From Desulfurobacteriaceae bacterium (GTDB taxonomy: Bacteria; Aquificota; Aquificia; Desulfurobacteriales; Desulfurobacteriaceae): a stretch of DNA of 64,000 bases. Shown piece by piece: positions 1 through 64,000 of the stretch. The notes beneath the pieces are model-generated. The model was given only the letters and a program-made list of their open reading frames with translations. It did not search any database and was not told the DNA's origin. The position numbers were made by a program, and so were the translations under genes. Positions within the stretch are counted from its first letter, which is position 1, and each line of letters starts with the position of its first letter. The DNA is taken from contig JAMORC010000015.1 of the NCBI GenBank assembly GCA_027063785.1, positions 62,001 to 126,000 of the forward strand, written 5' to 3'.

Positions 1-185
1 ATTCGATGGCGGAAGTTGATATGAACGTTGTTATGACTGATAAGGGGGAGTTTGCGGAGGTTCAGGGAACGGGGGAAGGGAGGCCCTTCAGCAGGGAGGA
101 GCTTGAACGGCTTTTAAGCCTTGCAGAAAAGGGCATAATGGAGCTGGTGGAAAAGCAGAAGTCGGCTCTAGGGGTGGAGTCTTGA
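1..185 (+). CDS. rph: RNase PH (C-terminal part)
   Basis: This is the last 60 codons of RNase PH, the phosphate-dependent 3'-to-5' exoribonuclease that trims tRNA 3' ends. The reading frame is open from the first full codon at position 3, so the gene starts outside the window. The tail shows the family's conserved end: [11 protein letters not shown], then [16 protein letters not shown], then a helix with [13 protein letters not shown]. The TGA stop overlaps the TTG start of rdgB (TTGA), and rph-rdgB is a common bacterial gene pair, which supports both calls. Confidence 0.93.
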
Positions 186-778
186 GGATTGTCTTTGCTA
201 CGAAAAATAGGGGAAAGGTGAAGGAAGCGGCCGAAAAGCTCAAGGAGTTCGGAATAGAGGTGGTTCCCTTATCCGAACTCGGAGACTTCCCGGCACCGGA
301 GGAAACCGGGGAGACATTTTGTGAAAATGCCTATGAAAAGGCCGTTTATTACTCCAACCTTATCGGAGAACCTGTCATTGCCGAGGATTCCGGCCTTGTC
401 GTTGATGTCCTCGGAGGCCGTCCGGGCGTTTACTCGTCGAGGTTTGCCGGTGAAGGAGCTTCTGATGAAGAGAACAACAGGAAGTTGATTGAAGAACTTA
501 AAAGGCTCGGCCTTGACTCTTCCCCGGCACGCTACATTTCGTTTGTTTTCCTCTCCTTCCCCGAAGGAATGGGGCTTTGGAGTGAGGGGAAAGTGGAGGG
601 GAAAGTAATAACAGTTCCGAGGGGAAAAGGAGGATTCGGCTACGATCCCCTCTTTGTTCCGGAGGGTTTTGACAGAACGATGGCTGAGCTGCCACTGGAA
701 GAGAAGAACAGGATAAGCCACAGGGGTAAGGCCTTGAGTAAGCTGGTAGACTTGATAAAAGAGGTAAAAAAGTGGTAG
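182..778 (+). CDS. rdgB: XTP/dITP diphosphatase (HAM1/RdgB family)
   Basis: House-cleaning nucleotidase that hydrolyses ITP, dITP and XTP to monophosphates and keeps deaminated purines out of nucleic acids. At 198 residues it has the usual family length. Visible signatures are the N-terminal [11 protein letters not shown] substrate loop, the acidic [14 protein letters not shown] metal-binding segment, [11 protein letters not shown], and the C-terminal [12 protein letters not shown] followed by [10 protein letters not shown]. The start is TTG at 182, which overlaps the rph stop; a GGGGTGGAG stretch just upstream can serve as ribosome binding site. It is probably cotranscribed with rph and the DivIVA-like gene. 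Confidence 0.95.
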
Positions 779-805
779 TTTTGATCTTAACAGGGAGGAG
801 TGTTA

Positions 806-1330
806 ATGTCGGCTGATAGCATTAAGGGTTTAAAGAAGAGGAGGTTAAAACCTTCCGACATAAGGAACAGGGAATTTTCGAAGAAGCTCTTCGGATACGA
901 TCCCGACGAGGTTGATGCTTTTCTGGCAGAGGTTGCCAACAGCTACGATCAGCTGATAAGGGAGCTTGAACAGCTTCAGAGGAAAACGCCGGAGTATAAA
1001 GCTCAAACCGCCGTTGAAAAAGCAAAAAAGGAAATCGAGAAGCTCCTTGAGAAAAAGAGAGCCGAAAAGGAGGAGCTTGAGCGTCAGAAAAGGGAGATTG
1101 AAGTTGAAATAGAGAAGCTCAAGCTCGTTCAAAGGAAGATTTTCTCAAAGCTTAAGGCTACCATTATAGATATGACAAGGATAATTGAGGAGATCAAGCC
1201 CGATGCTCAAGGTAAGAAGAAGGAAGAACGGAGTGGAGCTGGAGTTGAGGGTTCAGCCCAAAAGTTCGAGGAACAGGATAGAGAAGGCGGAAGGGGGAAG
1301 ACTGAAGGTGAGGGTAACGGTTCCCCCTGA
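806..1330 (+). CDS. DivIVA-domain coiled-coil protein
   Basis: Small cytoplasmic coiled-coil protein of the DivIVA/Gps type, which marks membrane curvature or the division site in other bacteria. Residues about 13-50 carry the DivIVA head (LKPSDIRNREFSKKLFGYDPDEVDAFL), written here in pieces as KPSDIRN, FGYDPDEVDAFL. A long Lys/Glu coiled coil follows to about residue 130. ATG 806 is preferred over GTG 800 because GGGAGG ends 7 nt before the ATG. The last ~42 codons (1203-1330) run out of frame through the DUF167 gene and have low-complexity, non-domain composition, so the natural stop may have been lost. In Gram-negative thermophiles the exact role is unknown. Confidence 0.78.
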   Translation: MSADSIKGLKKRRLKPSDIRNREFSKKLFGYDPDEVDAFLAEVANSYDQLIRELEQLQRKTPEYKAQTAVEKAKKEIEKLLEKKRAEKEELERQKREIEVEIEKLKLVQRKIFSKLKATIIDMTRIIEEIKPDAQGKKKEERSGAGVEGSAQKFEEQDREGGRGKTEGEGNGSP

Positions 1331-1508
1331 AGGGGGTAAGGCCAACAGGGCGGTAATTGAGCTTCTCTCAAAGGCGCTGAAAGTTCCCAAGAGTTCTATA
1401 GAAGTGGTAAGAGGAGAGACTTCCAGAAACAAGGTGGTCTTCATCGAAGGGATTGATGTTGCAACCTTGCAAGAGAAACTGGGTATAGAGGTCGTTGAAA
1501 CTACTTGA
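1203..1508 (+). CDS. DUF167 (YggU-family) protein
   Basis: Protein of about 101 residues of the widely conserved DUF167/YggU family, whose biochemical role is not settled. Conserved features are the ELRVQPKSSRNRI strand, then VRVTVPPEGGKANRAVIELL and SSIEVVRGETSRNKVV. The ATG at 1203 (MLKVRRR) fits the family N-terminus and has GAGGAG about 10 nt upstream; an in-frame TTG at 1185 would add a non-conserved extension. It lies in the +1 frame relative to the DivIVA-like gene and overlaps it by 128 nt, so translational coupling is likely. The HU promoter overlaps its stop codon. Confidence 0.87.
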   Translation: MLKVRRRKNGVELELRVQPKSSRNRIEKAEGGRLKVRVTVPPEGGKANRAVIELLSKALKVPKSSIEVVRGETSRNKVVFIEGIDVATLQEKLGIEVVETT

Positions 1509-1533
1509 CAACAAAAGCTTTAAATTGTATTTT
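1505..1533 (+). promoter_or_regulatory. Sigma-70 promoter of the HU gene
   Basis: TTGACA at 1505-1510, a 17-nt spacer, and TATTTT at 1528-1533. The -35 box overlaps the TGA stop of the DUF167 gene. Transcription would start near 1540, giving a leader of roughly 48 nt before HU. Confidence 0.72.
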
Positions 1534-1587
1534 CTGGAGTAGGTATTGAGGCACTTGGCCTAAAACTAATTATATGGAGGGAGCGGC

Positions 1588-1887
1588 ATGACGAAGAGCG
1601 ATCTCGTAGCAGCAATCGCAGAAAAGGCGGGAATCAGGAAAAAAGATGCAGAGGCCGCACTCAACGCCTTCATCGAAGTAGTTACCGAAGCCCTCAAGAA
1701 CGGCGACAAGGTCGAGATCAGGGGATTCGGTACTTTCCTCATGAAGGAGAGGGCGCCCAGGGTTGCAAGGAATCCCAAGACCGGGGAAAAGGTGGAAGTT
1801 CCCGCAAAGCTCACTCCGGCTTTCAAGCCCGGAAAGGACCTCAAAGAGGCTACCGAGAAAGTTCTCAAGAAGAAGAAAAAGAAGTAA
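1588..1887 (+). CDS. hup: HU-family DNA-binding protein
   Basis: Histone-like nucleoid protein that binds and bends DNA as a dimer. The 99 residues show the full HU/IHF fold: MTKSDLVAAIAEKAG, the helix KDAEAALNAFIEVV, GDKVEIRGFGTF, and the DNA-binding arm ARNPKTGEKVEVPA with the intercalating proline region. The C-terminus ends in a run of seven to eight lysines, a basic tail that may add non-specific DNA affinity. A strong GGAGGGAG ribosome binding site lies just before ATG 1588, with its own promoter upstream and a hairpin terminator just after the stop, so this is probably a highly expressed monocistronic gene. Confidence 0.95.
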   Translation: MTKSDLVAAIAEKAGIRKKDAEAALNAFIEVVTEALKNGDKVEIRGFGTFLMKERAPRVARNPKTGEKVEVPAKLTPAFKPGKDLKEATEKVLKKKKKK

Positions 1888-1889
1888 TT

Positions 1890-1910
1890 GGGGGCTTCTG
1901 CCCCCTTTTT
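1890..1910 (+). terminator. Intrinsic terminator after HU
   Basis: GGGGGC stem (1890-1895), TTCT loop, GCCCCC stem (1900-1905), then TTTTT. The T run lies only on the + strand side, so it acts on HU transcripts; the convergent lepB would read through the hairpin without a U tract. Confidence 0.9.
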
Positions 1911-2563
1911 CAATCTATCAGCTTAAATATCCTGTTAAACCTCGGCAGGTGTTTCTCCCCGTCCCAGGAGAAGAAGATAATCCTGGCTATACCGACGATC
2001 TTATCCCTCTCCACGAATCCCCAATACCTGCTGTCGTAACTGTTATTCCTGTTATCTCCCATCATAAAGTATTCGCCCTTCGGAACTACGAAAACTTCAG
2101 TGGAGTCTCCCTGTGTTCCCGTCTTTAAAACGTAGTGCTTTTTCACGCTGCCGTCCCTTTTCGGGAGGAACTCGTAGTAGAGCTTTCCTTTGTAGCTTCT
2201 TCCCTTTTCGACGTAACTGTAGTCTCCTATGAGCCGGTACTTGCAGGGTTTTCCGTTGATGTAGAGCTTCCCGTCCACCACCTGTATCCTGTCTCCGGGA
2301 ACTCCTATGATCCTCTTTATGTAGTAGATGTCGGGATTTTTGGGGAAGTGAAAGACGACGACATCCCCCCTCTGCGGTTCCCTTATCCGGTAGGTTATCT
2401 TGTCCACCAGCAGGAAGTCTCCCACCAGGAGGGTAGGTATCATTGATCCGGAGGGGATATGGAAGGATTGAACGATGAAGGTTCTTATGAGGAGAGCTAA
2501 AATCAGGGCAACGGCTAAGGATTTTACGTTTTCCAGGAGTTTATTTTCCTTTTGATCGGCCAT
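1910..2563 (-). CDS. lepB: Signal peptidase I
   Basis: Membrane-bound leader peptidase that removes signal peptides from exported proteins. One N-terminal transmembrane helix (residues about 12-30, SLAVALILALLIRTFIV) precedes box B, where PSGSMIPTL contains the catalytic Ser40. Lys83 in YIKRIIGVPGD is the general base (box D), and MGDNRNNSYDSR plus GFV form box E. At 217 residues it is of normal length. It is transcribed alone, divergent from the 2618 gene and convergent with HU. A GAGAAAG stretch precedes the ATG. Confidence 0.95.
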   Translation of the reverse strand: MADQKENKLLENVKSLAVALILALLIRTFIVQSFHIPSGSMIPTLLVGDFLLVDKITYRIREPQRGDVVVFHFPKNPDIYYIKRIIGVPGDRIQVVDGKLYINGKPCKYRLIGDYSYVEKGRSYKGKLYYEFLPKRDGSVKKHYVLKTGTQGDSTEVFVVPKGEYFMMGDNRNNSYDSRYWGFVERDKIVGIARIIFFSWDGEKHLPRFNRIFKLID

Positions 2564-2596
2564 TCTGCTTTCTCCGCTTTAAATTTCAATCGCCAA

Positions 2597-2602
2597 ATTA
2601 TA
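2597..2602 (-). promoter_or_regulatory. Probable -10 box of lepB
   Basis: A perfect TATAAT on the minus strand lies 34 nt upstream of the lepB ATG. No convincing -35 box is seen at 16-18 nt. The same AT-rich patch could also serve the divergent 2618 gene. Confidence 0.4.
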
Positions 2603-2617
2603 TAAGGAGTTTCCGCA

Positions 2618-2980
2618 TTGGTAGAGAGGTATCTTCTGTCTCTCCTTCTGGAGGTCGGGAGGGAGAAAGGCCTAATAACCTACTGTTGTCTTGCTTCGCG
2701 TCTCAACGGAGCTGTCGGAAGGGAGCTTTTACCCGAAAAGGGAAGAGGGTGCGGCAGGGTTGCTGTGCACCTTCACCGGCTGTGCAGAAAGTTTTACTCC
2801 CTGTACGGTGTTCTTCCCGGGTCGGTTGTTGTGTCAAAGGTTACGGGAATGCCCTCTGCGGGTTACTTTAAGTTCTTGAGGGAAATGGGGATTAACTTTT
2901 CCGATGAAAGGGACTTCTGGTTGGAAGCCCTCTACCGGTTTTACGACTTTTCCCTTCAGTTCGCGTTCGAGGAGCTGTGA
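2618..2980 (+). CDS. Hypothetical protein, 120 aa
   Basis: I do not recognise a family. The frame runs from TTG 2618 (AAGGAG about 8 nt upstream) to a TGA just 3 nt before the radical SAM gene, so it is very likely the first gene of that operon. The sequence is mixed alpha/beta-like and has four cysteines in the first half (a YCCLASR pair near residue 23, GCG near 46, LCRKF near 56), which could bind a metal or iron-sulfur cluster. The middle, LPGSVVVSKVTGMPS, resembles a loop rather than a known motif. Codon use matches its neighbours, so it is probably real. Confidence 0.6.
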   Translation: MVERYLLSLLLEVGREKGLITYCCLASRLNGAVGRELLPEKGRGCGRVAVHLHRLCRKFYSLYGVLPGSVVVSKVTGMPSAGYFKFLREMGINFSDERDFWLEALYRFYDFSLQFAFEEL

Positions 2981-2983
2981 AGT

Positions 2984-5422
2984 ATGGGTTTTAAGCTGTT
3001 TGACAGAAACACCTTAAGGGAGCTTTACAGGGTTAGGAAGCCGGCGGCCTACCTTCCCCTGGAGCTTAACAGGAAAGCTCCCCGCTTTGAGGAGAGGGAA
3101 GTCAGGTTCGTTCTCACCTACCCCGACCTTTACGAGGTCGGGAGTTCCCATATCGGAGGGAAGATACTCTACTACGTTATTAACGACCTTACGGACTTTG
3201 CCCTTATGCACAGGGCTTACCTTCCCCGTCCCGATATGCAGGCGTTTATGAAGGAAAAGAGAATCCCCCTTTTTACCCTTGAGGAACAGAGGCCTGTAAG
3301 GGATTACGACCTCTGGGGCTTCTCTTTCTCTTCGGAGCTTACCTACACCAATGCACTTAAGGCCATGGAGCTTGCCGGGATTTCCCTTTTCTCTGAGGAG
3401 AGGGAGGGCTTTCCCCTTTTATTTGCCGGAGGTCCTTGCGTCTATAACCCCGTTCCCCTTTCTCCCTTCTTTGACTTCTTCTCAATCGGTGACGGGGAGG
3501 AGACTTTAATAGAAGTGGCGAAGGTTGTTAGGGAAGCAAAGGTAAGCGGAGCTTCTAAGGAAGATGTCCTTAAAGAACTGAAAGATATCAGGGGTATTTG
3601 GGTTCCGGCCTTCGGCAGGTATTCCGTTAAGAAGGCCGTTTTTACCGGGATTTCTAAAGGATGGTTTCACACCTCTCCGCCCGTTCCGGCGGTTGAGACG
3701 AGTCAGGACAGAATTGCCGTTGAGGCGGCAAGGGGTTGCCTGAGGGGGTGCAGGTTCTGTCAGGCCGGTTACATTTACAGACCTTACAGGGAAAGGGATG
3801 AAAACCTTGTTGCCGGGCTGATAGAGAAGACGTTCAGGAATACCGGTTACGAAGAGGCGTCGCTGTCTGCCCTTTCAATATCAGACCACAGCCGATTTAA
3901 CGTTCTTGTTCCTAAGGTTATGTCTCTGTGCCAGAGGAAGATGATATCCCTCTCCTTACCCTCAATGAGGGTGAAGGGTTTTAATCCCGACCTTGCCTCC
4001 CAGCTCATGCAGGTTAAGAAAACGGGATTTACCCTTGCTCCGGAAGTTGGTTCTGACAGGCTGAGGCGGATAATAAACAAAGAACTTACCAACGAAGACC
4101 TCTTTAAAGCCGTTGAAGGGCTGTTTTCGAGGGGGTGGGGGAGGTTGAAGCTCTACTTTATGATCGGCCTTCCCTTTGAAACGGAAGACGATGTCAAATC
4201 CCTTGTCGATATGCTCTGGGAGGTTTACAGGATATCGAAACGCTACAGAGTCAGGAGGCACCTTGCTGCCGGGATATCGATATTTGTTCCGAAGCCCTTT
4301 ACTCCTTTCCAGTGGGAAGCCTTTGCCGATGAGGCTTCGGTAAGAGAAAAGGTTTCTTACATAAAGAAGAAATCCCCCAGGAGTTTCCACCTCAGGTTTC
4401 ACGACTACCGGCAGTCGATGATTGAAGCTCTCCTGACGAGAGGAGGAGAGGAAGTCTCTTCTCTTCTCCTTTCTGCCTACAAGAACGGGTGTCAGCTCGA
4501 CGGGTGGAATGAGTACTTTAACTGGGAAGGATGGCTCAGGGCTTTTGAGGAAAGCGGAGTAAATCTTGAGAGAGAACTCGGCAGAAGGGATTTCGGAGAA
4601 GAGCTTCCGTGGGACTTCATCGAGGGGGTCGTTACCAAGGAATTCCTGGTCAGAGAGCTTGGGAGGGCTGAAAAGGAACTCTGGACTCCCGACTGCCGGA
4701 TAGCGGGATGTCACGCCTGCGGGGCGTGTACACCGGAGCAGATTAAAGAACTCAAGAACTACCCGATACCGAAAAAGATTGAGTTTTCGGTTCCGCCCGG
4801 GAAGAAAAGGGAGTTTCCTTTAAAGAGGAAAGTTGCCCTTGTCTTTGAAAAGGTCGGTGCTGCCAGGTACCTTTCGCTCCTTGACATGACAAGAGTTTTC
4901 ACGAGGACTTTCAGGCGCTTTGGTGTTCCCTTGAGGTATTCTCAGGGCTTTAATCCCCACCCGAAGTTCAACATTCTCCTTGGCCTTCCCGTAGGGGTTG
5001 AGGGATTGGGAGAGATTGTTGAGGTGGAGCTTTCGGAAGAAGCGTTTGATTTTGAAAAGTTCATAGCGGAGTCGGAAGACTTTTTACCGGAAGGGATAAG
5101 GTTTAAATCGTGGATAGAGCTTGGATTCAAGGAGAGTTTACTGGGCAGGATAGAGAAGGTTTCCTACAGGATAAGGCCTTATGACCCGTATGACCTGGAG
5201 GTGTTTGAGAAAGGGGAGGCTGTTGACAGGAAGGGAAGGGGGGTAGTTTTAAAGGACAAGCTTTTGAGGCTTGAAGAGAATTGCGGTGAACTGCTGGTTG
5301 AACTGCGGGTTGAGGGGGGTAATATTCTAAACATCGGGGATATACTGAACTGGATGGGACTTGATTTTGGAAGGGCAGATGTCATCAGAGAAGAGCTGTT
5401 GCCGCAAGCAGATACTCATTAA
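2984..5422 (+). CDS. Radical SAM protein fused to DUF2344 domain
   Basis: An 812-residue fusion of a B12-binding-like radical SAM enzyme (TIGR03960 type) with a C-terminal DUF2344 (TIGR03936) domain. The N-terminal third has the pseudo-B12-binding segment (LTYPDLYEVGSSHIG, AGGPCVYNPVP, FFSIGDGEET). AARGCLRGCRFCQAGY carries the CxxxCxxC that binds the 4Fe-4S/SAM cluster. A cysteine patch near residue 565-590 (CRIAGCHACGACTPE) follows, then the DUF2344 core (ARYLSLLDMTRVFTRTFRR, YSQGFNPHPK). In many bacteria this pair sits next to rng, as it does here, and is thought to act in RNA modification or rRNA maturation; the substrate is not established by the sequence. Confidence 0.88.
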   Translation: MGFKLFDRNTLRELYRVRKPAAYLPLELNRKAPRFEEREVRFVLTYPDLYEVGSSHIGGKILYYVINDLTDFALMHRAYLPRPDMQAFMKEKRIPLFTLEEQRPVRDYDLWGFSFSSELTYTNALKAMELAGISLFSEEREGFPLLFAGGPCVYNPVPLSPFFDFFSIGDGEETLIEVAKVVREAKVSGASKEDVLKELKDIRGIWVPAFGRYSVKKAVFTGISKGWFHTSPPVPAVETSQDRIAVEAARGCLRGCRFCQAGYIYRPYRERDENLVAGLIEKTFRNTGYEEASLSALSISDHSRFNVLVPKVMSLCQRKMISLSLPSMRVKGFNPDLASQLMQVKKTGFTLAPEVGSDRLRRIINKELTNEDLFKAVEGLFSRGWGRLKLYFMIGLPFETEDDVKSLVDMLWEVYRISKRYRVRRHLAAGISIFVPKPFTPFQWEAFADEASVREKVSYIKKKSPRSFHLRFHDYRQSMIEALLTRGGEEVSSLLLSAYKNGCQLDGWNEYFNWEGWLRAFEESGVNLERELGRRDFGEELPWDFIEGVVTKEFLVRELGRAEKELWTPDCRIAGCHACGACTPEQIKELKNYPIPKKIEFSVPPGKKREFPLKRKVALVFEKVGAARYLSLLDMTRVFTRTFRRFGVPLRYSQGFNPHPKFNILLGLPVGVEGLGEIVEVELSEEAFDFEKFIAESEDFLPEGIRFKSWIELGFKESLLGRIEKVSYRIRPYDPYDLEVFEKGEAVDRKGRGVVLKDKLLRLEENCGELLVELRVEGGNILNIGDILNWMGLDFGRADVIREELLPQADTH

Positions 5423-6884
5423 CGCCCTCACCAAGGAAGTTCGGATTGCCGTTCTGGAGGAGGGCGAGCTTGTAGAGTTTTACGTTGAGAGGAAGGGCAG
5501 CAGGGGACTTGTCGGTAACATATACAAGGCGAGAGTCTTAAAAGTTGTCCCCGCCGTTCAGGCTGCCTTTGTCGATATAGGAATTAACAGGAAAGCCTTC
5601 CTTTACGTCAGGGATGCCTTGAACCTTGAGATAGATGACGATGAGCTTCTGAGCGAAGAAGTTCCCGACTTTGAGCTTCCGCCCGTCGAAGATGTCCTTA
5701 CGGAGGGACAGGAACTTCTCGTTCAGGTTGTCAAAGAACCTATAGGAACAAAAGGACCGAGGGTTACGACAAACCTTACCATCCCCGGCCACTACCTCGT
5801 TCTTCTACCGAGCGTTAACAGGATAGGCCTTTCCCGAAAGATATCGGACGAGGAGGAGAGGGAAAGGCTCAGGGAGATAGCAGAGAGGATTAAACCGCCG
5901 GACTACGGGATCATCGTCAGGACTGCGGCGGAAGGTGCCACAGAAGAAGAGTTGGAAAGAGATCTTCTCTACCTGATGAAGGTCTGGGAAGGACTGCTTG
6001 AAAAGGCGGAGAAAAAACCGCCCCCGTCGCTTCTCTACCAAGACCTTGAGATTGTCCCGAGAACGCTCAGGGATCTTTTGACTGAGGAAGTTTCCGAAGT
6101 CCTCATTGACTCAAAAGCCGAGTATGAAAGGGCGTTGAGCTTTACAAAGGCTTTTATTCCCAAGCTTGCCGGGAGGATAAAGCTTTACAGCGGGAAAGTC
6201 CCCCTTTTTGAGAAGTTTCAGGTAGAGGTGGCCATAGAGAAGGCCTTGAAGAGAAAAGTCTACCTTCCCGGAGGGGGGTACATAGTTATAGATGAGACCG
6301 AGGCTCTGGTTTCCATCGATGTTAACAGCGGGAAGTTTAAGAAGAGTTCCTCTCTGGAGGAGACTGCCATAGAGATAAACCTGAAGGCGGCGAGGGAGAT
6401 AGCGAGACAGCTCAGGCTCAGGGATATAGGCGGGATAGTGGTGATTGACTTCATAGACATGACTTCGGAGGAAAACAAGAAGCTTCTCCTTGAAACCCTT
6501 GAGAAAGAGCTTTCCAAGGATAGGGCGAGGACAAAGATTGTCAGCATGTCGGACCTCGGGCTTGTGGAGATGACGAGGAAGAGGGTCAAGAAAAGCCTCG
6601 GGAAGACGCTTACTATGACCTGTCCTTACTGTGAAGGAAAGGGAAGGGTGAAATCTCCCGAGACAGTGGCCTTTGAAATTGAGAGGGAAATACTGTCGCT
6701 CCTCAGGAATCCTCCCCACAGCTTCAGTACGGTCAGGGTTTATGCGAACCCTCTGGTTATCGAGAAGCTTCGAAATGAGGAGAAGGAAATAGTTGACAGG
6801 CTGAGTCAGAGCCTTGGTGTGGAGATAAGGACGATTCCCGTAGATCACTATCACGTTGAGAAGTTTACCGTTTCAAAGGCTTAA
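5379..6884 (+). CDS. rng: Ribonuclease G (RNase E/G family)
   Basis: Endoribonuclease for 5S/16S rRNA maturation and mRNA decay. The N-terminal S1-like region (LVGNIYKARVLKVVPAVQAAFVDIG) is followed by the catalytic DNase I-like domain with the metal-binding aspartates in LVSIDVNSGK and VVIDFIDM, and the Zn-link CPYCEGKG that joins dimers. With about 501 residues it is RNase G-sized and lacks the long RNase E scaffold tail. ATG 5379 is chosen because GGAAGG sits just upstream and earlier in-frame codons only extend into the previous gene; the overlap with the radical SAM gene is 44 nt, indicating coupling. Confidence 0.92.
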   Translation: MSSEKSCCRKQILINALTKEVRIAVLEEGELVEFYVERKGSRGLVGNIYKARVLKVVPAVQAAFVDIGINRKAFLYVRDALNLEIDDDELLSEEVPDFELPPVEDVLTEGQELLVQVVKEPIGTKGPRVTTNLTIPGHYLVLLPSVNRIGLSRKISDEEERERLREIAERIKPPDYGIIVRTAAEGATEEELERDLLYLMKVWEGLLEKAEKKPPPSLLYQDLEIVPRTLRDLLTEEVSEVLIDSKAEYERALSFTKAFIPKLAGRIKLYSGKVPLFEKFQVEVAIEKALKRKVYLPGGGYIVIDETEALVSIDVNSGKFKKSSSLEETAIEINLKAAREIARQLRLRDIGGIVVIDFIDMTSEENKKLLLETLEKELSKDRARTKIVSMSDLGLVEMTRKRVKKSLGKTLTMTCPYCEGKGRVKSPETVAFEIEREILSLLRNPPHSFSTVRVYANPLVIEKLRNEEKEIVDRLSQSLGVEIRTIPVDHYHVEKFTVSKA

Positions 6885-6898
6885 TAAACGGGTCTGCC

Positions 6899-6907
6899 TG
6901 CTATAAT
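6899..6907 (+). promoter_or_regulatory. Extended -10 promoter before bamD
   Basis: TGCTATAAT: a TG dinucleotide one base before a perfect TATAAT (6902-6907). No good -35 is present, as is usual for extended -10 promoters. Transcription would start near 6914, 20 nt before the bamD ATG. The same nonamer occurs before carA. Confidence 0.6.
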
Positions 6908-6933
6908 CTTCACTAAATTCCGCCGGAGGAGAA

Positions 6934-7887
6934 ATGAGAGGATTTCTGATAGTGCTTCCCGTTCTGCTTATCCTGGTGGCTTCCTGCGAGAGGATTCCTA
7001 GGACTGCCCAGGAGCAGTATAGAAAGGGTATAGAAGCGGCCGTTGAGGGAGATTGGGGTAAAAGTTCTATGCTACTTGAGAAAGCCCTTCAGGGGGAACT
7101 TTCCCCGAAGGAGCAGGAAATTGCAAAGATAACCCTTGCCGACGCCTACTTTAATGACGGGGATTACGAAAACGCTGCTCTTAATTACGAGGAGTTTCTC
7201 GAACTTTATCCTGCTTCTCCGAAAGCCCGGGATGCCCTGTTCAGGCTCGGAATCTGTTACCTTAACCTGACGAAAGGGCCTCAGTGGGACGTTACGTTTG
7301 CAAGGAAGGCTTACAACCTTTTCGGTAAGTTCATAGAGCGCTACCCGGAAGACCCGAGGGTGGACAAGGCCAGGAAATTCAGGAGAACTGCAAAGGAGAT
7401 TCTCGCCGAACACGAGGTTTACATAGCGGGAACTTACGATATGATCAGGAAGTTTACCGCCTCCATTCAGAGGTACAGGGATGTTATGGAGAAGTTCGGA
7501 GACGTAGAGAGGCCTGACAGGCTCAAGTACCTCCTCGGTAGGGCTTATTACTACACTTATCTACAGTCCGAGGACGAAATCGATAGGTTGAAAGATCAGC
7601 TGGAGAGGGAAAAGGAAAGGCTTAAGTCCGAAGATCCGGAAGAGAGGAAAGTCGCGGAGAACAGGATTAAATTGATAGAGAAGGATATTGAGGACTGGAA
7701 AAGGAAGGCAAGGGAGAACAAGAAAGAAGGAGAGAAGATCCTTTCCGAGCTTGTCAGGGAGTTTCCCGGTTCGGTTTACGCGAGAAAAGCGAATGAGATA
7801 CTTAACGGCGTTGAGCACCTTGAAGTTGAGCCGGTTATTGAACCTATAAAGCGTTCCCTGTGGTGGAAGATAAAGGAAACCCTCTGA
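6934..7887 (+). CDS. bamD: Outer membrane assembly lipoprotein BamD
   Basis: Lipoprotein component of the BAM complex that inserts beta-barrel proteins into the outer membrane. The signal peptide ends in a lipobox, LVASC, with the lipidated Cys18. TPR-like helices follow (AQEQYRKGIEAAVEGDW, AYFNDGDYENAALNYEEFL, LYPASPKARDALFRLGICYL). Residues about 210-260 form a highly charged Glu/Lys/Arg coiled coil inserted between the fourth and last TPR, longer than in E. coli BamD. The gene has its own promoter and GGAGGAG ribosome binding site; rsfS and rlmH follow closely. Confidence 0.88.
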   Translation: MRGFLIVLPVLLILVASCERIPRTAQEQYRKGIEAAVEGDWGKSSMLLEKALQGELSPKEQEIAKITLADAYFNDGDYENAALNYEEFLELYPASPKARDALFRLGICYLNLTKGPQWDVTFARKAYNLFGKFIERYPEDPRVDKARKFRRTAKEILAEHEVYIAGTYDMIRKFTASIQRYRDVMEKFGDVERPDRLKYLLGRAYYYTYLQSEDEIDRLKDQLEREKERLKSEDPEERKVAENRIKLIEKDIEDWKRKARENKKEGEKILSELVREFPGSVYARKANEILNGVEHLEVEPVIEPIKRSLWWKIKETL

Positions 7888-7900
7888 TCGGAGGTCTTAC

Positions 7901-8269
7901 TTGGAGAGTATTGAGAAGTTAAGGACGGCTTTGAAGCTTGCGCTTGACAAGAAAGCCGAAAATCCTGTCATTATTGACCTGCGGGGGCTTACGAGCCTTG
8001 CGGATTACTTCCTCATCGTTTCCGCAAACTCTGATACTCATGCGAGGACGATAGCGGACGAGATTAAAAAGAAATTTAAGGAGATGGGAATTCTTCCTGT
8101 GAATGTTGAGGGCTATCAGCAGGGGAACTGGATTCTCCTTGACTACGGCGACCTGATAGTTCACATCTTCAGACCGGAGTTTAGGGAGCTTTACAACCTT
8201 GAGTCTCTCTGGATGGATGCTCCGAGGCTTGAACCCGGAGATTTGCTTCCCGAGGAAGTGGGGGCTTGA
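7901..8269 (+). CDS. rsfS: Ribosomal silencing factor RsfS
   Basis: Binds uL14 on the 50S subunit and blocks subunit joining when nutrients run out (RsfS/YbeB/Iojap family). The 122 residues contain the family's IDLRGLTSLADYFLIVSANS, the HARTIADEI helix, VEGYQQGNWILLDYGD and VHIFRPEFRELYNLE. The start is TTG 7901, with CGGAGG about 8 nt upstream. The gene ends in a TTGA overlap with rlmH. Confidence 0.95.
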   Translation: MESIEKLRTALKLALDKKAENPVIIDLRGLTSLADYFLIVSANSDTHARTIADEIKKKFKEMGILPVNVEGYQQGNWILLDYGDLIVHIFRPEFRELYNLESLWMDAPRLEPGDLLPEEVGA

Positions 8270-8679
8270 AGCTCAGGGTTGTTGCTGTAGGGAAAATTGC
8301 CCCGCACTTGTCGGAGGCTCAAAATTACTACCTTAAAAGAGTTCGCGGGCTTGAAGTTCTGGAAGTTAGGAAGGGAAGGAGTAAAGAGGAAGAAGGCAGA
8401 AGACTGCTTTCAAAGGCTGTCGGTTTTGTCGTGGCGCTCGATGAAAGGGGGAAGGAGCTGAGCTCGAGGGAGTTTGCCTCGCTTCTATCTAAACACTCCA
8501 GAATTACCTTTCTCGTAGGAGGGGCGGACGGCCTTTCCGGGGAAGTTAAGGAAAAAGCGGACTTTCTCCTTTCCCTTTCAAAACTTACCCTTCAGCACGA
8601 CGTTGCAAGGATAGTCCTGCTGGAGCAGCTCTTCAGGGCGCAGGAAATAAACAGGGGAAGTCCCTATCACAGGGATTGA
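8266..8679 (+). CDS. rlmH: 23S rRNA pseudouridine-1915 N3-methyltransferase
   Basis: SPOUT methyltransferase that modifies helix 69 of 23S rRNA. The 137 residues show the knot residues FVVALDERGKELSS, ITFLVGGADGL and the C-terminal LLEQLFRAQEINRGSPYHR. It starts at TTG 8266, overlapping the rsfS stop, as in the common rsfS-rlmH pair. Its 3' end overlaps the convergent nuclease gene by 13 nt. Confidence 0.95.
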   Translation: MKLRVVAVGKIAPHLSEAQNYYLKRVRGLEVLEVRKGRSKEEEGRRLLSKAVGFVVALDERGKELSSREFASLLSKHSRITFLVGGADGLSGEVKEKADFLLSLSKLTLQHDVARIVLLEQLFRAQEINRGSPYHRD

Positions 8680-9476
8680 ACTGCGGGGCAGATGTGCCTG
8701 TAGTCGCACCATCGGCAGTTTGATTCACAGGGAGCCGGAACGAGATCGGAAAAGCTTTTCCCCAGGAACTCGTCTTCTATAGTTTCGATTATCGGTAGGA
8801 GTTTTAATCGGAAGGCTTTAAGGTCGTTTTCTGAAAAGATTATGCGCTTTACAGTTCCGTAGCGGACGTTGTGAAGCTCAAGGGCAAACCGTTTAAACTG
8901 GGGAAACTTTACCTTTGCCAGCAGGGCGTACCACCTGAGCTGTGTTTTTACTTTGTTGTCAAAGTCGTAGCTCCTGCTGGTTTTGTGGTCTACTATGTAG
9001 AGGGTGTCCCCTTTTGAGAATACGAAGTCCAGCTTTCCCCTGAGGAAAACTTCTTTTGAACCGAAGGAAACCGGTTCAAATTCCCTGTTGGCCGCAAGCT
9101 CCACCTCAGAAGCTACCAGCCGGCTTTCACCTGCTCTTCTCAGCTGGCCGTTTACAAACTTAAGTATGTTCGGGAAGAACTCCTTGAGCTTTTTAAGGTC
9201 TGCTTCGGGTTCTTCTTTTTTAAAGTTCTCAGCAAAGTAAAAGAGGAGTTCTTTATTCAATGGCTTAAGTCTCTTGAAGGCCGTGTTGAGAGCGCTTTCG
9301 AGTATGTAGTGCACTCCGCTGCCGAGGATGAGGAACTCCGCCTTCTCTGCCGGTTTAAGCTTCTCGACGTACCTGAAGTAAAATTCATACTGGCACTTTT
9401 TTGCTTTCTGAACCTTTGAGAACGACCACGGCCTGAGGTGAGTGATATCAACTACTGCACTGTAATCTACCTTCAA
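8667..9476 (-). CDS. PD-(D/E)XK nuclease with Fe-S cysteines (RecB/Cas4-like)
   Basis: Single-domain nuclease of the PDDEXK_1 group, related to AddB C-termini and Cas4. Visible motif residues are His56 (GSGVHYILE), Asp150 (GKLDFVF), Asp163-x-Lys165 (VDHKTS) and Gln179 (TQLRWY). One N-terminal cysteine (Cys28, KKCQYEFYFRY) plus Cys250, 254, 257 and 263 match the usual 4Fe-4S arrangement of this family. No helicase or cas genes are nearby, so it is an orphan and its substrate is unknown; a DNA repair role is the default guess. Its start is TTG, and an extended -10 lies upstream. Confidence 0.85.
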   Translation of the reverse strand: MKVDYSAVVDITHLRPWSFSKVQKAKKCQYEFYFRYVEKLKPAEKAEFLILGSGVHYILESALNTAFKRLKPLNKELLFYFAENFKKEEPEADLKKLKEFFPNILKFVNGQLRRAGESRLVASEVELAANREFEPVSFGSKEVFLRGKLDFVFSKGDTLYIVDHKTSRSYDFDNKVKTQLRWYALLAKVKFPQFKRFALELHNVRYGTVKRIIFSENDLKAFRLKLLPIIETIEDEFLGKSFSDLVPAPCESNCRWCDYRHICPAVQSL

Positions 9477-9506
9477 CCTGACCTTCTCCTCCGCTGAGCC
9501 GGTAGA

Positions 9507-9515
9507 ATTTTAGCA
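9507..9515 (-). promoter_or_regulatory. Extended -10 promoter of the PD-(D/E)XK gene
   Basis: On the minus strand TGCTAAAAT reads as TG plus a TAAAAT box, 30 nt upstream of the TTG start. It has no recognised -35. Confidence 0.42.
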
Positions 9516-9535
9516 CTCTTCCGGTTTCTTTTATT

Positions 9536-10088
9536 TGGGGTGGATCCCGAAAACAGCGTCCCTTAGTTAAAATTCTCAAACAAGGTGGGATCCAATGGGA
9601 AAGAGAAAGAGTTACTCACCAGAATTCAAAGCAAAGGTAGCTATTGAAGCCATCAGAAAACCGTAGATGAACTGTACAGGTAAATAGGACAGCTGAAAGT
9701 GGAGAGATTTTTATTCAGAAAATTAGAACTATTCTGAGCAGGAAAGAAGGACTCCAGATGATAGAAAAAGACAGCAAACTAAGTATACGCAGGCAGTGCG
9801 AACTTTTGTCAGTTCCGAGTGATATGCCCAGAAGTCCTTGGGAGAACGGGGGGATAGAGTCATTTTTCTCTTGTCTTGAAAGGGAGGTATTTCAACGGTT
9901 TGAGATTGAAGATTTTAAGGAGATGAGGAGGTTGTTTTCTGAGTACGTTGAGTTTTACAACAATGAGAGAATGCACGGTACATAGGTTATAAAACTCCGA
10001 GGGAGAGGTATTTGGAATGTCTCGGTTCCCGTCAGGAGGTATTGGCTAATGTTAGTTGAGAGTTGTACAATTTTTAGGGGTCAAACCA
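9536..10088 (+). mobile_element. Degenerate IS3-family element (approximate limits)
   Basis: The left limit is placed at TGGGGTGGATCCC (9536) upstream of the orfA remnant, and the right limit near the GGGGTCAAACCA stretch (to about 10088). On the opposite strand the right end reads TGGTTTGACCCC, which partly matches the left end, as expected for IS3 terminal repeats ending in TGxxxTGxxCCC. The limits are approximate and no target duplication could be assigned. Confidence 0.5.
9595..10059 (+). pseudogene. IS3-family transposase relic (orfA/orfB fragments)
   Basis: Broken insertion-sequence coding region. From ATG 9595 the frame reads MGKRKSYSPEFKAKVAIEA, the typical orfA start, and stops after 24 codons. 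A second fragment around 9663-9740 reads VDELYR-stop-IGQLKVERF, the orfA end, with further stops. The orfB part begins MIEKDSKLSIRRQCELL and then jumps to MPRSPWENGGIESFF, so most of the DDE catalytic domain is deleted. YVEFYNNERMHG is followed by a one-base frameshift, after which IGYKTPRER continues to a TGA at 10057. No functional transposase can be made. Confidence 0.85.
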
Positions 10089-10115
10089 TAGTTGTCCAGT
10101 GATTTAGGGGGTAGC

Positions 10116-10212
10116 GGCATAAGCATTTCCACTAATCTTTTGTTTGAGGAGCAGTTTCCCGATGGGTAGAAACACACTTTTCTTGGCAAGCGTTTCCGGA
10201 AAAGCTTATGCC
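10116..10212. repeat. Inverted repeat pair flanking a 67-bp spacer
   Basis: GGCATAAGCATTTCC (10116-10130) and GGAAAAGCTTATGCC (10198-10212) are inverted copies with one mismatch in 15. The right copy overlaps the stop codon of the convergent minus-strand gene. The spacer contains no frame or motif I recognise. It could be a terminator-like structure, a miniature element next to the IS3 relic, or a remnant end. Confidence 0.6.
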
Positions 10213-10790
10213 CTGCTTTGAATATCTTCAAAATTCAGTATGTCCATGTATTCCCACTCTTTGTAAGCCATTCCGTAAATGCCTTCCCTCGTGAGCGTAT
10301 TCAGAATCTCTCCTTTTATGCTGAGCGATGCCAAAACAGGAATAACTTCTCTACCTGCGTATTCAGGGAAAAATTTAAACAGCCTTTCGACTTTCTTTTT
10401 AATCTGCTTCGCATGTTCCGGTCTTATAGAGCTTTTGACCTCTATTAAAAATACTTTATCCTTGCAGGCTCCTATAATGTCAAACTCTTCTCTTTCTCCC
10501 TCTCTTTTTCTTTCAACATTCATCATCAAATCTTCAGGCTCACACTTGAAATACTTCCTTATTACAGGCCTTGCAGCGGGAAATACAATATCTTCAACAA
10601 TTGTTCCCATCTTGTTGGCAAGTTCTCCCCATTGCTTGTTGATTCGTTTCACTTCTCTCATCATTTCATCCTTAAACTCTTTCATTTCCTTCTTAAGGTT
10701 CTGTATTTCCATCTCCGTTTTATGTTGAATGTAAACAAGTTCCATAATTGCTTCTTCTAACCTATCTACTCTTTCTGTTAACTCGGGCAT
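10206..10790 (-). CDS. Coiled-coil protein with PD-(D/E)XK-like domain (DUF3782 type)
   Basis: The first ~65 of 194 residues form a coiled coil (VDRLEEAIMELVY, KTEMEIQNLKKEMKEFK). The rest resembles the DUF3782/PD-(D/E)XK-like proteins common in thermophilic bacteria and archaea: FPAARPVIRKYF, then EEFDIIG with Asp104, and VFLIEVKSS with Glu117 and Lys119, which match the D...ExK nuclease core. Such proteins are abundant in accessory regions, but their function is not known. The codon and base composition is more AT-rich than the housekeeping neighbours, and it sits between an IS relic and a toxin-antitoxin-like remnant, suggesting horizontal origin. Confidence 0.72.
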   Translation of the reverse strand: MPELTERVDRLEEAIMELVYIQHKTEMEIQNLKKEMKEFKDEMMREVKRINKQWGELANKMGTIVEDIVFPAARPVIRKYFKCEPEDLMMNVERKREGEREEFDIIGACKDKVFLIEVKSSIRPEHAKQIKKKVERLFKFFPEYAGREVIPVLASLSIKGEILNTLTREGIYGMAYKEWEYMDILNFEDIQSRA

Positions 10791-10906
10791 CTTGAAACCT
10801 CCAGAATATACCTAATTTTTCTCCTTACCAATATACTTTCCCCATTTCCCTCCCGCAACTTTCTTTCTGCCTTTAAAAGACGCAGTAACAGATAAGTTTT
10901 TTCTCC

Positions 10907-11056
10907 ATGAGTGAGAGCTATTGCTATATGACAGCCTTCATTAAGAGGATTTCGGGAAGATGTCTTCGTATAGTTGTGGAACCTTTATGGGATAAATTGA
11001 TAGTGATAACCGTGTTGTTTGACCGTAATTTAAGGAGGAAGGAGTTGTGCGACTGA
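10907..11056 (+). pseudogene. DUF4258-like toxin fragment (C-terminal part)
   Basis: A 49-codon frame beginning at ATG 10907 encodes FIKRISGRCLRIVVEP and LIVITVLFDRNLRR, which resemble the C-terminal half of DUF4258 proteins. The N-terminal half, normally with a His-Ala/x-Arg-Met type helix, is absent, and a stop lies 7 codons upstream in frame. The frame overlaps the start of the DUF2283 gene by 10 nt, which is the usual DUF4258-DUF2283 operon geometry. I read it as the decayed partner of that gene; a short functional protein cannot be excluded. Confidence 0.5.
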
Positions 11057-11256
11057 AGTACAGTCCGGATGTTGACATAATTGTGATTGAGTTGAGCGAT
11101 AAAACTCCGATTGAGGGTGAGTACTTAGAAGATAAAGGTGTTATAGTGGACTACGATGAAAATAACGAAATTGTCGGTCTTGGAATTTTTGATTGGAGTA
11201 AGAGAAAAACGCTCGAACTTCCATTTGTAGGTAAGCTGTTGCCTGTTTCAGCGTAG
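11047..11256 (+). CDS. DUF2283 protein (putative antitoxin)
   Basis: Complete 69-residue DUF2283 protein: MRLKYSPDVDIIVIELSD, then GVIVDYDENNEIVGLGIFD. Members are usually encoded next to DUF4258 proteins and are suspected to be antitoxins, but biochemical proof is scarce. It starts at GTG 11047 with a strong AAGGAGGAAGGAG upstream, and overlaps the DUF4258-like fragment, so translation was probably coupled. The C-terminal half after FDWSKRKTLELP is short and ends cleanly. Confidence 0.8.
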   Translation: MRLKYSPDVDIIVIELSDKTPIEGEYLEDKGVIVDYDENNEIVGLGIFDWSKRKTLELPFVGKLLPVSA

Positions 11257-11393
11257 TGGCAGTTTTCTTTCTCGAGACTTTCGGTTTTTCAGAAATATGA
11301 TTCTCAGGAATTGGTCTGACTCTTTTTCCCGCGTTTGCGTTAAGGTGTCCTTTATCCTTTCGGTTTTTACCTGTTCCGTGTCTTAAGATCTGT

Positions 11394-11456
11394 TACGACG
11401 GTTTTTGAGTGTAAGGGTTTGCGCCGTGTGCCGTATCTACGAAGGTTTTTCGTAAA
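11394..11456 (-). mobile_element. Left-end relic of an IS200/IS605-type element
   Basis: Positions 11394-11439 match the reverse complement of 17077-17122, the left end of the TnpB element, at 37 of 46 positions, including an unbroken GCGCCGTGTGCCG-type core. The outer TTTACGAAAAA (minus strand, 11456-11446) is also shared, but the 9-bp hairpin between these parts is missing here. No tnpA, tnpB or right end is nearby. It is a solitary decayed end pointing away from the NIL-ferredoxin gene, whose leader it occupies. Confidence 0.7.
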
Positions 11457-11516
11457 ATTTGCGGAAAGCCGTCGGTTTCGCTATCTTCAATAAAACAACC
11501 GAAGAGGAGTCGAAAA

Positions 11517-11933
11517 TTGAAGGAAACTTCGACCAGACTCGTTCTGCACTTTCCGAAGGAGACTTGGGACAAACCGGTAATATACAAGCTCATAAAGGAC
11601 TACGACCTTGTGGTGAATATACTGAGGGCGGAGATCCTCCCCAAGATGGAAGGATCTGCTGTTGTAGAGCTGAGGGGGGACAGAAAAAAAATAGGAGAAG
11701 CGGTAAAGTTCTTGAGGAGTCTCAAAATAAAGTTAAAGCCGCTGGAACTTGACATATTCCGTGAAGATGAGAAGTGCGTTCACTGCGGAGCCTGCATAGC
11801 CCCCTGTCCCACCAATGCGTTTTACCTCGATTCGGAAACCTACAGGGTTGAGTTTGATAAAGACAAATGCGTGGGGTGCGGTCACTGTATTCCGGCCTGT
11901 CCGCTGAGGATTATCTATTCGGCGGAGTTTTAG
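11517..11933 (+). CDS. NIL-domain 2[4Fe-4S] ferredoxin
   Basis: The N-terminal half (RLVLHFPKETWDKPVIYKL ... VVELRGDRKKIGEAVKFL) is a NIL-type regulatory/ligand domain. The C-terminal half is a bacterial ferredoxin with two cluster motifs, CVHCGACIAPCP and CVGCGHCIPACP. NIL-ferredoxins occur in anaerobes, often beside methionine/homocysteine synthesis, where they may help sulfur transfer to make homocysteine. Here hom lies about 0.7 kb away, across pyrF, on the other strand. The start is TTG 11517 with AGAGGAG 7 nt upstream. The end overlaps pyrF by 4 nt, convergently. Confidence 0.88.
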   Translation: MKETSTRLVLHFPKETWDKPVIYKLIKDYDLVVNILRAEILPKMEGSAVVELRGDRKKIGEAVKFLRSLKIKLKPLELDIFREDEKCVHCGACIAPCPTNAFYLDSETYRVEFDKDKCVGCGHCIPACPLRIIYSAEF

Positions 11934-12637
11934 GAGTTAATTTCTTCCAAAATCCTTTCTGCGGCGCTTCTCGGGTTTTCTGCCCTTGTTATCGGTCTGC
12001 CGATGACTATGTAGTCCGTTCCTATTTTCTTTGCCTCTTTCGGCGTTGTTATCCTCTTCTGGTCGTCTTTCGAAGCCCAAACCGGTCGAATTCCCGGGGT
12101 TACTGTTAAGAAATCCTCTCCTAAGTTTTCTTTTATAGTCCTTACCTCTTTGGCTGAGCAAACGACGCCGTCCAGTCCGGCTTTTCGGGCAAGTTCGGAG
12201 AGCCTCAGTACCTCATCTTCCACTGCCGAGGGGATGCCCACGCTTTTAAGGTCTTCGTCTGACATGCTGGTCAGTATGGTTACGGCGATGAGTAGTGGCC
12301 TGTTTAGGCCGAGCTTGTCTGCGTATTCCCTGTTAAATTCGGCAATGTGTCTGAGGAAATCGTAGCCTCCTAAGGCGTGGACGTTATACATCCAGACGCC
12401 CGACTCTACGGCAACTTTAGCGGCAGACTTTACCGTGTTCGGGATGTCGTGGTACTTGAGATCAAGGAAAACTTTCTTCCCTTGGTTTGAAAGCTCCCTG
12501 ACGATTTCTATTCCTTCCCTTGAAAAAAGCTCCAGTCCTACTTTGTAATGGGAAATAAAATCCCCGACTTCTCTTACAAGCTTTAATGCTTTCTCCCTTG
12601 AATCAAAGTCAAGGGCAACGATCACTTCCGGCTTCAT
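11930..12637 (-). CDS. pyrF: Orotidine 5'-phosphate decarboxylase
   Basis: Last step of UMP synthesis: decarboxylates OMP to UMP in a TIM barrel. The first strand, VIVALDFDSREKA, carries Asp10. The catalytic tetrad region is FLDLKYHDIPNTV, and the phosphate-binding end is VTPGIRP with YIVIGRPIT. At 235 residues it has normal length. Its ATG abuts the hom stop codon (shared base at 12637), so the two are cotranscribed; no other pyr gene is adjacent, although pyrD and carA are elsewhere in the window. Confidence 0.96.
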   Translation of the reverse strand: MKPEVIVALDFDSREKALKLVREVGDFISHYKVGLELFSREGIEIVRELSNQGKKVFLDLKYHDIPNTVKSAAKVAVESGVWMYNVHALGGYDFLRHIAEFNREYADKLGLNRPLLIAVTILTSMSDEDLKSVGIPSAVEDEVLRLSELARKAGLDGVVCSAKEVRTIKENLGEDFLTVTPGIRPVWASKDDQKRITTPKEAKKIGTDYIVIGRPITRAENPRSAAERILEEINS

Positions 12638-13920
12638 TACAGCTCCTCGATCATGCAGACAAATGTCGGTTTAACTATCACGTCGAGCTTATCTATTTCC
12701 TCAATGGCTTTTTGAACTTCCCTTTTCCTGGCAGGATGGGTTGTCATAACAACGGGAACTGCCCCTTTGATCTGTCTTCCTTTCTGAAGTGCCATTCTGA
12801 TGCTTATGTTGTACCGGGCTAATACTTCTCCGATTCTGGCAAGCACTCCGGGCCTGTCAAGAGCTGTGAACCTCAGGTAGAAGCTCGAGATAAATTCATC
12901 AGGTTCACTGATTTTAAGTTCTTCCTCTTTAAAGAGGCATTCCGGGACGGAATAGGAGTTCCCGAGGGCAAGGTCAATAATGTCGCTTACGACAGCACTG
13001 GCGGTGGGTTTCTCTCCTGCTCCTTTTCCGTAATACAGGGTTTCTCCGACAAAGTCCCCCTCTATCAGGCAGGCGTTAAAGACGCCGTTAACGCTTGCAA
13101 GGATGTGATCTTCGGGGATCATTGTGGGGTGAACGCGAACTTCGAGGTTACCATCGGTTACCTTGGATATTGCAAGGAGTTTAACAACATAGCCGAACTC
13201 TTCCTTTGCTATCTCTATGTCGAGGGGAGTTAGGTCGGAGATTCCTTTAACGTAAACGTTTTCCGTTTTTACCCAGCGGCAGAAGGCAAGAGATGAAAGC
13301 ACGGCAATTTTATGGGCGGCGTCAAAACCCTCTACGTCGAGGGTTGGGTCGGCCTCTGCATAGCCCAATCTCTGGGCTTCTTTAAGGGCGGTTTCAAAGT
13401 CGATTCCTTTTTCCGTCATTTCCGTGAGTATGTAGTTTGTGGTGCCGTTTAGGATTCCGTATACGGCTTTTATCCTGTTACCCACGAGTCCTTCTCTTAA
13501 GGCCTTGATAACGGGAATTCCTCCGCCGACGCTTGCTTCGAATTTTAGGGAGACGCCGTTTTCCCGGGCCAGGAAAAACAGATCCCTTCCGAAGTCTGCA
13601 AGCAGGGCTTTGTTTGCCGTTACTACGTGCTTTTTCCTTTTTAAGGCTTCCTCTATCAGCCTTTTTGCTACGGTAGTCCCTCCTATAAGCTCAACGACGG
13701 CGTCACATTCTGCTGAAAGGGCTTTTAGTCCATCGTTGTACGTTTTATCGGCGGGTATCCCTAATTTCCTTACCTTTTCTGTATCCCTGTCTGCAACGAA
13801 AGCTATCTCTATTTTCCTTCCGATTCTTTTCTCAATAAGGGAAGCATTTTCCTTTAGAAGTTTGACTACTCCGCTTCCGACAGTTCCACAGCCGGCTATT
13901 CCGACTCTAAATGGAGTCAT
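12637..13920 (-). CDS. hom: Homoserine dehydrogenase with ACT domain
   Basis: Reduces aspartate semialdehyde to homoserine for threonine and methionine. The Rossmann start is VGIAGCGTVGSGVVKLL; VTANKALL, GILNGTTNYILTEM and AEADPTLDVEGFDAAHK mark the catalytic domain. The last ~80 residues (FYLRFTALDRPGVLARIGEVL) form an ACT domain, expected to give threonine feedback. It lies 9 nt after the aminotransferase gene and runs into pyrF. An alanine-type aminotransferase followed by hom is a common arrangement in anaerobes. Confidence 0.96.
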   Translation of the reverse strand: MTPFRVGIAGCGTVGSGVVKLLKENASLIEKRIGRKIEIAFVADRDTEKVRKLGIPADKTYNDGLKALSAECDAVVELIGGTTVAKRLIEEALKRKKHVVTANKALLADFGRDLFFLARENGVSLKFEASVGGGIPVIKALREGLVGNRIKAVYGILNGTTNYILTEMTEKGIDFETALKEAQRLGYAEADPTLDVEGFDAAHKIAVLSSLAFCRWVKTENVYVKGISDLTPLDIEIAKEEFGYVVKLLAISKVTDGNLEVRVHPTMIPEDHILASVNGVFNACLIEGDFVGETLYYGKGAGEKPTASAVVSDIIDLALGNSYSVPECLFKEEELKISEPDEFISSFYLRFTALDRPGVLARIGEVLARYNISIRMALQKGRQIKGAVPVVMTTHPARKREVQKAIEEIDKLDVIVKPTFVCMIEEL

Positions 13921-13929
13921 CGCTTCTCC

Positions 13930-15147
13930 TTAGACCTTTATATTCCTCAGACCGTACTTTTCAAATGCTCTCTTTATGCCTCTAACGGCCTGTTTTATCC
14001 TCAGCTCGTTCTCAACTAAAGCAAACCTTACGTATTCGTCTCCGTACTCGCCGAAGCCGATTCCGGGGGAGACGGCGACTTTCCCGTCTAAAAGGAGCAT
14101 TTTGGAAAATTCCAGGGAACCCATTGCCCGGAACTTTTCCGGTATCTTTGCCCAGACAAACATAGTCGCTTTCGGCTTTTCTACACTCCAGCCTATCCTG
14201 TTAAGGCCTTCTACCAGCACGTCCCGGCGTCTTTCGTAGATTTTCCTGTATTCTTCTACGCAGGACTGATCTCCCTTAAGGGCAATAATCGCCGCTATCT
14301 GTATCGGCTGAAACATTCCGTAATCGAGGTAACTTTTCATCCTGTATAGGGCATGGATAATTTCCTTGTTGCCGGCGGCGAATCCTACTCTCCAGCCGGC
14401 CATCGAGTAGGTTTTTGAGAGCGAGTAGAATTCGACGGCGACTTCCTTTGCTCCTTTAACCTGGAGGATACTCGGGGGAACGTATCCGTCAAATGAAATT
14501 TCTGCGTAAGCTATGTCCTGTATGACTATGAGGTTGTTTTCCCTTGCGAAGTCAACGACTTTCTCGAAAAACGAAAGGTCTACCGTTGCGGTGGTGGGGT
14601 TGTGGGGAAAGTTAAGTATAAGCAGTTTCGGCCTCGGCCAGCTCTCCTTGTAAGCTTTTAAAATGGCTTCGAAGAAAGCTTCCTTGTCAAATCCCTCATC
14701 TGTGAGCAAGGGAATACTCCTTACGTCTCCTCCGGCAATGATTATAGAGTATGGATGAATCGGGTAAGCAGGAGCGGGAACGATTGCCACGTCTCCCGGG
14801 TTTATCAGAGTAAGGGCAAGGTGAGCAAGTCCTTCTTTTGAGCCTATTGTGGTTATTACTTCGGTTTCGGGGTCGAGATCAACGTTGTACTTCCTTTTAT
14901 ACCAGAGGGCTAAAGCTTCCCTGAGTTTGAAAAGGCCTTTGGTCTGCGAATACCTGTGGTTTTTGGGATTCTGGGCTGCCTCGCAGAGCTTGTTTACTAT
15001 ATGCTGTGGAGTGGGTAAGTCCGGATTACCCATTCCGAGGTCAACAATATCCTCTCCTGCTCTCCGAAGCTTCATCTTGAGGTCGTTCACAACGGCGAAA
15101 ACGTAGGGAGGAAGCCTGTCTATCCGCGCAAACTGGAATTTCGGCAT
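13930..15147 (-). CDS. PLP aminotransferase, alanine-transaminase (AlaC) type
   Basis: Fold-type I aminotransferase of about 405 residues. Markers are [14 protein letters not shown], the substrate-binding [25 protein letters not shown], and the PLP lysine in [17 protein letters not shown] with the phosphate-binding Arg. The sequence, and its position upstream of hom, fit the AlaC/MalY-like subgroup that makes alanine, but LL-diaminopimelate or methionine-related activity is possible. ATG 15147 is chosen over the TTG four codons upstream because GGAGAG then sits at proper spacing; the upstream codons are that ribosome binding site. Confidence 0.85.
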
Positions 15148-15173
15148 CTTTCTCTCCAAAACGGTAGTTGGAA

Positions 15174-15179
15174 ATTATA
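15174..15179 (-). promoter_or_regulatory. -10 box of the aminotransferase-hom-pyrF operon
   Basis: A perfect TATAAT on the minus strand, 27 nt upstream of the ATG. The -35 region (AAGTTA-like) is weak. Confidence 0.5.
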
Positions 15180-15318
15180 CCGAAAGGTTTTGGCTTTTAA
15201 CTTAGTCGAAGACTCCCCGGGAAACAACTTGTGTCTTTGCTTGAGGGAAAGCTTTTCGTTTAGGAAGGGTGTGCAGTATTTCGGGATTTTGTTTGGATGC
15301 ATCGGCCTCAAAAAGCAA

Positions 15319-15347
15319 TAAAAAAAAAGGGGGCCGAAGCCCCCTTT
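15319..15347 (-). terminator. Strong intrinsic terminator of the porin gene
   Basis: On the minus strand, AAAGGGGGC, a TTCG tetraloop, and GCCCCC followed by nine T residues, about 20 nt after the porin stop. It is a textbook UUCG-capped terminator. Between it and the aminotransferase promoter (15180-15318) I see no gene. Confidence 0.93.
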
Positions 15348-15367
15348 GATTGATTTCTTAACTGACC

Positions 15368-16837
15368 TTAGAACTTGAGGTCGGCTTGAATGTAGATGTG
15401 ATCTCCACTTTCATCATCACCGAAAACGTATTTGTAGGCGTCATCTGGATCAAAGTGATACCAACCAGCTTTCAGGCAGAGGTTCTTGCTGTACTTGTAT
15501 GTAGCTTCGAGATCAGTTTCCCATCCGATAGTATCATCTGATACTTTTTTGCCATTTATAACAGTTTCCACATCTTCGTCGGTCTTGAAGTAGTGAGGAG
15601 CGAAGTAAAGAGCCAGTCTATCAGTTGGCTTTGCGGTAATTACTAAATAAAGATCTTTGACACCAGGATACTGAACCCCTGCAGCAAGGTCAATTAAACC
15701 GCCCCCATTCATGGCTATGAATTTATTAGCAATATCATAGTGTCCTGTCCACTTATGTGCTGTAGGAAGAACTGCCCAGAAGGCGTCGATGTCATTGTCG
15801 TCATCATTGCCGTCACCAGAATAGAAGTCATAGTTCAGCATAACTGAAGGTTTCCAAGCAACATTATCAAATGTTGCTCCGACACCTACACTGTAGAATC
15901 TACCTTTAAAGTCATATCCCCCGTCTTCTACATCTTCAAAATCAGCATTTCCTGACTGGATAGCTCCTTCAAGATTGAGTTTTATTTTTGCAAAATCTGT
16001 ATCGAATACGGGAGTAACACGGACATAAAGGGTGTTTATGTTTATATCTTCCTTTCGGGTTCCAATGGTAGGATTGGTTATATCAGGGTCTTTTGTCGGA
16101 TCTATAGCAGTAATAGTTGCCGTTTGCGGGTTAACATAAATGTCGGTTATTTCGTATGTTCCACCTATTCCAAATGGCTTGAACTTACCTTGCCATGTAG
16201 CTACGAAAAGTTCTATGTTGTGAGGATCTACTTCGATATTGTCGAGAGTGCCATCCTTGTTGATGTCATAAACTTTTTTATAAAGCTTAGGAGACATACT
16301 TCCATCGCTAAGCTTTCCGTAGAAGAATCCAGCAAGTCCGTAATCTCCAGCTACGTATCCAATTAAGATACCGTCAAGGCTCCTACCCGGCATAGACCAG
16401 TCGACGGCACCTACAAGCCTCTGGTTTCCGAGGTTAACTTCCTGACGACCGAGCTTAACGATTACGTTGCTGATTCCGAATGGGTTGGAAAGAAGCATGT
16501 AAGCTTCGTGCATTCCTACGTTGTCTTTCTCACCTAAACCAAGACCTTGTCCGTTTTCACCCCATTCTCCAGTAGCCTGTGGAGCAAACACAGCAGTTAC
16601 ACCATCAGTAAGCTCGGCTTTGATTTTCAGTCTGGCTCTGTAACCAACTTGAGCCTCTTTTCCATTTCCACTTCCAGGCTCGGAAGCCTCCCACTCAAGC
16701 CTTTCCCTCAACTGACCGCCGATGGTCACTTTAGTGCTGCCCATTTCCATGTCGGCAGCTTTTGCGCTCGGTGCAGCAGGTACTATAAGTGCTGCTGCGA
16801 GACCCATTAAGGTCACTGCCTTCAGTGCTTTCCTCAT
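15368..16837 (-). CDS. Outer-membrane porin, alginate-export-like beta barrel
   Basis: Predicted outer-membrane protein of 489 residues. A signal peptide (MRKALKAVTLMGLAAALIV...) ends at the AKA|ADM site near residue 27. The rest alternates polar and hydrophobic residues, with many Tyr/Trp/Phe as in beta strands (VGYRARLKIKAEL, LYFAPHYFKT, LCLKAGWYHF), and ends in Phe (ADLKF), the BAM recognition residue. Asp-rich loops (DGNDDDNDID) suggest calcium binding or surface exposure. It resembles the alginate_exp porins abundant in Aquificota; the substrate is unknown. A GGGGAGG ribosome binding site, TTGACA promoter and strong terminator point to high expression. Confidence 0.85.
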   Translation of the reverse strand: MRKALKAVTLMGLAAALIVPAAPSAKAADMEMGSTKVTIGGQLRERLEWEASEPGSGNGKEAQVGYRARLKIKAELTDGVTAVFAPQATGEWGENGQGLGLGEKDNVGMHEAYMLLSNPFGISNVIVKLGRQEVNLGNQRLVGAVDWSMPGRSLDGILIGYVAGDYGLAGFFYGKLSDGSMSPKLYKKVYDINKDGTLDNIEVDPHNIELFVATWQGKFKPFGIGGTYEITDIYVNPQTATITAIDPTKDPDITNPTIGTRKEDININTLYVRVTPVFDTDFAKIKLNLEGAIQSGNADFEDVEDGGYDFKGRFYSVGVGATFDNVAWKPSVMLNYDFYSGDGNDDDNDIDAFWAVLPTAHKWTGHYDIANKFIAMNGGGLIDLAAGVQYPGVKDLYLVITAKPTDRLALYFAPHYFKTDEDVETVINGKKVSDDTIGWETDLEATYKYSKNLCLKAGWYHFDPDDAYKYVFGDDESGDHIYIQADLKF

Positions 16838-16908
16838 CTTGGGACCTCCCCATCTAAAGTTTTTAGAGTTTTGCTCGAATCTTGTTAAAGCTGTTCACTC
16901 ACGAGAAA

Positions 16909-16937
16909 ATTTAACATTACTGTCAAACCCGTGTCAA
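16909..16937 (-). promoter_or_regulatory. Sigma-70 promoter of the porin
   Basis: On the minus strand, TTGACA (16937-16932), a 17-nt spacer, and TTAAAT (16914-16909). A second TTGACA is embedded in the spacer. Transcription would start near 16902, giving a leader of about 65 nt. Confidence 0.75.
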
Positions 16938-17014
16938 GATATCCTTTGTGCACCAGCCGCCTTGTTTTGCAAACTTGCAACAAACTGTTGGGAAACAGCT
17001 GTATCCCGGCAGTC

Positions 17015-17023
17015 ATTATAGCA
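17015..17023 (-). promoter_or_regulatory. Second, upstream extended -10 box (TGCTATAAT)
   Basis: A perfect TGCTATAAT nonamer on the minus strand, about 85 bp upstream of the main porin promoter and just outside the IS605-type element. It could drive a longer porin leader or a small RNA. There is no recognised -35 and no frame between it and the porin start. Confidence 0.4.
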
Positions 17024-17039
17024 AAATTCCCTACTTTAC

Positions 17040-18418
17040 GAAAAATTTGCGTGCTAACGCTCTCCTTTTCAAAGGAGAGATTCGGCACACGGCGTAAGCC
17101 GTTGCACTCAACAACTGTCGTGATAGATTGTAAACTATGGGACGGGTTAAAGCTGAAAAGACAAGAAACACCTTAAAGCAGACGAGGGAAAAGAGAAAAA
17201 CTCAGGTTCCCCGAGTTTATCAGCTCAAGCTCCAGAATCTATCAGAAAAAGACAGAGAAGTATTAGGCAGATTATTCCTTGAGGCAAAGTGGCTATACAA
17301 CTACATAATTGCAGATGTAGAAAACAGGTTGAACAGAGATACTTGGAAACTCAAAGAAGTAGAAATCAAAACACCAGAGGGGTTTAAAAGGAGAGAAATA
17401 AAACAACTCTTCTCCCAGATGAGGCAAGGAATAGTAGAAAGGATAAAGGGAAATCTTCTCTCCCTCAAAAGAGCAAAGGAGAAAGGAATCAAGGTAGGGA
17501 AGCTCTCATTTAAAAGCGAAGTAAGGAGCATACCGTTAAAACAGTATGGGATAACCTACAAGATTTCTGGGGATAGGAATAGAGTAAAAATACAGGGAAT
17601 AAAGAAAAAGTTTAGAATCTTAGGACTCCACCAGATACCAAAAAACGCAGAACTTGCAGAAGCACACCTTATAAAGAAACCCTCCGGATATTACCTGCAC
17701 GTAGTCTGCTACCTTCCGAAGGAAGAAGTTTTAAAGGAAATCAGAGAAAGGCGATTAAAAGAGCCGATAGGTATAGACTTAGGAGTAAAGCACCAGCTAA
17801 CTCTATCAAACGGAGAAAAGTTTAGCTGGTATATACCTGAAACAAAAAGACTCATAAGACTTCAAAAATCCTTATCCCGAAAGAAGAAAGGGAGTAAGAA
17901 CTACTGGAAGATAAAACAGCTAATTAGGAGAGAGTGGGAATACATCAACAACAAGCGAAAAGACACCCTCAATAAAGCAGTAAGCTACCTCAAAAGATTC
18001 TCTCTCATAGTAGTTCAGAACGACAACATCAAGAGCTGGAAAGAGGGATATTTCGGTAAACAGATACAAAACACGGGAATAGGGGGAATAACTGCAAGGC
18101 TGAGAACCCTTGCGACCCTTATTCCTGTGGTCTTTGTAGATAGATACGAACCTACTACCCAAACCTGCTCCTTTTGTGGGCATAGACAGAGAGTTTCCCT
18201 ATCGGAGAGAACCTTTAAGTGTCAGAGTTGCGGTAAAGAGATAGACAGAGACGTTAATTCAGCGAGGAACATACTGAGGATAGCGATAGAGAAGCTTAAA
18301 GGAGAAGGAAAACTCCTAAAAACCCTACCCGTGGACTGCGGGGAAGTAACGCCCGTGGAGTGGGGTTTATCCCACGATGAAGCGGGAAGCCCCGACTTTA
18401 GTCGGGGGAGGAAGTCAC
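17040..18418 (+). mobile_element. TnpB-only IS200/IS605-family (IS1341-like) element
   Basis: About 1.38 kb. The left end probably starts after TTTAC (17035-17039), which would be the target/TAM. It contains a 9-bp hairpin (CTCTCCTTT/AAAGGAGAG, 17060-17079) and the conserved segment also found decayed at 11394-11456. tnpB fills the inside; there is no tnpA, so it would need a Y1 transposase in trans. The right end has hairpins GTGGG/CCCAC (18360-18375) and CCCCGAC/GTCGGGG (18390-18407), then GAAGTCAC. The limits are inferred from end structure and the shared left-end sequence, not from an empty site. Confidence 0.75.
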
Positions 18419-18426
18419 GCTTTTGA
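17137..18426 (+). CDS. tnpB: TnpB RNA-guided nuclease-like protein
   Basis: IS605-family TnpB of 429 residues, ancestor-type of Cas12. The RuvC-I motif is IGIDLGVKH with Asp214, and RuvC-III is [12 protein letters not shown] with Asp372. The Cys4 zinc finger is CSFCGH (344, 347) and CQSCGK (362, 365). At the RuvC-II position the sequence is [11 protein letters not shown] (residues 291-301), where most TnpBs have Glu; here the only acidic residue is Asp296. The N-terminal wedge/REC part looks intact. The end of the frame runs through the right-end structures and 12 nt into the prfB coding strand, so the 3' part is also the expected omega-RNA region. No obvious ribosome binding site precedes ATG 17137. 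Confidence 0.88.
18340..18418 (+). ncRNA. Candidate omega-RNA 3' part (right end of TnpB element)
   Basis: By analogy with characterised TnpB systems, the RNA guide is made from the tnpB 3' end and right end, with the guide lying just outside the element. Here two hairpins (18360-18375 and 18390-18407) precede the presumed right boundary at 18418. The guide would then be copied from the prfB 3' end. The 5' limit is not determined. Confidence 0.45.
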
Positions 18427-19531
18427 CCTTGCCTTCTGTTTTAAGTAGGCTTCTATGAAGTTGTCTATTTCCCCGTCCATAACTGCGTTAACGTTTGATG
18501 TTTCCTCTCCCGTTCTGTGATCCTTTACCATTTGGTAAGGGTGAAAGACGTAGGATCTTATCTGGTTGCCCCAGGCAATGCTCTTGTGTTCTCCCCTGGC
18601 TTCGGCAATTTTCTCTTCCCTTTTCTGCCTTTCGAGTTCGTAGAGGCGGGCTTTAAGTATCTTCATTGCCCTTTGCCTGTTCTGGATTTGAGATCTTTCA
18701 CTCTGGCAGGTTACCACTATTCCGGTCGGTATGTGGGTTATCCTGACTGCCGAGTCGGTTTTGTTTACGTGCTGTCCCCCGGCACCGGAAGCCCTGAAGG
18801 TGTCAATTCTTATATCTTCTTCTTTTATTTCGATGTCTATCTCCTCGTCGATTTCGGGAACGACAATAACACCGCAGAATGAGGTATGCCTTCTGGCGTT
18901 TGAGTCAAAGGGAGAAATTCTGACAAGCCTGTGAGTTCCGTGTTCTGCCCTCAGGTAGCCGAAAGCATACGGCCCTTTTATGAGAAGAGTTGCGCTTTTT
19001 ATGCCGGCTTCTTCGTTTTCCTGAAGGTCAAGAATTTCTATCTCAAACCCCTTTCTCTCTGCCCACCGGATATACATCCTCATAAGCATTTCTGCCCAGT
19101 CGCAGGATTCCGTTCCGCCGGCTCCTGCGTGGATGGTCACGATGGCGTTGTTTTTATCAAACTCTCCGGAAAGGACGCTTTTGACTTCCAGTGAGTCCAA
19201 CTTCCTGGCCGTTTCCTTAAGCAGTTTTTCTGCTTCTTCTATAAGATCCTTTTCTCCTTCTTCCTCCGCCATCTCAAGCAGAGTTTCGGCGTCTTCCAGG
19301 CTTTCTTCTATCTTTCTGAACTCTTCGAGTTCACTTTCGATCCTGTTCCTTTCAACAGAAAGAGATTGAGCTCTTTTTTGGTCGTTCCAGAAATCCGGAG
19401 ACGACATTTCTCCTTCGATTTCTGAAAGCCTTCTTTCCATTTCGGCTATGTCAAAAATACCCCCTTATTTCGGAGTATTTTTCTTTTAGTTTTGTCACTT
19501 CTGTTCTGAGTTCCTGGATTCTTTCCAGCAT
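18415..19531 (-). CDS. prfB: Peptide chain release factor 2 (programmed +1 frameshift)
   Basis: Reads UGA and UAA stop codons and releases the peptide. The first 26 codons run from ATG 19531 (CGGGAGG upstream), [19 protein letters not shown]..., to an in-frame TGA at 19453-19451; a +1 shift continues as [16 protein letters not shown]. The full product is about 371 residues. The stop-recognition tripeptide SPF (about 206-208) and the GGQ catalytic motif (about 251-253, [10 protein letters not shown]) are intact. Its last codon and TGA stop lie at the boundary of the TnpB element, whose right end supplies the stop codon. Confidence 0.95.
19450..19465 (-). promoter_or_regulatory. prfB programmed +1 frameshift site
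   Basis: Minus strand AGGGGGTATTTTTGAC: an internal Shine-Dalgarno-like AGGGGG three nucleotides before the slippery codon, then UUU, UGA and C. The usual site has CUU UGA C; here UUU replaces CUU, and slipping one base still re-pairs as UUU. Low RF2 makes the ribosome pause at UGA and shift, giving autoregulation. Confidence 0.93.
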
Positions 19532-19558
19532 GATGCCTCCCGAACGTTGATTCGCTCT

Positions 19559-20869
19559 CTAATGTAGATTGGTTTTTTCTCCTGTCAAATTCCTGCGTAT
19601 GTATAGGAAAGCCGAGATTCCCACCGTCAGGTACAGAATCAGTATGGAGGCGATCTCTTCCGGATTGGTGGCAGTCAAGTATATTACGATTGTTAGGGTG
19701 GTGATTGACATTAAAAAAAGTCCTGTTAGAGCAATGTTCTTGTTGGCTCCGGTTGTATTTATCAGCTTTAGATTTGCCAGCGACACGCCGATTGATACCA
19801 GAAGGAAGGTCAGGCTTGAAAATTCGGCAATTATCGAAAGGGTTCCAAAAAGCGTAAAAGCCAGGGAGAATAAAGAGAGGCTCCAGAGGGAAACGTAGGG
19901 AATTCCCTTCCTGTCCCTTTTCATGAAAGGTTTGGGCATCATTCCTTCTTTTGCCATTTCGGCCATCATGCGGGAAGCTCCGAAGAGCGTGGAGTTAATA
20001 GCAGAACTCGTTGCAAGAAGCGCTCCCACTCCTATTAGGATTCTTCCCCACTTTCCGAGTATCGGTTCTGCAACGACTGCTAAAGCGTATTCTTTTGCCG
20101 ACATCAGCTCTTCGAAGGTCAAGGTACCGACCGCAACTACTGCCAGTAGAAGGTAGATGATTCCCGTTATTACTATTGAGCCGTATATTCCCGCCGGTAT
20201 GTTCTTGTCGGGATCTTCTGTTTCCAGGACGGCATTGGTGATAAGCTGGAAACCTTCGTATGCAACGAATATAACGGCGGCTCCGAGGAAAACGGAGTGA
20301 ATTCCCCTGTCAAAAGAAGGAATGAGTTTTTCCGTATCTACCTGTGAGAGTCCTATAAGTCCGAATAGGAGAAGAATTGCGATTTTTGAGTAAACAATTA
20401 AATCTTCGGTCAGTCCGGAGGACTTGACCCCCTTCAGGTTTACAAACAGGAAAAACAGGAGAACACCTGCCGAAAGCAGAACTCTAACGGCCTGAGAACC
20501 GGGAAATCCTATGAGGTCCGCTCCGTAAGCGCCGAAAGTAAAGGAATACAGAGCAAGGGTTCCTATGTAACCCACTATAACAGTCCAGCCTTCAATTCCT
20601 GCAATGTAGGGCTTTTCGGGAAAAGCCCTGCGCAGGTAAGTGTAGCTGGCACCGTCGTCTCTAAAGGTAAGGGCAAGCTTTACGTAGTGGTATCCGGCGA
20701 AAAGGGCTATAAGCATGTCTATTAAGAATGAAAGGGGAGCCATATTTCCGGCAAATCCCACCGATAGGCCGAGGACGGAGAATATTCCCCCTCCTATCAT
20801 TCCTCCCACTCCCATAGCTATCAGTTCTTTGAGCTTCAGCTTTTCACCTGTCTGCCCTGTAAAGGCCAA
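19559..20869 (-). CDS. APC-family amino acid permease
   Basis: Inner-membrane transporter of the amino acid-polyamine-organocation superfamily, 436 residues with about 12 hydrophobic segments. The first helix has the APC signature GVGGMIGGGIFSVLG, and helix 6 reads VIFVAYEGFQLITNAV followed by EDPDKNIPAGIYGSI, also typical. Substrate specificity cannot be read from the sequence. It starts at TTG 20869, inside the end of the methyltransferase gene (26-nt overlap), and lies 27 nt upstream of prfB. Confidence 0.88.
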   Translation of the reverse strand: MAFTGQTGEKLKLKELIAMGVGGMIGGGIFSVLGLSVGFAGNMAPLSFLIDMLIALFAGYHYVKLALTFRDDGASYTYLRRAFPEKPYIAGIEGWTVIVGYIGTLALYSFTFGAYGADLIGFPGSQAVRVLLSAGVLLFFLFVNLKGVKSSGLTEDLIVYSKIAILLLFGLIGLSQVDTEKLIPSFDRGIHSVFLGAAVIFVAYEGFQLITNAVLETEDPDKNIPAGIYGSIVITGIIYLLLAVVAVGTLTFEELMSAKEYALAVVAEPILGKWGRILIGVGALLATSSAINSTLFGASRMMAEMAKEGMMPKPFMKRDRKGIPYVSLWSLSLFSLAFTLFGTLSIIAEFSSLTFLLVSIGVSLANLKLINTTGANKNIALTGLFLMSITTLTIVIYLTATNPEEIASILILYLTVGISAFLYIRRNLTGEKTNLH

Positions 20870-21929
20870 CGGTTATTCCTCCGTTTGAGAAGTGGGTTAT
20901 TTTCCTTACGTTTAACCCTGTTTCCTTAGCAAGACTTTCTGAAGGCGAGAGAAAAAGAAGCTTGTACGATGAAAATTGACTTTCTACCCACTCTCCCAGC
21001 CTCCGGTAAATTTCCTTTACGTTTCTTACGGACAGCCTTTTCCCGTAAGGGGGGTTGGTTATCACGACTCCTTCCTTAAAGGAGAGGGAGGGAAAAGAAA
21101 GGTTTTCAAACTTTACTAGGTTCAAAACGCCTGCTGCTTTGGCGTTTTCTGCTGAAGCCTTTACGGCTTTTTCTTCAATGTCGAAACCGAGTATGGGCGA
21201 CTTTACGCTTCTTTCTTTAATTTCTGAGAGGATCCGTCTGAAAAGTTCCTCATCGAAATTTTTCCACTCCATAAAGGCAAACGTTCTCTTCCTGCCGGGA
21301 GGTATGTTGGCCGCTAAAAGTGCCGCTTCTATCGGAATGGTCCCCGAGCCGCAGAACGGGTCGATAAGGGGAACTTCACCTTTCCAGCCCGAAAGTAAAA
21401 TCATTGCGGCAGCCAGGTTTTCCCTTAGAGGAGCTTCCGTCTCCGCCACCCTGTATCCCCTTTTATATAAAGGAGGGCCCGATGAATTGATGCTGATAGT
21501 GCAGATATCCCTTTCAAACCTGACGACAATTGACGTTCCTTCATCTTCAAATCGGGATAGCTTCGGGGAAAAACCGACGGCTTCCTCTATGCTTCTCAGG
21601 ATTCTTTCTTCGATTGCCTTTGTGTGGTAAAGCTTTGATCTTCTTGAAGTAACCCTTATTCTTATCGAAATTTCTGGCTTTAAGAAATTTTCCCACTTAC
21701 ACCTTTTCGCTTTCCTTACCAGTTCTGCAAAGTGCTTGGCCTTGAACTGGCAGAACCTGACGAGAACTCTCGTTGCCGTTCTAAGCCAGAGATTACACCT
21801 GTATAGTTCTTCAAGCCCTCCCGAAAACTCTACTCCTCCCGGAACGACTCTTCCCTTTATCCCCAACTCCTTCAGCTCTTCGGCGGTGACTTCTTCTATG
21901 CCGGGCTGTGAAACGGCGAATAACTCCAA
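20844..21929 (-). CDS. THUMP-domain N6-adenine/guanine-specific RNA methyltransferase
   Basis: Domains: N-terminal ferredoxin-like part (FAVSQPGIEEVTAEEL), THUMP (about 60-155) and a Rossmann methyltransferase with SAM motif LIDPFCGSGTIPIEAALLA and catalytic VITNPPYGKRL. The closest described groups are the RlmL N-terminal half (m2G2445 in 23S rRNA) and YpsC/Trm14 proteins. At 361 residues it lacks the second RlmK domain. It starts at TTG 21929, one nucleotide after the lpxB stop, with GGAGG inside the lpxB end. Confidence 0.88.
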   Translation of the reverse strand: MELFAVSQPGIEEVTAEELKELGIKGRVVPGGVEFSGGLEELYRCNLWLRTATRVLVRFCQFKAKHFAELVRKAKRCKWENFLKPEISIRIRVTSRRSKLYHTKAIEERILRSIEEAVGFSPKLSRFEDEGTSIVVRFERDICTISINSSGPPLYKRGYRVAETEAPLRENLAAAMILLSGWKGEVPLIDPFCGSGTIPIEAALLAANIPPGRKRTFAFMEWKNFDEELFRRILSEIKERSVKSPILGFDIEEKAVKASAENAKAAGVLNLVKFENLSFPSLSFKEGVVITNPPYGKRLSVRNVKEIYRRLGEWVESQFSSYKLLFLSPSESLAKETGLNVRKITHFSNGGITVGLYRADR

Positions 21930-21930
21930 T

Positions 21931-23028
21931 TTAAGCCTCCAGTTCTTTCAAGATTTCCTCGGAGAGCTTCCTAACGGCGCCTCCTTCTAACTTGCTCTTT
22001 ACCTTTTCATTCAGCTCCTTTCTCAGCTTTTCCTTTTTGAACAAAAGAGCTTCCAGAGCTTCAACAACCCTTTCAGCATTCGCCTCCCCCTGAAGGAGTT
22101 CCGGGACTACTTCATCCCCGGCAATGATGTTCGGGAGGGAGATGCGGGAAAGCCTTACGACCTTCTTTGCAATGTAAAATGTAAGAGGGTTAACCTTATA
22201 AACGACGACGTGAGGAAGGCCAGCAAGGGCTGCTTCAAGGCTTGCCGTCCCGGAAGCAATGATTCCGGAAGTCGCGTAGTAAAGCAGGTCATACCTTTCC
22301 TCTTCCGGGATAAGTCTTATTCTTCCGTTTCCTCCTTCCTTTTTAAACCACCTTTCGCCTATCGAGGATGCCACCGCAAGGCCGAACTGGAAGTTCGGGA
22401 AAAGCCTCTCTACAACTTCTTTCATTAGGGGAAAAAGCTTCTCCACTTCTGACTTCCTGCTTCCCGGCATTAGGGCAATTAACGGTTTTTCTACGGAAAA
22501 TCCCCATCTGCTGAAGAACTCCTCCCTTTCCGAGGACGGCTTTACCAGATCTACAAGTGGGTTTCCGACATAGACCGCCTCTACGCCCCTTTCCCTGTAG
22601 AATTCGACCTCAAAGGGGAATATAACGAACAGCTTGTCAACGACCGACTTTATCTTGTTGATTCTCCGCTCCCCCCACGCCCAGAGCTTCGGGGGGATAA
22701 AGTAAAAGACCTTTATACCTCTTTTCTTTGCTTCCCGGGCAATTTGCAGGTTGAATCCCGGAAAGTCTATAAGAAGAACTGCGTCCGGCTTTTCCTTACT
22801 TAAAAATTCGCCGATTCTCCTCTTTGCTCTTGCGATTTCCGGAAGTTTTTTTAAAACCTCGAATAGGCCAAAAACGGCAATTTTCTTCGAATCGTAAATT
22901 CTTTTTACTCCCTTAACGTCCCTGCAGAAGACTCCGTAAATTTTGAGATGCGGGGAAAGTTCTCCTGCAAGTTTTTCTCCGTAAATTGAGCCCGAAAGTT
23001 CACCTGTTACGATAAGCAACTTTTTCAT
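21931..23028 (-). CDS. lpxB: Lipid-A-disaccharide synthase
   Basis: Glycosyltransferase (GT19) joining UDP-diacylglucosamine and lipid X, at the inner membrane. The 365 residues show LLIVTGELSGSIYGEKLA, DAVLLIDFPGFNLQIAREAK, FYFIPPKLWAWGERR, FPFEVEFYRERG and GNPLVD, then LMPGSRKSEVEKLFPLM and the GTASLEAALAGLPHVVVYK acceptor/donor loop. This confirms a Gram-negative envelope with lipid A. It lies in a tight minus-strand run after pabA/trpG. Confidence 0.96.
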   Translation of the reverse strand: MKKLLIVTGELSGSIYGEKLAGELSPHLKIYGVFCRDVKGVKRIYDSKKIAVFGLFEVLKKLPEIARAKRRIGEFLSKEKPDAVLLIDFPGFNLQIAREAKKRGIKVFYFIPPKLWAWGERRINKIKSVVDKLFVIFPFEVEFYRERGVEAVYVGNPLVDLVKPSSEREEFFSRWGFSVEKPLIALMPGSRKSEVEKLFPLMKEVVERLFPNFQFGLAVASSIGERWFKKEGGNGRIRLIPEEERYDLLYYATSGIIASGTASLEAALAGLPHVVVYKVNPLTFYIAKKVVRLSRISLPNIIAGDEVVPELLQGEANAERVVEALEALLFKKEKLRKELNEKVKSKLEGGAVRKLSEEILKELEA

Positions 23029-23037
23029 TGTTATCTG

Positions 23038-23607
23038 TCAGATCAATTTCAGGAAGTTTTCGATTATCTTTATTCCGTCTTCTGTTAAAATCGACTCCGG
23101 ATGAAACTGAACGCCGTAAATGGGGTATTCCTTGTGCCTTATTCCCATTATTTCCCTGTCATCCTCGCTCTCTGCTGTAACTTCAAAGCACTCCGGTAGG
23201 CTATCCCTTTCAATTATGAGGGAGTGATACCTTATTGCAGAGAAGGGGTTCTTCATTCCTTCAAAGAGAAATTTGCCGTCGTGGATGATGTTTGATGCCT
23301 TTCCGTGCATTAACTTCTTTGCCCTGACTATCTTGGCTCCGAATGCAAAACCTATGGATTGGTGCCCCAGACAGATGCCCAGTATGGGAACTTTACCGGC
23401 AAAGTGCTTTATGGCCTCGACAGAAACTCCTGCTTCTCTCGGCGTGCAGGGCCCCGGTGAAATTACGAGGGCTTCCGGCTTCTTTTCCTCAATCTCCTCA
23501 ACCGTTATCTTGTCGTTCCTGTAAACCTCAATTTCGGCGCCCAGCTTGCCGAAGTACTGGACGACGTTGTAGGTAAAGGAGTCATAGTTGTCTATCATCA
23601 AAATCAC
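23038..23607 (-). CDS. Glutamine amidotransferase of anthranilate/aminodeoxychorismate synthase
   Basis: Class I glutamine amidotransferase of 189 residues that supplies ammonia to TrpE or PabB. It has [28 protein letters not shown], the nucleophile Cys in [12 protein letters not shown], and the His-Glu pair in VQFHPESI. It cannot be assigned to trpG or pabA from sequence alone, because no synthase subunit is adjacent; in many bacteria one protein serves both. The start is GTG 23607, preceded by AGGAGG. Confidence 0.92.
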
Positions 23608-23610
23608 TTT

Positions 23611-24444
23611 CTATTCCTCCTTTAAAGCCTTGCAGATTTTTTCGTTCCAGTTAGAAAGGGCAACAACGTAGTCTTTTTCGGGTAGAGGGTTGAGAATCAG
23701 GACTTTCCCGCCTATTGCTCTGGCTACCTCTTCCGGTACTTTCCTGTCGGCAAATATTTCGGATATGACGACTCTCGCTCCCAGCTTCTTGGCCTTTTCG
23801 ATGGTTGTTTTTAACCGTTCTGCCGTTACCCTTTCTTCGGGAGTTCTTGCTATTTCTATAACCTTAATTCCCAGCGTTTCGAGGAGCGGTTTCCATACGG
23901 GGTGGTAAATGACTACGGCTTTTTCTTTAGCTCCTTTGAGGCACCTGGTGGATCTTTTTAAGATCTGGTCGATCATGGCCGCATAGTCGTCGGCTCTCTT
24001 TTTGTAGTAGGTTTCCCTCTTCGGGTAAAAGGAAGTAAGTCTGTCTGCAACTTCAAAATAAACTTCTTCCATGAGGACAGGGTTCATCCAGAGGTGATAC
24101 CCGGGTTCTCTGACCTGAGGGTACTTCTGTGCAAACAGCTCTCCGAGGTTGAGAACTTTATCTTTTTTAATTCCCCTGACTGCCCAGTCGTCGAGGCCGA
24201 GACCGTGGACGATTACCAAGGAGGCCTCCTTTAGCTCCTTTACGTCGGAGGGCTTGGGCTCATAGCCGTGGGGGGAGATGCCGCCCTTTAAGACGGAGTA
24301 GTACCTGAAGTCCCTTCCTCCTATGTACTCGGCGACAGACTTCCAGACCGGCAGGGATGTCGTTATCAGAGGTTTCTTGCTCCCACTTCTGCATCCGAAG
24401 AAGACTATCGGGATAACAAGGATGGTAAGGATTAGCTTCTTCAT
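23611..24444 (-). CDS. Metal-binding lipoprotein, ZnuA/TroA family
   Basis: Substrate-binding protein of a zinc/manganese ABC transporter, anchored as a lipoprotein (VFFGC, Cys18). The cluster-9 SBP features are TTSLPVWKSVAEYIGG, GGISPHGYEPKPSDV with the first metal His, GLDDWA, YHLWMNP with the second His, and VVISEIFAD near the end. The usual His-rich loop between strands is missing. No permease or ATPase gene for it is in the window. Confidence 0.85.
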   Translation of the reverse strand: MKKLILTILVIPIVFFGCRSGSKKPLITTSLPVWKSVAEYIGGRDFRYYSVLKGGISPHGYEPKPSDVKELKEASLVIVHGLGLDDWAVRGIKKDKVLNLGELFAQKYPQVREPGYHLWMNPVLMEEVYFEVADRLTSFYPKRETYYKKRADDYAAMIDQILKRSTRCLKGAKEKAVVIYHPVWKPLLETLGIKVIEIARTPEERVTAERLKTTIEKAKKLGARVVISEIFADRKVPEEVARAIGGKVLILNPLPEKDYVVALSNWNEKICKALKEE

Positions 24445-24473
24445 AACGCCTCCGGGTCAGAAAAGGCTGTTCC

Positions 24474-24482
24474 TGCTATAAT
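24474..24482 (+). promoter_or_regulatory. Extended -10 promoter of carA
   Basis: TGCTATAAT at 24474-24482, identical to the box before bamD. It has no clear -35. The start would be near 24489, about 25 nt before the carA ATG. Confidence 0.6.
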
Positions 24483-24513
24483 TTATCCCAATTTTATACC
24501 GACAGAGGTGGTA

Positions 24514-25653
24514 ATGCTTAACAGGAAGCCGGCAATCCTTGCCCTCGAAGACGGGACTTACTACGAAGGATACAGTTTCGGAGCAGAAGGGGAAACCTAC
24601 GGGGAAGTAGTCTTTACCACTTCAATGACCGGTTATCAGGAAATTATTACAGACCCTTCCTTTAAAGGACAGATAGTCACGATGACCTGTCCGCTGATAG
24701 GAAATGTAGGGGCAAACTCGGAGGACGTCGAGTCTGACGGACCGAAAGCTGAAGGTTTTGTGGTTAAAGAGATTTCGGAAATTTACTCCAACTGGAGGGC
24801 CGAGAAGTCCTTTGAAGACTACTTGAAAGAGTACGGCGTTGTCGGGATATGCGAGGTAGATACGAGGGAGCTTACAAAGAGGCTGAGAAGTGCCGGAACT
24901 ATGAGGGGCGTTATTTCCACTGTTGACCTTGATCCCGACAGCCTGATATCTAAAGCCCGCTCCATTCCGAAGATGGAGGGGCTTAACCTCGTTGATGAAG
25001 TTACGTGTAAGGAACCTTACGAGTGGGATTTCGGAACGTGGAAGCCCGGGGAAGGCTACCCGAGGAGAAAGGATTTTAAGTATTCCGTTGTGGTTCTGGA
25101 CTTCGGCATAAGGTACAACATTCTGAGGAATCTGGTTGACGTCGGTATAAAACCGATAGTTGTTCCCGCCCACACCCCTCCTGAGGACGTGTTAAAGCTT
25201 AACCCGGACGGTATATTCCTGTCCTGCGGTCCCGGAGATCCTGCGGCCGTAACTTATGCTATAGAAAGCATCAGGTACTTAATAGCAACCTTCAGAAAGC
25301 CCATATTCGGTATATGCCTCGGCCATCAGCTTACCGCCCTTGCCATGGGAGCTTCCACCTATAAGCTGAAGTTCGGGCACAGGGGTGCGAACCAGCCCGT
25401 AATGAACAAGAAAACGGGAAGGGTAGAGATAACTGCTCAAAACCACGGTTTTGCCGTTGATGAGTCAACTTTACCCGACGATCTCGAGGTAACCCACTAT
25501 TCCCTCAACGACGGAACTGTTGAGGGCTTAAAACACAAAACGAAGCCTCTATTTACCGTTCAGTACCACCCGGAAAGTTCCCCCGGTCCTCATGATTCAA
25601 GGTATTTATTCAGGGAGTTTGAGAAGCTTATTTCGGACTACAGGGGAAGGTAA
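24514..25653 (+). CDS. carA: Carbamoyl-phosphate synthase small subunit
   Basis: Glutaminase subunit that feeds ammonia to CarB for arginine and pyrimidine synthesis. The N-terminal domain has LALEDGTYYEGYSFG, EVVFTTSMTGYQEIITDPS and CEVDTRELTKRLRSAG. The C-terminal amidotransferase has the nucleophile in FGICLGHQLTALAMG and the His-Glu pair in VQYHPESSPGPHD. It is about 379 residues. ATG 24514 is preferred with GAGG 5-6 nt upstream; GTG 24508 is possible. carB is not in the window, so the operon is split. Confidence 0.95.
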   Translation: MLNRKPAILALEDGTYYEGYSFGAEGETYGEVVFTTSMTGYQEIITDPSFKGQIVTMTCPLIGNVGANSEDVESDGPKAEGFVVKEISEIYSNWRAEKSFEDYLKEYGVVGICEVDTRELTKRLRSAGTMRGVISTVDLDPDSLISKARSIPKMEGLNLVDEVTCKEPYEWDFGTWKPGEGYPRRKDFKYSVVVLDFGIRYNILRNLVDVGIKPIVVPAHTPPEDVLKLNPDGIFLSCGPGDPAAVTYAIESIRYLIATFRKPIFGICLGHQLTALAMGASTYKLKFGHRGANQPVMNKKTGRVEITAQNHGFAVDESTLPDDLEVTHYSLNDGTVEGLKHKTKPLFTVQYHPESSPGPHDSRYLFREFEKLISDYRGR

Positions 25654-25698
25654 TAGAGATAACATTAACATTAAACGCTGGGGGATTGATAGGAGGAG

Positions 25699-26811
25699 AT
25701 GGTATACGACGTTATAGTTTCGGGTGTCGGCCCCGCCGGAGCTTCTTTCCTCAAGTCCGTTGAAGGTTTCGGACTGAAAGTCCTTGCCCTTGAGAAATCA
25801 GAGTTCCCGAGAAAAAAACTCTGTGCCGGAGGCCTTACTCCCAAAGCTTACAGGCTTTTGAAATCGCTGTTTCCCGAAGTCGATTCGGCGGTAAGGGTCA
25901 GAACGAGGCGGTTTTTACTGTTTAACGATACAAGGAGAGTCGAGATTGACTCCGGAGAGGTTCTTACCTACCTGACCGACAGGACGGAACTTGATAATCT
26001 CCTTTTCCGTTCCCTATCGGCCGATGTTCACGAAGGAGAGGGAGTCGTTTCTGTTGAAAGGGAGGGAGAGCTTTGGAGGGTAAGGACGGAGAAGGGAAGT
26101 TACCTTACGAGAGTTCTCGTTGCGGCGGACGGGGTTAACAGCAGGATTGCCGCTCAGCTGAAAGTGAATCGGGATGTAGGTTTCACCTATGAAGCGGACG
26201 TAAAAAACTCCAGAGGAGAAGAGATTGTTGTCGATTTCTCCGGATTTAGCTGGGGCTACTACTGGCTGTTTCCGAAGGGCGATTTTGTAACTGCGGGGCT
26301 CGGAGAGTTTAAAGATAGAAGAAAAATAAGGACACTTAAGGAAGTCCTTGAAAAGTTCAACCGAAAGCACGGGGTTAAAGGGGAAGTTCTCCATAAAGGG
26401 GGATTTCCCATCCCCTGCGGCAGGCGCAGGAACGACGTTTGCAGGGAATCTTTAATCTTCCTGGGTGATGCCGGAGGACTTGTTGACCCCCTTACGGGGG
26501 AGGGAATCTATTACGCCGTAAAAAGCGGTATCTACGGTGCTGAAGTAGTGAAGAAAAGCTTTGAAAAAGGAAACTTTGCCCTCCTGTCGCTGTATAAGGA
26601 GCTTATAGACAGGGACTTCGGCAGAGAGTTCTTCTGGGCAAGGATAGTCGGAAAGCTCTTTTTCCCGCTTAAGGGTTTAAATTTCTCTGTGATAGAAAAG
26701 TCGGCTGGTATTGCCGAACTTACGGCAAAACTGCTTTCCGGGGAAATTTCCTACTTTGAAGGAATCAAAAGCTTCTTCAGTTTTGTTCCGAAAGCTCTTT
26801 TAAAGGGGTAG
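25699..26811 (+). CDS. Geranylgeranyl-reductase-family FAD protein
   Basis: Flavoprotein of the GGR/FixC group. FAD is bound by VIVSGVGPAGASFLK (note the VSGVGPAG variant of GxGxxG) and by the second motif FLGDAGGLVDPLTGEGIYYA. KKLCAGGLTPK is the family's CxGG/isoalloxazine loop. In bacteria such enzymes reduce polyprenyl chains of quinones or lipids; here menaquinone side-chain reduction is a reasonable guess, since mqnC is also encoded in the window, but no substrate is proven. GGAGGAG precedes ATG 25699. Confidence 0.85.
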   Translation: MVYDVIVSGVGPAGASFLKSVEGFGLKVLALEKSEFPRKKLCAGGLTPKAYRLLKSLFPEVDSAVRVRTRRFLLFNDTRRVEIDSGEVLTYLTDRTELDNLLFRSLSADVHEGEGVVSVEREGELWRVRTEKGSYLTRVLVAADGVNSRIAAQLKVNRDVGFTYEADVKNSRGEEIVVDFSGFSWGYYWLFPKGDFVTAGLGEFKDRRKIRTLKEVLEKFNRKHGVKGEVLHKGGFPIPCGRRRNDVCRESLIFLGDAGGLVDPLTGEGIYYAVKSGIYGAEVVKKSFEKGNFALLSLYKELIDRDFGREFFWARIVGKLFFPLKGLNFSVIEKSAGIAELTAKLLSGEISYFEGIKSFFSFVPKALLKG

Positions 26812-26813
26812 AG

Positions 26814-28013
26814 ATGCTTCAGGTTTCGATAAAGAGGGGAAGGGAAAAGAGGATAAGGGGTTTCCACCCTTGGGTTTACAAAAACGACATTCTTTCTTTT
26901 TCCAGAAAGCCCAAGCCCGGGGAACTTTGTGTAGTCAGGGACTACAGGGGAGCTTTCCTTGCAAAGGGTTACATAAACCCGGACAGCTACATAGCCGTCC
27001 GAATTCTAACCTTTAAGAAAGATGAGGAGCTTGATTACGACTTCTTTAGGAGGAGAATTGGGGAGGCTTACGAATACAGGAAGTCCGTTGTCCCGCCCGA
27101 TACAACCGGCTTCAGGCTGATTCACTCCGAGGCCGACTTCCTTCCCGGGCTGATAGTCGATTACTACAGCGGTTACCTGGTCGTTCAGGTTACGACTTTG
27201 GGGATGGAAATCCTTAAAGAGAAAGTAGTAAGGGCGCTCGTCGATGTCGTTAAGCCTAAAGGGATATACGAGAAGTCAACAGTTCAAACAAGGGAACTGG
27301 AAGGTCTGCCCTTAGTAGAACAGACCCTTTACGGAGATGTTCCGGAAAGGGTCGTTATTACGGAAAACGGCATAAGGTTTACCGTTCAGATTGTCGGGGG
27401 TCAGAAGACCGGATACTTCCTGGATCAGAGGGAGAACAAGCTGCTCTTTGCCAGGGAGTTTGTAAGGGAAGGGGATAGGGTGCTTGATGCCTTCTGCCAC
27501 CTCGGCGGATTCGGGATACATGCTGCAGTTCTGGGTAAGGCGGGAGAAATCGTTGCCGTTGACAGCTCCCAGCTTGCTTTAGACCTTGCGAAGGAGAACG
27601 CCGAGCTTAACGGAGTTGCCGACAGGTTCAGGTTTGTAAAGGGAGATGCCTTCAAAGTGCTTAAGGAAATGCAGCTCTCGGGTGAAAAGTTTGACTCGAT
27701 AGTTATAGACCCGCCGGCTTTTGCAAAGAGTAAAACGGTTGTTGAACAGGCAAAGAGGGGCTACAAGGAGCTTTTCCTGAGAGGGCTTAAAATGCTTAAG
27801 CCGGGAGGAAGCATAGTGGTCTGTTCCTGCTCTCACCACATAACGCCTCCCATCCTTGAGGAGATACTTCTGTCTGCCGCATACGACACGAGGACTCCGC
27901 TCAGGGTTCTCTACACCACCTACCAGGCAAAGGATCATCCCTTTGTCCTTCAGATACCGGAGTCGAGATACCTCAAGTGTATATTTGCCAGGAGATTTCA
28001 GTGGGAAGTTTAG
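26814..28013 (+). CDS. rlmI: 23S rRNA (cytosine-1962-C5)-methyltransferase type (RlmI)
   Basis: PUA-like N-terminal domain (IRGFHPWVYKNDI; GELCVVRDYRGAFLAKGYIN), a middle EEHEA-like domain, and a Rossmann methyltransferase with TGYFLDQRENKLL, VLDAFCHLGGFGIHA and the active-site VIDPPAFAKSK plus VVCSCSHHI. The typical product methylates C1962 of 23S rRNA. At 399 residues it has normal length. It starts 2 nt after the GGR-like gene. Confidence 0.92.
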   Translation: MLQVSIKRGREKRIRGFHPWVYKNDILSFSRKPKPGELCVVRDYRGAFLAKGYINPDSYIAVRILTFKKDEELDYDFFRRRIGEAYEYRKSVVPPDTTGFRLIHSEADFLPGLIVDYYSGYLVVQVTTLGMEILKEKVVRALVDVVKPKGIYEKSTVQTRELEGLPLVEQTLYGDVPERVVITENGIRFTVQIVGGQKTGYFLDQRENKLLFAREFVREGDRVLDAFCHLGGFGIHAAVLGKAGEIVAVDSSQLALDLAKENAELNGVADRFRFVKGDAFKVLKEMQLSGEKFDSIVIDPPAFAKSKTVVEQAKRGYKELFLRGLKMLKPGGSIVVCSCSHHITPPILEEILLSAAYDTRTPLRVLYTTYQAKDHPFVLQIPESRYLKCIFARRFQWEV

Positions 28014-28022
28014 GGGGATTTG

Positions 28023-28910
28023 ATGGATAGGAGGATCAGGAAAGCCGTAATTCCCGTTGCCGGACTCGGAACAAGGTTCTTGCCTGCTACGAAGGCACAG
28101 CCCAAGGAAATGCTTCCGCTGGTCGATAAGCCGGTTATTCAGTACATAGTTGAGGAGGCTGTTGCTGCGGGGATCGAGCAGATAGTGTTTGTAACGGGAA
28201 GGCACAAAAGGGCAATTGAGGATCACTTTGACAGGAACCTTGAACTTGAGAGGGCTTTGGAGGAAAAGGGGAAAGAAGAGCTTCTGAACATAGTGAAGCA
28301 CATTCCGGACATTGCCGACTTTATATACATAAGACAGAAAGAACCTAAAGGGCTCGGACATGCGGTTTTGACGGCCGAACCGGTTGTCGGAAACGAGCCC
28401 TTTGCCGTCCTCTTGGGAGATGACGTGATGGTTTCGAATCCTCCGGCTATCGGTCAGCTTATCGAGGTTTACAACAGATACAGGTGCAGCGTTATCGGTG
28501 TTCAGGAGGTAAAGAGGGAGGAAGTTTCGAAGTACGGAATTGTGGGAGGAAAGGAGATAGAGCCGGGAGTTTTTAAAGTGGACGAGCTTGTTGAAAAGCC
28601 TTCCGTAGAAGAAGCCCCTTCAAACCTTGCAATTTCCGGAAGGTACATACTCACACCTGGGATATTTGAAGTTCTCAAAAAGACTCCTCCCGGAAAGGGA
28701 GAGGAGATTCAGCTTACCGATGCCCTTGCAGGCCTGTCTAAAAGGGAGGCCATTTATGCTACGATAATGGAAGGTAAGCGTTACGACACGGGAAGCAAGC
28801 TCGGATTTCTGGAAGCTACCGTTGACTTTGCTCTTATGAGGGAAGACTTGAGGGAACCGTTCCTTGAAATCATCAAATCGAGAGTAAGAGAGGAGAGAGA
28901 GAATGGCTGA
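28023..28910 (+). CDS. galU: UTP-glucose-1-phosphate uridylyltransferase
   Basis: Makes UDP-glucose for envelope glycans. The N-terminal nucleotide-binding loop is [56 protein letters not shown] and VDELVEKP are further signatures. It is about 295 residues. ATG 28023 has GGGGG 5-6 nt upstream; a TTG one codon earlier is not needed. The end overlaps lon by 8 nt. Confidence 0.96.
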
Positions 28911-31302
28911 AATTTTGCAGAATGAGGTTATGGGAGAACCGAAGTTTCCCGAAGAGCTTCCCCTCCTTCCCCTCAGGGACGTTGTCGTCTTCCCCATGAT
29001 GATTGCGCCCCTGTTTGTCGGGAGGCCTTTTTCCCTGAATGCCGTTGAAGACGCTTTGAGGGAGCACAAGCTCATATTCCTGGCGACCCAGAAGGATAAG
29101 GACATTGAAGAGCCTAAGAGGGAAGACCTCTACGACTTCGGAACTGTTGCCGTTATCCTGAAGGCAATGAAGATGGGCGACGGGCGGGTGAAGATACTCG
29201 TCCAGGGACTGGGAAGGGGAAGGATTAAGGAGCTTAAGATAGAGGGAGAACATTACAGGGCTGTAGTAGAACACCTGCCCGAGCCGGAATACCGCCCTCA
29301 GACTATTGAAGAGGAAGCCCTCTTAAAGCTCGTAAAGGATCAGCTTGAGAGGGTTGTTGCCCTCGGGAAGCAGATTCCGCCCGATATGGTTGCCATTCTC
29401 CGCTCCATTGAGGATCCCGGAAGGCTTGCAGACCTTCTGGCCGGACAGCTTGACCTTTCGACCGAAGAGGCCATTGAGCTTCTTTCCACGGTAAACCCGA
29501 TAGATAGGCTTAAAAAGATAAGCGAGAAGCTCGAGCACGAGATAAAAGTCCTCGAGATACAGGAGCTGATAAGGACAAAAGCCCGCGAGTCTATGGAGAA
29601 AGAACAGAAGGAGTACTTTCTCCGCCAGCAGCTCAGGGCGATAAGGAAGGAGCTTGGTGAAGAGGAGGAGAAGTCCAAAGAGATAGAGGAGTACAGGGAG
29701 AAGGTAAAAAAAGCGAAGATGCCTCCTGAAGTTGAAGAGTCGGTCTTGAAAGAGATTTCCCGCCTTGAGAAGATGCATCCCGAGTCGGCAGAGGCGGCGG
29801 TTCTGAGAACCTGGCTTGAATGGATGATAGAGCTTCCCTGGTCTAAAAGAACCCGCGACAGGCTTGACATAGAAAGGGCAAGGCAGATACTCGATGAGGA
29901 TCACTACGACCTTGAAAAGGTAAAAGACAGGATTCTTGAGTACCTTGCTGTAAAGGCGCTTATAAAGAAGAGGAAGAAGAAGGTAAAGGAAGTAAAGCAG
30001 CCTACCATCTGCTTTGTCGGCCCTCCGGGCGTTGGTAAGACTTCACTTGCCCGCTCAATTGCGAAGGCTTTGGGCAGAAAGTTCGTCAGGATTTCGCTGG
30101 GAGGCGTCAGGGACGAGGCTGAGATAAGGGGACACAGGAGAACTTACGTCGGGGCAATGCCCGGCAAAATCATTCAGGCCATCAGGAAGGCGGGGACAAA
30201 GAACCCGGTTATACTCCTTGATGAGATAGACAAGATGTCCTCTGACTTTAGGGGCGATCCTTCCGCAGCCCTTCTTGAAGTCCTCGACCCCGAACAAAAC
30301 AGGGAGTTTGTTGACAACTACATAAATCACCCCTTTGACCTTTCCGAAGTTCTCTTCATAGCAACGGCAAACACGCCGCATACGATTCCGGAACCCCTAT
30401 ACGACAGGCTTGAAGTCCTGAACATTCCGGGCTACACGGAGCTTGAAAAGCTCCAAATAGCCAAGAGGTACATTGTTCCGAAGCAGATGAAGAACCACGC
30501 TCTTACCGAAAAGGATATCGAGTTCACCGACTCAGCCCTCCTTCACATCATAAGGCACTACACGAAGGAAGCGGGGGTAAGGAACCTTGACAGGCGCATA
30601 GCCGCCATATGCCGAAAGGTTGCCCTCTGGATCAGCGAAGGGAAGGAGAAGAAGTACAGGATTACGAAGAAAATGGTGGAAAAGATACTGGGCGCTCCCA
30701 AGTTCATCCCCGAGCTTGAGCTCGGAGAGGATGAGGTCGGCGTTGCAACGGGGCTTGCCTGGACTCCCGTGGGAGGAGACGTCCTCTTCATTGAAGTTGT
30801 GGTAACGAAGGGAAGCGGTAGGCTGATTCTGACGGGAAGGCTCGGTGAAGTGATGAAGGAGTCTGCTCAAGCAGCCCTCGGCTTCATAAAGGCAAATGCT
30901 TCCAAATATAAAATCAAGCGGGACTTTTCAAAGATTGACATTCACGTTCACGTTCCCGCAGGGGCTATACCGAAGGACGGTCCTTCTGCCGGCATAACGA
31001 TTGCTACTGCAATGCTCTCCGCCCTTACGGGGAGAAAGGTGAGGAAAGAAGTTGCCATGACCGGAGAGATTACCCTCGGCGGTAAAGTCCTTCCCGTCGG
31101 TGGGCTGAAGGAGAAGATACTGGCTGCCCTCCGCTACGGTGCGAAGCAGGTAATCCTTCCAGAGAAGAACAGGCAGGAAGTTATGGAGGAGCTTCCCGAA
31201 GAAGCGAAGAAGAAGGTTAAACTCATCTTCGTTGACAGGGTCGAGCCGGTATTCGAGATTGCCCTCTACCCGGAGAAGGGAAAAAGCAGGTCGGGCGTTT
31301 AG
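28903..31302 (+). CDS. lon: ATP-dependent protease La (Lon)
   Basis: Complete 799-residue LonA. N-terminal substrate domain ([22 protein letters not shown]), coiled coil around 190-270, AAA+ with Walker [14 protein letters not shown] and Walker [11 protein letters not shown], and a serine protease domain whose nucleophile is Ser695 in PKDGPSAGI, with the partner Lys downstream in the [10 protein letters not shown] segment. It degrades damaged and regulatory proteins in the cytosol. ATG 28903 overlaps the galU end; no heat-shock element was identified. Confidence 0.97.
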
Positions 31303-31313
31303 GGCTGAGCGGT

Positions 31314-31982
31314 TCACTTTCTCGAAAGGGAGTGCGCCGCCGGCCGGAGGCGTCCCTTTTCCAGCTTGTAGATTTTCCAGTTAAGCGTTTCTATCAACTT
31401 CGTATCGTGTGTAACGGTGATGACCGAACAGTCCACCGACCGGAGGATTTCTGTAACCTTTTTAAAGTTTTCCCTGTCCAGCCCCGTTGTCGGTTCGTCC
31501 AGCAGGAGGAGTTCGGGTTCCTGGGTAAGGACGCAGGCTATTGAAACCAGCCTTTTTTCTCCGCCCGAGAGTTTGAAAATCGGTTTGTTTCTCAGCTTCT
31601 CGAGTCCGAATAGCTTAAGATACTTTTCCACCAATCTTTTGACTTTTTCCCTTTCAAACCCGAGGACGAGGGGGGCAAACGCCAGCTCCTCTTCTACCGT
31701 CGGTGAAAAGAGCTGGTCGTCCGGGTTCTGGAAGACGTAACCTATTTTCTTCCTCGCTTCCCGAAAATCTTCTTCCTCCTTTAGAGCCTTTCCCTTAAAC
31801 AGAATTTCTCCCGTTGCTGCTTTTACGAAGCCCAGAAGTGTTTCCAGAAATGTGGTTTTCCCCGCTCCGTTCTCTCCGACTATTAAAATCTTTTCTCCCC
31901 TATCCACCTTGAAGTTCAGTTCTGAAAGAACGGTTCTGCCTTCCCTTTTTACCGTTAAGTTCCTTACAGCCAGAAAAGCCAT
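31314..31982 (-). CDS. nikO: ECF transporter ATPase, NikO/CbiO type
   Basis: ATPase of the nickel/cobalt ECF transporter. Walker A IVGENGAGKTTFLETL, Q-loop GYVFQNPDDQLF (the DDQLF is typical of CbiO), signature KLSGGEKRLVSIA, Walker B LLLLDEPTTGLD, and H-loop VTHD are all intact. It is the distal gene of the nik set, starting inside the end of nikQ (19-nt overlap). It is convergent with lon, 11 nt apart. Confidence 0.92.
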   Translation of the reverse strand: MAFLAVRNLTVKREGRTVLSELNFKVDRGEKILIVGENGAGKTTFLETLLGFVKAATGEILFKGKALKEEEDFREARKKIGYVFQNPDDQLFSPTVEEELAFAPLVLGFEREKVKRLVEKYLKLFGLEKLRNKPIFKLSGGEKRLVSIACVLTQEPELLLLDEPTTGLDRENFKKVTEILRSVDCSVITVTHDTKLIETLNWKIYKLEKGRLRPAAHSLSRK

Positions 31983-32659
31983 ATTCCACCTATCCAGAGC
32001 ATTATTGCGAAACCGAGGAACAGCCGGTCTTCTGTTTTCATTTTAAAGTGTCTGAATACGGGGACTTCTCCCCTGTAGCCCCGCGCTTTCATGGCTTTGA
32101 AGATGTTTTCTGAGCGTATGTAACTTCTCACGAGAAGGTTTGTCAGCAGGTAAGCGTAAGTCTTGTAAGTTTTCATGTTCGTCGCCGGGGAAAATCCTCT
32201 TGCTTTTGCCGATTTAAGCGTGATGTCGAGCTGTTCTTTAAGCGTATGAATGTAGCGGTAGGAAAAGAAAAGGAGTTGAAGGAGCTTATTGGGTAGTCCG
32301 AGGTGGTGAAGGGCGTGAAGGATTTCAAAGATGGAGGAAGAGGCAAGCAGGGACAGAGTCAGCAGGATGAGGAGGTTTGACTTTAGGATTAAGAATAGGG
32401 CAAGGTCGGGGTCGGAGAAGGCCACAGTTGCCGATACGAAAGCCAGAAAGCCGTTTGCCGGAAGGAGAACGGGCAAAACATTTTTCCACTCTTTCATCCA
32501 GATAATAGATGATGCTGCCGGGAGAGGAGAAAAGCAGAGAAGCTGATTCCATTCGATCGAGAGAGCGATCGGAACGGAATAGAGAATAAAAACTATCCAC
32601 TTTACTCTCGGATCGAGGTCTGACAGGATATTTTTACTCTTTGAAAGAACCGCTTCCAC
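31964..32659 (-). CDS. nikQ: ECF transporter transmembrane component, NikQ/CbiQ type
   Basis: EcfT subunit of 231 residues with about five to six hydrophobic segments. Two coupling helices carry the A-R-G signature: AKARGFSP and MKARGYRGE. DPRVKWIVFIL at the N-terminus is typical. It links the ATPase to NikM. It overlaps nikL by 26 nt upstream and nikO downstream. Confidence 0.9.
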   Translation of the reverse strand: MEAVLSKSKNILSDLDPRVKWIVFILYSVPIALSIEWNQLLCFSPLPAASSIIWMKEWKNVLPVLLPANGFLAFVSATVAFSDPDLALFLILKSNLLILLTLSLLASSSIFEILHALHHLGLPNKLLQLLFFSYRYIHTLKEQLDITLKSAKARGFSPATNMKTYKTYAYLLTNLLVRSYIRSENIFKAMKARGYRGEVPVFRHFKMKTEDRLFLGFAIMLWIGGIWLFWL

Positions 32660-33113
32660 TTCGCCTCCTGCAGTATATCAGTGAAGAGGCTCCGAAGATT
32701 CCCAGTATCCAGCCTATTCCCCCAAAGACGTCTTTATATGAAATTCTTGAGCCGTTTTCCTCTGTTCGGGTCTGTTCTTTGCGGGCGGGGTTGGGGTTTC
32801 CCGGTTTTTCTGTAGAAAAGGTGGTTGAAGCTCTGTGTCCGAGTTCTGCCGTTACTACCGCTCTGTATTTTCCGGGTTTTTTCAGGGTGAAGGTGAACTC
32901 TCCGTTTTGATCAGTTTTTCCCGTTTTTACGAGCTTCCCGAAAGCATCGTAAATCTTTACCTTTGCCGACTTTGCGGGAGTTCCGTCGCTGAAGTAGGCC
33001 ATCAGGCGGGTCTTGTTGCCTTCGGTATCGACGAAGGCCGAGATTTTGTGAGCGAATGAGTTCTGAAGCAGCAGAAGCAGGAAAAGGAAGATTAAAAGGG
33101 AAGTTCTAACCAT
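32634..33113 (-). CDS. nikL: Nickel ECF accessory protein, NikL type
   Basis: A 159-residue periplasmically oriented protein: signal peptide (LLIFLFLLLLLQNSFA) cleaved so the mature chain may start at His (HKISAFVD), an Ig/carboxypeptidase-regulatory-like fold (AKSAKVKIYDAFGKLVKTGKT, NGEFTFTLKKPGKY), and one C-terminal membrane helix followed by basic residues. This matches the NikL/CbiL-like accessory component found only with NikM-type systems, rather than CbiN. Confidence 0.8.
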   Translation of the reverse strand: MVRTSLLIFLFLLLLLQNSFAHKISAFVDTEGNKTRLMAYFSDGTPAKSAKVKIYDAFGKLVKTGKTDQNGEFTFTLKKPGKYRAVVTAELGHRASTTFSTEKPGNPNPARKEQTRTEENGSRISYKDVFGGIGWILGIFGASSLIYCRRRSGSGSFKE

Positions 33114-33702
33114 CTTTGACCTCCAGCACTTCCGGAAGAACTCTTTTTAGGAAGTTGAAGATAAAGGCGTAAATTACTGCTTCTGTTACGGCGACGGGTA
33201 TGTGTGCCAGAAAAGCCAGTTTTGCCGTTGTTTTGAAGGATGATCCGGACAGCCACAGTTCCGAGGATAAGAGTAATGCTCCTCCGAAAACGCCGACGGC
33301 CGCTCCGATTATCCCGGCCAGAGAAGGGTGTTTTAACGTTATTTTTCTCGTCAGGTAATATGCGATAACTCCGGGGAAGGCCATGTTAAACGTGTTAACT
33401 CCGAGGACGGTTAATCCTCCAAACTGGAAGAGGACGGCCTGAAGGAAGAGGGCAACCAGCATGGCGGGAAATGCAGCCCATCCGAGGAGCATTCCGGCCA
33501 GGCCGTTTGTGAGAAGGTGAACGCTTGTTATTCCGACGGGAATGTGAATTAAAGAAGCTACGAAGAAGACTGACGACAGAAGCGCAACCAGGGGTATTTC
33601 CCTGTCGTCTATTTTCTTCAAACCTGCAGCTGTTCCTGCTATTGTTAATCCCCAGCCGGTGGCGAGAAGCCATCCGGGGAGTATGCCTTCGGAGATGTGC
33701 AT
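33106..33702 (-). CDS. nikM: Nickel/cobalt substrate-capture protein, NikM/CbiM type
   Basis: The S component that binds the metal in the membrane. It begins MHISEGILPGWLL; in known CbiM/NikM structures the N-terminal amine and His2 are ligands, with His residues in HIPVGITSVHLL completing the site. The 198 residues contain about six to seven helices. It overlaps nikK (shared base at 33702) and nikL (8 nt). Nickel rather than cobalt is inferred from the nikK/nikL neighbours and the absence of cobalamin genes or a B12 riboswitch. Confidence 0.93.
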   Translation of the reverse strand: MHISEGILPGWLLATGWGLTIAGTAAGLKKIDDREIPLVALLSSVFFVASLIHIPVGITSVHLLTNGLAGMLLGWAAFPAMLVALFLQAVLFQFGGLTVLGVNTFNMAFPGVIAYYLTRKITLKHPSLAGIIGAAVGVFGGALLLSSELWLSGSSFKTTAKLAFLAHIPVAVTEAVIYAFIFNFLKRVLPEVLEVKDG

Positions 33703-34478
33703 TATTTGACTCCTCCGGGTTTGGGATACGCTTTTATCCAGAGAACGGCATCGAGTTCAACGGGGTATAGCTTTCCGTCCCTGTACCTCTTTTTCCCGCC
33801 GCGGCCTATTGCTGAGAAGCCCCACCAGCCCGACCAAGGTATCGTGTAAATGAAATACCCGTTTTCATCGGTTTGAACGACCTGGGTTACTAAGGCCTGA
33901 TTGGGAGGTTTTATTCCTTCCTTGTTGTAGTATTCCACTTCGACCCTGATGTTTGCCGCCGGCTTTCCGTTAAAGAGAACTCTTCCGACGAAGGTGTTTC
34001 CTTCCCACAGGCCGAAAGGTCTCGTTACGGGAACGATTTCGGCTTTAAGTCCGATCGGCTTTTGCCACCCCTCCTCGAGTCCGAAAGCTTCAACGTAAAC
34101 TTTTGTTATCTGCCTTATGAACTTCTGTTCCGCGGGTTCAAAGTAAGCCGAAGGGACAACGAATATCTGGTAAACACCGGGGCGGTGAATTTTGAGTTTT
34201 CCGATGTACATAGGAACTTTTTCTTTACTTCCGGGTGCGGCGGCTATCTTTTTCTCTTTCCATTCAATGGGCAACGTTCTGCCGTTGATTACGGCACCGC
34301 TTCTATCTATCCGAAAGGGCATGTTGGGGCTGCCTTCCATCGGATGTGTGAATTTTGCTGTCAGGCGGATTTCCCTGCTGTTTACGATGTCGTTCTGAGG
34401 CTTCAGCAGCAGGAAATGAGCTTCTGCCGAGGTCGAGGCAGTAAGGAGCGTTATGGCGGCCGTTAGGAGCTTTTTCAT
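33702..34478 (-). CDS. nikK: DUF4198 periplasmic protein, NikK type
   Basis: First gene of the nickel transporter operon. Signal peptide (KLLTAAITLLTASTSAEA) followed by HFLLLKPQND, so cleavage would leave an N-terminal His, which is characteristic of DUF4198 proteins in metal transport. The rest is two beta-sandwich units (IRLTAKFTHPMEGSP; FGLWEGNTFVGRVLFNGKPAANIRVEVEYY). NikK is thought to present metal to NikM from the periplasm. It is about 258 residues. Confidence 0.85.
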   Translation of the reverse strand: MKKLLTAAITLLTASTSAEAHFLLLKPQNDIVNSREIRLTAKFTHPMEGSPNMPFRIDRSGAVINGRTLPIEWKEKKIAAAPGSKEKVPMYIGKLKIHRPGVYQIFVVPSAYFEPAEQKFIRQITKVYVEAFGLEEGWQKPIGLKAEIVPVTRPFGLWEGNTFVGRVLFNGKPAANIRVEVEYYNKEGIKPPNQALVTQVVQTDENGYFIYTIPWSGWWGFSAIGRGGKKRYRDGKLYPVELDAVLWIKAYPKPGGVK

Positions 34479-34515
34479 GCTTACCTCCCGGTTGGCTTAT
34501 GCCTTAAAGCTTACA

Positions 34516-34545
34516 CTATTATTAATCCGTAGTCAATTTTTTCAA
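34516..34545 (-). promoter_or_regulatory. Possible promoter of the nik operon
   Basis: Minus strand TTGAAA (34545-34540), 18-nt spacer, TAATAG (34521-34516), ending 37 nt before nikK. Both boxes are imperfect. I see no GTATGA-type NikR palindrome and no riboswitch fold in 34479-34636. Confidence 0.3.
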
Positions 34546-34636
34546 AATTGTATTACTCTGGTTGTCAGAAAAAAGAAAAGTGGCGATGGGTTCCGGATCG
34601 GTGCTTTTGGCGGAATCGGGCCGAACGGGTTTAAAG

Positions 34637-34664
34637 GGCGGTATCCCTCAGAAGGGATACCGCT
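34637..34664 (-). terminator. Terminator-like hairpin after pepA
   Basis: An 11-bp perfect stem, GCGGTATCCCT / AGGGATACCGC (34638-34648 and 34653-34663), with a 4-nt loop. On the minus strand it lies about 35 nt after the pepA stop and is followed by CCCTTTAAA, a short U tract. It is probably the terminator of the pepA operon. Confidence 0.65.
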
Positions 34665-34698
34665 TTGGAGGGTCGGTTGTGACTGCGGAAGTTTTTGA

Positions 34699-36126
34699 TC
34701 AGGTTTGATTCTTTCTCAACAGGAGTTCGACTACCGTTCTTACCGGCTGTCCGGTTGCCCCTGGAGAGTAGTACTTCCACGGCTTGTCGAGGAAAGCCGG
34801 TCCTGCTATGTCAAGGTGTGCCCAGCTCTTTACCTTCTCCTTGTCGACAAAGTTCTGGAGGAACAGTGCTGCAGTTATAGCCCCTCCGTATCGGCTTTTC
34901 CCGACGTTCTGAATGTCTGCATAGGCACCCTTTATTTCTTCCTTAAGGTCTTCGTCTAAGGGTAATCTCCAGACCTTTTCCCCCGTTTCTTTCGAGATTT
35001 CCTCAATATCCCTTGCAAGCCTGTCGTCTTCCGTAAACAGACCGCTGGTGTAGTGGCCGAGGGCTACGACGCAGGCTCCCGTCAGGGTGGCCATGTCTAT
35101 CATCAAGTCCGGTTCAAGGTCGGAGCCGTATAGAAGGGCATCGGCAAGAATCAGCCTTCCCTCTGCGTCCGTCGAGTGAACCTCTACGCTCTTGCCGTTT
35201 CTGTAGACGATTATGTCGTCGGGCCTGTAGGCCTTTCCGTCGGGCATGTTTTCCACAGTCGGTATGAGGGCGTGGACTTCGATGTCCGGTTTCAGCTCTC
35301 CCACGGCCTTCATTATCCCGAGGACTGCACAGGCTCCGGCTTTATCCGATTTCATCGTTTTCATAAACTGTTCGGGCTTTATGTTGATCCCGCCGCTGTC
35401 AAACGTTACGCCTTTACCGATGATTACGGCTTTGCCTTTCGGGTTCTTCGGAGCGTAGGAGATGTGTATGAACCTTGGAGGGTTCTTGCTCCCCTTCCCG
35501 ACTGTAAGTATTCCGACCATTCCGTTCTTTTCAAGCTTCTTCTCATCAAAGACCTTGCACTTGAAGCCGTACTCCTCGGAAAGCTCCTTTGCTATCTCTG
35601 CAAGCCTTTCGGGCGTTACGACGTTTCCCGGTTCGTTAACTATTTCTCTCGTAAAATTGGTGGCTTCGGCGAGCACCTTGCCGAGCTTGAATGCCTCCTC
35701 AAACTCTTCCTCTCCTGCTACCGTTACCTTCTCGATAGAGAACTTTTCGTCACTTTTGTACTTGTTGAACTCGTAGTTTCCTATGATCAGCCCTTCGGCT
35801 ACTGCCTTTGCGCTTTTCTCTTTGAGTTTTTCGACTCCGAGAAGCTCGCATACAACCTTTCTTGCCTTTATTTCCTTTGCCTTCTTTATCCCCTTTGCAG
35901 CGGCAGTTCTAATCCTGTCGCAGCTGATGTCCTTTTTCTTCCCGAGCCCTACGTATATAACGCTTTTAAAGGCTTTCCCGGGCAGGACTGCTACTTCTCC
36001 GGGCTTGCCGGAGAAGTTGAGGGCTTTGAGGTTCTCCCTTTCTTCGACCTCTTTAAGGCCTTCGTAAACTCCCGTTATAAGGGCGTCTGCCCCTTTCTTT
36101 ATTTCAGTTGCGTATACGACCTTCAC
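34699..36126 (-). CDS. pepA: Leucyl aminopeptidase (M17)
   Basis: Two-metal cytosolic aminopeptidase of 475 residues. The N-terminal macro-like domain is variable. The catalytic domain has Lys in VIIGKGVTFDSGGI, MKSDKAGACAVLG, MPDGKAYRPDDIIVYRNGKSVEV and STDAEGRLILADAL, where the family normally has NTDAEGRL: Asn is replaced by Ser. WRLPLDEDLKEEIKGAYADIQN and the GGAITAALFL segment close the site. It is the last gene after GAPOR (14-nt gap). Confidence 0.94.
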   Translation of the reverse strand: MKVVYATEIKKGADALITGVYEGLKEVEERENLKALNFSGKPGEVAVLPGKAFKSVIYVGLGKKKDISCDRIRTAAAKGIKKAKEIKARKVVCELLGVEKLKEKSAKAVAEGLIIGNYEFNKYKSDEKFSIEKVTVAGEEEFEEAFKLGKVLAEATNFTREIVNEPGNVVTPERLAEIAKELSEEYGFKCKVFDEKKLEKNGMVGILTVGKGSKNPPRFIHISYAPKNPKGKAVIIGKGVTFDSGGINIKPEQFMKTMKSDKAGACAVLGIMKAVGELKPDIEVHALIPTVENMPDGKAYRPDDIIVYRNGKSVEVHSTDAEGRLILADALLYGSDLEPDLMIDMATLTGACVVALGHYTSGLFTEDDRLARDIEEISKETGEKVWRLPLDEDLKEEIKGAYADIQNVGKSRYGGAITAALFLQNFVDKEKVKSWAHLDIAGPAFLDKPWKYYSPGATGQPVRTVVELLLRKNQT

Positions 36127-36140
36127 AACTCACCTCCTGT

Positions 36141-38174
36141 TCAGATTTTCCAGACTGTTCCCGTTAAGAAGCTGTACCTGTCCAGGGTTCTCTTCACGTA
36201 TTCCCTGAGAGCTTTTTCCCTGTTTTCCTTAAACCTCTCGGCCCACTCCTTTCTCCCGAACTCGGAAGCTCCCTCTGCGATTAAATCTTTTACCCTTTCG
36301 GACTCCGGAAATATCGGAGAGTAACCGGCCTTAAGGGCGTAGTTTATCAGCTTCCTGATCTGCTCCATTCCGTGACTTTCGGCATTAACCTTTTCTCCGT
36401 AAGCCCTCAGGAAAAGGAGTTCGAGAACTGACTTCGTCCACTTGACGGGAAGGTTGCACACTCCCCCTTCTGCAAGCTCGCACTCGACCGAGGAGAGGGA
36501 CTTCATCCATCGCCTGTGGAACCTGCACCAGCCGACGTTGTCGTACCAGTACTCTCCCACCGCACTTTCCAGTATCCTGTCTGCAAGCTCTTCTGGTTCG
36601 GGGAATACGCCGAACTTGTAGTAAGTCCAGTACTTACCCTGAACGGGAAGCGGGATAAAGTTCCCCATTGCCCAGTACATCGTGGGCGTTATTTCCCCGT
36701 CTTCCCCCAGCGCAACGTAAACGGCACAGTCCGAAAAGCTTTGTCCCGGCTTCAGCCTTTCCCCGAACATTTCATCTAAAACCTTTGCTGCGTTTCTCTT
36801 ACCCTTCCCGAGGAGCTTCGGTATCTCCCCTTCTCCGTAGGCCACCTTTTCTGCAAGTTCGGAGAGAAGCTCCGCGTTTCTCTTGCTTACTTCTACGGGG
36901 TTTTTCAGGAGGGAATCGGGGTTAAGGTCGGGTTTGTCCGACAGCCCCACCTCTTCCGGCTTTAGCAGACCTTTCCCTATGAGTTCAAAAACCCAGGCTG
37001 CCGTTCCGCCGAACTCTATTGCGTCAAATCCGAGGGCGTCAACCTTCCGTACCCCGAGGTCGCTGGCTTTCAGGAAGAGGCTCCCGCTCAAAGGGCCGTT
37101 TGCATTGTAGGGTTCGTAGTCAACTTTTAAACCGTTTCTTACCTTCTTGCAGGTGGCCGGGCAGGGTTCACCGCAGGTCGTCCAGCTCTTTTTCTCTATC
37201 GACTCTTCGTTAAAGGGGTCAACGTAATACTTCTCTATTGCTTCGTATAACCTTTTCCTCTTTTCTACAGGAATGTAGGGCATCTGCCAGTTCAGGACGG
37301 GAGTTAGCTCTTTCTCAGCGAGGTAGTCTCCTCCGAAAGTCCCTCCGGTTTTGAGCTTCGGGTTGTAGCGGTACTTTTCCGTCTTTTCAGCTATGACCTT
37401 AAAGAGCGGTTTTGAGTAAACTTTGGAAAAGAGGCTTTTCACGTGGTCGTAGTTGGACAGGTCGAGTCCCTTAAAGCGTTTTCCTTCGTTGCTCCCGCCG
37501 AAAGCTATTCCGCATAGGCCGTGCGCCCTCATCATAACTGAGCCTGAACCTCCCCTTGCCGCCCAGTCCTCACTTCCTTCCACAGGCTTTCCATCCCTCA
37601 GCGTCTGGGAGAATATCGCGCCGTAGTCGGTGTTGAGCGATGCCGGGCCTACGCAGGCAATTCTGAACTCTTCTCCGTCAAAGAAGTCGGCGAGTTCCTC
37701 TATCAAGAACTCGGTGAGGGCGTAGACGCCCTCTTTTCCTTTGTATCCGCGCCATACCCGGAAGAGCTTTTCCTCCTCCATCTGGTACAGTGAGACGTTA
37801 AGCTCACCTCCGCTTCCCCTGATTACGACCACCGTGGGTTCCCCGGCCTTTCCCGTTACCTCCACTATGTCGATGCCGGTTCTCATAAACGTGTAAGCCG
37901 CCCCTCCCATAGTGGACGGGAACAGAACCTTGTAGAGGGGAGAGCGGAAGAAGAAGGTAAGCCTGTGGGATCCGGGGAGGATTGAGCCCGAAAACGGGCC
38001 CCTTCCGAAGACGAGGACGTTCCTTCCGTCGTACGGGGAAACGCTGTAACTCCTGTAAACTTCCGAGTGGACGTAAATGCCGTAGTCGATAACGCCCAGC
38101 ACTCCTTCCCTTTCAAACGGCTTCAGTACTACCCTTTTTTCGTCCAGGTCGATCCTTAAGGTTATGAACTCCAT
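36141..38174 (-). CDS. gor: Glyceraldehyde-3-phosphate:ferredoxin oxidoreductase (tungsten AOR family)
   Basis: Tungstopterin enzyme that oxidises glyceraldehyde-3-phosphate directly to 3-phosphoglycerate with ferredoxin. It keeps family segments that set GAPOR apart from AOR and FOR: GVIDYGI near residue 30, FFFRSPLYKVLFPSTMGGAA, GSEDWAARGGSGSV, NWQMPYIP and PLSGSLFL. The 4Fe-4S cluster is bound by CGEPCPATC (about 334-342) plus a late Cys in DNVGWCRFHRRW. At 677 residues it is close to the archaeal enzyme's length. ATG 38174 shares its A with the preceding TGA. Assignment to GAPOR rests on recalled family sequence and should be checked against AOR homologues. Confidence 0.82.
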   Translation of the reverse strand: MEFITLRIDLDEKRVVLKPFEREGVLGVIDYGIYVHSEVYRSYSVSPYDGRNVLVFGRGPFSGSILPGSHRLTFFFRSPLYKVLFPSTMGGAAYTFMRTGIDIVEVTGKAGEPTVVVIRGSGGELNVSLYQMEEEKLFRVWRGYKGKEGVYALTEFLIEELADFFDGEEFRIACVGPASLNTDYGAIFSQTLRDGKPVEGSEDWAARGGSGSVMMRAHGLCGIAFGGSNEGKRFKGLDLSNYDHVKSLFSKVYSKPLFKVIAEKTEKYRYNPKLKTGGTFGGDYLAEKELTPVLNWQMPYIPVEKRKRLYEAIEKYYVDPFNEESIEKKSWTTCGEPCPATCKKVRNGLKVDYEPYNANGPLSGSLFLKASDLGVRKVDALGFDAIEFGGTAAWVFELIGKGLLKPEEVGLSDKPDLNPDSLLKNPVEVSKRNAELLSELAEKVAYGEGEIPKLLGKGKRNAAKVLDEMFGERLKPGQSFSDCAVYVALGEDGEITPTMYWAMGNFIPLPVQGKYWTYYKFGVFPEPEELADRILESAVGEYWYDNVGWCRFHRRWMKSLSSVECELAEGGVCNLPVKWTKSVLELLFLRAYGEKVNAESHGMEQIRKLINYALKAGYSPIFPESERVKDLIAEGASEFGRKEWAERFKENREKALREYVKRTLDRYSFLTGTVWKI

Positions 38175-38665
38175 CACTCCCTCTGGTCAAATGTGGTAAG
38201 AGCCGGTGATTTCTTCCCTTTTAGGTAGTTTTCCCTCTCTGCCGGAATTATTTTCTTGAACCTCCTCTGAATGAGGTAGTTGTAGACAAAGATCGTGAAG
38301 ACGGGGAGGGAAGCTCCCACAAAGGCGCTTTTTATGTTCAGAGATAAAACGGTGAACTCCTTACCCGAATACTGGACGATGAAGTCAAAGAGGAGGAAAA
38401 ATAGGTATAGGGAGACGATGTAGTAAACCTGCTTTACGTACTCCACGTAGTCGAGTATTACCGCCGTCAGGAAGGTAATCTTGAAGCTGAAGGTAAGGGC
38501 GTAGGCAAAACCGCCGGGCTTAATGGCGTTGAGGGGAGAAAACCTTCCGGTTTCCGCTTTTTCCAGAAACTTAAGGGCGGAGTAGATTCTCATAAGCCCC
38601 GTTATGGTGGGGAGGGCGATTACCAGGAATACGACAAGCCCCCAGAGGAACATCGTCCAGCTCAT
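38174..38665 (-). CDS. Hypothetical membrane protein, 163 aa
   Basis: No family recognised. It has four likely transmembrane helices: FLWGLVVFLVIALPTITGL (5-25), YALTFSFKITFLTAVILD (55-72), IVSLYLFFLLFDFIVQ (82-98) and AFVGASLPVFTIFVYNYLI (113-132), then a basic cytosolic tail (RRFKKIIPAERENYLKGKK). It overlaps both neighbours by stop/start sharing, so it is translated with the TPR lipoprotein and GAPOR. A role as membrane partner of GAPOR is possible but not shown. Confidence 0.68.
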   Translation of the reverse strand: MSWTMFLWGLVVFLVIALPTITGLMRIYSALKFLEKAETGRFSPLNAIKPGGFAYALTFSFKITFLTAVILDYVEYVKQVYYIVSLYLFFLLFDFIVQYSGKEFTVLSLNIKSAFVGASLPVFTIFVYNYLIQRRFKKIIPAERENYLKGKKSPALTTFDQRE

Positions 38666-40386
38666 TTCACCTCCTTCAGCATCTCTTTTATTCTCTCATC
38701 TATTCCGGGCTCTTCCTTGAGTATTTGTGGGTTTCCCTCAATTCCCTTGAGGGCTTTTTCGAGGAATTCCTTGGCCTCTTTTTTCTTTCCGGAACGGAAG
38801 AGGCACTCTCCGTAGTGTTCGTTAATGACGGGGTCTGCGGGTTTAAGGCTGAGGGCTTTCTTGAGTATTGAGCAGGCCTCTTTCAGCCTTCCCATCTTGT
38901 AAAGGATCCAGCCTTTCGTGTCGAGGAAGGCGGGGCTTTCGGGCTGGGATTTCAGAGCTTCCTCTATAAGCTTCAAAGCTTCATTTAGGTTCTTTCCCCT
39001 CTGGGCGTAAAAGTAAGCCAGGTAGTTGAGCGCGTCGGGATCCCTGCGGAGCTTCAGGAGTTCCTTGAGGTACTTCTCCGTTTCATCGAACTTCCCGAGC
39101 TTTTCCGAGAAGTATGCAAGGTAGAAGAGGATTTCCGGATTTTCCTTTGCCCTGTCCTTCCAAAGCTCCAGCAGTTTGTAAGCCTCTTCCGTTTCTCCGA
39201 GCTTGTCCGATAGGACTGCTATCCTAATGAGGTAGTCGAGGTTCTTGGTAAGCTCCCAGAGCCTTTCGTAGTAAGCCTTTGAATCCTCAAGTTTTCCGAG
39301 CTTATAGTAAATTACTGCAACCCTTTCCAGGACTGTCGGGTTTTCCGGGTAGAGGTCTAATGCCTTCCGGTAAGCCTTAAGGGCTTCCTCCAGGTTGCCC
39401 GACATCTCGTAGGCAAGCCCCAGCATGAAGTAGACGTTCGGGTTGTCGGGGTTCAGCTTCGTTATCCTTTCTATTATCGGGATAACTTCCTTGTATTCCT
39501 TCATCTTGAAGAGGCTTGCGGCGACCCACGAGAGGAGCTTCAGGTTGTAGGGTTCCAGGGAGACAAGCTTGTTGATAACCTTTACGGCGTCCTTGGGTCT
39601 GTTTTCCTCCATGTAGATGAGGAGAAGCTCCTTCAAGGCGTGGACGTTGTTTTCGTCCTTTTCGAGAATCTCTTTAAGGAAATGTTCTGCTTTTTTAAAG
39701 TCTCTCAGCTTCTCGTAGGTCTTTCCGAGCAGTACGTAGGAGCTTCCAAAGTCCGGGTTGAGTTTCACAGACTTCTCAAGGTGTTCCCTGGCTCCCTTGT
39801 AGTCTTTCTTGAGCAGGAGAACCTGACCGAGGAAGTACTCAATCAAGTAGTCTTCCGGAAACTTGGCCTCTCCTTCTTTAAGTACTTTGAGAGCTTCGTC
39901 GTACTTTCCCTCGTTTATCAGCAGGTTGGAAAGGAATATGTAAGTATCCCTGTCGGGCTTTAGCTTCAGGATTTTCCTGTAGAGTTTTTCTGCTTTTCCG
40001 GTTTTGCCGGTAACGACGTAAATGCCGGCAAGCAGTTTCAGGGCTTCTCTGTTTTCAGGGTCTTTCTTGAGCAGTGCTTTAAGCTCCCTTTCCGCCAGAT
40101 TGTACTTTTTCATGGCTGCGGCAAACCTTGCAGCTTCAAGGCGGAGCTTTAAGTTATCCGGGTCAAGCTCTGCGGCTTTTTCTATCGCCCTTAGGGCTTT
40201 TTCGTTTTCTCCCTTCCCCCTGTAGTTGAGGTAAAGCATGTAGTAGTAAAGGCTGTTCGGCTTGAAACTTTTCGTCTCCTTTTGTACTGTCCGGGCTTTT
40301 GTTTTCGGTTTTACCTCTCCTCTGTTTAAGGTTACGCAGGACGGCAGGAGAAGCGTAAGAGATATAAGGCAGAAAACTTTTCTCAT
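38662..40386 (-). CDS. TPR-repeat lipoprotein
   Basis: About 574 residues. Signal peptide with lipobox LLPSC (Cys17), then a Lys/Thr linker and some 14 tetratricopeptide repeats (e.g. NEKALRAIEKAAELDPDN, KGAREHLEKSVKLNPDF, EALKAYRKALDLYPENP). Such proteins scaffold envelope complexes; the specific partner is unknown. ATG 40386 is used because it directly starts the signal peptide (MRKVFCLISLTLLL); upstream in-frame codons encode no such sequence and cross the promoter. It heads the operon with the membrane protein, GAPOR and pepA. Confidence 0.85.
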   Translation of the reverse strand: MRKVFCLISLTLLLPSCVTLNRGEVKPKTKARTVQKETKSFKPNSLYYYMLYLNYRGKGENEKALRAIEKAAELDPDNLKLRLEAARFAAAMKKYNLAERELKALLKKDPENREALKLLAGIYVVTGKTGKAEKLYRKILKLKPDRDTYIFLSNLLINEGKYDEALKVLKEGEAKFPEDYLIEYFLGQVLLLKKDYKGAREHLEKSVKLNPDFGSSYVLLGKTYEKLRDFKKAEHFLKEILEKDENNVHALKELLLIYMEENRPKDAVKVINKLVSLEPYNLKLLSWVAASLFKMKEYKEVIPIIERITKLNPDNPNVYFMLGLAYEMSGNLEEALKAYRKALDLYPENPTVLERVAVIYYKLGKLEDSKAYYERLWELTKNLDYLIRIAVLSDKLGETEEAYKLLELWKDRAKENPEILFYLAYFSEKLGKFDETEKYLKELLKLRRDPDALNYLAYFYAQRGKNLNEALKLIEEALKSQPESPAFLDTKGWILYKMGRLKEACSILKKALSLKPADPVINEHYGECLFRSGKKKEAKEFLEKALKGIEGNPQILKEEPGIDERIKEMLKEVK

Positions 40387-40419
40387 CGGTCTGTCCTTTG
40401 TTCGTTGTAGAGTTTTAAG

Positions 40420-40426
40420 TATTATA
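40420..40426 (-). promoter_or_regulatory. -10 box of the TPR-GAPOR-pepA operon
   Basis: Perfect TATAAT on the minus strand (40426-40421), about 34 nt before the TPR start. The same bases read TATTAT on the + strand and may serve hisA, with TTTGTT at 40397-40402 as a weak -35, so the two promoters would overlap. Confidence 0.5.
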
Positions 40427-40453
40427 GCCCTATCACGTTTTGGCGGAGGAGAG

Positions 40454-41182
40454 ATGTTTGAGGTAATACCGGCGGTTGACATAAGGGGAGGAAAGTGCGT
40501 AAGGCTTTATCAGGGAAGGGCTGACAGGGAGAAGGTTTACTTTGAAAATCCCGTAGAAGTTGCGTTAAAGTGGTGTGAACTCGGAGCTTCCCGCCTTCAC
40601 GTCGTTGACCTTGACGGAGCTTTTGAGGGAGTTCCGAAAAATATCGGGATTGTTGAGGAGATAGTAAAGAGCGTTGCAGTTCCGGTTCAGTTCGGCGGGG
40701 GAGTGAGGACTTTAAAGGCCCTCGAAAGACTTTTTGATGTCGGGGTGGACAGGGTTGTTGTGGGAACTGTCGCCGTTGAGAATCCCGAGCTTTTTGAGGA
40801 AATGGTTTCCCTTTATCCGGGGAAAATCGTTCTCGGTATAGATGCGAAGGGAGGTATGGTTACGACGAGGGGCTGGGTTGAGGTAACCGCCCTGCCGGCC
40901 GTTGAGCTTGCGGGAAAGTGGCAGGAAAGTCCGATTTGGGGCTTTGTCTATACGGACATTTCGAGGGACGGAACTCTTACGAGTCCCAACTTTGAGGAGG
41001 TCGGCAGGTTTGCATCTTCCGTCAGCAAGCCCGTTATTGCCTCCGGAGGCGTGACGAGGGTGGAAGACCTTGAGAGGCTTTCCAAGATTGAAAACGTTGT
41101 CGGGGCAATTGTCGGCAGGGCTTTATACGAGGGAACGGTTGACCTGAGGGAAGCTTTGAAGAGGGTTTCCGGTGGAGCTTAG
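40454..41182 (+). CDS. hisA: Phosphoribosylformimino-5-aminoimidazole carboxamide ribotide isomerase
   Basis: Fourth step of histidine synthesis, a TIM-barrel isomerase. VIPAVDIRGGKCVRLYQG carries catalytic Asp8; LHVVDLDGAF, VQFGGGVRTLKAL, VLGIDAKGGMV with the second Asp, YTDISRDGT, VIASGGV and GAIVGRALYEG follow. It is about 242 residues. ATG 40454 has GGAGGAGAG upstream; the frame is open further upstream, but that part would be antisense to the TPR gene. No other his genes are present. Confidence 0.95.
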   Translation: MFEVIPAVDIRGGKCVRLYQGRADREKVYFENPVEVALKWCELGASRLHVVDLDGAFEGVPKNIGIVEEIVKSVAVPVQFGGGVRTLKALERLFDVGVDRVVVGTVAVENPELFEEMVSLYPGKIVLGIDAKGGMVTTRGWVEVTALPAVELAGKWQESPIWGFVYTDISRDGTLTSPNFEEVGRFASSVSKPVIASGGVTRVEDLERLSKIENVVGAIVGRALYEGTVDLREALKRVSGGA

Positions 41183-42305
41183 GTTATCGGAAGTTCTGAA
41201 GGAGATAGAGGGGAATAAATTCTTTAAGCTCCTGAAAGAGGGGAATCTCGTTAAGGTTTCCTATCGCTTTAACTCCCCCAAGGTGTTTGACTCTCCGATC
41301 AAGAGGGAGTTGAGGGGTATTACCTTTGATGCCGTCAGCGGTAAAGTTCTTTCCCGCCCCTTTCACAAGTTCTTCAACCTTAACGAACACCCGGAAACAG
41401 AGGAACGGAAGCTTTCGGACAGAAGGTTTGTTTTCAGGGAAAAGTTTGACGGAACGATGCTTCACCCCGTTCTGGTCGGCGGGGAAGTTAGATTCCTCTC
41501 CCAGAAGGCCTTCAGGAATCCTCAGGTAGAAAAGGGTGAGGAACTTCTGAGGAGAAGCGGAAAGCTTTACGAAAGCGTTAAGAAGTTGCTTGAAAAGGGA
41601 TATACCCCCATCTTTGAGCTGATTTCCCCTCAGTTTCAGCTCGTCATACCTTACGAGGAAGAACTGCTCCTCCTGACGGAGGTGAGGCGGAACAGGGACG
41701 GCCGTTACGTTATGGAGGAGAATTCAAAGGAGCTTGAAGAAATGGGCTTTGTTCTTCCTCCGGTTTTCTCCGGGACGCTGGAGGAAGCAGAGGCTGTCGT
41801 ATCCGACAGGGAAGGAATAGAGGGGTTTGTCGGGAAGGAGGCGGTCTGGAGAGAGCCTTTCCCCCTCTTCTTTAAGCTGAAGTCTCCCTGGTACCACGAC
41901 AGGCACTACGCCTTCACTTACCTCCACAACATCCCCGATCACAAGCTCTTTAACCTCTTCCTCAGGGGAGAGGCGGACGACATTTTCCAGAGGGTAACTA
42001 ACAGGGAGCTGAGGGAAGATAAGAGGAAGAGGCTCTCCCTCCTGACGGAGCTTTACGGCGAGCTTCTCTCTCTGGTTGACTCCCTTGCTCCCCTTTACGG
42101 GAAAAGGGGTTTTGAAGAGGCTTTAAGGAGGGGGATTTTAGAGCTTAAGGAGCGGTTTTCCGGGAAGTTCCGCTCCCTCGATATTAATGAAAACTACCTG
42201 AAGGAGGCCTGCAGGATAAGGAGGAGAGGAGGGAACTACGAGAAGTTTCTCGGGGAGAAGCTATACATTCAGCTCAAGCACGGTGAGGTTTCACTTGCTC
42301 CTTAA
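41172..42305 (+). CDS. RNA ligase, T4 Rnl1-like
   Basis: ATP-dependent RNA ligase of the T4 RnlA (Rnl1) superfamily, 377 residues. The adenylated lysine is Lys91 in REKFDGTML (KxDG). Upstream are ELRGITFDAVSG and RPFHKFFNLNE, both Rnl1 hallmarks. Motif III is IFELISPQFQLV, motif IV IEGFVGK, and motif V FFKLKSPWY. The C-terminal ~130 residues are helical and charged. It begins at GTG 41172, inside the end of hisA (11-nt overlap), so it is cotranslated with hisA. No polynucleotide kinase/phosphatase partner is adjacent. Its biological role, repair of cut tRNA or RNA recombination, is unknown here. Confidence 0.85.
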   Translation: MELRLSEVLKEIEGNKFFKLLKEGNLVKVSYRFNSPKVFDSPIKRELRGITFDAVSGKVLSRPFHKFFNLNEHPETEERKLSDRRFVFREKFDGTMLHPVLVGGEVRFLSQKAFRNPQVEKGEELLRRSGKLYESVKKLLEKGYTPIFELISPQFQLVIPYEEELLLLTEVRRNRDGRYVMEENSKELEEMGFVLPPVFSGTLEEAEAVVSDREGIEGFVGKEAVWREPFPLFFKLKSPWYHDRHYAFTYLHNIPDHKLFNLFLRGEADDIFQRVTNRELREDKRKRLSLLTELYGELLSLVDSLAPLYGKRGFEEALRRGILELKERFSGKFRSLDINENYLKEACRIRRRGGNYEKFLGEKLYIQLKHGEVSLAP

Positions 42306-43857
42306 AGCCCCAGCCTCCTCCTCCGGGAGTTTCTATCCTTAGCTTCTCTCCCGCCCTGAAAAGTCTCGTGAACTTTGGGGGAAGCACTCCTTTTTTCCCT
42401 CCCTTTTCTATCAACCAGTTCTTCCCGGCTTTTCCCGGCTCACCGCCGCAGAGGCCGTAAGGCCTGTAAAGCCGCCTTTCTGATATTACTGTCACTTCCG
42501 TGTCCGTCAGGAACAGGAATTCCCTGACTATTCCGTTTCCGCCCCTGAAGGCACCTTCTCCTCCCGACTCTTTCCTTATTGCGTATTCGGTAACCATTAC
42601 GGGGAACTGGAACTCGAGTGCTTCCACCGGGGTGTTGAGGGTATTTGTCATGTGGGTCTGGACACCGCTTTCGCCGTTGTAGCCGTTTGCGGCGCCGGCT
42701 CCTCCTCCGATGGTTTCGTAGTAGGCGAAACTCCTACCGCTTTCCGGGTCTGTGCCTCCGAAGCTCACGTTGTTCATTGTTCCCTGAGAAGCTGCCGGGA
42801 TTTTGTCGGGAACTGCCTTTGACAGTGCTCCCAGCAGTACATCCACGAGTCTCTGGCTTGTTTCAACGTTGCCGGCAGAAACCGCCGAGGGTGGTTCGGC
42901 ATCTACGACGCTTCCCTTTTTCGTTGCCACCTTTATCGGCCTTAAACAGCCTTCGTTCGTCGGCATTTCCGGAGGGGCAAGACACCTGAAGGCGTAGAGG
43001 GTCGCAGACAGGGCTATTGCCTTTACGGCATTTACGCTTCCGCTGACCTGCGGGTCGGAGGCTGTAAAGTCAACCTTTGCCTCATCTCCTTTTACCTCAA
43101 CCGTAACCCTGATTCTTATGCTCTTCCTTCCGGTGCCGTCATCGTCGAGGAAGTCGCCGTAGGTGTAAGTTCCGTCGGGAATTTCTTCAATCGTCCGCCT
43201 CATTATTCTTTCCGCGTAGTCAAGGAGGGCTTCTCCGTGGGCTTCCACCACTTCCGGCGAGTATTTCTCCATTAATTCCGCAAGTCTCTTTATTCCCACG
43301 TTGTTCGCCATTATTTGGGCTTTAAGGTCTCCCTTCCTCTCCTCCGGAATTCTTGAGTTTGATGAAAAGAGCTTCAGGAAGTTTTCTTCCACCTTTCCAC
43401 CTACAACGCACTTGACGGGAGGTATTACAAGCCCTTCCTGGAATATGGAGGTCGAAAGGGGCATGGAGCCGGCCGAGATCCCCCCTACATCTGCGTGGTG
43501 AGCTCTGTTGGCAACGTAGAAGAGAAGCTCTCCCTCAAAGTAGACGGGAGCGACGACAGTTAGGTCGGGCAGGTGAGTTCCCCCTGTGAAGGGATCGTTT
43601 ACGGCGGCCATTTCCCCTTCCTTCAGGTCAAGCTCCTTGATTACTGCTTTCACGGAAAGGGGCATGGAGCCGAGGTGAACGGGAATGTGGGCTGCCTGGG
43701 CTATCATCCTCCCGTGTCTGTCAAAAATGGCGCAGGAGAAGTCCCTCCTCTCCTTAATGTTCGGAGAGAAGGCCGTTCTCTGGAGGACGGCGCCCATTTC
43801 CTCGGCAACGGCCGAAAGGTAGTTCTTAAAAAGCTCTACGGAAATCGGATCAACCAA
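42274..43857 (-). CDS. hyuB: Hydantoinase/oxoprolinase subunit B (HyuB family)
   Basis: Beta-type subunit of ATP-dependent hydantoinase/5-oxoprolinase/acetone carboxylase relatives, 527 residues. Recognisable parts are PISVELFKNYLSAVAEEMG, RRDFSCAIFDRHGRMIAQAAHIPVH (in pieces: SCAIFDRHGRM, AQAAHIPVHLGSM), NDPFTGGTHLPDLTV, and GGGGWG near the end. It starts at TTG 43857 within the end of hyuA, giving an 8-nt overlap. Its 3' end overlaps the convergent RNA ligase gene by 32 nt. The substrate is not determined by the sequence. Confidence 0.9.
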   Translation of the reverse strand: MVDPISVELFKNYLSAVAEEMGAVLQRTAFSPNIKERRDFSCAIFDRHGRMIAQAAHIPVHLGSMPLSVKAVIKELDLKEGEMAAVNDPFTGGTHLPDLTVVAPVYFEGELLFYVANRAHHADVGGISAGSMPLSTSIFQEGLVIPPVKCVVGGKVEENFLKLFSSNSRIPEERKGDLKAQIMANNVGIKRLAELMEKYSPEVVEAHGEALLDYAERIMRRTIEEIPDGTYTYGDFLDDDGTGRKSIRIRVTVEVKGDEAKVDFTASDPQVSGSVNAVKAIALSATLYAFRCLAPPEMPTNEGCLRPIKVATKKGSVVDAEPPSAVSAGNVETSQRLVDVLLGALSKAVPDKIPAASQGTMNNVSFGGTDPESGRSFAYYETIGGGAGAANGYNGESGVQTHMTNTLNTPVEALEFQFPVMVTEYAIRKESGGEGAFRGGNGIVREFLFLTDTEVTVISERRLYRPYGLCGGEPGKAGKNWLIEKGGKKGVLPPKFTRLFRAGEKLRIETPGGGGWGFKEQVKPHRA

Positions 43858-45820
43858 CGTTAACCTCTACTATCAGGTTTCCGTAAGGATCGACGGTAGC
43901 AGTCGATTCCGGCGGAATTACGGTTGTTGAGCTGTACTCTACGATAACGGCCGGTCCTTCGATTCTGTTTCCCGCAAGGAGCTTCTCCCTCCGGAAGAAG
44001 GGAGTTGTTAGCCACTCCCCTTCAAAGAGGACTTTCTCCTTTTTAAGGAATGCCCCTTCGGGGGGAGCTTCGGTTCCCTCTTTGACGGTCGGAAGCTCCG
44101 GTTTTTCCGTTTTCCCGACTGCCCTTACCCTCAGGCATACGACCTCTATCTCCCTGTCGTGGACGTAGCCGTAGCGTTGTCTGTGGAGCTTTTCGAAGCT
44201 CTTCCTAAGCTCCCGCGAGTAGGGGACTGTAATTTCAAAGGACTGTCCCTTATACCTTACATCTGCGAAGCTTTCAAGTATTACCTCTTCCGGACTAAAA
44301 CCTTCCTCCTCCATTTCCCTGACGGCCTTTTCCTTGAGTTCCTCCAGCACTTCCTCCAGCTTCTCGCTTGACGCCTTTGCTTCCTCAAGCATTACGGACA
44401 GGGAGTAGTCCTTTATAACGTCCGCGAGCACCATGCCGAGGGCCGAGAAGGTTCCGGGGTTTGCCGGAATGATGACCCTGGGTATCTTCAGTGATTTTGC
44501 CAGGAAGGCTGCGTGAAGTCCCCCCGCTCCTCCGTAGGTGAAGAGAACAAAGTCCTTCGGATCGTAACCCCTTTCGACGGATATAACCTTTATAGCCCTT
44601 TCCATTTTGGCGTTGGCAACCTTCAAAATCCCTTCGGCAAGTTCCGGCGGAGTTATGCCGAGTTTTTTTGATGTTTCTTCAAAGAACGGTATTATCCTGT
44701 TGTAATCCAGTTTCATTTCCCCGCCCAGGAAGCAGTCGGGGTCGAGCCTCCGGGCAAAGAGGTTGGCGTCCGTTACTGTTATCTCTTCTCCTTTCCCGTA
44801 ACATATCGGTCCCGGGTCTGCACCTGCGCTTTCTGGACCTACCGTCAGCGCACCTCCGGCATCCACCTTTGCTATTGATCCGCCCCCTGCGCCTACCGTA
44901 TGTATGTCGATTACGGGCACCTTAACGGGGATTCCCCCTAACTTTGCCTCTGTGGTTACGGTTGGAGTTCCGTCTATCAGCGAAACGTCTGTCGATGTTC
45001 CTCCCATATCGAAGGTTATCAGCTTCGTGTAGCCGCTGCACCTGCCGATGCTCCAGGCTCCCACTACACCGCCTGCCGGTCCGGATAGGACTGTCCTGAC
45101 CGGTTCTGCCTTGACCTTCTCGGAAGAGATTATCCCGCCGTTTGACTGCATCACCCTCAGCGTGTCGCCCTCTTTGAGGTTTTCCTCAAGGTAAGATATG
45201 TAGCTCTTCATCTTCGGCAGGACGTAGGCGTTTACCACCGTTGTGGAAGCCCTCTCAAATTCCCTGAACTCCGGCACGATTTCGTGGGATGCGGATACCG
45301 GAATTCCCGACTTTTCGATTATCCTCTTTACCTTTTCCTCGTGTTCGGGATTGAGGAAGGAGAACAGGAAGGAAACCGCAGCCGATTCGAATCCTTCTTT
45401 TTTCAGCTTTTCGGCAAGGGCGATTACCTCTTCCTCGCTGAGGTCTAATACCACTTCACCTTTGGAGTTTATCCTGCAGTTAAGTCCGAAGCACGCCTTT
45501 TCAGCTATCAGGGGTTTGGGCTTTGTAGGTTTGAAGGTGTAAAGCTCCTCCCTGTTCTGTCTTCCTATTAACAGTAAATCCTCAAATCCCCTGTTTGTAA
45601 TAAAGGCCGTCTTTGCCCCCTTCCTTTCCAGAACTGCATTTGTGGCAACGGTTGTTCCGTGGATTACTCTCCTGCACCTGCCTCCGACTGCATTCAGTCC
45701 CTTTACTACCGCCTCTGCGGGATTTTCGGGAGTTGATAGGACTTTGAAAATTTTTACTTTGCCTTCGGCAAGAACTACAAAGTCTGTGAAGGTGCCGCCG
45801 GTATCAACGCCTATCAGCAT
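43850..45820 (-). CDS. hyuA: Hydantoinase/oxoprolinase subunit A (HyuA family)
   Basis: ATP-binding partner of HyuB, 656 residues, with an actin/ASKHA-like fold: IGVDTGGTFTDFVVL at the N-terminus, IHGTTVATNAVLERKG, SGPAGGVVGA, TFDMGGTSTDVSLIDG, and FTYGGAGGLHAAFLA. HyuAB acts on cyclic amides such as 5-oxoproline or hydantoins. The pair stands alone; no transporter or racemase accompanies it. ATG 45820 is preceded by AGGAGA. The hemB promoter lies in the divergent 102-nt gap. Confidence 0.92.
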   Translation of the reverse strand: MLIGVDTGGTFTDFVVLAEGKVKIFKVLSTPENPAEAVVKGLNAVGGRCRRVIHGTTVATNAVLERKGAKTAFITNRGFEDLLLIGRQNREELYTFKPTKPKPLIAEKACFGLNCRINSKGEVVLDLSEEEVIALAEKLKKEGFESAAVSFLFSFLNPEHEEKVKRIIEKSGIPVSASHEIVPEFREFERASTTVVNAYVLPKMKSYISYLEENLKEGDTLRVMQSNGGIISSEKVKAEPVRTVLSGPAGGVVGAWSIGRCSGYTKLITFDMGGTSTDVSLIDGTPTVTTEAKLGGIPVKVPVIDIHTVGAGGGSIAKVDAGGALTVGPESAGADPGPICYGKGEEITVTDANLFARRLDPDCFLGGEMKLDYNRIIPFFEETSKKLGITPPELAEGILKVANAKMERAIKVISVERGYDPKDFVLFTYGGAGGLHAAFLAKSLKIPRVIIPANPGTFSALGMVLADVIKDYSLSVMLEEAKASSEKLEEVLEELKEKAVREMEEEGFSPEEVILESFADVRYKGQSFEITVPYSRELRKSFEKLHRQRYGYVHDREIEVVCLRVRAVGKTEKPELPTVKEGTEAPPEGAFLKKEKVLFEGEWLTTPFFRREKLLAGNRIEGPAVIVEYSSTTVIPPESTATVDPYGNLIVEVNVG

Positions 45821-45884
45821 TTTAGTCTCCTGTTGAATGGTTTACCTGAACGGTATCGCTTTTCCTGAAGTCTTTTGAAACATC

Positions 45885-45890
45885 TATAAT
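45885..45890 (+). promoter_or_regulatory. -10 box of hemB
   Basis: TATAAT at 45885-45890, 33 nt before the hemB ATG. A weak -35 (TTCCTG, 45862-45867) is present at 17 nt. Confidence 0.5.
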
Positions 45891-45922
45891 AATAGAGCTT
45901 AAAAAACCTCTGGAGGTATTCG

Positions 45923-46918
45923 ATGTTAACCGGCAGGTTTCCGCAGTTGAGGCTGAGGCGTTTGAGGAAGAACGAGAACATAAGAAGGATGGTAAGGGAG
46001 ACCGTGCTCACTCCCGACGACTTTATATACCCCGTTTTTGTAGTTGATGGAGAGAACGTTAAGGAAGAGATACCTTCAATGCCGGGGCAGTTCAGGTACT
46101 CCGTGGACAGGCTGCCCGAAATCGGGGAGAAGGTGTTAAACCACGGCATTCCAGCCGTTATACTCTTCGGCATACCTTCGCACAAGGATGAACTCGGAAG
46201 CGACTCTTACTCCGAAGAGGGGATAATTCAGAGGGCTTTAAGGAAGCTGAAGTCCGAGCTGCCGGAGCTTTACCTGATAACCGATGTCTGCTTCTGCGAG
46301 TACACCTCCCACGGCCACTGCGGTTACCTTGAGTGCCACGGAGAGGTGTGCGATGTTGACAACGACAGGACGCTCGAGCTTCTGAAGAAGCAGGTGGTCT
46401 CCCACGCCCAGGCGGGAGCCGATATGGTGGCGCCTTCGGGCATGATGGACGGGATGATTAAAGCGATAAGGGAAGCCCTCGACTCTGCCGGCTTCACTGA
46501 TATTCCCATAATGTCCTACGCCGCCAAGTATGCTTCTGCTTACTACGGGCCTTTCAGGGATGCGGCCGAATCTACGCCGGCCTTCGGCGACAGGCGTTCA
46601 TACCAGATGGATCCGGCGAACGGGGATGAAGCTCTGAGGGAAGTAGCCCTTGATATTCAGGAAGGGGCAGACATTGTTATGGTTAAACCTGCTCTTGCCT
46701 ACCTGGACATAGTCAGGAGGGTGAAGGAGACCTTTAAGTATCCTACCGCCGCTTACAACGTTAGCGGGGAGTATTCTATGGTAAAGGCCGCGGCCCAGAA
46801 GAGGTGGATAGATGAAAGGAAGGTGGTTCTTGAGACGCTGACATCGATGAAGAGGGCCGGGGCTGACCTAATCCTTACCTACCACGCGCTGGATGCTGCC
46901 GGCTGGCTTAAAGGTTAA
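45923..46918 (+). CDS. hemB: Delta-aminolevulinic acid dehydratase
   Basis: Condenses two 5-aminolevulinates to porphobilinogen for tetrapyrrole synthesis. The 331 residues start [18 protein letters not shown]. The zinc site is C-x-C-x-S-H-G-H-C in [16 protein letters not shown], so this is a Zn-dependent type. The active-site lysines are in [16 protein letters not shown] and [11 protein letters not shown] strong GGAGG ribosome binding site and a terminator hairpin after the stop suggest a single-gene unit. Confidence 0.96.
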
Positions 46919-46920
46919 CC

Positions 46921-46942
46921 GAGGCCGGAAGGCCTCTTCCTT
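46921..46942 (+). terminator. Terminator after hemB
   Basis: GAGGCC (46921-46926), GGAA loop, GGCCTC (46931-46936), then TTCCTT. The U tract is interrupted. It ends at the convergent membrane-protein gene. Confidence 0.6.
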
Positions 46943-47288
46943 ACCACCACTCTTCCTCTTTCGCCTCAAGGACGGTTTCGACCAGCAGTATGATGACGGA
47001 AAAGATGTTTGCAATCAGCGCTCCCCATGCCAGGGCTATCACCAGGGATGTGCGCGCTCCCATCTCGTAGAAGATCAGGGCCGGAATGAGGTGGAGGTCT
47101 GCGGCAAGGCTCGTTGCCAGCATTTCTGCACTCAGCGTTTTCTTGCTTCCGAGCTTGAGTAAAGTGGCAATGAGGTTGAAGGTAACCGATGCGATAAGCT
47201 CGTAAGGATCGCCGTCGTAGACAAATCCTGCCGTGGTGGTAAGGGACATCATTACGAAGAATGCGGTTCCGACTTTACTCCAGTCCAT
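46941..47288 (-). CDS. Small membrane protein (DUF6394-like)
   Basis: 115 residues with three hydrophobic stretches: TAFFVMMSLTTTAGFVY, SVTFNLIATLLKLG to LIPALIFYEM, and LVIALAWGALIANIFSVIILLV. The TTTAGFVYDGD and ADLHLIPA segments resemble DUF6394 proteins known from Campylobacterota, but this rests on memory. It overlaps the end of the K+ channel gene by 14 nt, so it is probably cotranslated and could be an accessory subunit. No function is known. Confidence 0.7.
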   Translation of the reverse strand: MDWSKVGTAFFVMMSLTTTAGFVYDGDPYELIASVTFNLIATLLKLGSKKTLSAEMLATSLAADLHLIPALIFYEMGARTSLVIALAWGALIANIFSVIILLVETVLEAKEEEWW

Positions 47289-48426
47289 TGAGCCTCTCCT
47301 TGAGTTTCTTTCTCAGCATTGTGCTTCTTGAGGTTATTTTTCCTTTAAAGAGGGCCTTTACGGCTTCCTCTATCTTTTTCCTCGGAGCGACGATTACCAT
47401 TATGTCGAGGGGTTCAATTTTCACGTCTCCGCCGGGAGTGAAGATAACGGTTCCGTTGCTCTTCTTTATCGCAATTACTGTTATTCCGAATCTCTTTCTG
47501 AGGTCAAGTTCCTTCAGGGTTTTGCCGATAATCGGTGAGTCGGGCTGTACGACAAGTTCCTCTATGTCTATAAAGGTGTGTTCACCGAAGAGGATTTCCT
47601 CAAGGAGCGATTTCTCACCGAAAATCGGCGGTTTCCTTGCGAGTATGGCCACCCTTTTGGAGATTATCGACGGAATGGTCTCGACGTAGTCGGCCCCCAC
47701 AAGCTTTAACTTCTCCTTGAACTCCTCCTTCTTTGCGAGGGCCAGTATGAAAAAGGGATAAATGCTGTTTTTCGTTACGGCGTTCTTTACGGTCAGGACT
47801 ATTGCAAGGTTTCTGTAATCGTCAAGCGTTGCAACCACTGCTCCGACTGCCGCCTCCAGGTTTGCAAGGTAGAGGGTGTTTTCCTCTGTAGGCTCCAGGT
47901 TGAGGTAGTACCTGATGTCGTGTTCTTTTGCGAACTCTTCAAGCTCTTCTGACGGGTCAATGAGGACTACCGGAATTCTGTAGTGCTTTAACTCTTTTAT
48001 CAGATGGATTACGTAATCGTTAAGGCCGAAGATGATGTAGTGGCCTTTAAGAGCAGAGATGTCCGAAACCATTTTCCTGAACCTCAAGATTTTCTTTACT
48101 TCTCCCGAAGTTACGATGTTTATGAGAACGGCTATGGAGTAGCCCATTACAGCCCCGACTCCGACCGTCATGACGGCAAGGTTGAATATCCTGTCCTTTG
48201 CCGTCATATCCCACATTTCGCCGTAGCCTATCGTCGTTACCGTCAGAATTGTCATGTAGAAGGCTTTGAGGAGGTCGACTTTGGAGAGGATCATGTAGCC
48301 GACGGTTGAGGCCATTATTGTGATGAGGGCAATAATCAGGGGTGCCCTGAACTTCATGAGGATTTCGAGAATCCTCTCCTGACCGTATCTGGGCGGTATT
48401 TTCCCCTCTGGAAGCTTTCTTCCCAC
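47275..48426 (-). CDS. Two-TM potassium channel with RCK domains
   Basis: Ion channel of 383 residues. TM1 (about 28-47), pore helix and selectivity filter TTIGYGE, TM2 (about 82-107), then an RCK-N/TrkA-N domain (HYIIFGLNDYVIHLIKEL, VVLIDPSEE) and an RCK-C/TrkA-C domain (IIGKTLKELDLRKRFGITVIAI, DIMVIVAPRKKIEE). The nucleotide loop GxGxxG is replaced by FGLNDY, so NAD(H) binding is doubtful; MthK-like channels are gated by divalent ions. It is 3 nt from the aminotransferase gene upstream. Confidence 0.9.
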   Translation of the reverse strand: MGRKLPEGKIPPRYGQERILEILMKFRAPLIIALITIMASTVGYMILSKVDLLKAFYMTILTVTTIGYGEMWDMTAKDRIFNLAVMTVGVGAVMGYSIAVLINIVTSGEVKKILRFRKMVSDISALKGHYIIFGLNDYVIHLIKELKHYRIPVVLIDPSEELEEFAKEHDIRYYLNLEPTEENTLYLANLEAAVGAVVATLDDYRNLAIVLTVKNAVTKNSIYPFFILALAKKEEFKEKLKLVGADYVETIPSIISKRVAILARKPPIFGEKSLLEEILFGEHTFIDIEELVVQPDSPIIGKTLKELDLRKRFGITVIAIKKSNGTVIFTPGGDVKIEPLDIMVIVAPRKKIEEAVKALFKGKITSRSTMLRKKLKERLNGLE

Positions 48427-48429
48427 TCC

Positions 48430-49539
48430 CTACCTCAAGAGCTTGCAGAGCCTTTCCAGGCCTTCTTCTATGTTCTTCAGCGAGGTACAGTAGGAGAACC
48501 TTACGAACCTGTCGGTTCCATTATATCCGAAGTCCCTTCCCGGGGTTACCGCCACGCCGGTCTCCTCAAGGAGCCTGAAGGAAAACTCAAAGCTGTCCTC
48601 TGTAAAGCCGGAAACGTCGGCGTAAATGTAGAAAGCCCCTTCCGGTTCTACGGGCACTTTGAATCCTATTTCCTTCAGACCTTTGAGCATGAAGTCCCTT
48701 CTTTTCCTGAAGATCTCGACGTTTGCCGCAAGCTCTTCGAGAACGTCTTCCTCAAAGCAGGCAAGGGCTGCGTGCTGGGAAGCTGTCGAGGCTGATATTA
48801 CGGTGTTCTGGAGGATGGCGGTTATGTGGGGGACAAGCTCTTCGGGTACTATTAGGAATCCCAGCCTCCACCCCGTCATCAGGAAGAACTTTGAGAAACT
48901 GCCCGCGACGGCGGCGTTGTCGGTTACTTCGAGGGCCGAGGCAGCCCTTCCCCTGTAGGTTAAGCCGTGATATACCTCGTCAGAGATCAGGAAAGCCTTT
49001 TCAGAAAGCCGTCTAAGTTCCTCTTTTCTGTAGACGGTGCCTGTCGGGTTTGAAGGGGAATTGACGATTAGGGCTTCTGTTTTTACACTTTCGGGTCTTA
49101 GTTTAAAGGACTCTTCGGGAGAAACGGGTATCCTTTCTCCCGGCAAGTTGAGAAATGAGAGCATGTTCTTGTAGCAGGGGTAACCCGGGTCGGGGTAGGA
49201 TATAGTTCCGATTAACTCTGAAACAACTTTTAGGAGTGCCAGTAGTCCGGGGGAACTGCCCGGGGTGATGATGACCTGCTGAGGCTTTACCGACACGCCG
49301 TAGGTTTTCCCGTAGTACTCTGCTATCTTTTCCCTCAAGGGGTAAATCCCTGCGCTTTCTGTGTATCTGAGTTCTATATTCCCGATGACCTTTCTTGCAG
49401 CTTCCTTTACCTTTTCCGGAACGGGCAGGTCAGGTTCACCTATTTCAAAGTGGATTACTTTCCTCCCCTTCTTTTCAATCTCCCTTGCCCTTTCCAGAAC
49501 TTTCATCACGTAGAAGGGCTTTACCGGCAACTTCTCCAT
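48430..49539 (-). CDS. PLP aminotransferase, aspartate-aminotransferase family
   Basis: Fold-type I aminotransferase of 369 residues: VIHFEIGEPDLPVP, RYTESAGIYPLREKIA, VNSPSNPTGTVY, ISDEVYHGL, and the PLP lysine in GSFSKFFLMTGWRLGF. Substrate is unclear (aspartate, aromatic or prephenate types are possible). The start region overlaps the 3' end of mtaB by 65 nt in another frame; a start at the internal Met12 would shorten that overlap, but MEKLPVKPFYVMKVLERAR fits the family N-terminus. Confidence 0.85.
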   Translation of the reverse strand: MEKLPVKPFYVMKVLERAREIEKKGRKVIHFEIGEPDLPVPEKVKEAARKVIGNIELRYTESAGIYPLREKIAEYYGKTYGVSVKPQQVIITPGSSPGLLALLKVVSELIGTISYPDPGYPCYKNMLSFLNLPGERIPVSPEESFKLRPESVKTEALIVNSPSNPTGTVYRKEELRRLSEKAFLISDEVYHGLTYRGRAASALEVTDNAAVAGSFSKFFLMTGWRLGFLIVPEELVPHITAILQNTVISASTASQHAALACFEEDVLEELAANVEIFRKRRDFMLKGLKEIGFKVPVEPEGAFYIYADVSGFTEDSFEFSFRLLEETGVAVTPGRDFGYNGTDRFVRFSYCTSLKNIEEGLERLCKLLR

Positions 49540-50827
49540 AGTTTTCCTCCCTCTTCCTTCCTGCCTCCTTAAGGATAACCTTTACGACCTCTCCGGGCGG
49601 CAGTTTTTCATTGACTATGCACCTTATGTAGTTGCCGCTCAGCGTTACACTCCTGCCGTCCCCAAGGTTGGAGAGGACTAAAGATTCCAGCTCCTTACCG
49701 ATAAACCTTTTCCTGTAGGCAAGGCTCTTCTCCTCTCCGAGCTTCCTAAGGATTGCCGCTCTTTCCTTTTTCTCCTGCGGAGATACGCTGTCTTTCATTT
49801 TTGCCGCTGCCGTTCCCCTTCTCGGGGAGTAGGGAAAGACGTGAAGGTATCCGAAGGGAAGTTCTTCTATGAACGCTTTGGTTTCTTTAAACTCTTCCTT
49901 CCCTTCTCCCGGGAAGCCGACCATGACGTCGGTTCCTATGCACATATCCCTCTTTGAAAGGATTTTCTCTATTACTTTCCTGTAGTCCTCTGGGGTATAG
50001 CGCCTGTTCATTGCTTCAAGTATCCGCCTGCTGCCGCTCTGGAGGGGGATGTGGAGGTGGGGGGCTACTTTTTCGCATTCTGTAACGACACTTATAAGCT
50101 CTTCCGAGAACTCCATCGGTTCTATTGAGCTTAACCTTAGCCTGTAAAGTCCCGGAATTTTGACAATCTCTTCTACAAGCCTTGCAAGGTTCCAGTTCCC
50201 TTCAAGGTCGATTCCGTAGGAGCCCAGGTGCGTTCCCGTAAGGACTATTTCCTTGTATCCCTGTTCAACCAGTTCCCTTACCTGGGATATAACCTCCCGG
50301 GGGGTTTCGCTGACCATTGCCCCCCTTGCCTTGGGAATTATGCAATAGGAGCAGAAGAGTTGACACCCCTGCTGAACTTTTAAAAACGCCCTGGTCCTGC
50401 CCTCGAAGCTTCTGATGCTCAGAGGGAGGAATTTTCTGTCGCTCCAGACGCCCTTGACGGTTACTTTGGGAAGTTTCCCCGAAAGCCTTTTTTCGACAAG
50501 CTCAACCATTTTGAACTTCTCAAGGTTTCCCGTTATGAAGTCTACTTCGGGAAGTTTTTCCAGCTCTTCGGGGTAAACTTCGGAGTAGCATCCGGTGGCA
50601 ACTACCAGGGCTTCCGGGTTTCTCTGTTTTGCTTTCCTGAGGGCTTTCCTGCTCTTGGCATCTGCCGTAGAGGTAACGGTGCAGGTGTTAACGATGTAAA
50701 TGTCCGCCTTTTCCTCAAAGGGGACAACTTCGTATCCCTTTTCTCTGAACCGCTCTTCCATGTAGGCCGTTTCGTGGAAGTTCATCTTACAGCCAAGGGT
50801 ATAGAAAGCTACTTTTTTCCTTTTCAC
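49475..50827 (-). CDS. mtaB: tRNA t6A37 methylthiotransferase
   Basis: Radical SAM enzyme that converts t6A37 to ms2t6A in tRNA. The N-terminal UPF0004 domain binds one cluster (FYTLGCKMNFHE, VNTCTVT, VVATGCYSE). The radical SAM core is VQQGCQLFCSYCIIPKARG (CxxxCxxC), and a TRAM domain covers about 375-425. KMNFHE rather than KQN agrees with the MtaB subgroup. The tail past residue ~427 lies out of frame in the aminotransferase gene and is probably a read-on after loss of the usual stop. The start is GTG 50827. Confidence 0.92.
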   Translation of the reverse strand: MKRKKVAFYTLGCKMNFHETAYMEERFREKGYEVVPFEEKADIYIVNTCTVTSTADAKSRKALRKAKQRNPEALVVATGCYSEVYPEELEKLPEVDFITGNLEKFKMVELVEKRLSGKLPKVTVKGVWSDRKFLPLSIRSFEGRTRAFLKVQQGCQLFCSYCIIPKARGAMVSETPREVISQVRELVEQGYKEIVLTGTHLGSYGIDLEGNWNLARLVEEIVKIPGLYRLRLSSIEPMEFSEELISVVTECEKVAPHLHIPLQSGSRRILEAMNRRYTPEDYRKVIEKILSKRDMCIGTDVMVGFPGEGKEEFKETKAFIEELPFGYLHVFPYSPRRGTAAAKMKDSVSPQEKKERAAILRKLGEEKSLAYRKRFIGKELESLVLSNLGDGRSVTLSGNYIRCIVNEKLPPGEVVKVILKEAGRKREENYGEVAGKALLRDESSGKGKGD

Positions 50828-50875
50828 TTCCCTGCCTTATCGAAAATGGTTTTCATTACTAATATAGGCTCCTGC

Positions 50876-51760
50876 TTACGGAATAACGTGCAGGAGGCAC
50901 TTAAGCTTTTCTATCCCCACAGGTTCCTCTTCCTGAGGAGGTACTTGGATAACGGCTTTATCCGGGAAGAGGGAGTTGAGGGGGGACGGATCGGAGAACC
51001 TGTTGGCAATTAGCAGCTTGACTGGGATTCCCAGCGACTCCAGTTCCTCCACCGTCTTTTTCCCTACTTCAATCGGGAGGACTTGGGGGTTAAATACCAC
51101 GCCGAACAGCGTGTCCTTTCCCGTGAGAAGTTCTCTGAGGGAGGAGTACTGCTTTTTCCTCCTGGTCAACGCCCGGTAAACGGGATCTTCGGAGAGTATT
51201 TCTTCAAGGCTTTTCTTCTCTTTCAGTTGAGAAAGCCTTTGGTAGCGGAGAGCTTCCCTCCTCATGGATAGGAGCCTGTCAAGCCAGTTTATCAGCAGTT
51301 CCGGAAGTGCCACGAGCCGTAGAGTATAACCTGACGGAGCTGTATCGAAGACGACCTTTTTAAATTCCTTTGAAAGACTTTCCTTTACTTTAAATAGGAC
51401 GTCTATCATTGCAAGTTCAAAGGCACCGGGGGAGTAGTAGGCAAGCTCTATCTGCTCCTCGATTTCCGAAAGGAGAAGGGGACTTACAACCTTTTTAGCT
51501 TCTTCCTTGACCTTTCTGAGGTAGTTCTTCATTTCTCCTTCAATGTCAACTTCGAGGGCGTAAAGGTTTTCGGTTACTTTTGTCGGTTTTTCTCCGATTT
51601 TCTTCCCGAGGATGTAGGAAAGGGAGTGTGCCGGGTCGAGCGAAACAACCAGAGTTTTGAACTTTTCCGATAATTTCAGGGCTAATAGCGTTGAGAAAGT
51701 TGTTTTGCCTGCTCCCCCCTTTCCGGAGAAGAAGAAAAACCTGTACCTGTAAATCTCCAT
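50876..51760 (-). CDS. ArsA/Get3-like ATPase
   Basis: Single-domain deviant-Walker ATPase of about 294 residues. P-loop FFSGKGGAGKTTFS (residues 9-22), switch I SLDPAHSLSYILG, and switch II VVFDTAPSGYTLRLVALP, where family members usually read DTAPTGHTLR. No metal-binding Cys triad for arsenite and no ars genes nearby, so arsenite export is unlikely; tail-anchored-protein-like targeting or a partner-specific role is possible. ATG 51760 shares its A with the TGA of the 88-residue gene; an earlier in-frame start would run through that gene. Confidence 0.85.
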   Translation of the reverse strand: MEIYRYRFFFFSGKGGAGKTTFSTLLALKLSEKFKTLVVSLDPAHSLSYILGKKIGEKPTKVTENLYALEVDIEGEMKNYLRKVKEEAKKVVSPLLLSEIEEQIELAYYSPGAFELAMIDVLFKVKESLSKEFKKVVFDTAPSGYTLRLVALPELLINWLDRLLSMRREALRYQRLSQLKEKKSLEEILSEDPVYRALTRRKKQYSSLRELLTGKDTLFGVVFNPQVLPIEVGKKTVEELESLGIPVKLLIANRFSDPSPLNSLFPDKAVIQVPPQEEEPVGIEKLKCLLHVIP

Positions 51761-52026
51761 CAGGGTTCCCCGAACTCCCCCGCAAGTTTTGAGAAGAACC
51801 TCTCCCTGTCTGCTATCTCCCTTTCCCACCTGCTTATGTTCTCGGCAAAGTAGGGTAGCAGTTCTACCGTGTGGTAGTAGAGGGGGTTAGGAATCCCGAG
51901 CCTGTCGCTGAGTATGATCGTTAAAAACTGGTCGTTAATGAGGGATGCCTTGAACTCGAGTTTTTCCGTTGAAGCATCTACGACAGCTCCCTTAAAGAAG
52001 AGCTTGAGGAATTCAAGGAATTCCAT
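51760..52026 (-). CDS. Hypothetical protein, 88 aa, next to ArsA-like ATPase
   Basis: No family recognised. The sequence (MEFLEFLKLFFKGAVVDAS, INDQFLTIILSDRLGIPNP, YYHTVELLPYFAENISRWER) looks alpha/beta and soluble. It shares bases with pyrD upstream (TAATG) and with the ATPase downstream (TGATG), so the three are made together. The tight coupling suggests it works with the ATPase, perhaps as cofactor or adaptor, but this is inference. Confidence 0.68.
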   Translation of the reverse strand: MEFLEFLKLFFKGAVVDASTEKLEFKASLINDQFLTIILSDRLGIPNPLYYHTVELLPYFAENISRWEREIADRERFFSKLAGEFGEP

Positions 52027-52931
52027 TATTCCCTCAAGTCTCCGATCAGTTCCTCTACCGAGGAGTAGCTCATTTCCTTGAGGTAACTCTCAATGCCCGA
52101 GACGATTTCCTCGGCGGCTTTGGGGTTGAAGAAATTGGCAGTTCCGACCTGGACTGCCGAAGCTCCGGCCAGGAAGAACTCGACCGCATCTTCCCAGGTT
52201 GATATGCCTCCGATTCCGATTACCGGGATTGATACTGCCTGGCTTACCTGATAGACCATCCTTACGGCAACGGGCTTAATGGCCGGGCCGGAAAGTCCCC
52301 CGAACTTATTCTTGAGCCTCGGCTTTCTCCTATAGATGTCTATTGCCATTCCGAGAAGCGTGTTTATTGCGGAAAGGGCGTCGGCTCCGGCACTTTCTAT
52401 GGCCTTCGCTATCTCTACTATGTCGGTTACATTCGGCGAAAGCTTTACTATCAGGGGCTTGTCGCAGACCTTTTTAACCTCTTCCGTAAGCCTTGCTGCT
52501 TCAACGGGGTCAACCCCGAAGGCAAGACCTCCCTTCTTAACGTTGGGGCAGGAAATGTTAAGCTCGAGTGCGTGGACGCCTTCAACCCCTTTCAGGGCTG
52601 ATGCCACTGCCGTGTACTCCTCGATGGTTGACCCGTAGATGTTGGCAATGACCCTGCACCGGTACTTCCTGAGTTCCGGCAGGACGTTTTCTACAAAGTG
52701 ATCAACTCCCGGATTCTGAAGTCCTATTGCGTTCAGCATTCCGCACGGGGTTTCCCATATTCTCGGAGGGGGATTCCCTTCCCTCGGTTCTACTGACAGT
52801 CCTTTTACGCACACGGCTCCTATCCTGTTAAGGTCTACGTATGGTGCATATTCGAGGCCGAAGCCGAACGTTCCGGAGGCCGTCCATACCGGATTTTCGA
52901 ACTCAACTCCGAAAAGCTTTACTTTTAGCAT
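52026..52931 (-). CDS. pyrD: Dihydroorotate dehydrogenase, class 1B type
   Basis: FMN enzyme of pyrimidine synthesis. VWTASGTFGFGLEY, VKGLSVEPREGNPPPRI, the catalytic-Cys loop LELNISCPNVKKGG, FGGLSGPAIKPVAVRMVY and IGIGGISTWEDAVEFFLAGA mark PyrDB. About 301 residues. Class 1B normally pairs with PyrK; none is adjacent. ATG 52931 shares its A with the TGA of rlmD, with AAAGGTG upstream, rather than the in-frame GTG at 52934. Confidence 0.95.
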   Translation of the reverse strand: MLKVKLFGVEFENPVWTASGTFGFGLEYAPYVDLNRIGAVCVKGLSVEPREGNPPPRIWETPCGMLNAIGLQNPGVDHFVENVLPELRKYRCRVIANIYGSTIEEYTAVASALKGVEGVHALELNISCPNVKKGGLAFGVDPVEAARLTEEVKKVCDKPLIVKLSPNVTDIVEIAKAIESAGADALSAINTLLGMAIDIYRRKPRLKNKFGGLSGPAIKPVAVRMVYQVSQAVSIPVIGIGGISTWEDAVEFFLAGASAVQVGTANFFNPKAAEEIVSGIESYLKEMSYSSVEELIGDLRE

Positions 52932-54226
52932 CACTTCACCTTTCTGAGGTAGGCTATTGCTTCAACGTGGAAAGTTTGGGGAAACATGTCTATCAGTTTG
53001 GCTTTTTCCATATTTATTCCGAACTTGTGGAAGAGGTGAATGTCCCTTGCCAGGGTTGAGGGATTGCAGGAGACGTAAACGATTTTTTTCAGCCTGCTCA
53101 GCGAGGCAACTGCTTTTACTATCTTTTCACTCAACCCGCTTCTGGGCGGATCAAATATCACAAGGTCGGGATTGTGTTCTGTAACTATTTCGAGTCCTTC
53201 CAGCGCTTCCCGGCAGTAGAAAGAAATGTTCCTGAGGCCGTTTATGTCCCTGTTGTAGAGGGCGTCGCTTACGGCAGAGAAGTTAGACTCTATCCCGAAT
53301 GCCCTGTGTACGTACCTTCCCACCGGAATAGTCAGAGTTCCCACTCCGCAGTAAAGGTCGCCGGCAAGCATATACTGGTGCTCCATCGCAACCCTGGAAA
53401 CCCTGTCTATTAAATTCCCTATCTGAAAATGGTTGACCTGGAAAAAGGAATCGGCGCTTACTCTGAACTTGTACTTGCCGACCTTTTCGTACGTGAAGTC
53501 CCTACCGAAGAACTTTATTCTCTCCGGATATCCTTCCTTCCCCTGCCGGTAGATGCCGAATCCGACGACGTTAAGGCCTAAAACTTCCCTGACCCTTTCA
53601 AGGGAAAGGTCGAGCTTCTTAAACCTGTTTTTAAAGACGATCTTTAAGAGGACTTCTTCCTTGGAAGAGGAGTAGATGTGGAACTCCGATGGTTCTGATG
53701 GAAGATCCTTCAGGAGTTCCTTTAGTTTAGGCATAACGTCGCATATTTCCTCTTTAAGGATGAGGCACCTTTCAACGTCAACGACGTTATGGGTGCCCTT
53801 TTCGAAAAATCCGACCTTTCCGTCTTTAACTTTGAGCTGTGCTCTGTTCCTGTAGTGCCACGGTGATGGGGACGGGATTGCTTCGTCGATGTTGGGTTTT
53901 TTTATTTTTCCTATTTTCTTTAAGTTTTCTTCGAGAATTTCTTTCTTAAACCTTACCTGGTCTTCATACCTTATGTGCTGCCAGTCGCATCCCCCGCACT
54001 TTCCGAAGTAGGGACAGGGCGGCTTGACCCTGCTCTTTCCCCTGCTGAGGATTTTGACGAGCTTAGCTTCGCTGAAGCCGCTTTTCCTTGAAACTTCTTC
54101 AACGACAACGACATCACCCGGGACAACTTGAGGAACAAAGACAGCTCTGCCGTTAATTCTGCCGAGGCCTCTGCCGCCGTAGACTAGCTTTTCTATCCGG
54201 AGCTTAAACTGTTTACCCTTTTTCAA
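52931..54226 (-). CDS. rlmD: 23S rRNA uracil-C5 methyltransferase (RlmD/RumA family)
   Basis: SAM-dependent m5U methyltransferase of 431 residues. N-terminal TRAM (FKLRIEKLVYGGRGLGRI), an Fe-S cluster bound by CPYFGKCGGCDWQH plus a later Cys (VERCLIL), and a Rossmann domain with DLYCGVGTLTIPVG, DPPRSGLSEK and the catalytic SCNPSTLARD. It could equally be the RlmCD type that modifies two sites. The start is TTG 54226, with CGGAGGT upstream. Confidence 0.9.
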   Translation of the reverse strand: MKKGKQFKLRIEKLVYGGRGLGRINGRAVFVPQVVPGDVVVVEEVSRKSGFSEAKLVKILSRGKSRVKPPCPYFGKCGGCDWQHIRYEDQVRFKKEILEENLKKIGKIKKPNIDEAIPSPSPWHYRNRAQLKVKDGKVGFFEKGTHNVVDVERCLILKEEICDVMPKLKELLKDLPSEPSEFHIYSSSKEEVLLKIVFKNRFKKLDLSLERVREVLGLNVVGFGIYRQGKEGYPERIKFFGRDFTYEKVGKYKFRVSADSFFQVNHFQIGNLIDRVSRVAMEHQYMLAGDLYCGVGTLTIPVGRYVHRAFGIESNFSAVSDALYNRDINGLRNISFYCREALEGLEIVTEHNPDLVIFDPPRSGLSEKIVKAVASLSRLKKIVYVSCNPSTLARDIHLFHKFGINMEKAKLIDMFPQTFHVEAIAYLRKVK

Positions 54227-54252
54227 GCGGTACCTCCGGGCGAAGTTGCTGA

Positions 54253-54258
54253 ATTATA
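54253..54258 (-). promoter_or_regulatory. -10 box of the rlmD-pyrD-ArsA operon
   Basis: TATAAT on the minus strand 27 nt before the rlmD TTG. No clear -35. Confidence 0.42.
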
Positions 54259-54310
54259 CGAATTTTTTTACGATAATAATTAAGAGACTTTGAAAAAGAG
54301 GAGAGGAGAG

Positions 54311-56110
54311 ATGAGGATAAAGACAAAGCTAGTTGTTTCATTGATTTTGGAAGTTCTGGTAATTTTATTCTTGACCGAGTTCGCCTACCACAGGATAGAA
54401 ACTTACAGGCAGAAGCAGGAACTTCAGGAAGTTCTCGAAAAAGTAGAGAAGGACATTTCCAGACTGAAAGTTTCTCTTCTCACGGGCTCGGCCGATAAAG
54501 CCCTGGAAAGCTTTCAAGAGGATTTATCTGCGCTGAATAATTTCTCCGATCCGGAGTCAACTCAGGCATACACAACGCTCGTTTCTGTTCTTTCTCTGCT
54601 TAAGGATACCTCTGACCCCTTGAGGCTTGTTAAAGAGCTTGATGCTAAAGAAGAGCAGATAGAGGAACTTGAACGAAGAGTGATCAGTGAAGCGGAAGAG
54701 ATTCTCTCTTTTGCCGAAGAAGTGGTAAGGATTATCCCCCTGTTTAGTTTGTTGATTATCGGTATAGGAGCTTTCAGCACTTACAGGGCCATTGTTATGC
54801 CGATTCAGGAGATGACGAGGACAATGAAAGAAATAGAAAAAGGAGACCTTACGAAGTCCCTCCAGATTTCAAGGCGTGATGAGCTTGGAGAGCTTGCGAG
54901 AGAGTTTAACGGATTCCTCCGGTGGATAAGGGAAACCTTTGAAGAACTTGAAAAACTGTCTGCGAAAGTTTCTAATGATGCCAGTCAGCTTATAGTTAAG
55001 CTCTTTAACACCGATATAAAGAACGAAGACATAAGGAAGAAGTTTGTTGAGCTTTCCGTTTCTTCTGAAGTCCTTGCCAATTCCATAGCTGATGTAAATA
55101 AGCTTATAAATTCCGTCTCAAAAGAAGTAGAGGATGCGGACAGGGAAACCGAGAAGGGGGCGCAGATCGTTACCCGATCCGTTAACGATGTTCAGAACCT
55201 TGCGGATAAAGTCATCGCTCTGAGAAATCAAATAGAAGAATTGCAGAGCAGTTCTGAGAGAATCCAGAATGTTGTTGAAACTATAAAGAACATAGCCGAT
55301 CAGACAAACCTGCTTGCCCTTAACGCGGCGATAGAGGCTGCAAGGGCAGGAGAGGCAGGAAGGGGATTTGCCGTAGTTGCAGAAGAAGTCAGGAAGCTTG
55401 CTTCAAGGACTATTTCCTCCGCAGAGGAGATAGGAAATACCGTTTCTACCATTATTCACCTGATAGAGGACTTTTCGAGCAATCTTGAGGAAAGGGCCAA
55501 CGAGGCATTTACGGTTAAGCAGGAGATGTCAAAGACAGAAAATGTGTTGAACAGGATAAGGGAAAAGGTTCAGTCACTTTCTGAGATGACGGATAACATT
55601 CTCTTCTCGCTTAAGCAGCAGCTTAGTGCTCTTGATACGGTTAGGGATAACGTTTCGACGATAAACAAGGAAATTTCCGGTTTCCAGAAGGTGTTTAAGA
55701 GGCTCAGGGAGAAGATATTTAAGACAAGGACTTCCATAAAAACAGTTCACGAGAACGTGTCGTCGTTTAAGATCGGGAAGTTGTCTGAAGTAATGAGGGG
55801 ACTTGAACTTTTTTCCGATTGGCTTGCAAGACTGCCGGATGCTCTTGAAAATCCATCTATAGTGGACTTTGAAAATTCTCCCATCAGGAAGTGGCTTGTT
55901 GATCTAAAAAGGGAAGCACTTGCTGAGACGGTGGAACTCGTTAACGAGATTGAAAATAACGTTGAATTTGCCTTTAAGCTGGCAAGAGAGATTGTTGAGA
56001 AACTTAAAGAGGGACATGTCCCCGATGAGCTTTTTGAGGAACTTGAAAGAACCTCTTTAAAGTTGCTCGATGTTTTTGAAGAACTCGGGGATAAGGTAAA
56101 GGAATCGTAA
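54311..56110 (+). CDS. Methyl-accepting chemotaxis protein with CZB-like C-terminus
   Basis: About 599 residues. TM1 (about 6-23), a helical periplasmic sensor, TM2 (about 143-160), HAMP ([17 protein letters not shown]), and the signalling tip [20 protein letters not shown] followed by [14 protein letters not shown]. Past about 490 the chain resembles the CZB zinc domain, but its His and Cys ligand positions are Phe, Pro and Glu/Asn here ([36 protein letters not shown]). ATG 54311 follows GAGAGGAGAG; an earlier TTG at 54290 lacks a site. It overlaps the PilZ-like gene (TAATG). Confidence 0.88.
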
Positions 56111-56739
56111 TGGCCAGGTTTAGCGGTGTTCTGAATATCAGACTGTCTTGTCGCAGTATAGGTAAGCCCGTGGAAGTTCCGCTTTTGTTTAGCTTTGACG
56201 GGAGGAAGAGAGAGGAGGACTTTATTCTCGGTAAGTTGTTTTCCCCTCCCGGAGTGCTCGGTTTTTTGGTTGATAGGGAGTTCTTCCTGATAAAAAACTT
56301 CAGTCCGACCTCTTCCACTCTACTGAAGGCGAGGATTGAGGAGGTTTTTCCTGATAAAGACGAAGCAGTAATAAAGTTGCTTGACGATTCCATCCCCGAC
56401 AGGAGGTTTTTTGATAGGTTCGTGTTCTGTCCGGAAAAGTTGGGAGACTTTTTCTTCCAGACTCCGGACGGGGAAGTAGAAGTAAAGATTCTGGACATTA
56501 GTGTTTCCGGGGTTCACTTTCTAGTTCAGAAAAGCCGGGTGAAGCAGATAAATGTCGGCTATAGGGGAATTTTAAGAAGCGATTCTAAAGTCGTATCGGT
56601 CGAAGTGGTGAGGGTCGATGACGGCGGTTCATACTACCACGTGAGATGTAAAGTAGTGAGGAGTAACTTTAATTTGCTTAAGTTTATAGTTGAAAATTAC
56701 GTAGATGAGGTTGCAGAACTGCTTATGAAAAAGTCTTGA
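56110..56739 (+). CDS. PilZ-domain protein (putative c-di-GMP receptor)
   Basis: 209 residues: an N-terminal beta-rich YcgR-like part, then a PilZ-like domain. The c-di-GMP signature appears as DRRFFDRF (residues 97-104, with RxxxR-like arginines 99 and 103) and DISVSG (132-137). The spacing and the D-x-S-x-x-G form fit PilZ. It starts with ATG 56110 overlapping the receptor stop, so the two are cotranslated, which suggests a receptor with a c-di-GMP-sensing companion. It overlaps mqnC by 17 nt, convergently. Confidence 0.75.
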   Translation: MARFSGVLNIRLSCRSIGKPVEVPLLFSFDGRKREEDFILGKLFSPPGVLGFLVDREFFLIKNFSPTSSTLLKARIEEVFPDKDEAVIKLLDDSIPDRRFFDRFVFCPEKLGDFFFQTPDGEVEVKILDISVSGVHFLVQKSRVKQINVGYRGILRSDSKVVSVEVVRVDDGGSYYHVRCKVVRSNFNLLKFIVENYVDEVAELLMKKS

Positions 56740-57793
56740 TTTTCCTGTAAAGGGTATCTCTTTGGACGGGCGTGTAGCCGGCATCCTTTATCAGCCTTAT
56801 AATCTCCGACAGGGGCATCCTGAACCTTACGCCGGCAGCGGCTACGACGTTTTCCTCTATCATCAGGGATCCGAAATCGTTAGCTCCGAATTTTAGAGCG
56901 ATCTGGGCCAGCTTTCCGCCCTGAGTGACCCAGGATGCCTGAATGTTTTCGAAGTTGTCGAGGTATATCCTCGAAAGGGCAAGCACTCTCAAGTAGCGCT
57001 CTCCGCTGCTCTTTTCTTTAACTTCCTTTCCGAGTTCTGTATTATCAGGCTGATAACTCCACGGTATAAAGGCGGTAAATCCTCCCGTTTCGTCCTGAAG
57101 CTCCCTTATTACCCTGAGGTGTTCAACTATGTCCTCATCGGTATCGAGACTTCCGAACATCATAGTAGCCGTTGTTCTCAGGCCAAGCCTGTGAGCAGTT
57201 CTGTGAACGTTTAGCCATTCTTCAGTCTTAGCCTTATTGGGGGCTATTCTTTCTCTAACCCTGTCAACAAGTATTTCTGCTCCTCCTCCAGGGATTGAGC
57301 CCAGCCCGGCCTTTTTCAGCCTGAGTATTACTTCTTCGACCGGAATTCCCGAGACCCTGCTTATGTGAATAATCTCGGGAGCTGAAAAGCCGTGAACGTG
57401 AATCTGAGGAAACTGTTCCTTTATGAAGGAAAGCAGGTCTTCGTAGTATTCAATCGTTAGATCGGGATGAAGTCCTCCCTGCAGTAGAACGGCGGTTCCG
57501 CCGATTTCAAGCGTTTCTTTAATCTTCTTTGTTAGCGTCTCTTTGTCTATCAAGTAAGCTTCGGGATCGTTTTTTTCCCGGTAAAAGGCACAAAACCTGC
57601 ACCTGCAGGTGCACACGTTTGTATAGTTGATGTTCCTGTCAATAACGAAGGTTACTTCCCTTTCGGGATGCTTTCTGTTCCTTACGGCATTGGCAAGCTG
57701 CCCGAGAGTGAGGAGATCCCCTTCCCTGAGAAGGAACAGGGCTTCCTCTTCGGTTATTCTTTCTCCTGACAGCACCTTTTTAACGACTTCCAT
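56723..57793 (-). CDS. mqnC: Cyclic dehypoxanthinyl futalosine synthase
   Basis: Radical SAM enzyme of the futalosine route to menaquinone. The cluster motif is NVCTCRCRFCAFYR (CxxxCxxC), followed by VLLQGGLHPDLTIEYYEDL, HGFSAPEI, GLGSIPGGGAEIL, TTATMMFGS and FTAFIPWSYQP, which match MqnC. About 356 residues. ATG 57793 (MEVVKKVLSGERIT) is used; an in-frame extension upstream is unlike the family and is antisense to the DnaC-like leader. No other mqn gene is nearby. Confidence 0.92.
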   Translation of the reverse strand: MEVVKKVLSGERITEEEALFLLREGDLLTLGQLANAVRNRKHPEREVTFVIDRNINYTNVCTCRCRFCAFYREKNDPEAYLIDKETLTKKIKETLEIGGTAVLLQGGLHPDLTIEYYEDLLSFIKEQFPQIHVHGFSAPEIIHISRVSGIPVEEVILRLKKAGLGSIPGGGAEILVDRVRERIAPNKAKTEEWLNVHRTAHRLGLRTTATMMFGSLDTDEDIVEHLRVIRELQDETGGFTAFIPWSYQPDNTELGKEVKEKSSGERYLRVLALSRIYLDNFENIQASWVTQGGKLAQIALKFGANDFGSLMIEENVVAAAGVRFRMPLSEIIRLIKDAGYTPVQRDTLYRKIKTFS

Positions 57794-57814
57794 GCGTAAG
57801 CCCCTAAAGGGAAC

Positions 57815-57820
57815 TATAAT
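57815..57820 (+). promoter_or_regulatory. -10 box before the DnaC-like gene
   Basis: TATAAT at 57815-57820. Transcription would start near 57828, downstream of an in-frame ATG at 57792, which favours TTG 57855 as the real start of the gene. Confidence 0.45.
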
Positions 57821-57854
57821 TGAAAAGGGCAAAGTCAAATCTACGGAGAAAACG

Positions 57855-58535
57855 TTGGCCTGTCAAATATGCGGCGGAAGCGGGTGGATAATAGAGGAAA
57901 GGGACGGCAGGAGGGTGGCAAGGAGGTGTAAGTGCCAGTTTAAGGCCTTTGTTAGGGAGTATTTAAATTCTTCCGGAATTCCTAAGAGGTATAGAAACTG
58001 CAGGTTCAGGAACTTTAAACCTGAAACGGAAACACAGCTTAGGGCGCTGAAGGTCTGTAGGGAGTTTTTTTCGCTTTATCCTTTTACAGAGAGGGGAATC
58101 CTCCTATACGGTCCTCCCGGAACCGGTAAGACCCACCTTGCCGTTGCTACTTTGAGGAACGTTATAGTTCACAAAGGACTGAAGGGCATTTTCTGTGATT
58201 TCAGGGAGCTTCTTATTGACCTTAAATCAACCTTTGATACGAAAGACTCGACCACGGAAGTTCTTGACGCCGTTAGGAAAGCTCCTCTCCTTGTGCTAGA
58301 CGATGTGGGGGCCGAGAGGAATACCGATTGGGCAAGGGACGTTCTGGCCGAGATTGTGAATTTCCGATATACGAACAGCCTCCCAACGATAATTACTACC
58401 AACCTCTCCTTCGGTATTCCGGGGGAAGAGAGCTTCGCGGCGAAGTTCGACGAGAGGACAGAGTCGAGGATTTACGATATGTGCAGGATACTGAGGGTGG
58501 AAGGCCATGACAGGAGAAAGGCGAACTGCCTATAA
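57855..58535 (+). CDS. DnaC/IstB-like helicase loader with zinc-finger N-terminus
   Basis: AAA+ ATPase of about 226 residues of the DnaC/DnaI type that loads the replicative helicase. The N-terminus has CQICGGSGW and CKCQFK, a four-Cys set likely to bind zinc. Walker A GPPGTGKTH (about 86-93), Walker B LLVLDDVGAE (about 143-152), sensor TTNLS, and a final arginine-rich helix follow. TTG 57855 with ACGGAGA upstream is the preferred start; ATG 57792 would add about 21 residues. It may act as IstB relative, but no transposase is present. nadK overlaps its 3' end by 29 nt. Confidence 0.85.
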   Translation: MACQICGGSGWIIEERDGRRVARRCKCQFKAFVREYLNSSGIPKRYRNCRFRNFKPETETQLRALKVCREFFSLYPFTERGILLYGPPGTGKTHLAVATLRNVIVHKGLKGIFCDFRELLIDLKSTFDTKDSTTEVLDAVRKAPLLVLDDVGAERNTDWARDVLAEIVNFRYTNSLPTIITTNLSFGIPGEESFAAKFDERTESRIYDMCRILRVEGHDRRKANCL

Positions 58536-59397
58536 GAAGGTGGGAATCATTGCAAATCCCACCAAGCCCGAGAGCGGCAGCGGTGTTATGAGGATCTTGA
58601 AAAAGCTTTCTGAATACGGCGTTAAGGTCTTTACCGATGAAGAAACCTGCCGTCTTGTTAACGATTCATCCTGTAAGGAAATGGTAAGAGTGGTTGACAG
58701 GCTTCTGCTTCCCGACAAGGTAGAAGTTATGCTCGTCCTCGGGGGAGACGGAACTTTCCTCACAGTAGCAAAGCTCGTGGATAAACGCCCCGTTCCTCTG
58801 CTCGGTGTAAATTTCGGGACTCTGGGATTCCTCACTGAGATAACGATTGAAGAGATAGAGGAGTGTATTGACAGGCTCCTTGCCGGCGAGTTTAAGGTGG
58901 AGAACAGACCCGTTATACGGGTTAAGGTAATAAGGAGAAACGGTCACATTTCCATATACAGGTGCGTAAATGAAGTTGCGATAAAGAGGGATACCCTTGC
59001 TAGGATAATAGAAGTTGAGGTTTCGGCCGACGGGGAATACGTGACTACGTTCAGGGGAGACGGCGTAATAATTGCAACCCCGACCGGTTCGACTGCTTAC
59101 TCCCTTTCCGCCGGAGGTCCTATACTTATACCCACCTTGAATGCCATGCTCCTTACCCCTATATGTCCCCATACTTTAACTCTGAGGCCGTTGGTTTTAA
59201 ATGGGGAAACCTGCCTTACTGCAAGGCTCAAGACGGAAAGCGAAACCGTGATGGTTATCTTTGACGGTCAAGAAGGAATAGAGCTGAGGGTCGGTGATCT
59301 CATAGAGATAACCCGTTCTCCTTACGATCTGTTAATCCTGAGGGATCCCAGGAAGTCTTACTACCAGACCTTAAGGGAGAAACTGAAATGGGGATAA
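58507..59397 (+). CDS. nadK: NAD kinase
   Basis: Phosphorylates NAD to NADP. The 296 residues contain VGIIANPTKPES, the catalytic LGGDGTFLTVAKL, GVNFGTLGFLTEI, and TPTGSTAYSLSAGGPI plus ICPHTLTLRPLV. GGTGGAAGG precedes ATG 58507 within the upstream gene. The end overlaps the beta-propeller gene by 10 nt. Confidence 0.95.
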   Translation: MTGERRTAYKKVGIIANPTKPESGSGVMRILKKLSEYGVKVFTDEETCRLVNDSSCKEMVRVVDRLLLPDKVEVMLVLGGDGTFLTVAKLVDKRPVPLLGVNFGTLGFLTEITIEEIEECIDRLLAGEFKVENRPVIRVKVIRRNGHISIYRCVNEVAIKRDTLARIIEVEVSADGEYVTTFRGDGVIIATPTGSTAYSLSAGGPILIPTLNAMLLTPICPHTLTLRPLVLNGETCLTARLKTESETVMVIFDGQEGIELRVGDLIEITRSPYDLLILRDPRKSYYQTLREKLKWG

Positions 59398-60182
59398 CTG
59401 CCGGTGCTGCAACAGTTTTTATTTCCCTCGCACTCCTGCTTAGTGTTAACCAGGGACTACACACTCCAGAAAGTGTTCAGTGTTACGGCGGTAAAGTTTA
59501 CGTTTCAAACATTGGTAATCCGCCTCCGGACGGGAAGGACGGGGATGGTTTTATTTCCCTTTTGAGTGAAGACGGAAAGGTTATCAAAGCTAAGTTCGTT
59601 ACGGGATTGAATGCTCCGAAGGGAATAGCTTTCGGCGAAGGGAAGCTTTTTGTGGCTGATATAGATAGGATTGTTGTGATCGATCCGGAGAAGGGAGAGA
59701 TAGTAAAATCGATACCCGTTCCCGGATCGAAGTTCCTCAATGATACGGCCTTTTATAACGGAAGAGTTTACGTTTCCGATACTCAGACTAACACGATTTA
59801 TGCGGTTGATCCGCAGAGGGGTAAGGTTAAGGTTTTCTTTAGAAGCCCTAGCCTTCAGGGACCGAACGGTCTTGCTTTTCTCCCCGATGGAGCTCTGATT
59901 GTCGTCAGCTGGGGAGGCGGAAAGGTTTTTAAGCTTAAGGGGGGAAGGCTTGTAACCCTGGCAGAGGGATTTAAAAACCTTGACGGCGTAGTTGTAACGG
60001 AAGACGGGACGGTTATCTTCTCTGACTTTTCTGACGGTAAAGTTTATGCACTTAAGGGAAATAAAATAAAACTTCTTGTTTCCGGTTTGACCTCTCCGGC
60101 CGATATAGGCTACTGTAATGGTAAGCTTTTTATCCCGGAGTTCCTTTTCAACGATGTAAAAGTTTTCAGGGTAAAAAGGTGA
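59388..60182 (+). CDS. Exported SMP-30/NHL-like beta-propeller protein
   Basis: 264 residues with a hydrophobic N-terminal segment (ATVFISLALLLSVNQG) that could be a signal peptide or anchor, then repeated four-strand blades (GKVYVSNIG, GKLFVADIDRIVVID, GRVYVSDTQTNTIYAVD, GTVIFSDFSDGKVYAL). It resembles SMP-30/gluconolactonase-like propellers. Asn-Asp-Gly blades (LNDTAFYNG, GPNGLAF) suggest calcium binding, but the catalytic metal ligands are not certain. Located between nadK and rapZ by overlap, so it shares the operon; function unknown. Confidence 0.75.
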   Translation: MGITAGAATVFISLALLLSVNQGLHTPESVQCYGGKVYVSNIGNPPPDGKDGDGFISLLSEDGKVIKAKFVTGLNAPKGIAFGEGKLFVADIDRIVVIDPEKGEIVKSIPVPGSKFLNDTAFYNGRVYVSDTQTNTIYAVDPQRGKVKVFFRSPSLQGPNGLAFLPDGALIVVSWGGGKVFKLKGGRLVTLAEGFKNLDGVVVTEDGTVIFSDFSDGKVYALKGNKIKLLVSGLTSPADIGYCNGKLFIPEFLFNDVKVFRVKR

Positions 60183-61063
60183 AAAGGACGCTCATACTTA
60201 CCGGAGAGTCCGGGGCTGGAAAATCGAGTGCTCTTAAGTACCTGGAAGACCTAGGCTTTTACTGTATTGATAACATTCCTCCGGACTTAATTCCGTCTTT
60301 CCTGAGTCTTATCGAGTCAAACCCTGAAGTGGAGAAGTCAGCCCTTGTGGTTGACGTCAGGAATCCGGCCTTCAGGACTTCTGCTCCGGAGATGCTCAAG
60401 AAAATTAAGGAGGCCTTTCCCGAAGCTGAGATCTGGCACTTCACGGCTTCGAAGGAGACCCTTCTGAAAAGGTTTAAGGAGACGAGGCGTCCCCACCCTT
60501 TCCAGAGGTATTTTCCCGGCAGGAGCTTGGAGGAGCTTATAGAGAACGAGCAGGCCTTCTACGAGGGTTTAAGGGGACTTGTAGACAGAGTGATTGACAC
60601 TACAAACTTGACACCCCACGACCTTAAAAGGAGCATCAGGCTGATCCTCAGCGTAGGGAAACCTCAGCTTCAGGTTACGATTATGTCCTTCGGCTTTAAG
60701 TACGGCGTTCCTTCGGGGGCGGACAACGTCTTCGACGTCAGGTTTCTTCCCAATCCTCATTTTGTTCCGGGCTTAAAGCTCAAGACGGGTCTTGATAGGG
60801 ATGTGCGTGACTACGTCCTGAGTTTTCCGGAAACTCTGGAGACAATCGAGAGAATATACTCCTTCATAAGCCATACCCTTCCACTATACGAAAAAGAAGG
60901 AAAGGCTTACATAACCTACGCTGTGGGATGTACGGGAGGACAGCACAGGTCAGTAGTCGTGGCCGAGGAAATCGCTGAAAGGCTTTCCCGGGAATTTTCT
61001 GACTACTCTATTTTTGTAGAACACAGAGAACAAAACGTAAGGCGAAAAGTTAAAGGTTCTTAA
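60179..61063 (+). CDS. rapZ: RNase adapter / nucleotide-binding protein RapZ
   Basis: RapZ/YvcJ family, 294 residues: Walker A LILTGESGAGKSSALKYLED, FYCIDNIPPDLIP, VVDVRNP, HPFQRY, and the C-terminal module with FGFKYGVPSGADNVFDVRFLPNPH, YAVGCTGGQHRSV and VEHREQNV. In E. coli it controls GlmS mRNA turnover through RNase E; in other bacteria the role is less clear. The start is GTG 60179, overlapping the preceding TGA. Confidence 0.95.
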   Translation: MKRTLILTGESGAGKSSALKYLEDLGFYCIDNIPPDLIPSFLSLIESNPEVEKSALVVDVRNPAFRTSAPEMLKKIKEAFPEAEIWHFTASKETLLKRFKETRRPHPFQRYFPGRSLEELIENEQAFYEGLRGLVDRVIDTTNLTPHDLKRSIRLILSVGKPQLQVTIMSFGFKYGVPSGADNVFDVRFLPNPHFVPGLKLKTGLDRDVRDYVLSFPETLETIERIYSFISHTLPLYEKEGKAYITYAVGCTGGQHRSVVVAEEIAERLSREFSDYSIFVEHREQNVRRKVKGS

Positions 61064-61155
61064 GTTTCTGCTCCTTCACAGCTGAAATTTCTGCTGTGGC
61101 GCTCTCCTTTTTCCCTCCAAAATTAAGTATCAGGTTAAATGGGAGGTCTGAAGTT
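61064..61155 (+). other. Intergenic region with possible hairpin
   Basis: CACAGC and GCTGTG (about 61078-61099) form a six-bp stem with a ten-nt loop, followed at a distance by CTTTTT. It may be a weak terminator of the rapZ operon. No convincing promoter for the next gene was found. Confidence 0.35.
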
Positions 61156-62583
61156 ATGGATATGTTGCCGGAAAACTCTATGTCCCGTCTTTTGACGTTG
61201 ATAACGCCTTTTAACTTTGAGGAGATCAAGGGAAAGGTAAGTAAAGATACTGGTAAAGAGGTTATTTCAAGGGCTTTAAAGCTTGTTCGGGATCTCGGCA
61301 GAAGGGAGCTTGTTGTTCTTCCCGAAATCCTTCCCCATGAAAGGTTCTCTGAAGTTCTGACCTACTTTGACATCAGATGCCTTGAAGCAAAGAAGGAAAG
61401 CCTGAAGGCTAACAAGGATTCTCTGGTGCCGGTAGCTTTTCCGGGCATTCTTTATGAATCTTTCGAAGGAGACTTGGTTTACCGGGATTTCTTTATTCCG
61501 GTAATAGAGCTGTTGACCGTTCGTGCTTTGATCTGGCTGTTGAGGGAAGTGGGTTTCTGTTACGCCGTTATTGTTTGCAGTTCCTGGCTTGAGGATGTGA
61601 TATCGGAGAAAGGTAACTCTGAACTTAACTTGGAGGGTATAAGGGTCGGATGTTCTGCTCGGGTAGGAGATCTCAGGTTGATTGTTTTGGAGCTTGAGTC
61701 TTGCCCTTCCTGCGCTTCGGCTCTCCGGGAATCTGCAGAGAAGTCGAGAACGTCCGATGTTGACCTGCTTGTTCATATCCTCTCTCGGTTTTCACAGATG
61801 CACTGTATTGGTGGAAGCGGCAACCTTTCCTGTCTCTTCCTGAACAAACCGTCCGACTTTGTCGTGATTTCCTCTCCTCTTTCTTTGAACCCGGAAACGA
61901 TATCGGATGATGTTTTGGAAAAGGAGGTTTTTGATCTTTCGAGGGTAAAAAAGGTGGGAATGAGACAAGTGGCTCCGGTCTTTGTTATGGGCAGTGATCT
62001 GGAAAGCGGTGAATCGCTGCAGGACATTTTGGAAAAGCTCGATAGGGAAATTAGTGAAGAGAGGGATGAAGACAGGAAAGTCAGGAGGAGAAGCAGGAGA
62101 GAGGATCTGGAGAAACTTTTCAAACAAGCCCTGATTGAAATCGACAGGAAAAAAGGAACGCTGGAATCACCTGCTATCCGGAAGCTTGACATTCTTGTGA
62201 CCATGAAGAGGAAAAAGGGAATCGGTGTGGCGGTAATTCTTGATGAAGTTCCCGGGAGTGAAATCTTTATACCGAACCAGGATATAGCGATTATCCGCTT
62301 TAATCTCCGGAAATACTCTCCAGAAGAGGTGATTCTTATTGCCCTGATGTTGCTGTCTGAGTTCAGGAGATTTCCCTGGAAGAAAAATGTATCTGTAAAC
62401 GATGTTAGAGGAATCCTTAACAGGTTCTTTAGTGAGTTCGGACGTAACCTTAAAAGCGGTGACTTATACGAAGTTCTGCAGTTCGGAAGAAAAGTTCTCA
62501 GGGGAATTTTAGAAAGTGAATTTTCGGAAGCTGAACTTTGTCGCGGGCAGGCAGGAGTGAGGAAAAAATTAAATCGCCGTTAA
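61156..62583 (+). CDS. Unrecognised 475-aa protein upstream of HslU-like ATPase
   Basis: I do not recognise a family. ATG 61156 has GGGAGG 9 nt upstream; open codons before it do not look like protein. Residues 1-270 are mixed alpha/beta with hydrophobic strands (ELVVLPEILP, YAVIVCSSWLEDV, LRLIVLELESCPSCASAL) and cysteines. Residues about 305-345 are a highly charged stretch (SEERDEDRKVRRRSRRED). The last ~130 residues hold a beta-rich core (LDILVTMKRKKGIGVAVILDE) and helices. It ends 10 nt before the AAA+ gene, so the two form an operon. It could be substrate adaptor, partner or a new enzyme; nothing in the sequence decides. Confidence 0.72.
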   Translation: MDMLPENSMSRLLTLITPFNFEEIKGKVSKDTGKEVISRALKLVRDLGRRELVVLPEILPHERFSEVLTYFDIRCLEAKKESLKANKDSLVPVAFPGILYESFEGDLVYRDFFIPVIELLTVRALIWLLREVGFCYAVIVCSSWLEDVISEKGNSELNLEGIRVGCSARVGDLRLIVLELESCPSCASALRESAEKSRTSDVDLLVHILSRFSQMHCIGGSGNLSCLFLNKPSDFVVISSPLSLNPETISDDVLEKEVFDLSRVKKVGMRQVAPVFVMGSDLESGESLQDILEKLDREISEERDEDRKVRRRSRREDLEKLFKQALIEIDRKKGTLESPAIRKLDILVTMKRKKGIGVAVILDEVPGSEIFIPNQDIAIIRFNLRKYSPEEVILIALMLLSEFRRFPWKKNVSVNDVRGILNRFFSEFGRNLKSGDLYEVLQFGRKVLRGILESEFSEAELCRGQAGVRKKLNRR

Positions 62584-62593
62584 GGGGGATATC

Positions 62594-64000
62594 ATGTTGA
62601 CTTTTGCCAGTTACGCTGTTGCGGAGAAGCTCAGCAGGCATGTTGTAGGACAGCGGGCGGCTGTTGAAGATGTTGTTTCGGCCATATGTGAGAATATGGA
62701 AGCCTTTTTCCTGGAAAAGCCTATGAAAGTTAACAATATCCTTCTCTACGGTCCAACGGGAAGCGGGAAGACGGAACTGGCACGGTCGATAACCAAGGTA
62801 TTGGACATTCCATTTTTAAAAGAGACTATGAACGACTTTACTTTGACAGGATATAAAGGTAGAGACCCTCAAGAAATAGTGACCAGGGACTTTAAGAAGC
62901 TGATTACTTCCGAAGAAGTAAAAGCAATCTCCGAGAAAAGAGAGAAGTTTCTGGTAAGAAAAGAGGCGTTAGAGGTTCTGAAGGAAAGTGATTTATCTTC
63001 CATCGAATTCCTTATAGCTCTTGAGTTTGCGTCTTCGACCGTTTTTATGACGGAAGAAGAAGCCCTTTCTATTCTGAGAGGCAAGTATAGGGGCAGGGAA
63101 AGTCTTGTGGATTCGGTGGCTTCAATGGTTAATATCGTGCTTTGGGATTTTGAGGGAAACATAAACATCGGCCATGCCATAGATGAAGCTGAGTTTAGGT
63201 CAAAGCCTTTTGGAGTCGTCTTTATTGATGAAATAGATAAGATCCTGATAAACGAGCGGGATGGTTATTCGGAGAGCTTCTACCGTCCCCTTCAGGAGTT
63301 TATCCTTACAATGGTAGAAGGTAGCGTTGTAACGCACGAGGATTGGGGCTCAATAGATACTTCGCACATAACCTTTATACTCGCCGGGGCTTTTATAAAC
63401 CACTCAATTGACGAGATAATCCCGGAGCTAAAGGGGCGTCTCAACGTTAGGGTGAAGGTGAGAGAACTCGGGTATGAAGATTACCTTGAGATTGCAAGGC
63501 TTCAAAAGCTTGAAATTCCCGAAATCCTGAGCGGAAAAGTGGTAAAAATCAGAGATGGAGTTTTTGAGGAAGTGGCAAGGATATGTGAGGAGCTTAATGC
63601 CGAGGAATACCTGGGAGCCAGAAGGATAAAAGAGGTGATCTCAAAGGTTAACAGGGCAATTAAAAAAGAGTTGACCTTTTTCAGCGGTGAGGAGCCTCTT
63701 GTTATTGATAAGAGCTTTGTAAGGTGGGCTGTTTCATTTGACAGCTCAAGGAGTACGGACTATCAAAGTGTTTCGGTTTTTTCCGATTTTTCCCGTGATT
63801 CCGGTTTAGGTAAGAGTAAACTCAACAAAACTAAGATGAAAGAAATTAAAAAGAGGCTTAGAGATAAGATTTTCCGGGACTTGGTCGAGAAGTATAGAAG
63901 AAAAATTGAGGAGTTCAGCGGTAAGTTAACTGTGGCGTTTCCCTTTTCCGTTAATGTTAAGGAGCTAAAGTTTAAGAATTCGGAGGGTAAAACCGTAATT
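62594..64000 (+). CDS. HslU-like AAA+ unfoldase with C-terminal extension (partial)
   Basis: The open frame from ATG 62594 runs off the window (469 codons, no stop). Residues about 13-24 read LSRHVVGQRAAV, as in HslU/ClpX. Walker A GPTGSGKTELARS (53-65), GYKGRDPQEIV, an inserted region of about 120 residues like the HslU I domain, Walker B VVFIDEIDKI (about 208-217), LQEFILTMVEGSVV, FILAGAFINHS, IIPELKGRLNVRV and sensor 2 YLGARRIKEVI (about 338-348) follow in order. HslU normally ends soon after sensor 2; here at least 120 more, basic residues continue. No hslV is visible. No ClpX zinc finger. Confidence 0.85.
   Translation, partial: MLTFASYAVAEKLSRHVVGQRAAVEDVVSAICENMEAFFLEKPMKVNNILLYGPTGSGKTELARSITKVLDIPFLKETMNDFTLTGYKGRDPQEIVTRDFKKLITSEEVKAISEKREKFLVRKEALEVLKESDLSSIEFLIALEFASSTVFMTEEEALSILRGKYRGRESLVDSVASMVNIVLWDFEGNINIGHAIDEAEFRSKPFGVVFIDEIDKILINERDGYSESFYRPLQEFILTMVEGSVVTHEDWGSIDTSHITFILAGAFINHSIDEIIPELKGRLNVRVKVRELGYEDYLEIARLQKLEIPEILSGKVVKIRDGVFEEVARICEELNAEEYLGARRIKEVISKVNRAIKKELTFFSGEEPLVIDKSFVRWAVSFDSSRSTDYQSVSVFSDFSRDSGLGKSKLNKTKMKEIKKRLRDKIFRDLVEKYRRKIEEFSGKLTVAFPFSVNVKELKFKNSEGKTVI

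Follow-up and report, generated by a model that had tools for sequence, protein, structure and literature searches.

Two adjacent genes at the end of the window, i.e. of the whole 64,000-nucleotide stretch of DNA analysed here, are carried as cargo by a mobile genomic island in this member of the Desulfurobacteriaceae: the first encodes a 475-residue protein of a new orphan family, and the second encodes an AAA+ ATPase of the HslU/ClpX type. The two genes are strictly linked, the ATPases form a clade of their own, and the pair has been transferred recently and is maintained by purifying selection. The interpretation that we prefer, tentatively and at a little less than even confidence, is that the pair represents a mobile remodelling motor of the kind found on defence islands together with a dedicated adaptor, with a putative action against invading DNA or phages.

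The ATPase gene (62594 to 64000, forward strand) starts with an ATG at 62594, 10 nucleotides after the stop codon of the partner gene and behind a purine-rich ribosome-binding site (GGGGGA). As the window ends within the gene, it was completed by reading the contig (G000:C15, which goes on to 152500) past this point: the stop codon is located at about 64144, about 144 nucleotides beyond the window end, and the complete protein has 516 amino acids. It begins directly at the AAA+ core, in which the alignment of the homologues places the Walker A motif GPTGSGKT (residues 53-60; 62750 to 62773), the Walker B motif FIDEIDK (residues 210-216; 63221 to 63241), a putative arginine finger, R282 in PELKGR (63437 to 63439), and the Sensor 2 motif GARR (residues 341-344; 63614 to 63625), all on the forward strand. 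The pore loop GYKGRD (residues 86-91; 62849 to 62866) was located by alignment with the canonical HslU of the same genome, which reads GYVGRD at this position. The key residues of the AAA+ motifs, including the aromatic residue of the pore loop, are invariant in seven ATPase homologues. Between the pore loop and Walker B, an insert (approximate limits 62867 to 63202) occupies the place of the HslU I-domain; the initial annotation had called it I-domain-like, and this holds for its position but not for its length and sequence, since it is shorter than the I-domain and unlike it. The same annotation had claimed that the HslU end is missing and that the protein continues for at least 120 basic residues, and the full protein bears this out: residues 385-516, which begin within the window (63746 to 64000), form a C-terminal extension that replaces the HslU end, and these last 132 residues are net basic (22 lysines and 11 arginines versus nine aspartates and ten glutamates). 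A motif resembling D/N-S-x-G-K-x-V/L-L/I-E-Y-L is present in the extension in six of the seven homologues.

The core of the ATPase has GPTGSGKT, a GY-x-GRD pore loop, FIDEIDK, PEL-x-GR and GARR in common with HslU (ClpY), and the best PDB sequence match is HslU, followed by ClpX, which matches over the N-terminal AAA+ half. The protein is about 31% identical to the genome's own canonical HslU. However, it scores only 132 bits against the NCBIfam model of HslU (TIGR00390; cut-off 362) and 56-69 bits against those of ClpX (TIGR00382 / NF003745; cut-offs 359-371), and, in contrast to ClpX, it has no zinc-binding N-domain and is placed in a separate cluster. When HslU, ClpX and viral relatives are included in a tree, seven ATPases form one clade with a support of 100/100 on a long branch; as this tree was midpoint-rooted and some of its branches are long, it is compatible with a sister relationship to HslU and with one to HslU plus ClpX alike. 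Since the protein lacks the docking end of HslU, is not linked to hslV and stays below the score cut-off, we classify it as an AAA+ protein of the HslU/ClpX clade but not as a member of HslU. An HslU-type core is also found in PHROG 4339, a family of unknown function that matches the ATPase at E 1.7e-46, and in the HslU-domain protein of Cronobacter phage CR5, which is 35-39% identical to the ATPase over part of the core; the phage protein, however, has 687 residues and a different insert and falls outside the ATPase clade in the tree. At a locus of the CR5 type, the HslU-like gene (L141:5854-7917) is preceded by an ORF of 167 codons (3047-3550), the start of which looks HslV-like by eye. Among the matches listed for the ATPase profile in the genome and viral contigs, ordinary HslU and ClpX proteins that share the FIDEIDK pattern predominated, so that the distribution given below applies to the phylum; no plasmid relative was obtained at E 1e-15. 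With the PADLOC models, the ATPases gave generic AAA-type matches only (DolB, IetA, mad8), and neither the partner nor the ATPase had a specific match to a known component of anti-phage defence; the match of one ATPase (that of G008) to mad8 of the MADS system at E 3e-9 is likewise read as a generic AAA match. No description of the ATPase clade or of the partner was found in the libraries and literature that were searched.

In the HslVU protease, HslU is the ATPase component. The initial annotation had stated that HslV is not visible, and indeed none is encoded after the ATPase on the extended contig, where the next sizeable ORF on the same strand encodes a 337-residue orphan about 600 nucleotides on; the genome as a whole, however, does have hslV, in an intact canonical hslV-hslU operon on another contig (C39). 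Since this operon is intact, the pair does not replace hslVU. The suggestion that the partner takes the place of HslV has therefore lost favour: in addition to the canonical operon, the ATPase is devoid of an HslU-type end, and no search that was made revealed any resemblance of the partner to HslV. The possibility that the ATPase is an alternative motor for the HslV that the cell already has, the 475-residue protein being its substrate adaptor, is quite unlikely in our judgement. HslV is encoded in the genome, the pore loop and the AAA+ core are similar to those of HslU, and some members of the clade have short acidic-hydrophobic ends (DDIDF, EELEF) that would be in agreement with this possibility. 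However, docking of HslU on HslV takes place via the C-terminal end of HslU (PMC6429459). This end (...EDLTRYIL in the canonical protein) is absent from the ATPase, and about 130 additional residues with unlike termini are found in its place; moreover, the gene stands apart from hslV, and a canonical HslU is present. The absence of the docking end leads us to expect remodelling without HslV: the ATPase would be a separate motor of the HslU/ClpX clade, most likely working alone as an unfoldase or remodeller and not within a two-component protease.

The partner gene (61156 to 62583, forward strand) starts with an ATG that has a purine-rich ribosome-binding site (GGGAGG) just upstream; the alternative, longer reading from a GTG at 61096 is devoid of such support. 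Sequence searches of Pfam, NCBIfam, PADLOC, PHROG and PDB gave no match to the protein, so that membership in a known family was rejected within these libraries, and it represents a new orphan family. The large ORF of no nameable family that the initial annotation had placed 10 nucleotides ahead of an HslU-type ATPase was thus confirmed in its coordinates, as were the motifs of the ATPase; the two findings that the annotation had named in advance as speaking against its proposal, an hslV gene downstream and a known family for the 475-residue protein, were not obtained. Five full-length homologues of the partner can be aligned, with residues 266-455, approximately, being most conserved. In the first half of the protein, residues 107-180 or so are predicted to follow a helix-strand-helix-strand-strand pattern, as at the end of a methyltransferase fold; the better-modelled part of that half has the order strand-helix-strand-strand, which is typical of this end. 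The AlphaFold2 model was built from only five sequences and is poor (mean pLDDT 56, pTM 0.43), and a further model, built on a different lead sequence, was worse (mean pLDDT 43). With the first model, Foldseek returned mostly SAM-dependent methyltransferases among the top 50 PDB matches, the best of them at E 0.017 and none at E < 0.001, and the matches in a viral library were similarly weak. The alignment of five partners shows neither a SAM-binding motif nor a (D/N)PP(Y/F) motif, and with the N6_Mtase profile there was no signal whatsoever. An alignment by eye had raised the idea that the partner is related to HsdS or to N6 methyltransferases, as the conserved C-terminal half can be aligned with an HsdS domain in a plausible register (DILV...VAVI). 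In a profile-profile comparison, this likeness had a P of 0.036; in the control against 145 other family profiles, HsdS ranked 18 and was not set apart, and neither Methylase_S nor any other specificity-domain profile of Pfam matched the partner. These tests did not raise the idea above the controls, and the likeness to the target-recognition domains of HsdS and type ISP enzymes or to N6 DNA methyltransferases is not significant by any statistic. A methyltransferase-like fold or a target-recognition domain in the partner is therefore to be taken as a lead only, the evidence for the fold being weak.

In the 136 genomes of the phylum that were covered, the ATPase is present in eight, all of which belong to one family (22 genomes), and the partner in six of the same family. 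The partner is absent from all 128 genomes that lack the ATPase, and wherever it occurs (6/6) it is encoded directly upstream of the ATPase, with a gap of about 10-25 nucleotides where the genes are intact. Thus, the linkage of the homologues, which the initial annotation had wanted to see checked, holds in every genome that has the partner. The chance that six partners placed at random would all fall within the eight ATPase genomes of the 22 is 28/74613 (about 4e-4) if kinship is ignored. Homologues of both genes are present in another five genomes, which rules out a chance ORF. A weak partner-like match outside the family (in G112) was discarded as a chance match within a PriA-like ORF, and no relatives of the partner were found in the plasmid or viral contigs searched. 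That the partner gene always stands immediately before the ATPase gene suggests that, in those genomes, the two proteins form a complex that is obligate or nearly so, and from this linkage we infer an adaptor role: most likely, the partner binds to the ATPase as a dedicated adaptor or recognition subunit, which we favour over a role as the substrate. Two observations count against our preferred interpretation. First, in two genomes (G003 and G008) a more diverged ATPase is present without a recognisable partner, so that not every member needs it. Second, a stop codon disrupts the partner gene of G021, where the ATPase gene has remained intact. The same observations bear on the idea of a toxin-antitoxin-like or abortive unit, with one of the two proteins keeping the other in check, since they imply that those cells suffer no toxicity from an ATPase that lacks its partner. 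Such a unit, suggested by two adjacent and probably co-translated genes on accessory islands with AbiEii genes alongside in some genomes, is very unlikely in our view: apart from the broken partner and the two ATPases that stand alone, proteins of 475 and 516 amino acids with an ATPase core would be unusual for toxin-antitoxin pairs.

The comparison with relatives revealed that the pair is an insertion. The left edge of the inserted stretch (61064 to 61155) lies just after rapZ (60179-61063). In G020, G018, G011, G015, G005, G004 and G010, rapZ directly meets a convergent gene for an alpha/beta-hydrolase; the genome studied here (G000) carries 4.7 kb between the two, with only the pair, the 337-residue orphan ORF and gene fragments. 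The GC content is 41-46% in this insert as compared to 46-51% in most of the flanks. The tRNA gene search was negative at the loci of G000, G011, G021, G003 and G008, and no clear long terminal repeats were found on either side of the G000 insert. A second empty site is provided by serA, which adjoins a truD-like gene in two genomes of genus g6 (G015 and G005) and also in G002 outside the genus; in G021, 11.7 kb with the pair, proteins of 107 and 298 residues and AbiEii genes are found between them. Between G011 and G021, the synonymous divergence (dS) of core genes is 1.14 for serA and 1.28 for ruvB, as compared to 0.21 for the ATPase, 0.18 for AbiEii, 0.10 for the 107-residue protein and 0.14 for the 298-residue protein. 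At synonymous sites, the divergence of the island genes is thus about 5-12 times lower than that of the adjacent core genes. This points to a recent transfer of the island between the two species, i.e. to an exchange after their split. The empty sites, the atypical GC content and the low synonymous divergence identify the pair as cargo of a mobile genomic island, and together the two genes would be a co-transferred accessory cassette. In the same comparison, the dN/dS ratios of 0.15-0.31 for the partner and the ATPase indicate that both proteins are maintained by purifying selection. Such selection, as well as the HslU/ClpX ancestry, might also be expected of an ordinary housekeeping chaperone or remodeller with a lineage-specific task outside defence; the patchy distribution (8/22 genomes of the family), the different insertion sites and the recent transfer make this distinctly improbable.

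The gene content around the pair appears to be a defence-type environment, and we do not take this environment alone for a function. Past the end of the window, between the ATPase gene and the 337-residue orphan ORF (L003:5749-6762, forward strand, no family match), the other strand carries a remnant of 50 codons that belongs to a type ISP restriction-modification enzyme, namely to its C-terminal specificity domain (PF18135; L003:5590-5736, about 64589-64735); the match of this remnant (E 8e-4) is under the cut-off. In G017, a type ISP gene that is complete or nearly so is present about 6 kb from the pair. In G021, genes for an N6 methyltransferase and an R.Pab1-type endonuclease are inserted between ruvB and serA (L046:3838-5794), adjoining the island with the broken partner gene. 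The lone ATPase of G003 is encoded beside an Arc-like protein of 78 residues and a PprPIWI-like Piwi protein of 687 residues (L047:8992-13492), with a type III restriction enzyme nearby, and the diverged lone ATPase of G008 beside a replication-initiator ORF of the RPA-like type, before a hemB-like gene (L048:8484-11224). In genus g6, the 107-residue protein directly follows the ATPase (L042:11433-12672, L043, L046, L044:1597-1926; 44% identical in G018) and is a possible third component in this genus; the 298-residue protein, which is fast-evolving, follows in three genomes of the genus. The replication-initiator ORF next to the G008 ATPase, a weak match of one ATPase to TniB, the several unrelated insertion sites and the recent transfer could also mean that the pair serves the element that carries it, by taking part in its integration, replication or maintenance; the ATPase would then remodel a nucleoprotein complex in the manner of ClpX or TniB. 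We consider this unlikely: among the scanned genes of the islands no integrase, transposase or relaxase was recognised, the G000 insert has nothing but the pair, one orphan ORF and fragments, the partner was found on no plasmid or viral contig, and the likeness to TniB is a single weak match of the AAA type.

The mobility of the pair and its restriction, AbiEii and Piwi neighbours favour defence as the purpose of the preferred motor-adaptor cassette, and we regard it as the most likely one, at a confidence that falls somewhat short of even; that no homologue of known function was obtained from the libraries searched counts against this interpretation. AAA+ proteins generally assemble into hexameric rings that thread or remodel proteins by means of the pore loop, which here contains GYKG. 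From its motifs, the ATPase is predicted to form such a hexamer and to have unfolding activity. It is tempting to speculate that the partner is a catalytically dead methyltransferase-like protein that may recognise nucleic acid, and that the cassette would most likely dismantle or inactivate a foreign nucleoprotein complex. The full version of this idea, an anti-phage or anti-plasmid system in which a protease-free unfoldase derived from HslU is directed against foreign nucleoprotein by a dedicated recognition protein with a dead DNA methyltransferase as its ancestor, is doubtful as it stands. A horizontally moving cassette of the defence-island type implies that the most likely biology of the pair differs from the one originally proposed for it. 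What draws attention to this clade is that it has lost the protease-docking end and gained a conserved C-terminal extension and an orphan partner, on islands of the defence type; if our interpretation is correct, an unfoldase of the HslU class would have been recruited for a mobile function.
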